A stretch of DNA of 36,073 nt from a bacterium (GTDB taxonomy: Bacteria; Elusimicrobiota; Elusimicrobia; UBA1565; UBA9628), in NCBI GenBank assembly GCA_021806745.1, contig JAJZQS010000019.1, positions 1-36,073 of the forward strand, in the 5' to 3' direction. The notes beneath the pieces are model-generated. The model was not told the DNA's origin. It saw nothing but the letters and a program-made list of their open reading frames with translations, and did no database searches. Below are positions 1-36,073 of the stretch, piece after piece (positions within the stretch are counted from its first letter, which is position 1; every line of letters begins with the position of its first letter). The translations under genes were made by a program, and so were the position numbers.

Positions 1-3000
1 GACGCCGCGGGCAACACCGCGGGATTTACCCTGGGCGCTTTTCCGGGTTCGCCGGCGCCGCAGACGCCGAGCGCGCAGGCGCGGCTGTTTTCGACCGGTT
101 TGTACACGGGGATGTTCTCGATCGACTTCAGCTCGCTTCCCGCGGGCGGGCAGCTGAACGGCAGCGTGGTGACCGATTCCCAGGCCACCGGTTTGGCCAG
201 CGGAAGCTACATGACGCCGATCTACGACATCACGCAGTCCTCGGGTCTGCCGGGGAGCATGATCCGCGTCGGCCAGTTCACGGATCCCGTGCAGAACATA
301 ATCTCGACGTATACCGCGTACGCCCTTGGCGAGGGTTTTGGGACGACGCTCATCTCAGGGCCGACGACAAGCCTGTATGCGGCGGTGAGTCTCATGAACG
401 CCGAGATCGACGTGGTTACCGGCAACAAACCCGATCTCAGCGATGGCGTTTCGTCGGTTTTGTACAAGAACGCAAGTCTGCCCATGACCTGCGATTCGAA
501 CGGCCTCAACTGCACCGGCGATCTTTATCTGGGCAGCGGGCAATTCGCGCCGTCGGTCTCGACGGCCCGGGTTCTCCAGCGATATTTCCGCCTGAAGATC
601 TCGGTTTCTCCGGACGTGGACGAAAACGCCATCGCCGAGTGCACTCTGTATGCATCCGACGGTACGACATGCTTGCAAGGCCACCCGCTGGTTCCGGTCA
701 TCGCCGCCTTCGGCGGCGAGATCTTCGGCCTGCAGACCAATCAGTTCTCGGGGCCGCAAAGCTCGTTTCAGTTCGAGCCCGGCCCCGACCAAAGCGCGCC
801 CATCGCTCCGGGGCTATCCATCGCGGGACTGGACGTGACCGCGCCTGGCTCGCTGAGCGTCACTGTCGGCGGCGTGCGGCCCGACCCCGGCTACATGGCG
901 GCCCCGGGCTCGGCCTACAAGTTCACCGACGCGCCCTTCTACGTCCCGCCCATGAACGTCTCCATGAACTTCTCGACCTTCGGACTCAGCGCGGGCCAAG
1001 CCAAATACGCGCGCATCGTCTCAGAGGATGCCTACGGCAATCTTTCGGCGCCGCTGGCGGCGACCGTCAGCGGCGACACGGTGACTTTTCCCATCGACCC
1101 GTCCCAGGCGCCCGTCACCATCACCATGCTGGCCCCGCGCGCGCAAAATCCGATCTATTTGCAGGCGGGCCAGGCAAGCTTTCTCTATGACGGATCGCAA
1201 AACGCGCCAGTGACTTTCCAGGCCGCCTCCGCTTCGCCCGCCTTGTCGGTCCTGCTGGCCTCGGCCGCCGCGCAAGGACTCGCGCCGCTGAGCCCCGTCG
1301 TCTCGCTGACGGTCAGCAGTTCTACGGTCTACGGCTCGAACTCGCTTCTGCTCCCCTACACGCCCCAGCCGGGCCTGACGACCGTCGCGATCTATCAGTT
1401 GACGCCAGGCTCGCCTGCCCGGCGCGCGGCCGATCAGTTTTCGGGATACCAGTATCCCGCCGTATCTGCGGGCCTAGGCGCCGGTGCCGGCGGCTACTAC
1501 GCCGTGTTCGGCAGCTCGAGCATCCCTCAAGCCCCCGACGCCACGCCTCCGGTCACGAGCATCGAGTTCGCGTCGCTGATCTCCTCGTCGCCGGGCGCGG
1601 CATATACGATCGCCCTCGGCGCGCAAATCTCATTTTCCGCCGTCGATCCCGTGGTCGCCGGTGCGCTGACTTCCGGCGTCTCCGCCACCTATTACGGCAT
1701 CGACGTCGATCCCCTTTCGCCCGCCTGCCAAGCCGTCGCGTTCAGCAGTTCGGCGCCCGCTGGCACGTGCGCCAACGACGTTTACGGCGGGCCGTTCGCC
1801 GTCTCCGTCGGCACGCATACGATTTATTATTTTTCTAAGGACAACGCCGGGAACATCGAATCCCTTAAGCAAGCCTTTCTGACGGTCGTCTCGACTTCCG
1901 CATCCGCAGGCTCCGGCCTCAAGGGCTTGGCCTTGGCCGCGGACGCCGGCGGGACTTTGTGGGAGGTGGCCGACGCGGGCGGCGAGATCGTGGTCGGCCG
2001 CTACTCGCTGTCCAACGGCGTTGCGACGCCGCTGAGCTCGGCCAACCTCGGCCCCGACCCCCAGGTCGGGGCTTGGAGCCTGCAGTTCGACGCGTCCGGC
2101 AACGCCTACGCGATCGGCGACTCGTCGGCGGGCGCCGTCGCCGCAGCGGCCGTCTACGAGTTGAACTCGTCGGGCGTGCCGGTCTCGAGCGCGGCTTACG
2201 CGGCTTCCGGCGGCGTCTCGGCGCTGGTTTTCGGCTCGGACGCCAAGCTGTGGGCCGTCGGCGCAATCGCGTCGGGCTCGCCGGGACAGCCCGGCTTTTC
2301 CGCGGAACTGGCGCTGTGGCGTTACGCGCCCGCCGGTCCCCTGACGCTGGCCGCGACCTACGGCGGAGGCGCTGCCGTCGCCGCAGGAATGGCGGCAGGC
2401 TTGCTTGACGGCGACTCGTATGTCGCGGGCTATGTTGGAAGCGCCTCCTCGTCGACGCTGGCTTTGTCGCTGTGGCGCTTCGACGGCGGCACGGGCGCTC
2501 TCAAGGCCGGGCCGTTCGCGACTCCAGGCGAGCTTGCCTTGAGCAGCGCCACGAGCAACCTGGGCGCTGCGCTTGCGATCTCGTCGGGGTCGGCCTTCGC
2601 CTTCGGTCAGCGCACGGGCGCTTCCGGCGAGAGCGACCTGGAACTCGCGGTGTTCGACGCCTTCGGTCGCGTCTTGGTCGACCGCTACGAGACCGCGGGC
2701 GCGGGCGCCGACCTCCTGCCGCGCGCGGCCGTCGACGACCCCGGCGGCGGCGTGGACGTCCTGGTCCAGGCCCGGACCGCGGCGGGGCCCGCCTTCGGCG
2801 TGGCGCGCTACGGCGCCGACGGCAGCTTTAAGGGCGCAACCACCGACGGGCAATCCGAAGGCGCCCACGGCCTTGCCGCGGCGGGCGGGCGGCTGTGGGT
2901 GGCCGTGGACGGCTCAACGGTCCCGTATGCCTTCGCCGCCGCCAAGACGGTGGCGCTCCAGGACGTTCTCGCCAGTTCCGCGCCCGCCGACGTCCTGCCG

Positions 3001-5841
3001 CCGCGCACCAGTCTCGTGATCGGAACGCCGAGCGTCGCCGAGTCGTCGTTCACGTTCATCTCGACTTTTACCGCTCTGTCGCTGAGCGCCGTCGACGACG
3101 CGCAAGTCGTCGGCGACGGGGCGGGCGTGGGCGTGGCCGCGACCTATGTGGCCGTGGACACCTCGTCGTTTTCCGTCTACCGCTCCAGCTTCGTCTTGAC
3201 TTCCACCGGTACGCACGTGATTTCGTTCTACTCGGTGGACTTGGACAGCCATACGGAAGTCGCCCACAGCAGCGCGGTCTTCGTGGCCGCCCCGCCCAGC
3301 CTCGCCTTCATTCCGCCCGCGGGCAGCACGATCACGGTCTCAACGCCCACTTTGTCGGCGGTCTACTACGCCGCCGACGGGATATCGACCGCGACCTTGT
3401 CTTTCTCGCTTGACGGCGTGGTCGTGACCACGCGGGCATACGTCTCGTTATCCTCGGCCGAGGTCGTGATGCCGTTCGCGTTGTCCCAAGGCACCCACAC
3501 CATGACCGCGCAGGTCGCCGACCTGCTGGGGCTGACGGCGAACGCCGCGTCGACGTTCGACCTCGATTCGATTCCGCCGGTCACGACCCTGCTTGTGGAC
3601 GGCTTGCCCGCCTCGACGACCGATTTGTTGCTCGTGTCGACCGACACGCTGAGCTTCGTCGCCATCGACACGGGAACGGGCGTTGCCGCGACATACTATT
3701 CCATCGATTTGTCGTCGTTCGCCGTCTACGCGTCTTCGTTCTCGTTGGTCGGCGGTACGCATGCCGTTTCGTTTTATAGTCGCGACTACGCGGGCAACCT
3801 CGAAGCCCGAAAATCCGTCTTTCTGTTGGTGTCGTCCACCGGCACGCCGGAAGGTCTTCTCTCCGTGATCCTTTGGCCCGGCGGCGTCGGCGTGGAGCAA
3901 GCCGTGGGGCTGAGTCCGCAAGTGCTCGGCATCGCTGAGGGTCCCGGCGTCGCGCCCTGGACGCTGGGCGTCGCCGCGGGGACTTCCACCGCCGTCGGCC
4001 TCAAGACCATATCCTCCGGCGCCGGCGACGCGTCCGGCGCGCTCGGCGCCTGGAACACCACTGGCGCTTCTGGGCCGCAGACGCTGCAGCTCCTCGTGAG
4101 CGATGCGCTGGGCGGCACGGCCGTGTCCACCGCGCCCGCCTTCGCCGGGGCGCCGGTGTATGCCGGCTCTCTCGGCGCGGGCTTCGCCGACTGGAACATC
4201 CCGGTTCTCCATGAGCCCACCGGCCTCGCCGTTCGCTCCGACGGGAATCTCTGGGTGGACATGGCGAGCGGCGAGCTCATCTTGATGAGCTCCTCCGGGA
4301 CCGTGCTCGCCCAGGAAGGCGGCGGCGAGTCTCGCGCCCACGACCGCGACGGATCGTCGCTGCGCCTTCAAGACCCGCACGGCCTGGCGCTCGACGCCAC
4401 CGGGTATTTATATGTGGCCGACACGGGCAATAACCGCGTGTTGAAGCTTTCGATCGACGGCGGCTCCGTGCTCACGCCGTACGGCGGTTCCGACTTGAAA
4501 CGCCCCTACTCCGTCGCCGTCGACACCGACGGCACGGTGTATGTCGGCGATGTCGGCGACGGCCGCGTGGCGGCGTTCTCCAATTCCGGCGCCTTCCTCC
4601 GTCGCTTCGGCGTGGCCAGTTCCAGCTCGGAACTGCGCGGACTCGCGCTGACCTATCGAGGGTTGTGGGTCTCCGACCGCGGCCGCAATGAAATCGACCT
4701 GTGGTCGCGCGCGGGAGCGCTGCTTCAGACGATCACCGCCGCCCAAGCGCCGGCCGGCGAGCTCACGCGCGTGCGCACGCTGACGGCCGACGCGCTCGGC
4801 GCTTTGTATGTGATCGAGTCCGACCGAGACCGCGTCCAGAAGTTCGACCCGCTGGGCGACGGCCTGCTGGCCTTCGGAGCGCCCGCGCAGTATTCCCGCG
4901 AGCAGCGCTGGTGGCATCGCTACCTGACCGCGCCCTCGGCCGCGGCCATCGCCCCCGACGGCACGCTGTGGGTGGCCGACCGCGGGGCGGACCGACTGGT
5001 GCGCTTCGCCTTGCCCGGCGCGCCCGGAACTTCCCCGGCGCCCGACCAGCCGCCGCCGGGCCCGACCCCGCCCGTCGCGCGCAACATCGACCCCGACGAC
5101 GGCGGCGCGATTTGGCGCAGCGACGGCACGGGCGTGCAGGTTCCGCCGGGAAATCAAGGCTTGACCGTGGGCATCGATCAGGCCGCGGCGGGCGCGGACC
5201 TCTCCTCGCGCCAGTCCCAGCGCCAGACCCAAAATTTGTCGGCCGCCGCCGCGGAGGTGGACTTCGAGCCCAGCGGCGCGATGTTCGCTTCTCCCGTCAC
5301 GCTTTCGCTCGCCTACGACCCCCTCCAGGTCGCCCAGGCCTCGCTCGACGAGTCCTCACTGCAAGTCTACTGGTGGAACGCGAACGCCAAGCAGTGGGTG
5401 GCGCTGCCCTCGACCGTGGACACCGCGGCCAAGGTGGTGCGCGCGCAGACCTCGCACTTCTCGCTGTATCAGGCCATGGCCCCGCAAGTCCAGCCCCTGG
5501 CCTCCGGCGGCGGCGCCTACGACGCGTTCGGCCTGCGCGCCCATTACGCCTTCCCCAATCCCAGCCGCAGAGGCGCCGCGGTGGATTTCCGCATCCAGAC
5601 CGGCCTGGCCGACTCGGTGGACTTGCGCGTCTATAGTTTGACCGGCCGCAAGGTCTTGTCGACCACGCTCACGAGCGTGCAGTTCCTCGACGACGGCAAC
5701 GGGCTCGGCGCCCAGGACACCTACGACTACCTCTGGAACGTGGGCGGGGTGGGCTCGGGCGTCTACACCTACGTCTTCGTCGCGCACAAGAACGGCCAGC
5801 ACGACATCTCGGCCTCGGGTCGAGTGGGGATCATCAAGTGA
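1..5841 (+). CDS. Giant secreted modular protein: Ig-like repeats, two beta-propellers, FlgD-like C-terminal domain (5' end outside window)
   Basis: The frame is open from base 1 to the TGA at 5839-5841 with no stop, and the residues before the first in-window start codon (TTG at 100) already look like the end of an extracellular module (DAAGNTAGF). The gene therefore begins upstream. Visible order: an unrecognised N-terminal region; an Ig-like module (1537-1893); a repetitive propeller-like region (about 1915-2965) with recurring LWR, YGADG and LWV strands; two more Ig-like modules (2989-3291, 3565-3834); a six-blade NHL-type propeller (about 4190-5020) with motifs such as YVADTGNNRV; a beta domain ending HFSLYQAM (about 5080-5490); and a FlgD/sorting-like domain (5524-5838) with YAFPNPS, SLTGRKV and SGVYTYVF. 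It is Ser/Thr/Ala-rich with few Cys, typical of surface proteins. It probably acts outside the cell; the ligand is unknown. It overlaps the next gene by 4 bp. Confidence 0.85.
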   Translation, partial: DAAGNTAGFTLGAFPGSPAPQTPSAQARLFSTGLYTGMFSIDFSSLPAGGQLNGSVVTDSQATGLASGSYMTPIYDITQSSGLPGSMIRVGQFTDPVQNIISTYTAYALGEGFGTTLISGPTTSLYAAVSLMNAEIDVVTGNKPDLSDGVSSVLYKNASLPMTCDSNGLNCTGDLYLGSGQFAPSVSTARVLQRYFRLKISVSPDVDENAIAECTLYASDGTTCLQGHPLVPVIAAFGGEIFGLQTNQFSGPQSSFQFEPGPDQSAPIAPGLSIAGLDVTAPGSLSVTVGGVRPDPGYMAAPGSAYKFTDAPFYVPPMNVSMNFSTFGLSAGQAKYARIVSEDAYGNLSAPLAATVSGDTVTFPIDPSQAPVTITMLAPRAQNPIYLQAGQASFLYDGSQNAPVTFQAASASPALSVLLASAAAQGLAPLSPVVSLTVSSSTVYGSNSLLLPYTPQPGLTTVAIYQLTPGSPARRAADQFSGYQYPAVSAGLGAGAGGYYAVFGSSSIPQAPDATPPVTSIEFASLISSSPGAAYTIALGAQISFSAVDPVVAGALTSGVSATYYGIDVDPLSPACQAVAFSSSAPAGTCANDVYGGPFAVSVGTHTIYYFSKDNAGNIESLKQAFLTVVSTSASAGSGLKGLALAADAGGTLWEVADAGGEIVVGRYSLSNGVATPLSSANLGPDPQVGAWSLQFDASGNAYAIGDSSAGAVAAAAVYELNSSGVPVSSAAYAASGGVSALVFGSDAKLWAVGAIASGSPGQPGFSAELALWRYAPAGPLTLAATYGGGAAVAAGMAAGLLDGDSYVAGYVGSASSSTLALSLWRFDGGTGALKAGPFATPGELALSSATSNLGAALAISSGSAFAFGQRTGASGESDLELAVFDAFGRVLVDRYETAGAGADLLPRAAVDDPGGGVDVLVQARTAAGPAFGVARYGADGSFKGATTDGQSEGAHGLAAAGGRLWVAVDGSTVPYAFAAAKTVALQDVLASSAPADVLPPRTSLVIGTPSVAESSFTFISTFTALSLSAVDDAQVVGDGAGVGVAATYVAVDTSSFSVYRSSFVLTSTGTHVISFYSVDLDSHTEVAHSSAVFVAAPPSLAFIPPAGSTITVSTPTLSAVYYAADGISTATLSFSLDGVVVTTRAYVSLSSAEVVMPFALSQGTHTMTAQVADLLGLTANAASTFDLDSIPPVTTLLVDGLPASTTDLLLVSTDTLSFVAIDTGTGVAATYYSIDLSSFAVYASSFSLVGGTHAVSFYSRDYAGNLEARKSVFLLVSSTGTPEGLLSVILWPGGVGVEQAVGLSPQVLGIAEGPGVAPWTLGVAAGTSTAVGLKTISSGAGDASGALGAWNTTGASGPQTLQLLVSDALGGTAVSTAPAFAGAPVYAGSLGAGFADWNIPVLHEPTGLAVRSDGNLWVDMASGELILMSSSGTVLAQEGGGESRAHDRDGSSLRLQDPHGLALDATGYLYVADTGNNRVLKLSIDGGSVLTPYGGSDLKRPYSVAVDTDGTVYVGDVGDGRVAAFSNSGAFLRRFGVASSSSELRGLALTYRGLWVSDRGRNEIDLWSRAGALLQTITAAQAPAGELTRVRTLTADALGALYVIESDRDRVQKFDPLGDGLLAFGAPAQYSREQRWWHRYLTAPSAAAIAPDGTLWVADRGADRLVRFALPGAPGTSPAPDQPPPGPTPPVARNIDPDDGGAIWRSDGTGVQVPPGNQGLTVGIDQAAAGADLSSRQSQRQTQNLSAAAAEVDFEPSGAMFASPVTLSLAYDPLQVAQASLDESSLQVYWWNANAKQWVALPSTVDTAAKVVRAQTSHFSLYQAMAPQVQPLASGGGAYDAFGLRAHYAFPNPSRRGAAVDFRIQTGLADSVDLRVYSLTGRKVLSTTLTSVQFLDDGNGLGAQDTYDYLWNVGGVGSGVYTYVFVAHKNGQHDISASGRVGIIK
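1537..1893 (+). repeat. Ig-like module 1 of the giant surface protein
   Basis: First of three related segments. It begins D-x-x-PPVTS, has the core ATYYGID, then GTHTIYYFSKDNAGN and an FLTV end strand. It is longer than the other two because of an insert with two Cys residues (CQAV, GTCAND), which could form a disulfide. The pattern matches bacterial Ig-like/cadherin-like modules found in tandem in surface proteins. The copies are diverged at DNA level, so this is a protein repeat and not a recent duplication. Confidence 0.7.
2989..3291 (+). repeat. Ig-like module 2 of the giant surface protein
   Basis: Second copy of the module: it opens D-x-LPPRTSL, has AATYVAVDTSSFSVY in the middle and GTHVISFYSVD near the end. 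It follows directly after the first propeller-like region, so it probably acts as a rigid spacer between propeller and downstream modules. Confidence 0.7.
3565..3834 (+). repeat. Ig-like module 3 of the giant surface protein
   Basis: Third and shortest copy, opening DSIPPVTTL, with AATYYSIDLSSFAVY and GTHAVSFYSRDYAGN and ending in FLLV. It is closest to copy 2 in the core. A related but partial strand set between copies 2 and 3 (about 3295-3564) has a GTHTMTAQVAD strand and may be a further diverged module. Confidence 0.7.
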
Positions 5842-6728
5842 ACGCGAAAACCATCGCGTTTGTCCTCGCGCTGCTGCCCGCGCCCGCGCTCGCGGCCGAG
5901 ACCGCGGAGTTTTTGACCCTCGGCCCCGGCGCGCGGGAGCTGGCGATGGGCTCGGCGGGCACGGCGGTGTCAAACGGCGCCCAGGCGCTGTGGTGGAACC
6001 CCGCGGGCCTGGCGCGCCTTCGCGGCGGCGAGGCGATGATCGACGACGCGGAACTGCCGCAGGGCGCGCGCATCGACGACGCCGACGCGGCGCAGGGCAC
6101 GAAGTTCGGCGCGGTCGCCCTGGGCGCAACCTACCTGAACCAGAGCGTCGCCGACGGCCGCGACGCGTACGGACACCCCGTGGGCGGCTACGGCGCCTGG
6201 GACGGCGCCGTGTCGGCGGGCGCGGGCTTCAAGACCGACTGGGTGGACCTGGGCGCGTCCGTGAAATACATCCGCTCGGACATCGCCCAGGCCCAGGCGC
6301 AGTCGGCCGCCGTGGATTTCGGCGCGCGCCGAGCCTTCGGCCCGCTGGCGCTGGCCGCGGCCGTGCGCAACCTGGGGCCGGGCATGAAGTTCGCGGGCGA
6401 GACCGACGGCCTGCCGCTGCGCCTGGACGCGGGGGCGGCGTGGAACTTTCCCGGCGGGCACGCGCTGGCCGCGCAGTTTTCGAACGCCCCGCGCGGCGCG
6501 GGCAGCGTCGCGAGCGTGGGCGGGGAGTTCAACGCCTTCGACGGGATTTTCCTGCGCGCCGGCTACTCGACGCAGGCCCAGACCGACGCCGGCACCGGCC
6601 TTGACGCCGTCACCGGCGTCACCTTCGGCTTCGGCCTGCGCCAGCCCCGCTGGTCGCTCGACTACGCCGCCGCCCCCATGGGAGAACTGGGCAGCGCGCA
6701 GAGATTTTCCGCCGCCGTGCGATGGTGA
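5838..6728 (+). CDS. PorV/PorQ-family (UPF0164) outer-membrane beta-barrel protein
   Basis: 296 residues from a GTG start that overlaps the stop of the giant gene (GTGA). Residues 1-19 form a signal peptide ending ALAAE. The mature N-terminus carries the family hallmark: FLTLGPGARELAMGSAGTA followed by ALWWNPAGLARL. The rest is alternating amphipathic beta-strands, and the last residues are RW, an aromatic C-terminus suited to Bam-dependent insertion. In Bacteroidota, PorV is an FadL-like barrel that shuttles type IX secretion cargo at the outer membrane. Homologues are also common in other phyla beside large proteins with FlgD-like C-terminal domains. The coupling with such a protein here suggests it helps export or anchor it; that role is inferred. 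Confidence 0.85.
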   Translation: MNAKTIAFVLALLPAPALAAETAEFLTLGPGARELAMGSAGTAVSNGAQALWWNPAGLARLRGGEAMIDDAELPQGARIDDADAAQGTKFGAVALGATYLNQSVADGRDAYGHPVGGYGAWDGAVSAGAGFKTDWVDLGASVKYIRSDIAQAQAQSAAVDFGARRAFGPLALAAAVRNLGPGMKFAGETDGLPLRLDAGAAWNFPGGHALAAQFSNAPRGAGSVASVGGEFNAFDGIFLRAGYSTQAQTDAGTGLDAVTGVTFGFGLRQPRWSLDYAAAPMGELGSAQRFSAAVRW

Positions 6729-6757
6729 CAAGGCGCGCCAGACACAGGAGAACGCAC

Positions 6758-7039
6758 ATGCTCGATGAAATGCGCAGGACGCTCGCCGTGGGGACGCTCG
6801 GCTTCGCTCTCGGCGCCTCCGCGGCCCACGGCGCGGGGACCTACGCGTCCCATCCGTTTCTGTTCCGGGCCAAGTCCGACCTGACCCACGCCGAGTATTT
6901 CCTCAAAAAAGCCACGCACCCCTGCGGCGGCCATCTCGCCGCGGCCGCGCAAAAAACGGCCGCCGCGCTGGCCGAGGTCGACGCCGCACTGCGATATGCG
7001 GACGCTCACCCGCAGGAAGACCCCGGCCCGAGCCGTTGA
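6758..7039 (+). CDS. Small exported protein of unknown function
   Basis: 93 residues. The ATG at 6758 is chosen because AGGAG (6746-6750) lies 7 nt upstream; an in-frame start at 6722 overlaps the previous gene and would spoil the signal sequence. Residues 1-26 look like a Sec signal peptide (positive MRR, then an Ala/Leu/Gly core, ending AHGAG). The mature part is about 67 residues, mostly predicted helix, with one Cys and several His. No family is recognised. It is 29 bp downstream of the PorV-like gene and co-directional, so it probably belongs to the same transcript and may be periplasmic. Confidence 0.6.
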   Translation: MLDEMRRTLAVGTLGFALGASAAHGAGTYASHPFLFRAKSDLTHAEYFLKKATHPCGGHLAAAAQKTAAALAEVDAALRYADAHPQEDPGPSR

Positions 7040-7041
7040 GC

Positions 7042-7061
7042 GCCGCGCGGTTCAGCGCGGC
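7042..7061. terminator. GC-rich hairpin between convergent genes, possible bidirectional terminator
   Basis: A perfect 7-bp G+C stem (7042-7048 with 7055-7061) around a 6-nt loop sits where the plus-strand small gene (stop 7037-7039) and the minus-strand HEPN gene (stop 7052-7054) converge. A second nested pairing (7029-7035 with 7058-7064) is also perfect over 7 bp. There is no T-run on either side, so intrinsic termination would be weak. Confidence 0.35.
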
Positions 7062-7441
7062 TCGATCGCGTCCAGCCACGCCCCCAACAGGTCTGCATGG
7101 GTGGCGAGGCGCGAGTAGATGGCCTTGGCCAGGCCTTCGTTGTAGGTGTGCGAGGTCAGGTTGCGGTCGTCGGTCATGCGCAGCGCGGCCTCGGCCTGCG
7201 CGTCGCTCAAAAGCCCCAGTTCGCGGCTGGCGCGCACGCAAGACTTCGGCGAGGCCGCGTCCAAACCCTCGCGTTCCTTCAAGTGGAGCTGAACGGCCCT
7301 CCAGACCGCCTCGAAGGTGTACTCGAAGCGCTGGATGGCCGCGTCCCTGTCGCGCGGCGAGACGGCATCCAATCCGACGAGCTCGCGCAAAGTGGCCAGC
7401 GCGCGCCGCGCGGACGCCAACCGCTGCTTCAGGCGCTCCAT
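7052..7441 (-). CDS. HEPN-domain protein, nucleotidyltransferase substrate-binding family (HI0074-like; candidate type VII toxin)
   Basis: 129 residues from ATG 7441, preceded by a strong AGGAAGGAG. An all-helical protein of the NTase substrate-binding family: family signatures RFEYTFEAVW and SPKSCVRASRELGLL are present, and near the C-terminus RNLTSHTY forms an exact RX4HXY HEPN motif. In characterised type VII modules (HepT), this motif is the RNase active site and its Tyr is AMP-modified by the partner. The start lies inside the end of the MNT gene (13-bp overlap), the usual arrangement for this pair. Whether it is an active toxin or only a complex partner cannot be read from the sequence. 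Confidence 0.85.
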   Translation of the reverse strand: MERLKQRLASARRALATLRELVGLDAVSPRDRDAAIQRFEYTFEAVWRAVQLHLKEREGLDAASPKSCVRASRELGLLSDAQAEAALRMTDDRNLTSHTYNEGLAKAIYSRLATHADLLGAWLDAIEPR

Positions 7442-7734
7442 CGCACTCCTTCCTTCAGAACGCGCTCGCGAAAGGCCGGATCGGCCTCGCGCAGATCGAC
7501 CACGTCCACGCGGTAGGGCACCCAACTCTCTTCCAGCGCCTCGCGCAGCCGAGACAGCGCGCCCTGCGCGGCGTCGGCGCGCGGCAAGACGGCCAAATCG
7601 ATGTCGGACCCGCGCCGAGCCGTCCCGCGCGCAAACGAGCCGAACAGATAAACCTCGGCTCCGCCGGCAAGCTCGCGCACGGCGAGCCGGCGCACTTCGT
7701 CCAAGTAGCGGCGCTGGTCCGCGCTCAGGGCCAT
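7429..7734 (-). CDS. MNT-domain minimal nucleotidyltransferase (candidate type VII antitoxin, MntA-like)
   Basis: 101 residues from ATG 7734. The motif GSFARGTARRGSDID is an exact GSX10DXD nucleotidyltransferase signature, and a third acidic site lies in VDVVDL. The length fits the minimal NTases that pair with HEPN proteins. In the known systems the enzyme transfers AMP to the HEPN partner's Tyr and silences it. The start is uncertain: ATG 7734 has no clear ribosome-binding site, while an in-frame TTG at 7770 has GAGG 8 nt upstream within the end of the preceding gene and would add 12 residues. Confidence 0.8.
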   Translation of the reverse strand: MALSADQRRYLDEVRRLAVRELAGGAEVYLFGSFARGTARRGSDIDLAVLPRADAAQGALSRLREALEESWVPYRVDVVDLREADPAFRERVLKEGVRWSA

Positions 7735-7780
7735 CGGAGGAACTTTAACAGATGCCCCGGTTCTCCACAAGCCGCGCGCC

Positions 7781-8719
7781 TCACACCGCCAGCGCGCCGC
7801 TGAAAAAAAGCCCGAAAAAAAGCGCGCGCGACGGTAGGTCCACGAAAAGCTGGAACGCCCCCGCGGCCAGAGGATTTTCCCCGGCCGCGCCGAAATGCCA
7901 CGCCACCCCGAGCGCCGCCAGCGCCCGCCAGACGGCCAGCGCCAGCGCCGGCGCGAACGCGCGCCGCGGCGACCAGTCGGCGTAGCCCCGCTCGGCGTAG
8001 AGAGTCCTCGCCGCCCACGCCGCTCCGACGGTCCACAAAATCAGGAAGAACGCCCCGAAAAATCCGGCCGCCCCGGCCGAAGCGCGGTAAATGACCTGCG
8101 CCCCCGTCAGCCACGCGCCGGCCGCGCACAGGACCCAAACCCACCCGTCGCGCGGCGGCGCGTCCTCAAGCCCCGCGCGAATCCAAGCTCGGCGCGCGAG
8201 CCAAGAGATCATCCCGGCGAAAGCCAAGTCCACCGTCAGCCAGATCGGTCCCAGATAGCGCTCGTAGCGGTAGCGGCCGCTGAAGGTCTTGAACAAGTAG
8301 ACCAGCACCGCCGCCGCGCCGATGCCCCCCGCCGCCGCGACCTCGGGCCTCGGATCCGGCGCCCGCGCCGGGCGCGGCAGCACGGCCTCGACCGCGTGCA
8401 GAGACAAGACCGCGATCATCCCCCAGTCCAGAACCGTGAACGCCGCCCCCAAAAAGTCCACGCCCAGAAAAAGACCTCCGTCCTGAAGGGTCTTCGCGTA
8501 GAGACCGTCGCGCAGAAGCCCCCCCGCCGCGCCCAACAGAAAGGCCTGCGCGTCGTCCAAACGCCGACGCGACGACAGCGCCTCGAAGGCGAGAAACAGG
8601 AACAGGTACGGGAAGAGAAAGTTCCAAAGCCCGAAGGCGTCCGCGCCGCGCGCGGCCGCCTCGCCCGAGATCAGCAGGGCCGTCAGCGCGGCCAGCGGCG
8701 CGCGCAGGCGCTCGGCCAC
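7781..8719 (-). CDS. Polytopic inner-membrane protein of unknown function
   Basis: 312 residues from GTG 8719, which lies 4 bp after the ridA stop. About nine or ten hydrophobic segments span nearly the whole length, rich in Ala, Leu, Phe and Trp. Polar features are LLGAAGGLLRDGLYAKTLQDG near residues 60-85 and an Arg/Tyr cluster (GRYRYERYLGP) near the middle; both look like loops and could be functional. No transporter, enzyme or flippase motif is recognised. Its place at the end of the wall/Rho gene run gives no specific role. I could not assign a family. Confidence 0.75.
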   Translation of the reverse strand: MAERLRAPLAALTALLISGEAAARGADAFGLWNFLFPYLFLFLAFEALSSRRRLDDAQAFLLGAAGGLLRDGLYAKTLQDGGLFLGVDFLGAAFTVLDWGMIAVLSLHAVEAVLPRPARAPDPRPEVAAAGGIGAAAVLVYLFKTFSGRYRYERYLGPIWLTVDLAFAGMISWLARRAWIRAGLEDAPPRDGWVWVLCAAGAWLTGAQVIYRASAGAAGFFGAFFLILWTVGAAWAARTLYAERGYADWSPRRAFAPALALAVWRALAALGVAWHFGAAGENPLAAGAFQLFVDLPSRALFFGLFFSGALAV

Positions 8720-8723
8720 CGCC

Positions 8724-9107
8724 CTAGGGCCTCATCGCCGTGACCTCGATCTCGACGGCCGCGCCCTTGGGAAGCGCCGCCACCTGCACCGTCGAGCGGG
8801 CCGGGTACGGAGCGCGGAAATGCCGCGCGTAGACCTCGTTCATCGCAGCGAAGCTCCCGAGATCGGTCATGAACACCGTGGTCTTGACCACGTCGTCCAT
8901 CGTCAGCCCCGCGGCCTCCAGCGCCGCGCGAACATTGAGCAGGCAGCGCTGCGTCTGCGCGGCCGCGTCGCCGCCGACGAAGGCTCCCGACGGGTCCAGC
9001 GGGATTTGTCCCGACAGGAACACGAAGGAGCCCGCGGAAATTCCCTGCGAGTACGGCCCGATCGCGGCCGGCGCGCGGTCGGTGACGACGGCGGACTTGG
9101 TCGCCAC
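8724..9107 (-). CDS. ridA: RidA family enamine/imine deaminase
   Basis: 127 residues, the standard family length, from GTG 9107 located 2 bp after the rho stop. RidA hydrolyses reactive 2-aminoacrylate and related enamines made by PLP enzymes. Family marks are IGPYSQ near the N-terminus, FLSGQIP, the DVVKTTVFMTDL segment, and PARSTVQVAALPKGAAVEIE, whose Arg corresponds to the substrate-carboxylate-binding Arg105 of E. coli RidA. The protein is cytoplasmic and should form a trimer. The frame stays open upstream across rho, but that is out of frame with rho and is not coding. Confidence 0.92.
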   Translation of the reverse strand: MATKSAVVTDRAPAAIGPYSQGISAGSFVFLSGQIPLDPSGAFVGGDAAAQTQRCLLNVRAALEAAGLTMDDVVKTTVFMTDLGSFAAMNEVYARHFRAPYPARSTVQVAALPKGAAVEIEVTAMRP

Positions 9108-9109
9108 GC

Positions 9110-10291
9110 CTACCTCAGCGCCGCCATCAGCTTTTCGTTGAGCTTGTGCGCGCGCATGAGCTCGGTCAGCGCGCGGATGGCCTCCAGGTCCCCGAGCCCC
9201 GCCAGGTGGCGGCGCAGCTTGTAGACGCCCTCCAGGTAGTCCTTGGGGAAGAGCTTTTCTTCCTTGCGCGTGCCGCTGTCGCGCACCTTCAGCGCCGGGA
9301 AGATGCGCATCTCGGCGGCCTGCCGATAGAGCACGAGCTCCATGTTGCCGGTGCCCTTGAACTCCTGGAAGATGATGTCGTCCATCTTGGAGCCCGTGTC
9401 GACGAGGATCGTGGCCAGTATCGTCAGCGAGCCGCCGTTTTCGATCTTGCGCGCGGCGCCGAAAAAGCGCCGCGGAATCTCCATGGCGCGGCTGTCGAGG
9501 CCGCCCGACATCGTGCGGTTGCCGGTCGCGAACTGGTTGTAGACCCGCGCCAGACGCGTCAGCGAGTCCAGCAGGATGAACACGTCCTCGCCCGCGACCA
9601 CCTTCTCCAAGGCCGTGCGCATCAGGTCCTCGGCGATCTTCCTGTGCTGCTGGTAGCTCTGGTCCGAAGACGACGCCCAGACCTCGGCCGGCACCGAACG
9701 CTTGAAGTCGGTGACCTCCTCGGGGCGCTCGTCGACGAGCAGGCAATACTGGCGGACCTTCGGATCGACCGCGTGCACCGCGTTCGAGATCTGCTTGAGA
9801 AAGGTCGTCTTGCCGGCCTTGGGCGGCGCCACGATCAGACCGCGCGTACCCTTGCCGATGGGCGCAAGCAAATCCAGCGCGCGCATCGACGGATCGTTGG
9901 AGCCCTTCTCCATCTGCAGCCACTGGTAGGGGTCGACCGGCGTCATCTGGGAGAACTTCTGCTCCACCTCGGAGCGCTGGGGCGCCTGAGGCGCCTGCGC
10001 CGGGCGCTGCCCCTGGCCGCGATTTTGATTCTGGTAGCCCTGGTAGCCGCCTTGGCGCTGCGGCTGGGGTTGACCTTGATTCTGGCCGCCGCCCCCGCCG
10101 CCGCGATGGCGCCGCCGACGGCGCCGCCCGCCGTGATGGTGCTGCTGGCCGTTGTGGAAATTCCCGCCGGGCTGACCCGGCTGGCCTTGGGGCTGGGGAG
10201 GCTGACCTCCGCCCGCGGGGCCCGAGGGCGCACCGCCTTGAGGAACCTGCCCCGATTGCCCGCCCTGTGCTCCCGTGTTCTCTTCGTTCAT
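9110..10291 (-). CDS. rho: Transcription termination factor Rho, lacking the OB-fold RNA-binding domain
   Basis: 393 residues from ATG 10291 with GGGAGAGG upstream. Residues 1-105 are low-complexity Gly/Gln/Pro with a block of six Arg near residues 56-61 and His-rich patches. From about 110 the canonical Rho connector and RecA-type ATPase follow: Walker A APPKAGKT (155-162), DERPEEVT, Walker [13 protein letters not shown]-loop [25 protein letters not shown]-loop FKGTGNMEL and SGTRKEE. The helical Rho_N and cold-shock-like OB fold that normally hold the primary RNA site are absent. No coding room exists for them, because murI ends 19 bp upstream of the start. The disordered arm may supply RNA binding instead (inference). 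Hexameric ATPase and helicase function should be intact. Confidence 0.95.
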
Positions 10292-10310
10292 TGTGTCACC
10301 TCTCCCGATC

Positions 10311-11108
10311 TCACGCGTCGAGGCGGTGCAGACGCACCGCGTCGACGACGCCTCCCAGCATGCGGCGGCCCAGACGGCGAAATCTCTCCGGCGCGTCGGA
10401 CGCCCAGAACTCCCGGCGCCCTCGCCGACCGGCGGGCGCGCGAAGGCCCGCGCGCGACAGCGCGGCCTCGGCGGCGCGCGCGGTCTCCTCGGCCGAGTCC
10501 ACCAGCGCCACGCGCGGGCCCATCGCCCGCGCGATCTCGCGCTTCAAGTACGGATAGTGGGTGCAGCCCAAGATCAGCGCGTCCACGCGCGCTTTCTTGA
10601 GCGGAGCCAAATAGCGCCGCGCCACCGCCGCCGCCACCGGACCGCTCCACCAGCCTTCCTCCACCAGCGGCACGAACAGCGGGCAGGCCGCGGCCGTCGC
10701 CGTGGCGCCCAGCCGGCGCAGGGCGCGCGCGTAGGCGCCCGAGCGCACCGTGGCCTCCGTGCCGATCACGCCCACGCGTCGGCGTCCGGCCGCGGCGGCG
10801 GCGCGCGCTCCGGGCTCGATGACGCCGATGACCGGCACGCGCGCGGCGCGGCGGATGGCGGGCAGCGCCAGGGCCGAGGAGGTGTTGCAGGCCACCACCA
10901 GCAGCTTGATGCCCCGCCCGGCCAGGAAGCGCGCGGCCTGCGCCGAGAAGCGCGCGATCGCCTCCGGAGACTTCGAGCCGTAGGGCACGCGCGCGGTGTC
11001 GCCGAAATAGACGAGCGACTCCTCGGGCATGCGACGGGCCAGAGCCGCCAGCACCGTCAGGCCGCCCAGGCCGGAGTCGAACACGCCGACGGGCGCGGAA
11101 GGCTTCAT
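10311..11108 (-). CDS. murI: Glutamate racemase
   Basis: 265 residues. It makes D-glutamate for peptidoglycan stems. It carries FDSGLGGLTV at the N-terminus, the first catalytic Cys in VACNTSSA, the second in LGCTHYP, and YFGDTARVPYG, all family hallmarks. I chose ATG 11108, which overlaps the amidase stop as ATGA. An in-frame GTG at 11114 has better spacing to AAGGGG and would add two residues, and GTG 11123 is also possible. The C-terminus is Arg-rich. The position between a cell-wall amidase and rho fits the wall-synthesis gene run. Confidence 0.95.
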   Translation of the reverse strand: MKPSAPVGVFDSGLGGLTVLAALARRMPEESLVYFGDTARVPYGSKSPEAIARFSAQAARFLAGRGIKLLVVACNTSSALALPAIRRAARVPVIGVIEPGARAAAAAGRRRVGVIGTEATVRSGAYARALRRLGATATAAACPLFVPLVEEGWWSGPVAAAVARRYLAPLKKARVDALILGCTHYPYLKREIARAMGPRVALVDSAEETARAAEAALSRAGLRAPAGRRGRREFWASDAPERFRRLGRRMLGGVVDAVRLHRLDA

Positions 11109-12586
11109 CGGCACTTGCGCCACCCCTTCTTGCGCGCGTAGTCGCAGACTCCGTCGGCGACGCTGGCCACCGCGCGCTTGCGAAACGCTTCGGTGCGCAG
11201 CTTCGCCTCGTCGCGCGAATTACTGAGAAACGCCAGCTCCACCAGAATCGCCGGCGCGTGCGTGCCGCGCAGAACGTAGAAGCCCGCCTGCTTGGCGCCG
11301 CGGTCGGCCACGTTCAGATGTTTGGCCATCTCGCGCTCGACGAGCGCGGCGAACGGCGCGGACTCGTTGATCATCTCGGTCTTGGTCATCGCCAAGAGGA
11401 TCTGCCGGGCGGTCTCGTCCTCCGGTTTTTTCCCCTCCATCGCCAGCGGGGCGTTCTCGGCCGCGGCCAGCGCCTCGGCCTCGGGATCGGAGGCCGTCTC
11501 GGACACCGAGTACACCTCGAAGCCGCGCTCGTGGGGGTTTTTCGCCGAGTTGCAGTGCAGGGACACGAACAAATCCGCGTCCAGATCGTTGGCCGTCTTC
11601 GAGCGGTCCGACAGGGGAACGAACACGTCCCGCGAGCGCGTCAGCGCCACCTCGAAGCCGCGGGCGCGAAGCACCTTGGCCAGCGCCAACGCCGCCTTCA
11701 GCGTCACGTCCTTCTCGCGCGTGCCTCGCGTGCCGGTGGCGCCGGGGTCCTTGCCGCCGTGGCCCGCGTCGACGACCACGAGGCGCCGCTGCGAGGCCGC
11801 CGAGGTCGGGGCGGCGACCGCGTCGGAAAGCTCGGCGGCAGGCGGCGCGGCCGCTGCGCGCGGGTAGGCGTCGAGCTCCAGGCGGCGGGGATCGGAGAGC
11901 TCGACGGCACGCCACGCCGCGCCAGCGGCCGCCAGCTTGACGATCAGCCGCGCACCGCCCGCCTCCTGGACCGCCGCGTAGCCGCGCACCAGCCCCGCGC
12001 CCGCGGTCGGACTCGACGGCGCCACTCGCGCGAACGGGAAGGTCACGTCGACTTCCCCGGCGCCGCGCGCCGACGCACGCCACGAGACCCCGGGATCGAG
12101 CGCGACGACGACGCCGGCGCGGCCGGCGTCCTCGACGAGCTCCGGCGCGCCGACCGTGTCGCGCGCGGTCAGGCGCAGGGCCCGCCCGTCGGGGTCCAAG
12201 CGCGCGTCCATCCCGCACCAGCGCGCGAAATCCTCGGACAACACGAAGGACGCCGGCGCGAACGCGCGCCGTCCGGAAACCGAGAGACGACCGCCCATGT
12301 CGCACGGCTGGCCCTGGCAGACCGCGCGCGAGGAGCCGTCCGACAGCGCCAGCAAGCGCCCGCGAAGGGTCAGCGTCAACGCGCCCGACGCCTGCGACCA
12401 GTTCGCGCGGCCGCCGCACAGCCGGCCCAGCCGCGCCGCGTCGAGCTCCGGCCCTTCGGAGCCGGCTCGGCCGGCGACGGCGCCGAGGTCCCGGCCTTGC
12501 GCGTAGACCTCGACCGACGACGGGCCCAGCGGCGCGTGCGCGCACGCGCCGAGGATCAGGGCCGCCGCCGCCAGACGCAGCTTCAT
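11105..12586 (-). CDS. N-acetylmuramoyl-L-alanine amidase (Amidase_3), predicted lipoprotein
   Basis: 493 residues from ATG 12586, overlapping the RNase stop (ATGA). The N-terminus has a lipobox (LILGAC), so the protein should be lipidated at Cys15 and tethered in the periplasm. Residues about 25-260 resemble a copper-amine-oxidase-N-like/AMIN-type wall-binding region. The catalytic domain begins near 265 with VVVDAGHGGKDPG (zinc His), then TREKDVTL (zinc Glu), SLHCNSA (zinc His) and VELAFLSN (catalytic Glu). It cleaves the MurNAc-L-Ala bond, probably during cell separation or wall remodelling. Lipid anchoring plus the large N-terminal region distinguish it from free periplasmic AmiA/C. Confidence 0.92.
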   Translation of the reverse strand: MKLRLAAAALILGACAHAPLGPSSVEVYAQGRDLGAVAGRAGSEGPELDAARLGRLCGGRANWSQASGALTLTLRGRLLALSDGSSRAVCQGQPCDMGGRLSVSGRRAFAPASFVLSEDFARWCGMDARLDPDGRALRLTARDTVGAPELVEDAGRAGVVVALDPGVSWRASARGAGEVDVTFPFARVAPSSPTAGAGLVRGYAAVQEAGGARLIVKLAAAGAAWRAVELSDPRRLELDAYPRAAAAPPAAELSDAVAAPTSAASQRRLVVVDAGHGGKDPGATGTRGTREKDVTLKAALALAKVLRARGFEVALTRSRDVFVPLSDRSKTANDLDADLFVSLHCNSAKNPHERGFEVYSVSETASDPEAEALAAAENAPLAMEGKKPEDETARQILLAMTKTEMINESAPFAALVEREMAKHLNVADRGAKQAGFYVLRGTHAPAILVELAFLSNSRDEAKLRTEAFRKRAVASVADGVCDYARKKGWRKCR

Positions 12587-14769
12587 TCGAGCACGATCCT
12601 ATAGTCCTCCCAGGGCAGTTGCGCGTCGCCCTGGATCTTGATCGGCCGCACGATGTTTTTTTCGATGACCGACTGCTGGGCGCGGAACGCCTCGGCGACG
12701 GCGGGGTTGAGCAGGACGCGGATGGAGCCTCCCGGACGGCCGCCCGTCATTTCGACGATCTCGCGCTGGATTTTGATGCGCAAGGTCTCGGTGGACAGCA
12801 CCCGGCCCGAGGCGCGGCATTGCGGGCATTCGCTGGTCAGCAGCGCCGCCGTCGACACGCGCTTGCGCTCGCGCGTCAGCTCGATGAGACCCAGGCGCGT
12901 GATCGGCAGGATGCGGATCTTGGCCCGATCGGCGCGGCAGGCCTCGGCGAACGCCTCCATGACTTTCTGTCGGTTGGAGGCCTTGCGCATGTCGATGAAG
13001 TCCACGACGATGATGCCGCCGATGTTGCGCAGGCGCAACTGCCGGGCGACGGTCTGCGCGGCCTCGATGTTGGTCTGCGTGACGGTCTCTTCCTGCGACT
13101 TGGAGCCGGTGAAACGGCCGGTGTTGACGTCGATCGCGCACAAGGACTCCGCCTCCTGGATCACGATCGAGCCGCCGTTGGGCAGGGGCACCTTCGTCTC
13201 GCGGATGCCGGCGATCTCGCGCTCTATGTTGAACGCCTTGAAGATCGGAGTCTTGCCCTCGTAGCGGCGCACGCGCTCCTTGAGCTCGGGCGCGAAATCC
13301 TCGACGAAGCGCACGACCTCGGCATGCGCGTCCTTGTCGTCGATCAGGTAGACGTAGACTTGATCCGACATCAGGTCGCGCGCGATCTGCAGAGCCAGGC
13401 CCAGGTCGCGGTGCAGCAGCGCGGGTCCCGTCCCTTCGGCGTAGCCTTTTTCGATCTTCTGCCAGGCCTCGAGGAGGTACTTGACCTCGCGCTCGAGCTC
13501 CTCTTCGCTCGCGCCCTCGGCCTCGGTGCGCACGACCACGCCCTTGCCCGCGAGCTTTTCGGTCGACAGGCGCCGCACGATCTTGTCCAGGCGGTCTCGC
13601 TCCTGCTGGTCGGCGATGTGCTTGGACAGGCCGATGTCGGTTTGAAACGGCGTGAAGACCAGGTAGCGTCCGGGCAGCGTCACGTCCATCGTGACCTTGG
13701 GGCCCTTGGTGCTGATGGCCTCCTTGGCGACTTGGACCATGATCGTTTGTCCTTTTTTCAGCGTCGCGTCGATGGCCGCCCCCTTCTCGCCGAGGACGTC
13801 GGAGATGTAGAGGTAGGCGTTCTTCTCGAAGCCGATGTTGACGAACGCCGACGAGATGCCGGGCAGGACGTTCTCGACGACGCCGCGGTAGATGTTGCCG
13901 ACCACGTTCTGTCCGCCGCGGCGCTCCCAATGCAGCTCCGCGAGGCGGCCGTCCTCGATGATGGCCACGCGCGTCTCTTCGGCCGACGAGTTGGCCAAGA
14001 CCTCGCGTTTGACGGCGATCTTGGCGCCGCGCACCTCGTTGGTGCGCTCCGCGCCGTGGAAGCGGTCGTGGCGGTCATTTCGGTCGCGCCTGTCTCGGCG
14101 CTCGTCGCGGCGGCCCTCGCCCCGGCGGTCTTCATGCCGCTGCTCGCGCCGATCCTCCGGCCGCTCGTCGCGCCGGGCCTCGCGGCCCAGGTCGCGGTTG
14201 CGGCGCTCCTCCTCGCGACGGACCTCCGACGGCTCTTTGGGAGCCGCGGCGGGCGGCTCGGTCGGCGCGGGCGCGGACGGCGCCCCGGGCGCGGATTGCG
14301 CGGGGGAAGCGGCGGCCTGACCCCGCACCTCGGGCTGGCCGTTGGCGCCCTCGCGTCGGTCCCGCCCGCCTCGTCCGCGGCGGCGGCGGCGGCGGCGACG
14401 GCCCTCGCCCGGAACCCGCCCCGCTCCCTCGGCGGGCGCGCCCTGTCCGGTCACGGGCATCGCGGAAGACGCGGCGACTTGCGAAGCGGCGGCGGGCTGG
14501 TCGACGCCCTGCTCCTCGTCGCCCTCGTCGTCGGATTCATTTTCGGAGACGGGAGCGGGAGCGGCCGGCTGCGGGTCTCGCGGCGCGGGCGTCGGCGCGG
14601 GAGCCGGAGCGGCGATCGGCGCGGGAGCGGCCGCGGGAGCGGCGGCGGGCGCCGGCGCGCGCTCGACCACGCCGGGGGTGGAACCGTCGTGCACGCGCTC
14701 CAGGCGCGGCTTCGACGGCTCGGGCGTCTCGGTTTTCGGGGCTTGAGTCGAATCGAGTTCGTTGGACAT
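12583..14769 (-). CDS. rng: Ribonuclease E/G family endoribonuclease with long disordered N-terminal arm
   Basis: 728 residues. ATG 14769 is chosen for GGAG 5 nt upstream; ATG 14787 overlaps the rodA stop and is the alternative. Residues 1-244 are disordered: an Ala/Pro stretch, an acidic patch, a run of eight Arg, then a long Arg/Asp/Glu-rich segment. The catalytic part follows: S1 domain with GNIYRGVVENVLPG and FVNIGFEKNAYLY, metal-binding Asp547 (AIDVNTGR) and Asp590 (VVDFIDM), and a Zn-link Cys pair 648/651 (ECPQC). The 43-residue Asp spacing and the Asp-to-Cys spacing equal those of E. coli RNase E (D303, D346, C404), so the offset is exactly 244. There is no C-terminal degradosome arm. 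It acts in rRNA processing and mRNA decay. Confidence 0.93.
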   Translation of the reverse strand: MSNELDSTQAPKTETPEPSKPRLERVHDGSTPGVVERAPAPAAAPAAAPAPIAAPAPAPTPAPRDPQPAAPAPVSENESDDEGDEEQGVDQPAAASQVAASSAMPVTGQGAPAEGAGRVPGEGRRRRRRRRGRGGRDRREGANGQPEVRGQAAASPAQSAPGAPSAPAPTEPPAAAPKEPSEVRREEERRNRDLGREARRDERPEDRREQRHEDRRGEGRRDERRDRRDRNDRHDRFHGAERTNEVRGAKIAVKREVLANSSAEETRVAIIEDGRLAELHWERRGGQNVVGNIYRGVVENVLPGISSAFVNIGFEKNAYLYISDVLGEKGAAIDATLKKGQTIMVQVAKEAISTKGPKVTMDVTLPGRYLVFTPFQTDIGLSKHIADQQERDRLDKIVRRLSTEKLAGKGVVVRTEAEGASEEELEREVKYLLEAWQKIEKGYAEGTGPALLHRDLGLALQIARDLMSDQVYVYLIDDKDAHAEVVRFVEDFAPELKERVRRYEGKTPIFKAFNIEREIAGIRETKVPLPNGGSIVIQEAESLCAIDVNTGRFTGSKSQEETVTQTNIEAAQTVARQLRLRNIGGIIVVDFIDMRKASNRQKVMEAFAEACRADRAKIRILPITRLGLIELTRERKRVSTAALLTSECPQCRASGRVLSTETLRIKIQREIVEMTGGRPGGSIRVLLNPAVAEAFRAQQSVIEKNIVRPIKIQGDAQLPWEDYRIVLE

Positions 14770-14783
14770 GTTTTCTCCGGGAA

Positions 14784-16127
14784 TCATAGAAGCGCGTAGC
14801 GGCGCGCGTAGACGTTGGCGACGATGCCGAGCGAGAACAGATTGACGACCAAGCTCGACCCGCCGTACGAGATCAGCGGCAGGGGAATTCCGGCCACGGG
14901 CATCAGGCCCACGCACATTCCCACGTTCAGGACCACGACGAAGGCGAACATCGAGGCCAGGCCGCAGCAGACGAGGTAGCCGTAACGGTCCCTCGCCTGC
15001 CGTGCCGCGGCCACGATGCGCCAAAACAGCAGCGTGTATAGGCCCAGCACCAGGCCCGCGCCCCAAAAGCCCATCTCCTCGCCGATGTCGGCGAAGATGA
15101 AGTCGGTGTGGCGCTCGGGCAGAAAGCCCAACTGGGACTGCGTGCCTGAAAACAAGCCCTGCCCCCACAGACCGCCCGACCCGATGGCCACGCGCGACTG
15201 GATCACGTTGTAGGCCGCGCCCTGGACGTCCGAGCGCGGAGCGACGAAGGCGACGAAGCGGTTGCGCTGGTAGCTCTTCATCGAGCGGTTGACCGCCACG
15301 CCGGTCAGCATGGCCAACGAGACGATCACCGGCGCGGCGATGAACGCCAGCGGCCGCGCGGACAGGCGCAGCCACGCGGCCGCAAGCCACGCCGCCGCGG
15401 AAAGCGCCGCCAGAAGAACCATCGCCGCCAGCAGAGGCCAGCCGAAGCGGGACGCGGACAACACGAGACCGGGCAGGCTCATGGGCGGAGAATACGGAAA
15501 GCGGACCTGGCAGAAAGTGACGACCAGGGGCACCGACAGCGCCAGGGCCCCGTAGCCGAACACGAACAGCATCTGGAACATGTCGGCTCCGGCGCAAAAC
15601 AGCATCCCGGTGATCGTGGGCAGGAAGGTCAGCGCGGTGGAGAAATCCGGCTGCTTGAGGATCAACGCGAGTATGGGCGCGGCGATGGCCAGCGCGGCGA
15701 GCAGCGTCGGGAATTCGCCGACGCGCCGCGCGCGGCGGTCCAGGAAATCCGCGAGAACCAAGACCACCAGGACGCGCGCCAGTTCCGCGGGCTGAAAGCT
15801 GAAACCGGCCAGCCTCAGCCACGCGCGATGGCCGCGCGCGCTGCGTCCCAGCACGAGCACCGAGGCCATCAGCGCGACCGCGACCGCGTAGAGAGGCTTG
15901 GATTGGTCCTGGAAGATCTGATAGTTGAAGGCCAGCGTCAGAGTGAACAGACTCAACCCCAGCGCCAGGGCGATGAAGTGCTTGCGCAGGATCGACTGGT
16001 AGAACATCGTCGTGCTGGCCGCCGACAGCATCGCGATCGTGCCCAGCGTCACGAGGCCGAGTACCGCCGCCACGAAGGTCCAATCCACGCGGCCGGACAA
16101 CCCCGGCTGGGCGCGCGCCTGGCTCAT
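14784..16127 (-). CDS. rodA: Peptidoglycan glycosyltransferase RodA (SEDS family)
   Basis: 447 residues from ATG 16127, overlapping the mrdA stop (ATGA) with GGGGG upstream. It polymerises lipid II into glycan strands for lateral wall growth together with PBP2. SEDS hallmarks: FSFQPAELARVLVVLVLADFL, QPDFSTAL, AIGSGGLWGQGLFSGTQSQLGFLPERHTDFIF (its Asp corresponds to the essential Asp262 of E. coli RodA) and GIPLPLISYGGSS. It is about 70 residues longer than E. coli RodA, largely because of extra hydrophobic segments between the QPDF and QRNRF motifs (about 15310-15590). Confidence 0.95.
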   Translation of the reverse strand: MSQARAQPGLSGRVDWTFVAAVLGLVTLGTIAMLSAASTTMFYQSILRKHFIALALGLSLFTLTLAFNYQIFQDQSKPLYAVAVALMASVLVLGRSARGHRAWLRLAGFSFQPAELARVLVVLVLADFLDRRARRVGEFPTLLAALAIAAPILALILKQPDFSTALTFLPTITGMLFCAGADMFQMLFVFGYGALALSVPLVVTFCQVRFPYSPPMSLPGLVLSASRFGWPLLAAMVLLAALSAAAWLAAAWLRLSARPLAFIAAPVIVSLAMLTGVAVNRSMKSYQRNRFVAFVAPRSDVQGAAYNVIQSRVAIGSGGLWGQGLFSGTQSQLGFLPERHTDFIFADIGEEMGFWGAGLVLGLYTLLFWRIVAAARQARDRYGYLVCCGLASMFAFVVVLNVGMCVGLMPVAGIPLPLISYGGSSLVVNLFSLGIVANVYARRYALL

Positions 16128-17962
16128 CGGATCGCCCCCGCGGGCAGTATCTCGGGCGGCGGCGCCGGACGCGCGCCGGGCGCGGCCGGGCGCGGAGCGC
16201 GGGCGTCTTGCGCGTCGGCGAGGCCGAAGCGCGCGAGAATCATCCTCCGCGCGACCGGCGCGGCGCTGACGCCGCCGTGGCCGCCGTTGGCCACGAGCAC
16301 GGCCACCGCGATCTTGGCCGGCTCTCCCGGGCGCCCCGCGTAGACGATGAACCAGGCGTGATCTTTGCCGCCGGCGTTTTGCGCGGTGCCGGTCTTTCCC
16401 GCCACGACAAGGCCCGGCACGCGCGCGGATTTTCCGGTCCCCGAGGAAACGACGATCTCCATCGCCCGCTGGACCAAGTCCCACGCCCTGGGCGTGGCGT
16501 CGATCCGGGCCGAGAGCTCGGGGTGTTGGACGAAATCGGGACGGCCGTCGGCGTAGACGATGCGGCGTGTGAAGTGCGGACGCCAGACTTGCCCGCGATT
16601 GGCCAGCGCCGCCGTAACGACGGCCATCTGCAGCGGCGTCACCGTCAGTTCGCCTTGGCCGATCGACAAGTTCAGCGTGTCGCCGTCGTACCAGCCTTTG
16701 CCCTCCTTGCCGCGCTGGCGCGGGCCGAAGCGGTGCCCGGACTTTTCTCCGCGAAGGGAGATGTTGGTGCGCTCGCCGAGGCCGAACATCCGCTCGTAGC
16801 GCTCGATCTCCGCGCCGCCCGTCTTTAGACCCAGGTTGTAGAAGTAGACGTCGCAGGACTCCTCCAGGCCCTTGAACCAGCCGACGCGCCCGTGGCCCTT
16901 GTGAACCCAGCACTTGAAGCGCCGGTTGCCGAGCTGGTAGTAACCCGGGCAGAAATATTCCTCGTCGGGAGACGCGCCCTTGGCGAAGGCGGCCAGGCCG
17001 ACGATCGGCTTGAACGTCGAGCCGGGCGGATAGGTGCCGGCGATCGCGTTGTTGAACTCGGGGATGCCGGCCGACGGCCGCCCGGTCTTCGCATCGACCG
17101 AAAGCAGGGCGTTGGGATCGAAATCGGGCTGAGAGCTCATCGCCAGGATGTCGCCGTTGCGGGGATCGATCGCGACCGCCGCGCCGCGGCCGGTGACCGA
17201 TTCGCGCAGGCCCTCGTCGGCCGCGCGCTGAACGGCGGCGTCCAGCGTCAAGTAGACGTTGCTGCCGGCCTCCCAGGGGATGTTCTCGAGCTCGCGCTTG
17301 ATGCGGCCTTGCGCGTCCACCTCCATGCGCCGTCCGCCGTCGCGGCCGCGAAGATCGTCCTCGAACAGGGCTTCCAGGCCCATCTTGCCGATGCGCTGGT
17401 CGGCGCGGTAGCCGCGCGCCTTGAAGTTGCGCCACTCGCGAGGGCTCATCTTGCCCATGTAGCCGAGCAGGTGGCTGGCGAAGCGGCCGTATGGATAGTA
17501 GCGACGCGCCTCCTCGATGAGCACGATGCCCGGGTAGATCGTCTTGAGCTCCCAGAGCCGGAACGCGGTCGCCGGTGGAAGATTCTCGGCCAGGCGCGCG
17601 GCGGACTGGTCTCGTTCGGCCTGCTCGAGGGTCACGAGCAAATCGCCGGGGTCTTGGCCGAGCTGGCGGCCGAGCTCGCGTGCGAGCGGCTCCAGGTCCC
17701 GCCGGACGCGGTTCTTTCCGGGAAGGAATATCAAGGTGAACGCGCCGCGGTTTTCGGCCAGAACCTCGCCGTGGCGATCGTAGAAGCGCCCGCGTGGGGC
17801 GGTCTGGTAGATGATCTGAGAGCGATTGCGCTCGGCCGCGTCCCGGTAGTAGGCGGCGTCCAGGATTTGCAGTTGGGCCAGGCGCAGGCCCAAGACCACG
17901 CAGGCCGCGGAGATCACGCCCCAAAGAATCGACAGACGGCCGCGCGTCGAATCGGGCTTCAT
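16124..17962 (-). CDS. mrdA: Penicillin-binding protein 2 (transpeptidase of the elongasome)
   Basis: 612 residues from ATG 17962, overlapping the mreD stop (ATGA) with GGAGG upstream. A short cytoplasmic tail and one transmembrane helix (about residues 10-30) precede the PBP dimer domain (APRGRFYDRHGEVLAENRG, then YYPYGRFASHLLGYMG). The transpeptidase domain has PPGSTFK (active Ser near 314), ESCDVYFY as the SxN-type motif in its PBP2 form, and AGKTGTAQ near 521. It crosslinks the glycans made by RodA. The C-terminal 35 residues are Ala/Pro-rich and probably disordered. It is a likely beta-lactam (mecillinam-type) target. Confidence 0.95.
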   Translation of the reverse strand: MKPDSTRGRLSILWGVISAACVVLGLRLAQLQILDAAYYRDAAERNRSQIIYQTAPRGRFYDRHGEVLAENRGAFTLIFLPGKNRVRRDLEPLARELGRQLGQDPGDLLVTLEQAERDQSAARLAENLPPATAFRLWELKTIYPGIVLIEEARRYYPYGRFASHLLGYMGKMSPREWRNFKARGYRADQRIGKMGLEALFEDDLRGRDGGRRMEVDAQGRIKRELENIPWEAGSNVYLTLDAAVQRAADEGLRESVTGRGAAVAIDPRNGDILAMSSQPDFDPNALLSVDAKTGRPSAGIPEFNNAIAGTYPPGSTFKPIVGLAAFAKGASPDEEYFCPGYYQLGNRRFKCWVHKGHGRVGWFKGLEESCDVYFYNLGLKTGGAEIERYERMFGLGERTNISLRGEKSGHRFGPRQRGKEGKGWYDGDTLNLSIGQGELTVTPLQMAVVTAALANRGQVWRPHFTRRIVYADGRPDFVQHPELSARIDATPRAWDLVQRAMEIVVSSGTGKSARVPGLVVAGKTGTAQNAGGKDHAWFIVYAGRPGEPAKIAVAVLVANGGHGGVSAAPVARRMILARFGLADAQDARAPRPAAPGARPAPPPEILPAGAIR

Positions 17963-18429
17963 CGGGCCGGCCTCCGGTCCCACATCGCCGCGGCCGCGAC
18001 CGCGAGCGCCGCGTTGAGCGGCGGATTGGCCAGCGCCGCGATCCACCCCGGCCAGAGCGCCGTCCTCGCGAAGATCAAGCCCAGCGCCAGCCTCGCCAGC
18101 AGATACAGCCACGACAACAGGAACACCGCCACGGCCAGCGGCCCCGGCGCCTCCAGATCGACCTGGCGCCGAACCAGGCCCGCCGCGTAGCCGGCCAGCA
18201 TGTAGAGAAGCGCGTCGGCGCCGAACAAATCGGCACGCAAGACGTCCGAATAGAGTCCCCAAGTCCAGCCGAAGGGCACGGCAAGTCCGGCGCCGTCGCG
18301 TGCGGCGATGACCACGGTCAACGCGAGCAAAATCTGCGGCGAGCCGGCCCACGCGGGGGCGTGCGCGCTCCACCACCATTGCGCGAGCATCGCGCCCGCC
18401 CACAGCGCCGCCAAGCGCAGAAGGCTCAT
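17959..18429 (-). CDS. mreD: Rod shape-determining protein MreD
   Basis: 156 residues from ATG 18429, overlapping the mreC stop (ATGA); GGAGG lies in the end of mreC. A small integral membrane protein with about five hydrophobic helices. It has the weakly conserved MreD pattern of a first helix with Trp residues, then FGWTWGLYSDVLRADLFGADALLYMLAGYAAG in the middle, where the G-x-x-D motif is the most conserved part of the family. Position between mreC and mrdA makes the call firm. It stabilises the MreC/PBP2/RodA complex in the inner membrane. Confidence 0.9.
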   Translation of the reverse strand: MSLLRLAALWAGAMLAQWWWSAHAPAWAGSPQILLALTVVIAARDGAGLAVPFGWTWGLYSDVLRADLFGADALLYMLAGYAAGLVRRQVDLEAPGPLAVAVFLLSWLYLLARLALGLIFARTALWPGWIAALANPPLNAALAVAAAAMWDRRPAR

Positions 18430-19298
18430 CGCCGGACCTCCGCCTCGTCGGCCGACGGCGGGCCGCCTCCGGAGGAACGGGCGCGCAAGACGAGGACCTC
18501 CTGCAGCGAGGCGCCGTCCACCGCGGGGACGATCTCGGCCGACTGCGCGGACAGAAACGGGTCGCGCGGGTTGACGGACAAGACCCGGCCGACGAGAACG
18601 TCGGCGGGAAACGTCACGCTCGTCGGCGACGAGTAGACCTGGTCGCCGGGCACGATGCGCGCGTCGGAGTCGATGTAGTCCATGCGCAGCAGCGCGGGGT
18701 TCTGGCTCTGTCCCTGGACGAGGCCCTCGACGGTACCCGAGGACAGATAGGCCGCCACCGCCGAGCGTTCGTCGGTGAGCAGGAGAACGGTCGCCTCCCG
18801 GCGACTGACGTCGACGACGCGGCCCGCGGCCACGATCGTGTCGCTGCTGCGCGCCAGAACCGCGTCGTTGAGCGAGACGCCGTCGAGCGCGCCCGCGTCG
18901 ATCGTGAACGAACTATACCAGCGCATCGGGTCTCGCCCCATCACCCGCGCCCACAGGGGGTGCAGCGCCGGCGGCGTCTTCAGGCCCAGGGCGGCGCGCA
19001 AGCGGGCGTTCTCCTCGGCCAAACCGCGCGCGGACTGCTCAAGCCACGCATCGGAGCGCAGACGGTCGCGCAGACGGCGATTCTCGATGTCGGCGTTCAA
19101 AAGGTCCCGCACGCGCCCCGGCGCCTGGGCGATGCGCTCATAGCCCGCCTCGCCCTCGTAGGGGATCGGGTCGAGCACATAGGCCGCGCAGACCTTGAAG
19201 GCCCGCACGGGCGACGACAACGGCAAGGACAATAGGACCAGCGACACGGCCGCCAACGATCCGGCGGCGTAATGCGCGGCCCGAGATTCGCGTTGCAT
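18426..19298 (-). CDS. mreC: Rod shape-determining protein MreC
   Basis: 290 residues from ATG 19298. One transmembrane helix (about 10-32) follows a basic start, then a coiled coil (about 65-105, with NADIENRRLRDRL and EENARLRAALGL), then the two beta-barrel subdomains starting around VMGRDPMRWYSSFTIDAG. These are standard MreC features. It activates PBP2/RodA from the periplasmic side. The ribosome-binding site is weak: only CGGAA is present, and it is inside a small hairpin 4 nt before the start codon. The Gly/Pro-rich tail after about residue 270 is probably flexible. Confidence 0.93.
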   Translation of the reverse strand: MQRESRAAHYAAGSLAAVSLVLLSLPLSSPVRAFKVCAAYVLDPIPYEGEAGYERIAQAPGRVRDLLNADIENRRLRDRLRSDAWLEQSARGLAEENARLRAALGLKTPPALHPLWARVMGRDPMRWYSSFTIDAGALDGVSLNDAVLARSSDTIVAAGRVVDVSRREATVLLLTDERSAVAAYLSSGTVEGLVQGQSQNPALLRMDYIDSDARIVPGDQVYSSPTSVTFPADVLVGRVLSVNPRDPFLSAQSAEIVPAVDGASLQEVLVLRARSSGGGPPSADEAEVRR

Positions 19299-19302
19299 GC
19301 GT

Positions 19303-19318
19303 TCCGGATTCGTCCGGA
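19303..19318 (-). promoter_or_regulatory. Hairpin over the mreC ribosome-binding region
   Basis: A perfect 6-bp inverted repeat (TCCGGA on both sides) with a 4-nt loop ends 4 nt before the mreC ATG. It contains the only purine-rich stretch that could pair with 16S rRNA. It sits in the 72-bp mreB-mreC gap, the longest gap in the minus-strand run. A regulatory role is inferred from position only. Confidence 0.35.
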
Positions 19319-19370
19319 TGCGTCGCGACGACGGCGGAGAGGGCGGCGGCCCGACGACGGTGGGCCGGAC

Positions 19371-20420
19371 TTAAGAGCGGGCCCGGCCGGACGAGACGGA
19401 GTCCGATCCCCGGGCTTGGATGTAGTCGAGCTCGTCGAGGTATTTCCCCGTACCGAGCGCGACGCAGCTCAGCGGATCGGCGGCACGATGCACCGGGAGC
19501 TCGGTCTCCTGCCGGATGAGGTCGGGAAGACCTCTCAGCAGGGAACCGCCTCCCGCGAGCATGATGCCGCGGTCCACCAAATCAGCCGCCAACTCCGCCG
19601 GAGTCTCCTCCAGCGTGTTTTTGATGACGTCGAGGATCAACTGCACCGGCTCCATGAGAGCCTGGCGCACCTCCTCCGACGTGATGAGAACGGTCTTCGG
19701 AAGCCCGGTGGCTTGATCGCGCCCCTTGACCTCCATCGTCTTCTCTTCCTTCAGCGGGAAAACAGAGCCGATCTGGATCTTGACGTCCTCGGCCGTGGTC
19801 TCGCCGATGAGCAGGTTGTACTTGCGGCGGAAATGCACCATCACGGCTTCATCCATCTCGTCGCCCGCGATGTCGAGAGACTTGGACACGACCATCCCGC
19901 CCAGCGACACGATCGCCGTCTCGGTGGTGCCGCCGCCGATGTCGACGATGAAATTCCCGTGCGGCTCGGAGATGGGCAAATCCGCGCCGATCGCCGCGGC
20001 CATGGGCTCCTCGATCAAGTGGACCTTGCGCGCGCCCGCCTGGATCGCGGACTCTTGGACGGCGCGGCGCTCGACTTCGGTGATGCCCGAGGGGATTCCA
20101 ATGACCACGCGCGGGTGCAGGAGCGAGCGGCGGTTGTGCACCTTGCGGATGAAGTACTTGATCATCTCCTGAGTGACTTCGAAGTCGGCGATCACGCCGT
20201 TGCGAAGAGGCCGCACCGCGATGATCGTCGACGGGGTGCGGCCGAGCATGCGCTTGGCCTCCGCGCCGATGGCGAGCACCTCGCGGGTGTCCTTGTTGAT
20301 GGCGACGACCGACGGCTCCCGCAGCACGATCCCCTGGCCTTTGACGAAGACCAGGGTGTTGGCCGTGCCCAGGTCTATGCCCATGTCGTTGGAGAACAGG
20401 CTGAAGAAGAAATCGAGCAT
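19371..20420 (-). CDS. mreB: Cell shape-determining actin homologue MreB
   Basis: 349 residues from ATG 20420. The start gives a short hydrophobic amphipathic N-terminus ([11 protein letters not shown]), which in Gram-negative MreB binds the membrane. Actin-fold motifs follow: [12 protein letters not shown] (phosphate 1), [44 protein letters not shown] (phosphate 2), and [15 protein letters not shown] (adenosine). MreB filaments position the RodA/PBP2 synthase. The gene starts 7 bp after the rplQ stop, with no visible promoter or terminator between, so it appears co-transcribed with the ribosomal genes. The Shine-Dalgarno sequence is poor (CACGGGC). Confidence 0.97.
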
Positions 20421-20427
20421 GCCCGTG

Positions 20428-20775
20428 TCAGGAGACCAGCATGATCAAGCCGCGCTTGGCGTTGTCGCCCAGGCGCGGCTCCAGGCGCAAGATGCGCGTG
20501 TAGCCGCCGGGGCGCTGCGCGTAGCGCGGAGCGAGCACGTCGAAGAGCTTCTCGAAGACCATCTTGTCGTGGATTTGCCGCCGCACCATGAAGCGTTCGC
20601 CCTTCTTGGCGTGGGTGATCAGCTTCTCGGCGTAAGGGCGCAGTTCCTTGGCCTTCGCGATCGTCGTCTCGATGCGCTCGTGCTTGAACAGATTGACGGC
20701 CATGTTGCGCAGCATCGCGCGCCGGTGAGAACCGGTCACGCCGAGCTGGCGCCGTCCCAAAGTTTTCGATGCCAT
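20428..20775 (-). CDS. rplQ: 50S ribosomal protein bL17
   Basis: 115 residues from ATG 20775. Family features: [20 protein letters not shown] at the N-terminus, [26 protein letters not shown], and the end strand [25 protein letters not shown]. bL17 binds 23S rRNA near the exit tunnel. Last gene of the canonical alpha operon, 27 bp after rpoA. It is near the usual minimal length, without a C-terminal extension. Confidence 0.97.
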
Positions 20776-20802
20776 TGGAAAAAACTCCTCTCTGAATCCG
20801 CG

Positions 20803-21813
20803 TCAGGCGGCCTGGGTCACCTGCATACCCAGCGACAGCCCCATGTCCTTGAGGCGGTCCTTGATCTCATCGAGCGACTTCTTGCCGAAGTTCTTGACGG
20901 CCAGAAGCTCCTCGTCGCGCTTGCCGACGAGCTCGCCGATCGTGCGGATGCGGGCGACCTTCAGGCAGTTCGAGGCGCGGCTGGTCAACTCGATCATCTC
21001 GATGGGCTGATTGAGGATTTCACGCAGCTTCGGGTCCAAGCCCTCGGCGGTGATCATCGCCGGCGGCGCGTCCGCGCCGGATTCATCGGCGCTGATCGCG
21101 GTCTCGGCCTGCTGCTCCTCCTCGGGGATGAAGATGTTCAGCGACTCGCGCAGGAGCTTCGAGGACTGGATCAGCGCCTCCGCGGGGTTGAGCGAGCCGT
21201 CGGTCCAAATCTCGAGGATCAGGCGGTCGTAGTCGGTGACTTGGCCGACGCGTGCGTTCTCCACGTCGTAGTGCACCTTGGTCACCGGGGAAAACAGCGC
21301 GTCCACCGGCAGGGTGCCGGCGGCCCACTGGCCCTGCGCGCGAAGTTCCTCGGCGGGAACATAGCCGCGACCCTTGGAGATCTCGATTTCCATGTCGAGC
21401 TTTCCGCCGGCCTCCAGATGCGCGAGTACGAGGTCGCCGTTGACGATCTCGACGTTGTCGTTGACCGTGATGTCCTTGGCGCGGACCTCGCCTTCCTTGC
21501 CGACCTGGAGGTAGACGGTCTCCGGGCCGTTGGAGAAGAGCTTGACGCGCAGCTTTTTGAGGTTCAGGAGGATGTTCATCACGTCCTCCTTGACGCCGGG
21601 CAGGGCCTGGTATTCGTGCGTGACCTTCTCGATGCGCACCGAGGTCACCGCCGCGCCCTCCAGGCTCGACAGCAGCACGCGGCGCAGCGCGTTGCCCACG
21701 GTGTGGCCGTAGCCGCGCTCGTAGGGCTCGGCGACGAACTTCGCGTAACCGTCGGACATCGTCTTCTCGTCGACCGACAGCTTCTGCGGCAGGATCAGTT
21801 CTTTGTAGGCCAT
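20803..21813 (-). CDS. rpoA: DNA-directed RNA polymerase subunit alpha
   Basis: 336 residues from ATG 21813. The N-terminal assembly domain has GYGHTVGNALRRVLLSSLEGAAV and the CTD has ELTSRASNCLKVARIRTIGEL and NFGKKSLDEIKDRL. They are joined by an acidic/Ala-rich linker (about 230-255). The Arg and Asn that contact UP-element DNA in E. coli (R265, N268) are conserved, so promoter UP-element recognition is expected. Flanked by rpsD and rplQ as in most bacteria. The 52-bp gap upstream contains a bulged hairpin ending about 6 nt before the start. Confidence 0.98.
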   Translation of the reverse strand: MAYKELILPQKLSVDEKTMSDGYAKFVAEPYERGYGHTVGNALRRVLLSSLEGAAVTSVRIEKVTHEYQALPGVKEDVMNILLNLKKLRVKLFSNGPETVYLQVGKEGEVRAKDITVNDNVEIVNGDLVLAHLEAGGKLDMEIEISKGRGYVPAEELRAQGQWAAGTLPVDALFSPVTKVHYDVENARVGQVTDYDRLILEIWTDGSLNPAEALIQSSKLLRESLNIFIPEEEQQAETAISADESGADAPPAMITAEGLDPKLREILNQPIEMIELTSRASNCLKVARIRTIGELVGKRDEELLAVKNFGKKSLDEIKDRLKDMGLSLGMQVTQAA

Positions 21814-21819
21814 TCTCTT

Positions 21820-21839
21820 AAATCTCCGATGACGGATTT
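21820..21839 (-). promoter_or_regulatory. Bulged hairpin in the rpsD-rpoA gap
   Basis: In the transcript, AAATCCG pairs with CGG-A-(G)-ATTT across a 4-nt loop with a small bulge near the base, ending about 6 nt before the rpoA ATG and adjoining its AAGAGA ribosome-binding site. The stem is short and partly A-T. It could modulate rpoA translation or simply be spacer. Confidence 0.25.
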
Positions 21840-21865
21840 TTCACGGGCAAAGTATCATCCGCGAT

Positions 21866-22492
21866 TTATCGCGAGTAATACTCGATGATCAGCTGGTCGT
21901 TGATCGGGAAAGACATCTCGCCGCGCTCCGGGATACGCAGGAGCTTGGCGCTCAAATCCGCCTCGTTGAACTCCAGGAACGCGGGACGGTTGTTGAGCTT
22001 TTTGGCCGTGTCCAGGCTCAGCTTGACGCCCACGTTCTCCTTGAGCTTCGACGACAGCGAGACGGTCTCGCCGGCCCTGACCGTGTAGGACGGGATGTTG
22101 ACCGCGCGTCCCGCGACCTTGATGTGGCCGTGCTTGACGAGCTGGCGCGCGGTCTTGAGCGAGGTGGCCAAGCCCGCGCGGCGCACGATGTTGTCCAGGC
22201 GCAGCTCCAGCGAGCGCAGCAGATGGTCTCCGGAGGCCTCGCGGGCCTTCGACGCGTCGGCGACGCGCCGCTCGAACGGGCGCTCGTTCATCTGGATCAT
22301 CCGGCGCAGCTTCTGCTTCTCGCGCAGGCGAATCGAGTACGCCGAAGGTTTGCCGCGCTGCGGCTTGGCGATGCCGGGGCCGCCTTCGCGCTTCTCCATC
22401 ACGCACTTCGTGTAGCACTTGTCGCCCTTGAGGAACAGCTTCTGCTGTTCGCGGCGGCACAAACGGCAAACGGCGTCGGTATAGCGGGACAT
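21866..22492 (-). CDS. rpsD: 30S ribosomal protein uS4 (zinc-binding form)
   Basis: 208 residues from ATG 22492. The N-terminus carries four Cys in a CxxC...CxxxC arrangement (CRLC, CYTKC), the zinc-binding variant of uS4. The S4 RNA-binding domain follows with ELRLDNIVRRAGLATSLKTARQLVKHGHIKVAGR. It nucleates 16S rRNA folding and, in E. coli, represses its own operon; no S4 target pseudoknot was identified here. Located 4 bp after rpsK. Confidence 0.97.
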   Translation of the reverse strand: MSRYTDAVCRLCRREQQKLFLKGDKCYTKCVMEKREGGPGIAKPQRGKPSAYSIRLREKQKLRRMIQMNERPFERRVADASKAREASGDHLLRSLELRLDNIVRRAGLATSLKTARQLVKHGHIKVAGRAVNIPSYTVRAGETVSLSSKLKENVGVKLSLDTAKKLNNRPAFLEFNEADLSAKLLRIPERGEMSFPINDQLIIEYYSR

Positions 22493-22496
22493 CGAG

Positions 22497-22916
22497 TTAC
22501 ACCCTCCTGGCCTTCGGCGGACGGCAGCCGTTGTGCGGCAGCGGCGTCACGTCCTTCAAGCTGACGACGAGCAGTCCCGCCGAGCCCAGCGAGCGAACCG
22601 CGGTCTCGCGCCCCGGTCCGGGACCCTTGATGAAGACGGCCACCTGCTTGACGCCCATCTCGGCGGCCTTCTTGGCGACCTTTCCGGCGGTCACGCCCGC
22701 GGCGAACGGCGTGCCCTTCTTCGTGCCGCGGAAGCCCGAGCCTCCGGCCGTCGCCCAGGCCAGAACGTCGCCTCGGTCGTCGGTCAGCGTCACGATCGTG
22801 TTGTTGAAGGAACACTGGATGTGCACCTTCGCGAAGGACACGGACCTCCAGGCCTTCTTCCTGGGAGCCGGCGAAGGCGCGGCCTTCGGCGCGGCGGTCG
22901 TCTTCTCGTCAGCCAT
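22497..22916 (-). CDS. rpsK: 30S ribosomal protein uS11
   Basis: 139 residues from ATG 22916. Core motifs: [42 protein letters not shown] and [18 protein letters not shown], ending [16 protein letters not shown]. The first 20 or so residues are an Ala/Pro/Lys-rich extension that most uS11 proteins lack. It forms the platform of the 30S subunit with bS18 and bS21. Lies between rpsM and rpsD, the standard alpha-operon order. Confidence 0.97.
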
Positions 22917-22943
22917 GATTCTTCTCTCCGTGATTGCCGAAAA

Positions 22944-23339
22944 TCAATTCTTGCCGGTCGCCGACGGGGCCTTGCCCACGCCCACCGTCTTGCGGCGGCC
23001 CCGACGGGTGCGCGCGTTGGTGCGGGTGCGCTGTCCGCGCGCGGGCAGGCTGCGGCGGTGGCGATGACCGCGGTAGGAGCCGATCTCGGTCAGGCGCTGC
23101 ATGTGCGCCTGCAGCTCGCGGCGCAATTCGCCCTCGACTTTGTATTCCTTGGTCAAGATCGTGTTGAGCAGACCGATCTGCTGCTCGGTCATGTCCTTGA
23201 CCCGGGTCTCGGGCTTGATGGAGCCGCTGAGCTTGCCCAGCACTTCCTTGGCCCGGGTCTTTCCGACGCCGTACAGATAGCACAGCGCCACGTCGATCCT
23301 CTTGTTCTTGGGCAAGTCCACTCCGGCCACACGCGCCAT
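22944..23339 (-). CDS. rpsM: 30S ribosomal protein uS13
   Basis: 131 residues from ATG 23339. Starts MARVAGVDLPKNKRI, has the helix-hairpin-helix YGVGKTRAKEVL, then SYRGHRHRRSLPARGQRTRTNARTRRG, the P-site tRNA-contacting tail region. The tail beyond about 120 is Lys/Gly-rich. It forms the head bridge to the 50S subunit. Upstream neighbours are rpmJ and infA, as in most bacteria. Confidence 0.97.
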   Translation of the reverse strand: MARVAGVDLPKNKRIDVALCYLYGVGKTRAKEVLGKLSGSIKPETRVKDMTEQQIGLLNTILTKEYKVEGELRRELQAHMQRLTEIGSYRGHRHRRSLPARGQRTRTNARTRRGRRKTVGVGKAPSATGKN

Positions 23340-23377
23340 ATCTCTTTTCTCCTGTGTTTCTGACTAAATGGTTCCGC

Positions 23378-23491
23378 TCAACCCTGACGCTGCTTGTGCT
23401 TGGGATTGGAGCACTGCACGCGCACGACGCCCGCGCGCTTGACGACCTTGCACTTCTGGCAAATGGGCTTGACGCTGGCTCTGACTTTCAT
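23378..23491 (-). CDS. rpmJ: 50S ribosomal protein bL36 (zinc-binding)
   Basis: 37 residues from ATG 23491, easily missed because of its size. It begins [15 protein letters not shown], continues [12 protein letters not shown] and ends [10 protein letters not shown]. The zinc ligands are CxxC, then Cys and His (CSNPKH), so this is the zinc-ribbon form. It stabilises 23S rRNA near the L7/L12 base. It sits between infA (4 bp gap) and rpsM (38 bp gap), the conserved position. Confidence 0.95.
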
Positions 23492-23495
23492 CTCG

Positions 23496-23711
23496 TTACT
23501 CCCGATAGGTGATGCGTCCCCGGTTCAAATCGTACGGGGACAACTCGATGCGGACCTTGTCGCCGGGCAGGATCTTGATGTAGTGCATGCGCATCTTGCC
23601 GGAGATGTGGGCCAGCACGACTTTCCCGGGGGCGATCTCGACGCGGAACATCGCGTTGGGCAGCGCCTCCAGAATGTTTCCTTCCACTTCGATCTTCTCT
23701 TCTTTCGTCAT
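23496..23711 (-). CDS. infA: Translation initiation factor IF-1
   Basis: 71 residues from ATG 23711, whose start overlaps the map stop (ATGA). Motifs of the S1/OB fold: [20 protein letters not shown], then [36 protein letters not shown]. Length equals that of the family. IF-1 binds the 30S A site during initiation. The coupling to map mirrors the usual map-infA-rpmJ order. Confidence 0.97.
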
Positions 23712-24487
23712 GAAATCTTCGCGTCGGGCAAAGTCAGGATGTCCGCGCCCTCCTCGGTCACGAGCACCGTGTGCTCGAAGTGCGCCGACAGCTTGCGGTC
23801 CTTGGTCACCGCGGTCCAGCCGTCGGAGAGGGTTTCCACTTCGATGCCGCCGGCGTTGACCATCGGCTCGATGGCGATGGTCATGCCCGACTTCAGGCGC
23901 GGACCTGTGCCGGGCTTGCCGAAGTTCGGAATCGGGGGCTCTTCGTGCAGCGCCCGGCCGATGCCGTGGCCGACGAAATCGCGCACGACGCCGTAGCCCG
24001 CGCCCTCGGCGTGCGTCTGCACGGCCGCGCCGATGTCGCCGACGCGCGCGCCGGCCTTGACCGCGGCGATGCCGCGCTCCAAGGATTCCCGCGTGACGCG
24101 CATCAAGCGCTCGGCTTCCGGCGAAACGCGGCCCACGCCGACGGTGACCGCGCAATCGCCGTAGAAGCGGTCGACGACCGCGCCGAAGTCCAGGCCCACG
24201 ATGTCTCCCTCGGCCAGCGCGCGCTTGTCGGAGGGGATTCCGTGCACGACCTCGTGGTTGATCGACACGCAGATCACGGCGGGAAATCCGTGGTAATTCA
24301 AGAAGGCGGGCTTGGCGCCGCGCTTCTTGAGCTCCTCGCGCGCGATGCTGTCGATCTCTCCGGTGGTCAAGCCCGGCGCCACGAGACCGCGCAGGCGCTC
24401 GAGGATGGCGCCGGCGACAGCACCCGCGCGGCGCATCGCGGCGATCTCCTCGCGTCCCTTGACCTCGACGGCTTTCTGCATGAACAT
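23708..24487 (-). CDS. map: Methionine aminopeptidase, type I
   Basis: 259 residues from ATG 24487; a TTG at 24493 overlapping the adk stop (TTGA) and an ATG at 24481 are alternatives. It removes the initiator Met. Metal ligands are all visible: Asp in [16 protein letters not shown] (two), His in GHGIG, Glu in IEPMV and Glu in FEHTV. The substrate-contacting His lies in [22 protein letters not shown]. Lies between adk and infA as is common in Gram-positive-type and many other spc operons. Confidence 0.96.
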
Positions 24488-24489
24488 GG

Positions 24490-25137
24490 TCAACGGGCCT
24501 TGAGCGCGTCGATCTCGGCGGCGAGAGCGGCCTCGACTCGGTCCGGGTCGGCGGAAGCGTCGATCTCGCGCAGGATCTGCTCGCCCTTATAGTAGGCGAC
24601 CAACGGATGGGTCTGCAACTCGAAGACCATCAAGCGGCGCTCGGCCGTGGCCGTGGAGTCGTCCTCGCGCTGGATCAGCGCCGCGCCGCACTTGTCGCAG
24701 ACACCCTCGACTTTGGGGCGGCGGCTGATGACATTGTAGACCTCGCCGCACTTGGAGCAGATGCGCCGAGAGGTCATGCGTCGGATCGCCTCGGGCGTGG
24801 GCAGCGTCAGCGACAAAACGAGATCGACCTCCGCGCCGCCTCGGCGCAGGATGTCCGACAGACCGTGCGCCTGGTCGACCGTGCGCGGGAAGCCGTCGAG
24901 CAGGTATTTCCCGCCCGGCTGTATGCGGCCGGTCACCATCTCCAAGACCAGGCCGTCGGGCACGAGCTTGCCCGACTTCACGTAGCTCTCGGCCTTCTGG
25001 CCGAGCTCGGTCTTCTGAGCGATTTCCGCGCGGAAGATGTCGCCGGTGGCCAGGTACTGGTAGCCGTAGCGCTTGATCAGGCGCTGGGACTGGGTGCCTT
25101 TGCCGGAGCCGGGAGCGCCGAGGAGGATGACGATCAT
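24490..25137 (-). CDS. adk: Adenylate kinase with zinc-type LID
   Basis: 215 residues from ATG 25137, 1 bp after the secY stop. It interconverts ATP + AMP and 2 ADP. Walker [10 protein letters not shown] at residues 7-15, the AMP-binding ATGD and DGFPRT, and a long LID (about 125-160) carrying two CxxC pairs (CSKC, CDKC), typical of zinc-binding adenylate kinases. Its position secY-adk-map is the standard order. Confidence 0.97.
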
Positions 25138-25138
25138 C

Positions 25139-26473
25139 TCAGACTTGCTCCCCGATGTTGAACCAGCGGCCTTGGATGCGGCCCTTCTTCATGAAGCCTT
25201 CGTAGTGGCGCATGATGAGCTGAGCCTCGACTTGGCCCATCGTGTCGAGAGCGACGCCGACGACGATCAGCAGCGAGGTGCCCCCGAAAAAGAACGGGAT
25301 GTTGAAGTTTCGGCGCAAGACGTCGGGAAGCACCGAGATCGCGGCCACCGCCAGCGCGCCGCCGAGGGTGATTCGCTCCATGACCCACTCGATGTACTTG
25401 GCCGTCGGCTCCCCGGGGCGGATGCCGGGAATGAACCCGCCGGACTTCTTGAGGTTGTCGGCCAAGTCCTGCGGATTGATCGACACCGAGTTGTAGAAGT
25501 AGCAGAAGAAAACGATCAGCGCGGCATAGGACAAGTCGTACATCCAGCTGCCGCGGTTGATCACTTCCTGGATTTTCTGTCCCCAGGCCGTGTTCGCGTA
25601 GAACATCGAGATCGTCAGCGGCACCTGGATCAGCGAAATCGCGAAGATCACCGCGATCACGCCCGACTGGTCCACCTTGAGCGGAAGATAGCTCTGCGTG
25701 CCGCCGTACATCCGCCGTCCGACCATGCGCTTGGCATACTGCACGGGCACGCGCCGCACCGCCGTCTCAAGCCATACCACCGCCACGACCACCGCGAGCA
25801 ACGCCGCCACGATCGGCACGGCCTGGAAAATGCTCATTTCTTCCAGGCGCACCAGCTCGAAGAGGCTCATCGCCGCCGACGGGATGCGCTCGACGATGCC
25901 GGCGAAGATGATCAGCGAAACGCCGTTGCCGATGCCCATCTCGGTGATCTGCTCGCCCAGCCACATGACGAAAATCGTGCCGGACACGAGCGTCAACACG
26001 GTCAGCAGGTAGAAGGGAACGCCCGGGTTGGTCACCACCGGGATGTTGCCGGGCGTGGGCATCTTCGTGATGGCCAGCGTCAAGCCGAAGGACTGGAAGC
26101 AGGCCAGGCCGAGGGTCAGATAGCGCGTGTAGTTGTTGAGCTTGCGCCGACCGAGTTCGCCTTCCTTGGCCAGGCGGTCGAGCGCCGGAAACACGTGCGC
26201 GCCCTGCAGGAGGCTGACGATGATCGAGGCGTTGATGTAGGGCATCACGCCCATCGAGAAAATCGAGAACCGGCCCAGCGCGCCGCCGGAGAAGGTGTTC
26301 AAGAATCCCAGAAGGCCGTTGGACTGCGCGTTGAAGATCGCGCGGATCGCCGCGGAGTTCACTCCGGGAATCGGAATCGACGCGCCCACGCGAAACGCCG
26401 CCAGCGCGCCCAGCGTGAAGCCGATGCGCTTGCGCAGGTCCGGGATGTCGAAGAACTCGGCGATGCCGGCCAT
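25139..26473 (-). CDS. secY: Preprotein translocase subunit SecY
   Basis: 444 residues from ATG 26473, 1 bp after the rplO stop. Ten hydrophobic helices form the Sec channel. Family signatures include IPIPGVNS, the plug-region GGALGRFSIFSMGVMPYINASI, the C-terminal part ADNLKKSGGFIPGIRPG and MRHYEGFMKKGRIQGRWF. It exports proteins with signal peptides such as those of the barrel and small exported protein encoded at the left of this window. Confidence 0.98.
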   Translation of the reverse strand: MAGIAEFFDIPDLRKRIGFTLGALAAFRVGASIPIPGVNSAAIRAIFNAQSNGLLGFLNTFSGGALGRFSIFSMGVMPYINASIIVSLLQGAHVFPALDRLAKEGELGRRKLNNYTRYLTLGLACFQSFGLTLAITKMPTPGNIPVVTNPGVPFYLLTVLTLVSGTIFVMWLGEQITEMGIGNGVSLIIFAGIVERIPSAAMSLFELVRLEEMSIFQAVPIVAALLAVVVAVVWLETAVRRVPVQYAKRMVGRRMYGGTQSYLPLKVDQSGVIAVIFAISLIQVPLTISMFYANTAWGQKIQEVINRGSWMYDLSYAALIVFFCYFYNSVSINPQDLADNLKKSGGFIPGIRPGEPTAKYIEWVMERITLGGALAVAAISVLPDVLRRNFNIPFFFGGTSLLIVVGVALDTMGQVEAQLIMRHYEGFMKKGRIQGRWFNIGEQV

Positions 26474-26474
26474 C

Positions 26475-26939
26475 TTACGCCTTGACCACCTCGGCCTTGC
26501 CTCCGGCCTTCTCGATCTTGGCCTTGGCCGGACCGGAGAACGCGTGCGCGCTGACCGTCAGCTTGCGCGCGACCTCGCCGTCGCCCAGGATCTTGACCGG
26601 CCGGCGGCCCTTGACGAGGCCGTGCACGCGCAGATCGTCGAGGGAGATTTCGGCTTTGTTCTTGAACACGCGCTCAAGCGTCTCCAGGCTGACGAGCTGA
26701 TAGACGGTCTTGAACATCCCGTTGGTGAAGCCTCGCTTGGGGATGCGGCGCAGGAGCGGCGTCTGTCCGCCCTCGAAGCCGACGAGCTTGCCGTCGCCGG
26801 AGCGGGAGCGCTGGCCCTTCTGGCCGCGCGTGGCGGTCTGTCCGGTGCCCGAGCCCTCGCCCATCCCCAAGCGCAGGCGGCGTCGCCGGGCGCCGGGAGT
26901 CGGCTGAAGATTGGAGAGGTCGATGTTCGTCGTGGTCAT
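26475..26939 (-). CDS. rplO: 50S ribosomal protein uL15
   Basis: 154 residues from ATG 26939, chosen because an N-terminus with DLSNLQPTPGARRRRLRLG matches the family; the frame stays open upstream over rpsE but that is not coding. The Gly/Arg-rich N-terminal arm (GSGTGQTATRGQKGQRSRSG) and FEGGQTPLLRRIPKRGF are diagnostic. No rpmD gene lies between it and rpsE: only 19 bp separate the two. Confidence 0.96.
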   Translation of the reverse strand: MTTTNIDLSNLQPTPGARRRRLRLGMGEGSGTGQTATRGQKGQRSRSGDGKLVGFEGGQTPLLRRIPKRGFTNGMFKTVYQLVSLETLERVFKNKAEISLDDLRVHGLVKGRRPVKILGDGEVARKLTVSAHAFSGPAKAKIEKAGGKAEVVKA

Positions 26940-26958
26940 GGGATTTCCGGTGCTGGTT

Positions 26959-27561
26959 TTACTTGCCGCGCAGCTTGGCGACGTCTTCCTTCGTGCGCAG
27001 GCGCTTGAGCGCCTCGAACGTCGCGCCGACGGCGTTGAACGGATTCGAAGAGCCCAGGCTCTTGGTGAGGATGTTTTTGATGCCCGCGGCCTCAAGCACC
27101 GCGCGCACGCCGCCCCCGGCGATGACGCCGGTTCCGGGAGCCGCGGGCTTCATCCAGACCATGCCCGAGCCGAACTTCGCGACGATCTCGTGAGGGATCG
27201 TGTCGTTGACCGTCGGAAACTTGATGATCGCGCGGCGCGCGGCCGCGTTGCCCTTCATGATGGCCGCCTGCACTTCCTTGGCCTTGCCCAGGCCAAATCC
27301 CACCGAGCCCGCGCCGTCGCCGACGACGACGATCGCCGAGAATGAAAAGCGCTTGCCGCCCTTGACGACCTTCGCGACACGGTTGATGGCGACGACGGTC
27401 TCCTTGAAGCCGCCCTCCTCGCGGGGGTTGTCGCGGCGCGGGCCGCGGCGCGGGCCGCGCCGATCTCCGCGGTCTGCGCCGCGCTCGCCGCGGGATTCTC
27501 CGGGCTGGGGCTGGGGAGGAACGGGCTGCTGTGGGATCGCCGTCTGGGTTTCGGTGCTCAT
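26959..27561 (-). CDS. rpsE: 30S ribosomal protein uS5 with extended basic N-terminus
   Basis: 200 residues from ATG 27561, supported by AGGAG 9 nt upstream. Residues 1-50 are a Pro/Gln then Arg/Gly/Asp-rich extension with repeated RRGP units, which ordinary uS5 lacks. The double-stranded RNA-binding-like domain follows: [31 protein letters not shown], then [17 protein letters not shown]. It contributes to decoding accuracy and mRNA entry. The extension resembles the Arg-rich regions of Rho and RNase E/G encoded in the same window. Confidence 0.97.
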
Positions 27562-27574
27562 GAAAATCGTTCTC

Positions 27575-27937
27575 CTAGAACTCGAGTCCGCCGGCACGCG
27601 CCGCCTCGGCCAGCGCCTTCACTCGGCCGTGGTAGACATAGGCGCCACGATCGAAGGCCACGCGCTTGACGCCGGCCTTCAAGGCTTTCTGCGCGATCGC
27701 CGAGCCGACGTGCTTGGCCGCGTCGATCGACTTCGTGGACTTCGCGGCCTTCTTCAGGTCCTTGTCCAGCGAGGACGCGGCGGCCAGCGTCACGCCCTTG
27801 GCGTCGTCGATGACTTGCGCGTAGATGTATTTCAGGCTGCGGTGCACCGACAGGCGCGGGCGCTCGCCGCGGTGCTCGAACAGACGCTTGCGCGTGGCCT
27901 CGCGGCGAAGGTTGTAGCGGGTCCATTTGTTCTTCAT
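27575..27937 (-). CDS. rplR: 50S ribosomal protein uL18
   Basis: 120 residues from ATG 27937, 3 bp after the rplF stop. Features: [35 protein letters not shown] and the end [25 protein letters not shown]. It binds 5S rRNA with uL5. Normal length, no extension. Confidence 0.97.
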
Positions 27938-27940
27938 GGC

Positions 27941-28513
27941 TTATTTCTTGCCTCCCGCCGCGGCGCCGGCGCCGGCGGCCGTCTTGCCGGCCTTCTTGCG
28001 CACGTGCTCGCCTTGATAGCGGATTCCGGTCTGCTTGTAGGGCTCGGGCTTGCGCAACTCGCGGATGTCCGCGGCGACCGAGCCGACCATGTCCTTGCTG
28101 GCGCCGGCGACGGTGATGAGCGTCTTCTTGGCGTCGACGGTCAGAGTGATTCCCTTCGGGGCCTCGTAGGTCACCGGGTGGGACTTGCCCAGCGACAGCG
28201 TCAGCTTCTGGCCCGCGAGCTCGGCGCGAAAGCCGAGGCCGTGAATCTCCAGATTTTTCGCGTAGCCGACGGCCACGCCCTGCACGAGGTTGTTGAGCCG
28301 CGCGCGAGTCATGCCCCAGATCGCGGAGGCGTCCTTGGCCGCGGCGAGGTCCGCCGTCAGCAGGACTTTGCCGTCTTTGATCTCGGCTTTGACGTAGGGG
28401 TGAAGGACTTCCTTCATCTCCCCCTTGGGGCCCTTGGCGACGACGGCTCCGCCGTCGAGCTTGACCTGAACGCCTTGCGGAATGACGACGGGCTGTTTTC
28501 CGATTCGGGACAT
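27941..28513 (-). CDS. rplF: 50S ribosomal protein uL6
   Basis: 190 residues from ATG 28513. Starts MSRIGKQPVVIPQGV; two repeated alpha/beta domains, with ending motif PEPYKQTGIRYQGEHVRKKAGKT. The last dozen residues are Ala/Gly-rich, a small extra tail. It sits near the GTPase centre of the 50S subunit. Confidence 0.97.
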   Translation of the reverse strand: MSRIGKQPVVIPQGVQVKLDGGAVVAKGPKGEMKEVLHPYVKAEIKDGKVLLTADLAAAKDASAIWGMTRARLNNLVQGVAVGYAKNLEIHGLGFRAELAGQKLTLSLGKSHPVTYEAPKGITLTVDAKKTLITVAGASKDMVGSVAADIRELRKPEPYKQTGIRYQGEHVRKKAGKTAAGAGAAAGGKK

Positions 28514-28518
28514 GTTGG

Positions 28519-28914
28519 TTACCAGACCTGGCAGAGGATTTCGCCGCCGACCTTCTTTTCCTTGGCCTGGCGGTCCGTCATCACGCCCTGCGAGGTGGAC
28601 AGGATCGTGACCGCAAAGCCGCCGCGCACGCGGGGAATGTCGGAGTAGGAGCGATAGACGCGCAGTCCCGGCTTGGACACGCGCTTGATGCCGCGGATGA
28701 CCGACTCCTTGGCCGGGGAGTACTTCAGGAACACGCGGATGGTGCCGCGCTTGTTGTTGCCGTTGTAGAGGGACTTGAAGTTCGCGATGAAGCCCTCGTC
28801 CTTGAGGACGCGCACGACCTCCATCTTGAGCTTGGACATCGGCACGTCCACGCGGTCCTTCTGGCGGACGTTCGAGTTGCGGATGCGGGTCAGCAGGTCG
28901 GAAATGGGATCCAT
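28519..28914 (-). CDS. rpsH: 30S ribosomal protein uS8
   Basis: 131 residues from ATG 28914. It opens DPISDLLTRIRNS and ends with STSQGVMTDRQAKEKKVGGE, the conserved C-terminal 16S-binding region. In E. coli it is the translational repressor of the spc operon; no copy of its helix-21-like mRNA target was recognised here. Confidence 0.97.
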   Translation of the reverse strand: MDPISDLLTRIRNSNVRQKDRVDVPMSKLKMEVVRVLKDEGFIANFKSLYNGNNKRGTIRVFLKYSPAKESVIRGIKRVSKPGLRVYRSYSDIPRVRGGFAVTILSTSQGVMTDRQAKEKKVGGEILCQVW

Positions 28915-28927
28915 TTTTATTTTGCCG

Positions 28928-29113
28928 TTACCAGGAAGATTTTTTCACGCCCGGCAGAAGTCCGCCGTGGGCCATCTTGCGAAAGCACATCCGGCACAGC
29001 CCGAAGTCGCGGTAGAACGCGCGCGGGCGTCCGCAAATCTGGCAGCGATTGCGCTGCCGCGTCGAGAATTTCGGCTCCTTCGTCATCTTCGCACGCCACG
29101 CGGTCGTCGCCAC
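28928..29113 (-). CDS. rpsN: 30S ribosomal protein uS14, zinc-binding type (type Z)
   Basis: 61 residues from GTG 29113. This start is preferred because GGGAGGA lies 7 nt upstream and the resulting length is exactly that of type Z proteins; a TTG at 29119 is too close to the site. Two CxxC pairs (CQICGRP, CRMCFRK) form a zinc ribbon, followed by PGVKKSSW at the end. Start codon and overlap with rplE (gap 2 bp) indicate coupling. The zinc form fits the zinc-binding uS4 and bL36 also found here. Confidence 0.95.
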
Positions 29114-29115
29114 TG

Positions 29116-29820
29116 TCAATTCCTCCCGGCCGTCGCGGCCTGCTTGAACGGCATCCCGAGCTCCTTCAGGAGGTCGAGGCTGGCGGCGTCCTTGCCGCCG
29201 TCGATGACGAACGAAATGTTCATGCCCCGCTGCTTGGCCACGCGCTCGCTGTCGATTTCGGGGAAGATCAACTGCTCCTTAAGGCCGAGATTGAAGTTGC
29301 CGGAGCCGTCGAAACCTTTCGGCTCGATGCCGCGGAAGTCCCGGATGCGCGGGATGGCGACCGTGATCAGGCGGTCGACGAACTCCCACATGCGGTCTCC
29401 GCGCAAGGTCACGCGCACGCCGATGGGCATGCCCTCGCGCAGTTTGAAGTTGGAAATGGACTTGGTCGCGCGCCGGACCTGCGGGGCCTGCCCGGTGATC
29501 AGCGCCAACTCTTCCTTCGCGTGGTCGATCATCTGCGCGTTGTCGCGCGCCTCGGACACGCCGATGTTGACGACGACTTTCTTCAGGCGCGGAACCTGGT
29601 GCGGGTTCTTGAGGCCGTGGCGCTCCATCAGCGCGGGCACGACGGCCTCGGCATACAAGGCCTTCAGGCGCGGGGTCGGGTGCTCGGTCTCGCGGCCGTC
29701 CGCGTTGACCTCGTAGGCCGGGCCGGCCTTGGACGCGGCCTGGCGCTCCAGGCCCGCCTTTTTGGCGGCGGCGGCGGCTTTGGCCGCCTTCGCCTTCTCG
29801 TCGGGAATCTTGTCTGCCAT
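29116..29820 (-). CDS. rplE: 50S ribosomal protein uL5 with extended N-terminus
   Basis: 234 residues from ATG 29820, against about 180 in typical uL5. Residues 1-48 form an Ala/Lys/Glu-rich extension with no known domain; the family fold starts at [15 protein letters not shown]. Conserved: [44 protein letters not shown] and the [16 protein letters not shown] segment. It binds 5S rRNA and P-site tRNA. The in-frame extension is supported by the absence of a better start near the core. Confidence 0.95.
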
Positions 29821-29837
29821 GATCTGTTTCGCTTCCT

Positions 29838-30164
29838 CTAGGCGATCGTCTCGCCGGACTTCGCGGCGACGCGCACGCGCTCGCCGTCGGACTGGATCTT
29901 GACGCGCACGCGCGTCGGCTTGCCGGTCTTGGGATCGGCGAGCATGACCTTAGACAGCGCGATGGGCGCTTCGAGCTTGACGAGCCCGCCGGCGTCGGTC
30001 TGCGTCGGCTTCTTGTGCTTGGTGACGACATTGACTTTGGACACCACCACGCGCGTCGGGGTCCATGCGTCGCCGGCGATGACTTCCATCACTTCGCCGG
30101 TGCGGCCTTTGTCCTTGCCGGAGATCACCACGACCTGGTCTTTCTTTTTGATCTTGAGCTTCAT
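29838..30164 (-). CDS. rplX: 50S ribosomal protein uL24
   Basis: 108 residues from ATG 30164 with GGAGG about 10 nt upstream, starting 1 bp after the rplN stop; an in-frame start at 30185 would overlap rplN. The KOW motif is [19 protein letters not shown], and the core contains [16 protein letters not shown]. It initiates 50S assembly at the 5' domain of 23S rRNA. Confidence 0.95.
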
Positions 30165-30165
30165 C

Positions 30166-30534
30166 TCAAACGACCTCCGGGGCAAGCGACACGATCTTCA
30201 GATATTCCTTGTCGCGCAGCTCGCGCGCCACGGGCCCGAACACGCGGGTGCCCTTGGGCTCGTTCTTGTCGTCGATCAGGCAGGCGGCATTGTCGTCGAA
30301 GCTGATGTAGGAGCCGTCCGGACGGCGGATGTTGCGCTTGGCGCGCACCACCACGGCCTTGACGACCTGACCCTTCTTGATGGCGCCGTTGGGCAGAGCG
30401 TCCTTGACGGTGCAGACGATGATGTCGCCGAGGCTGGCGTAGCGGCGGTAGCTTCCGCCCATCACGTGGAAGCACTGCAGCTTGCGCGCGCCGGAATTGT
30501 CGGCGACGTTGAGCATGGTTCGCAGTTGGATCAT
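30166..30534 (-). CDS. rplN: 50S ribosomal protein uL14
   Basis: 122 residues, exactly the canonical length, from ATG 30534, which overlaps the rpsQ stop (ATGA). Starts [19 protein letters not shown]; contains [29 protein letters not shown] and [24 protein letters not shown]. Located at the 30S-50S bridge. Confidence 0.98.
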
Positions 30535-30854
30535 GGCGCGGTCTCCTGCTTGATCTCGGCGGCCTTCGGGGCGGCCTTGACCACGCGCACCAGGCGCCAG
30601 CGCTTGAGCTTGGACAGCGGGCGGGTGCTCGCGATCTCGACCAAATCGCCGGCGCGGGTCTGATTGCCTTCGTCGTGCACGTGGAACTTGCTCGACTTGG
30701 TCATGACCTTCTGGTAGAACGGGTGGCGGACCGAGCGGGTCACGCGCACGACGCGGGTCTTGTCCATCTTGTCGGACACGACGACGCCTTCCAGCGTCTT
30801 GCGCGGGGCGCGCGCGGCGGTCTCGGCAACGGGAGCGGGGGCGGTTTTCGTCAC
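30531..30854 (-). CDS. rpsQ: 30S ribosomal protein uS17
   Basis: 107 residues from ATG 30854, overlapping the rpmC stop (ATGA). The core OB fold: [21 protein letters not shown], then [33 protein letters not shown]. It has about 16 extra Ala/Pro residues at the N-terminus and about 14 extra at the C-terminus compared with short uS17 proteins. Binds 16S helices 7 and 11. Confidence 0.96.
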
Positions 30855-31063
30855 TTCGCGGCCTCCTTCAGACGAAGATGCGTCTTCAGCCGGGCGATCT
30901 CGCGGCGCGCGCGGCGCAGTTCCATGGGATCTTTAAGCGGCGCGACCTTGTGCGAGAACTCCAGCTTCGCGCGCTGGGCGAGAGCGGAGCGCAGCTCGGA
31001 GGCCAGTTCCGTGGTCGTCATCGATGATTTTTCCTGCGGCGCGGCCTTTTTCTTGTCGGCCAT
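30851..31063 (-). CDS. rpmC: 50S ribosomal protein uL29
   Basis: 70 residues from ATG 31063, 1 bp after the rplP stop. The helical hairpin family fold runs from [10 protein letters not shown] to [14 protein letters not shown], with [22 protein letters not shown] in the turn region. A second in-frame ATG at 31021 has its own AGGA 10 nt upstream and gives a 56-residue protein; the first start adds a Lys/Ala-rich 14-residue tail like those on neighbouring ribosomal proteins. uL29 lines the tunnel exit and docks SRP and trigger factor. Confidence 0.92.
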
Positions 31064-31064
31064 G

Positions 31065-31481
31065 TCAGATGTGCTCCCGGGCGACGAACTTGGTCTTGAT
31101 GGGAAGCTTGTAGCCGGCCATCTTCAGCGCCTTGTGCGCCTCGTCGCGCGTCAAACCTTCGATCTCGAACAGCATTCGGCCGGGACGAACGACGGCCGCC
31201 CAGTGGTCCGGCGCGCCCTTGCCTTTTCCCATGCGGGTCTCGGCCGGGTGCTTGGTGATCGCCTTGTCGGGGAAAATGCGCACCCAGAGCTTGCCGCCCT
31301 TCTTCATGTAGCGGCCGATCGTCACGCGCGAGGATTCGATCTGGCGCGCCGTCACCCACTTGGGCTCCAGCGCCTTCAGGCCGAACTCGCCGAACGCGAG
31401 GGAAACGCCGCGCTTGGCCGGACCCTTGATGCGCGGGTGGCTGTGCGGCTTGCGATACTTGACGCGCTTGGGCATCAGCAT
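31065..31481 (-). CDS. rplP: 50S ribosomal protein uL16
   Basis: 138 residues from ATG 31481, which gives the classic [11 protein letters not shown] start. Other marks: [58 protein letters not shown]. It organises the A-site tRNA elbow. Starts 1 bp after rpsC. Confidence 0.98.
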
Positions 31482-31482
31482 G

Positions 31483-32238
31483 CTACTTGCCCCCCTCGAC
31501 GGCCGCCTCGGCGGTCAGCGACGCCGCGCCTTCGGAACCGCTCTCGATGGCCATCGCGGCGGCGGCCAAGGCCGCCTCCTTCTTGGCCATCTGCTGAAGC
31601 TCCTTGAACGACTTGACGAAGTGCTGCTTCTTGAAGATCCAGACCTTCACGCCGATGAGGCCGGCGGAAGTCATCGCCTCGGCGTGACCGTAGTCCACAT
31701 CGGCGGCATAGGTGTGCAGCGGCACGCGACCCTCGCGGTTCCACTCGCGGCGCGCGATCTCGGCGCCGTTGATGCGCCCAGAAACCATCACCTTGATGCC
31801 GAGAGCGCCGGACTGCAGCGTGCGCTCCATCGCGCGGCGCATCGCGCGGCGGTGGGCGATGCGCTTCTCGAGCTGAACGGCGATGGATTCGGCGACCAGT
31901 CGCGCGTCGAGTTCGGGGTCCTTGATCTCGACGACGTTGACGCGGGTCTGGCGCTGGCTGATCGCCTCGACCTGCTTGCGCAGCATCTCGATGTCGGCGC
32001 CCTTCTTGCCGATGACGACTCCCGGACGCGCGGTGTGGATGAACACGCGCAGGAATGTGCCGGTGCGTTCGATTCCCACCCAGCTGACCGCGGCGGCCTT
32101 GAAGGTCTTCAGGACCAGATTGCGGATCTTGAAATCCTCGCCGATGAGCGTCGGAGCGTCCTTGACCGAGAACCACTTCGACTGCCAGTCGTGGATGTAG
32201 CCCAGCCGCAGGGCGTTCGGATTGGTTTTATTGCCCAT
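31483..32238 (-). CDS. rpsC: 30S ribosomal protein uS3
   Basis: 251 residues from ATG 32238, [23 protein letters not shown]. The KH domain has [17 protein letters not shown] (GxxG loop GKKG). The C-terminal domain has AIGIK-type [22 protein letters not shown] and [14 protein letters not shown]. About 35 Ala/Glu-rich residues follow the fold. It lies at the mRNA entry channel with helicase activity shared with uS4 and uS5. Confidence 0.97.
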
Positions 32239-32242
32239 GTCT

Positions 32243-32620
32243 TTACTTCCTCTCGGCGCCGGCGCCCCGCTCGTCGGAGACGACGACGGTCAGATGGCAG
32301 ACCTTGCGCTTGAACGTGTAGGCGCGCCCTTGGGGCGCGGGGAGCGTGCGCTTCATGTTGCCCATCGGCCCCATCGTCGACCAGCAGGACTTGATGTAGA
32401 CCTTCTGGGGATCGACCGGGCGCCCGGCCTTCGTCGATTGCGCGACGAGGTTGGCGGCGGCGGAGCGCACGGCCTTGGTGATCATCGTCGAGCAAACGCG
32501 CGGGATCATCGGAAGAAGGCGCTCGGCGTCGAGCACCTTCTTGCCGCGAATCTCGCGCAGGACCTGGGCGACCTTGCGCGTGCCGTAGCGCTGAAATCTG
32601 GCGTGTGCGGTGGCTTCCAT
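32243..32620 (-). CDS. rplV: 50S ribosomal protein uL22
   Basis: 125 residues from ATG 32620, starting 25 bp after rpsS. Core: [22 protein letters not shown], then the tunnel beta-hairpin loop [36 protein letters not shown]. In most bacteria the hairpin reads with RxxPRAxGRA; here the equivalent is LPAPQGRAY, still compatible with the tunnel constriction that macrolides contact. Confidence 0.96.
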
Positions 32621-32645
32621 GTTTTTCCTCGTTGAACCGCGGACC

Positions 32646-32930
32646 TCAGGTCTTGGCGGTGGACTCCTTGGACGTTCCGCCGTGCGCTTTGAAGAAGCGC
32701 GTGAACGAGAACTCGCCGAGTTTGTGGCCGACCATCTGCTCGGTGACGAGCACCGGCAGGAATTTGCGGCCGTTGTGGACCGAGAACGTCTGCCCGACGA
32801 AGTCGGGGACGATCGTGCAGTGGCGCGACCAGGTCTTGATCGGCTTGCGCTCCCCGGAGGCGGCCATCTTCTGGACCTTGGCCAGAAGCTTCGCGTCGAC
32901 GAAAGGACCTTTTTTAGTGGATCGGCTCAT
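32646..32930 (-). CDS. rpsS: 30S ribosomal protein uS19
   Basis: 94 residues from ATG 32930 with AGGAAG upstream. It starts [16 protein letters not shown] and contains [54 protein letters not shown], diagnostic of the family. Forms a head complex with uS13. Confidence 0.98.
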
Positions 32931-32945
32931 GTGGCTTCCTCGATG

Positions 32946-33791
32946 TTATCCGGCGGCCTGCTGGCCGCGGCGGCGGTCGGAGACGATCATCCAGCCCCAG
33001 ACCTTTTTCTTGTTGCGCGTCTTGTAGCCCTTCGAAAGCTGGTTCCACGGCGAGCGCGGATGGTTGTTGCCCTTGGACTTTCCGCGGCCGCCGCCGAGCG
33101 GGTGGTCGGTGGCGTTCATCGCGCCGCCGCGCACCGTCGGGCGGATGCCGCGGTGGCGGCTGCGCCCGGCCTTGCCCAGCGAAATGGTGTTGTGCTCGGT
33201 GTTGCCGATCTGGCCGATGGTGGCCATGCAGGCGTCGGGCACCATGCGCACCTCGCCCGACGGCATCTTGATCTGCGCGTAGCCGCCGTCCTTGGCCATC
33301 AGCTGCGCCTGGGAGCCCGCCGAGCGCATCATCTGTCCGCCCTTGCCGGGGATCAATTCCACGTTGTGCACGAAGGTACCTTCGGGGATGTTGATGAGCG
33401 GAAGGGCGTTGCCGGGCTTGATCTCCGCGGACGGGCCGCTGGACACGGTGTCTCCGACCTTGAGGCCGACCGGATGCAGGATGTAGCGCTTCTCTCCATC
33501 GGGATACTGGACCAGGCAGATGCGCGCGGTCCGGTTGGGATCGTACTCGATGGTGGTGATTTTGCCGGGGATGCCGGTCTTGTCGCGCTTGAAGTCGATG
33601 AGCCGGTAGGCGCGCTTGTGGCCGCCGCCGTGATGGCGGACCATGATCATGCCGGTGTTGTTGCGGCCGCCGGACTTTTTGAGTTTGGAGACGAGGCTCT
33701 TCTCGGGAGCGTCGGCGGTCAACTCCGAGTAGTCGGCCGAGGACATCCCTCGGCGCGACGGCGTGTAGGGCTTGTAGGTTTTGATCGGCAT
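32946..33791 (-). CDS. rplB: 50S ribosomal protein uL2
   Basis: 281 residues from ATG 33791, [17 protein letters not shown]. The peptidyl-transferase-near loop reads [20 protein letters not shown] where most bacteria have MNPVDHPHGGGEGR. The His corresponding to E. coli His229 is kept; the second His is Leu and the Glu is Arg. The rest ([47 protein letters not shown]) is conventional. Required for subunit association and peptide bond formation. Confidence 0.97.
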
Positions 33792-33798
33792 TGGATCC

Positions 33799-34098
33799 TC
33801 AGGCGGCCTTGGCCGCGAAATCGATCTTCTGACCCTTGGCCACGGTGACGACGGCCTTTTTCCAGTCCGGCTTCATGCCGCCGCCGCGGCCCGAGCGCCG
33901 GAACTTCCCGGGCAGGATCATCGTGTGAACCTTTTCCACGTCGACTTTAAAAAGCTCCTCGACGGCGCGCTTGATGTCGGTCTTCGACGCGCCGGGAGCG
34001 GCCTCGAAAAGGTACTGGTTGCTCTTGTCTTGCAGGCGCTGGCCGCGCTCGGTGAGCAGGGGCCGAACGAGTATTCCGTGGATCGGGGATTCGGACAT
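33799..34098 (-). CDS. rplW: 50S ribosomal protein uL23
   Basis: 99 residues from ATG 34098. Starts with [13 protein letters not shown] and has [36 protein letters not shown], then [30 protein letters not shown]. It lies at the tunnel exit and is the docking site for trigger factor and SRP. Starts 8 bp after rplD. Confidence 0.97.
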
Positions 34099-34106
34099 GG
34101 TGTTTC

Positions 34107-34730
34107 CTAGTTCCAGCGCGCGCCGAGCTTCTCGAGCGCGGGCTGAGTGATGACGAGCTTTTTGCAGTGAAGGACCTCGTAGGCGTTGACGTCGGCGGCC
34201 AAAACGAGATCGACCTTGGGCAGATTGCGGCTGGCCTGACGAAGGGCCTCATTGGGAGCGTCCAGAACGACCAGCGTTCGCCCCTCGCAGCCGAGCTTCT
34301 GGAAAACGCCCGCCGCGATCTTGGTCTTGGGCTCCTTGATCGACAAGTCCTTCACGCAGATCAGACCGCCGTCTTGCGCGCGCGCCGACAGGGCCTGGGC
34401 GAGAGCGAGCTTGGCCTTCTGGCGGGGGAAGTCCAAGTGGGACCCGTAGCCGGAGCGCGGCCCGTGGATGATCGCGCCGTGGCGCCACAGACCGGAGCGA
34501 ATCGAGCCCGCGCGCGCGCGGCCGGTGTGCTTTTGCTTCCACGGCTTGTGGCCGCCGCCCGAGATCTCTGAGCGTCCCTTGGTGTGCGCGCCGTATTGGC
34601 GCTGGTTGGCGAGGAACACCGTGACATACTCGTGGAGGAAGCGCTTGGACGGCTTGTGCCCGAAAATTTTCTCGGGCAAGGCGACCTGTCCGACCTCTTT
34701 TCCGCTGACGTCGAGAACCTTGGCATCCAT
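34107..34730 (-). CDS. rplD: 50S ribosomal protein uL4
   Basis: 207 residues from ATG 34730. The extended tunnel loop has ANQRQYGAHTKGRSEISGGGHKPWKQKHTGRARAGSIRSGLWRHGAIIHGPRSG. The globular part ends in NAYEVLHCKKLVITQPALEKL. In E. coli uL4 also represses the S10 operon via its leader; the leader lies outside this window. Confidence 0.97.
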   Translation of the reverse strand: MDAKVLDVSGKEVGQVALPEKIFGHKPSKRFLHEYVTVFLANQRQYGAHTKGRSEISGGGHKPWKQKHTGRARAGSIRSGLWRHGAIIHGPRSGYGSHLDFPRQKAKLALAQALSARAQDGGLICVKDLSIKEPKTKIAAGVFQKLGCEGRTLVVLDAPNEALRQASRNLPKVDLVLAADVNAYEVLHCKKLVITQPALEKLGARWN

Positions 34731-34739
34731 GGATTAGTC

Positions 34740-35534
34740 CTACTTCTTGCCGGGCTTGGCGCCGGGCTTGATGATGTTGCCCATCTTGTCCTTCTTGATG
34801 GTGGAGCGCTGAATCTCGACGCGCGCCTTCTTGTTCTTGATCGTCTCGCTGATCGTGACCAGGCCGCCGCGCGGGCCCGGCACCGGGCCGGCGAGGTAAA
34901 TCAGGCTCTGCTCGGGGTCGATCTGAACGACCTCGAGCTTGATCGTCGAGCAGACCACATGACCGTCATGGCCGGCCATGCGCTGTCCGGGCAAAACGCG
35001 CCCGAGGGCGCGCCGGGAGGCCAGCGAGCCGGGCGAACGCTCCTTGTCGGAGGCGCCGTGGGAGGCCGGCATGCCGAGGAACCCGTGGCGCTTGATCACG
35101 CCGGCGAATCCTCGGCCCTTGGTGACGCCCTGGACGTCGACGTAATCGCCCGGCTTGAACGGGCCGTCGACGACGACCGTTTGTCCGGCCTCGATTCCCT
35201 TGACGTCGGCGACGCGGATCTCGCGCACGTAGCGCTGGGCGGGGACGCCGGCCTTCTTGAACTGGCCGAGCTCGGACTTCGAGCAGACCTTGTCGCGGCG
35301 GGCGCCGAAGCCGAGCTGCACGGCGTTGTAGCCGTCCTTGGAGTCGGCCGTCTTGACCCGGAGCACGGGGCAAGGCCCGGCCTTGACGACCGTGACGTCG
35401 TACAAGTTGCGGTCCTTCGGGTGATAGACCTGAGTCATGCCGACTTTCTCGCCCAAAATCGCGCGGAAAGTGGCCGGAGCCTTTTTCGCTCCGTCCGCCT
35501 CAATCGCCGCCGCCGTCGCCTGCGTATCGCTCAT
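34740..35534 (-). CDS. rplC: 50S ribosomal protein uL3
   Basis: 264 residues from ATG 35534, with AGGGAG upstream. About 22 Ala-rich residues precede the fold ([12 protein letters not shown]), and about 30 Lys-rich residues follow it. Core: [32 protein letters not shown], and [14 protein letters not shown]; the Gln methylated by PrmB in E. coli is His here, as in a good number of other bacteria. uL3 nucleates 50S assembly and reaches the peptidyl-transferase centre. Confidence 0.97.
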
Positions 35535-35594
35535 AAGACAAAAAACTCCCTATTCAATTGGAAAGCCGAAAAGGCCGTCCCGTCCCCGCTCAAG

Positions 35595-35918
35595 TCAGAG
35601 CTTGATTTCAACGTCAACGCCAGCCGGCAGATCGAGCTTCATCAGCTCGTCCACCGTCTTGGCCGTCGTCGAGTTCAGCTCGATGAGGCGCTTGTGCACG
35701 CGCATCTCGAACTGCTCCCTCGACTTCTTGTCGACGTGCGGAGACCTTAACACCGTGTACTTCTTGATGTGCGTCGGCAACAGGATGGGACCGGATACGA
35801 CCGCTCCCGTACGCTGGGCCGTCTCGACGATCTTGCCGACGCTGGCGTCGAGGACGCGGTGGTCGTAAGCGCGAAGGCGGATGCGAATTCTCTGCTGCGT
35901 ATTGCTCGTGTCGGCCAT
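35595..35918 (-). CDS. rpsJ: 30S ribosomal protein uS10 (NusE)
   Basis: 107 residues from ATG 35918. After a nine-residue extra N-terminus it has [38 protein letters not shown] and [23 protein letters not shown]. It sits in the 30S head and also joins NusB in antitermination. Starts 28 bp after the tuf stop, in the usual tuf-rpsJ order. The 60 bp between it and rplC hold only the rplC ribosome-binding site and a weak GGCC...GGCT-like stem. Confidence 0.97.
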
Positions 35919-35946
35919 GATTATACCTTATTCCTCGCGTGAAAGG

Positions 35947-36073
35947 CTAGTCCAGAATCTCGGCGACGACGCCGGCGCCGACGGTGTGGCCGCCTTCGCG
36001 CACGGCGAAGCGCAGACCCTTCTCCATCGCGATCGGCACGATCAGCTCGCAGTCGATGTCGATGTTGTCGCCC
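35947..36073 (-). CDS. tuf: Elongation factor Tu (C-terminal 41 residues; gene continues beyond window)
   Basis: Only the last 41 codons and the stop are present. The translation starts at [19 protein letters not shown] and ends [22 protein letters not shown], matching the beta-barrel domain III of EF-Tu. The residue equivalent to E. coli Arg381 is His. The tuf-rpsJ order is common (str operon followed by S10). Delivers aminoacyl-tRNA to the ribosome. Confidence 0.95.

Follow-up and report, generated by a model that had tools for sequence, protein, structure and literature searches.

A second Rho protein without a recognisable OB fold in Elusimicrobia

The gene that we have designated rho2 lies in the window, the whole stretch of 36,073 nucleotides that was analysed, and it raises the question of what a Rho protein would be, and what it would do in the cell, if the OB fold were missing from its N-terminus. 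The initial annotation read the encoded protein as a Rho with an intact ATPase core and no detectable OB fold, in which a disordered, G/Q/R-rich arm stands where the OB fold would be. It also proposed that RNA capture may rest on this arm, which might alter termination specificity or lead to condensates.

The Rho core, the disordered arm and the missing OB fold

The features of the gene, with the evidence for each in brackets, were as follows:
9110..10291, minus strand: rho2, a Rho paralog of 393 amino acids without an OB fold (profiles, residue alignment, model, fold match)
9974..10291, minus strand: codons of residues 1-106, a disordered G/Q/P/R-rich arm in which RRRRRR forms residues 56-61 (composition, model, dN/dS)
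9113..9973, minus strand: codons of residues 107-393, the Rho connector and RecA ATPase core (profiles, residue alignment, fold match)

The ATG of rho2 had a good ribosome-binding site, GGGAGAGG, 7 nucleotides upstream. The first 106 residues of the protein were of low complexity (27% G, 24% Q, 12% P and 10% R) and, by composition, positively charged. Matches to Rho profiles started at residues 102-104, and from approximately residue 104 the protein aligned with E. coli Rho from residue 124 onward. It scored 365.5 bits against the NCBIfam Rho model NF006886 (cut-off 315) and 347.6 against TIGR00767, also a Rho model, which was not reached (cut-off 509.45); Pfam returned the ATP-synt_ab core and weak P-loop matches only. 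An AlphaFold model built on a 30-row alignment had a pLDDT of <50 over residues 1-4 and 6-102 and mostly >90 in the core. The modelled core matched the solved E. coli Rho (E 4e-34, 46% identity) and the best 50 solved-structure matches returned by Foldseek were all Rho, so that the RecA core was recognised both by profile and by fold, and the disordered segment by pLDDT and composition. An identity as FliI or another type III secretion ATPase was considered and rejected, the best such match being 68.7 bits compared to 365.5 bits for Rho. A 484-amino acid open frame on the plus strand (9146-10600) runs antisense to nearly all of rho2 and probably arises as a side effect of GC-rich codon usage.

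Alignment of 50 paralogs showed that the residues corresponding to E. coli K184, T185, E211, R212, D265, R269, T323, K336, R353 and R366 were kept in all 50, whilst D210 was kept in 48, K181 in 46 and G324 in 44. The residues that we take to be catalytic or to belong to the pore (Walker A and B, E211, the arginine finger R366 and T323 of the R-loop, E. coli numbering) were therefore present in 50/50 paralogs. The arginine finger of Rho acts across subunits. Relative to canonical Rho, the changes shared by 80% or more of the clade included M219F, T231S, F232S, K298R, E333Q and a gap at P279.

Neither Rho_N nor Rho_RNA_bind was found in the Rho2 protein by Pfam at E<=10, so the OB-fold primary RNA site (PF07497) was not detected. 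When all six frames of the entire assembly were scanned with PF07497, a single match was obtained, in another rho gene on contig C51, and none at rho2; as this was the sole match, there is no recognisable OB fold in another frame upstream of rho2. A local OB profile run against 47 paralogs scored all 47 below 0 bits or left them unreported (17 were reported, the best at -0.1 bits), and the paralog scores were like those of shuffled copies, of which the best reached 1.9 bits. PF07497 did not match the paralogs of L116, L119 and L121 (for L121, among the best 25 of 29 matched families). A further profile search returned no OB-fold family among the best 25 of 40 matched families and, being limited to those 25, does not fully show the absence. 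On the negative results of Pfam, the six-frame genome scan and the local OB profile, we reject an OB fold that has diverged or lies concealed within the arm or upstream of it. The reach of the OB profile is limited, as among 13 short Rho forms from Verrucomicrobiota judged to contain an OB-like part, four were outside the best 12 and one reached 7.8 bits. To exclude an even more diverged fold within a long arm we therefore rely mainly on the composition, on the model and on bare members of the clade, whose tails of 4-10 residues are too short to house an OB fold. The three elements of the initial annotation were each upheld: the intact core by the profiles, the conserved catalytic residues and the fold match to Rho; the arm by its composition and pLDDT; and the lack of a detectable OB fold by Pfam, the six-frame scan, the OB profile (47/47) and an AlphaFold model in which residues 1-102 are unstructured.

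A second Rho of the genome, its distribution and its descent

The genome (2.78 Mb, 93.6% complete) contained one other Rho besides Rho2. This was a canonical Rho with an OB fold (112.6 bits) encoded on the minus strand of another contig (G000:C51:17023-18108), the only OB-fold match in the assembly, and it was 47% identical to Rho2 over the core. As the same genome holds this normal, OB-bearing Rho, rho2 is a paralog. The suggestion that Rho2 was the only Rho of the organism was not borne out; the initial annotation had itself named a second, normal rho as something that would refute the cell-wide inference, and such a gene is present.

Searching with the window protein and counting by hand, we found rho2 in 45/47 genomes of its order, with no match in G005 and G041. 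In a draw of 294 genomes from the phylum it was present in 42/43 genomes of the order, in 10/146 from the rest of the class and in 0/105 from the other classes. For these counts, also made by hand, each genome was judged on its best E-value; canonical Rhos reached ~2e-87 at best, so that a short paralog fragment at a contig end could be missed. The ten rho2 genomes outside the order (G048, G214, G050, G209, G276, G051, G239, G294, G265 and G170) belonged to six families. Sampling covered this Elusimicrobiota draw, Verrucomicrobiota, plasmids, phages and viral contigs, and a canonical Rho search of 80 loci from the genome-contig collection gave a match in all 80.

A canonical Rho accompanies Rho2 in most genomes. 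The paralog occurred with no other Rho match in G001, G009, G043 and G214, and G027 added only a 41-residue fragment; as these genomes (G001, G009, G043, G027 and G214) are 73, 70, 77, 92 and 91% complete, respectively, the missing canonical match may be due to assembly gaps. The pairing of the two Rhos and the retained arginine finger would fit a modulator, in which Rho2 subunits join canonical subunits in mixed rings with fewer OB sites, so that termination is damped or retuned, and in which a bare core carried by a phage could poison the ring of the host. We regard this as improbable, as Rho2 is only 47% identical to its canonical partner, the split is old and the five genomes without a full canonical match would lack that partner, although assembly gaps could explain them.

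The stretch before the core was compared in 47 proteins, with starts chosen by position and Shine-Dalgarno sequence and with L017, L019 and L021 excluded because they had no readable start. It measured 4 residues in G214 and G294, 9-10 residues in G048, G239 and G265, and 24-142 residues in the rest, so that some members of the clade are bare cores of ~290 residues. With lengths ranging from 4 to 142 residues, the arm is an elaboration and not the mark of the clade, and its proposed role as an RNA-capture device replacing the OB fold cannot be general, given kin with tails of only 4-10 residues. Within the genus of the window a run of 6-7 arginines was present in all 14 arms.

Across eight species pairs the arm had dN values of 0.032-0.207 (dS 0.32-0.92), compared to 0.008-0.045 in the core (dS 0.23-0.90; dN/dS roughly 0.02-0.1). 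By these rates the core is under purifying selection, and the arm is faster-evolving than the core yet constrained. An assembly error at rho2 was also considered and was rejected as very unlikely, because the same architecture recurs in numerous independent genomes, both from the genus and from the family, and differences in both arm and core are mostly silent (dN<dS). That Rho2 is a decaying duplicate without function, as the loss of its N-terminal domains might suggest, is highly improbable given the low dN/dS of the core in all eight pairs and the retention of the gene in nearly every genome of the order.

A tree of 74 Rho cores placed all 40 OB-less proteins in one clade (support 100/99), with 19 canonical Rhos of the phylum grouping with the canonical Rhos of other phyla. 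The Rho2 clade looks like a separate branch of the Rho family. In Verrucomicrobiota, 145 genomes were searched and 12 places were taken, picked mostly for short open frames. Of the 12 N-termini, nine were short forms with an OB-like part (judged partly by eye), two were canonical and one (G456) was cut by the contig end. A tree with more Verrucomicrobiota recovered the OB-less clade (23/23, support 100/100) and united these 23 proteins with 13 second Rhos of Verrucomicrobiota in one branch against 33 canonical Rhos (100/100). The nearest OB-bearing kin of the OB-less clade, as placed by the tree, are these short second Rhos, and the OB-less clade is, on the same grounds, part of an old Rho2 branch whose OB-bearing members have no N-terminal helix bundle. 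M219F, T231S, K298R and E333Q were common to the OB-less clade and four Verrucomicrobial forms.

Unlike the OB-less clade, the Verrucomicrobial short Rhos (L056, L064, L075, L088, L171-L178 and L180) have kept the OB fold, sometimes in a much diverged state; in L171-L178 and L180 the OB-like part was judged partly by eye. Pfam OB scores were 61.2 bits for L064, 53.1 for L056 and 23.7 for L088 against a cut-off of 27, and these three had the OB fold and no helix bundle match. Among the short forms the OB profile score drops from 53 bits to 7.8 or less. The genomes that hold L064, L056, L075 and L088 (G305-G308) each contained at least one further Rho match, and that of G305, the one examined, was canonical. 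A graded loss, of the helix bundle first and then of the OB fold, would be the simplest reading of the tree. The series from full Rho through a Verrucomicrobial short Rho2 with a diverged OB fold to the OB-less Rho2 suggests how the domain may have been lost.

Two OB-less Rhos were located on mobile elements:
2908-3867 of L213 (also L204 and L214): OB-less Rho2 of 319 amino acids on Spartinivicinus ruber plasmid pB, near holin and terminase genes
1477-2352 of L211: bare Rho core of 291 amino acids on a 132-kb viral contig

The phage-like plasmid pB (102 kb) belongs to a gammaproteobacterium and its 319-amino acid protein is annotated as Rho. This protein gave no OB signal with the OB profile (-0.6 bits), fell inside the OB-less clade (100/98) and was 68% identical to the protein of G239; the same protein is held by an IMG/VR contig. 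The plasmid search returned 54 records at E<=1e-60, pB being the one examined among 15 listed, and the phage search matched 15 records. The L211 protein had no OB fold in its own frame (-0.5 bits) and grouped with Bacteroidota Rho (98/89, on a long branch) apart from the OB-less clade, so it probably represents a separate loss of the OB fold. Of nine Rho matches on viral contigs eight were examined: two were without an OB fold (the pB copy and L211), one was truncated (L206) and five had an OB fold. The two cases suggest that bare Rho motors may serve phages too. The presence of one OB-less Rho on a phage-like plasmid and of a second, unrelated one on a viral contig would also be in keeping with the poisoning of host rings considered above.

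Gene neighbourhood and RNase E/G

The neighbours of rho2 in the window were as follows:
12583..14769, minus strand: RNase E/G gene, 728 amino acids with the chosen start, with an R-rich N-terminal arm before the catalytic core; candidate partner
11105..12586, minus strand: N-acetylmuramoyl-L-alanine amidase gene, amiC (PF01520)
10311..11123, minus strand: murI-like racemase gene, upstream of rho2 (PF01177)
8724..9107, minus strand: ridA-like gene, directly downstream of rho2 (PF01042)
100-5841, plus strand: open frame of 1913 amino acids with NHL repeats (PF01436)

On the minus strand the order is RNase E/G, amidase, murI, rho2 and ridA, and by the open frame coordinates adjacent genes lie no more than 19 nucleotides apart or overlap by no more than that. 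Among 29 loci of the same family, ridA adjoined rho2 in 28 and murI did so in 23; five of the six loci without murI run into a contig end and L025 does not. DUF5677-like genes were seen between murI and rho2 in L125 and L131. The gene that follows rho2 in family f2 had weak similarity to HEAT repeats (L128 5851-7329 and L130 5667-7076).

RNase E/G was searched in 13 genomes of the order and was not found in one (G017); in the other 12 it shared contig and strand with rho2 (12/12). With the starts chosen, its N-terminal arm measured 89-252 residues in these 12 genomes and was R-rich in most, whereas outside the order there was no arm, or one of at most ~11 residues, in 10/10 genomes; the open frame extends further up in G084, G092 and G239. 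The RNase E/G arm of the window contained a run of eight arginines. Arms on both RNase E/G and Rho2 occur together in one lineage, which amounts to one contrast and not twelve, and in G209 Rho2 had an arm of 72 residues but RNase E/G was bare. In the five rho2 genomes outside the order for which RNase E/G was found, it was on another contig. The genes rne, amiC and murI ran together in G084, and rne and amiC in G055, and as both genomes are without rho2 the linkage of rne to rho2 may be incidental. The arrangement is consistent with rho2 having simply joined an older gene string, as it may have done.

The ten loci L114-L123, which lie outside the order, gave no match (E<=1e-6) to rne, amiC, murI, ridA or the downstream open frame of the window; their flanks span a few kb, with <400 bases upstream in L116, and no shared partner was seen by eye in their open reading frame lists. 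An RNase_T exonuclease open frame overlapped the stop of rho2 in G051 alone (L115 4999-5769). That Rho2 works with RNase E/G is conceivable but doubtful.

Proposed function and comparison with known systems

According to excerpts of PMC11718236, the N-terminal domain of Rho holds the primary RNA site and touches RNA polymerase in the allosteric pathway, and the C-terminal ring holds the secondary RNA site and the ATP pockets. As only the C-terminal half is present in Rho2, it should be able to form a ring and translocate but not to read rut. We consider it highly likely that the motor is retained and, with slightly more assurance, that rut-type recognition is gone. Rho2 would form a Rho-like ring and pull RNA through its pore with ATP, and would neither recognise C-rich rut sequences nor dock on RNA polymerase via an OB domain. 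In the family of the window the G/Q/R-rich arm, with its positive charge, would probably deliver RNA to the pore, and binding of RNA by this arm is reasonably likely; elsewhere in the clade the bare core would have to load on exposed RNA or receive RNA from a partner. On balance we lean towards Rho2 being a second, specialised Rho, a ring motor that loads without rut recognition. Its likeliest job would be to act in the remodelling or decay of RNA, and not to terminate transcription at rut sites; in the order it may do so together with RNase E/G from its own gene string.

Alternatively, Rho2 could be a second terminator that ends transcription and shares this work with canonical Rho, picking its RNAs by the arm, NusG or RNase partners and not by rut. 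The C-terminal motor and pore are intact and the arm carries a positive charge, and excerpts of PMC7819879 describe contact between the KOW domain of NusG and the C-terminal domain of Rho; a termination role via NusG is possible. A second terminator is nevertheless unlikely, since the N-terminal domain with the primary RNA site and the polymerase contact (excerpts of PMC11718236) is absent, the clade as a whole is altered at positions that canonical Rho conserves (T231, F232 and P279 among them) and some members have no long arm.

The specialised ring motor can be extended, tentatively, to the clade as a whole: a Rho ring motor that does not serve as a rut-dependent terminator, from an old OB-less branch reduced to a core of as little as ~290 residues and spread over Elusimicrobia and a phage-like plasmid, that might serve RNA decay or remodelling (in the order with the arm-bearing RNase E/G) or, on phages, act against the host Rho. 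If true, this would show that the Rho motor can do without its primary RNA site. A conserved clade without the N-terminal domain, in which some members consist only of connector and motor, offers a natural test of the C-terminal ring alone. In the literature searched, no paper on an OB-less Rho was found among the matches listed.

Canonical Rho (TIGR00767, NF006886; E. coli K-12 rho) shares with Rho2 the connector, the RecA core, Walker A and B, the catalytic Glu, the arginine finger and the Q-/R-loop region, the two having the same fold at 46% identity; unlike canonical Rho, the Rho2 proteins have no detected helix bundle or OB fold, form a separate clade and, in 43/50 OB-less members, have one residue fewer at E. 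coli P279. The NCBIfam family NF041509 ('paralog_Rho2', transcription termination factor Rho, short form) is also named for a second, shorter Rho and aligned with Rho2 over the core. Its model spans the OB part, as L088, with an OB-like stretch at residues 23-92, aligns from model position 1, whereas Rho2 is without an OB fold; at 299.7 bits, below the curated cut-off of 628, Rho2 is not a member.

The Rho of the Rhodobacter capsulatus RNase E complex is reportedly a canonical Rho. That this complex contains Rho, which speaks for a possible partnership of Rho2 with RNase E/G, is taken from Jaeger 2001, as cited in an excerpt of PMC3071783. The likeness of the present locus to it consists of gene linkage and parallel arms only. 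The Rho of Bacteroides thetaiotaomicron is said to carry its disordered segment beside an intact OB fold. Like Rho2 it combines a Rho with a disordered, charged segment, and excerpts of PMC13269538 describe this intrinsically disordered region as forming condensates and this Rho as the essential Rho of the cell, whereas here the arm is G/Q/R-rich and belongs to an OB-less paralog.
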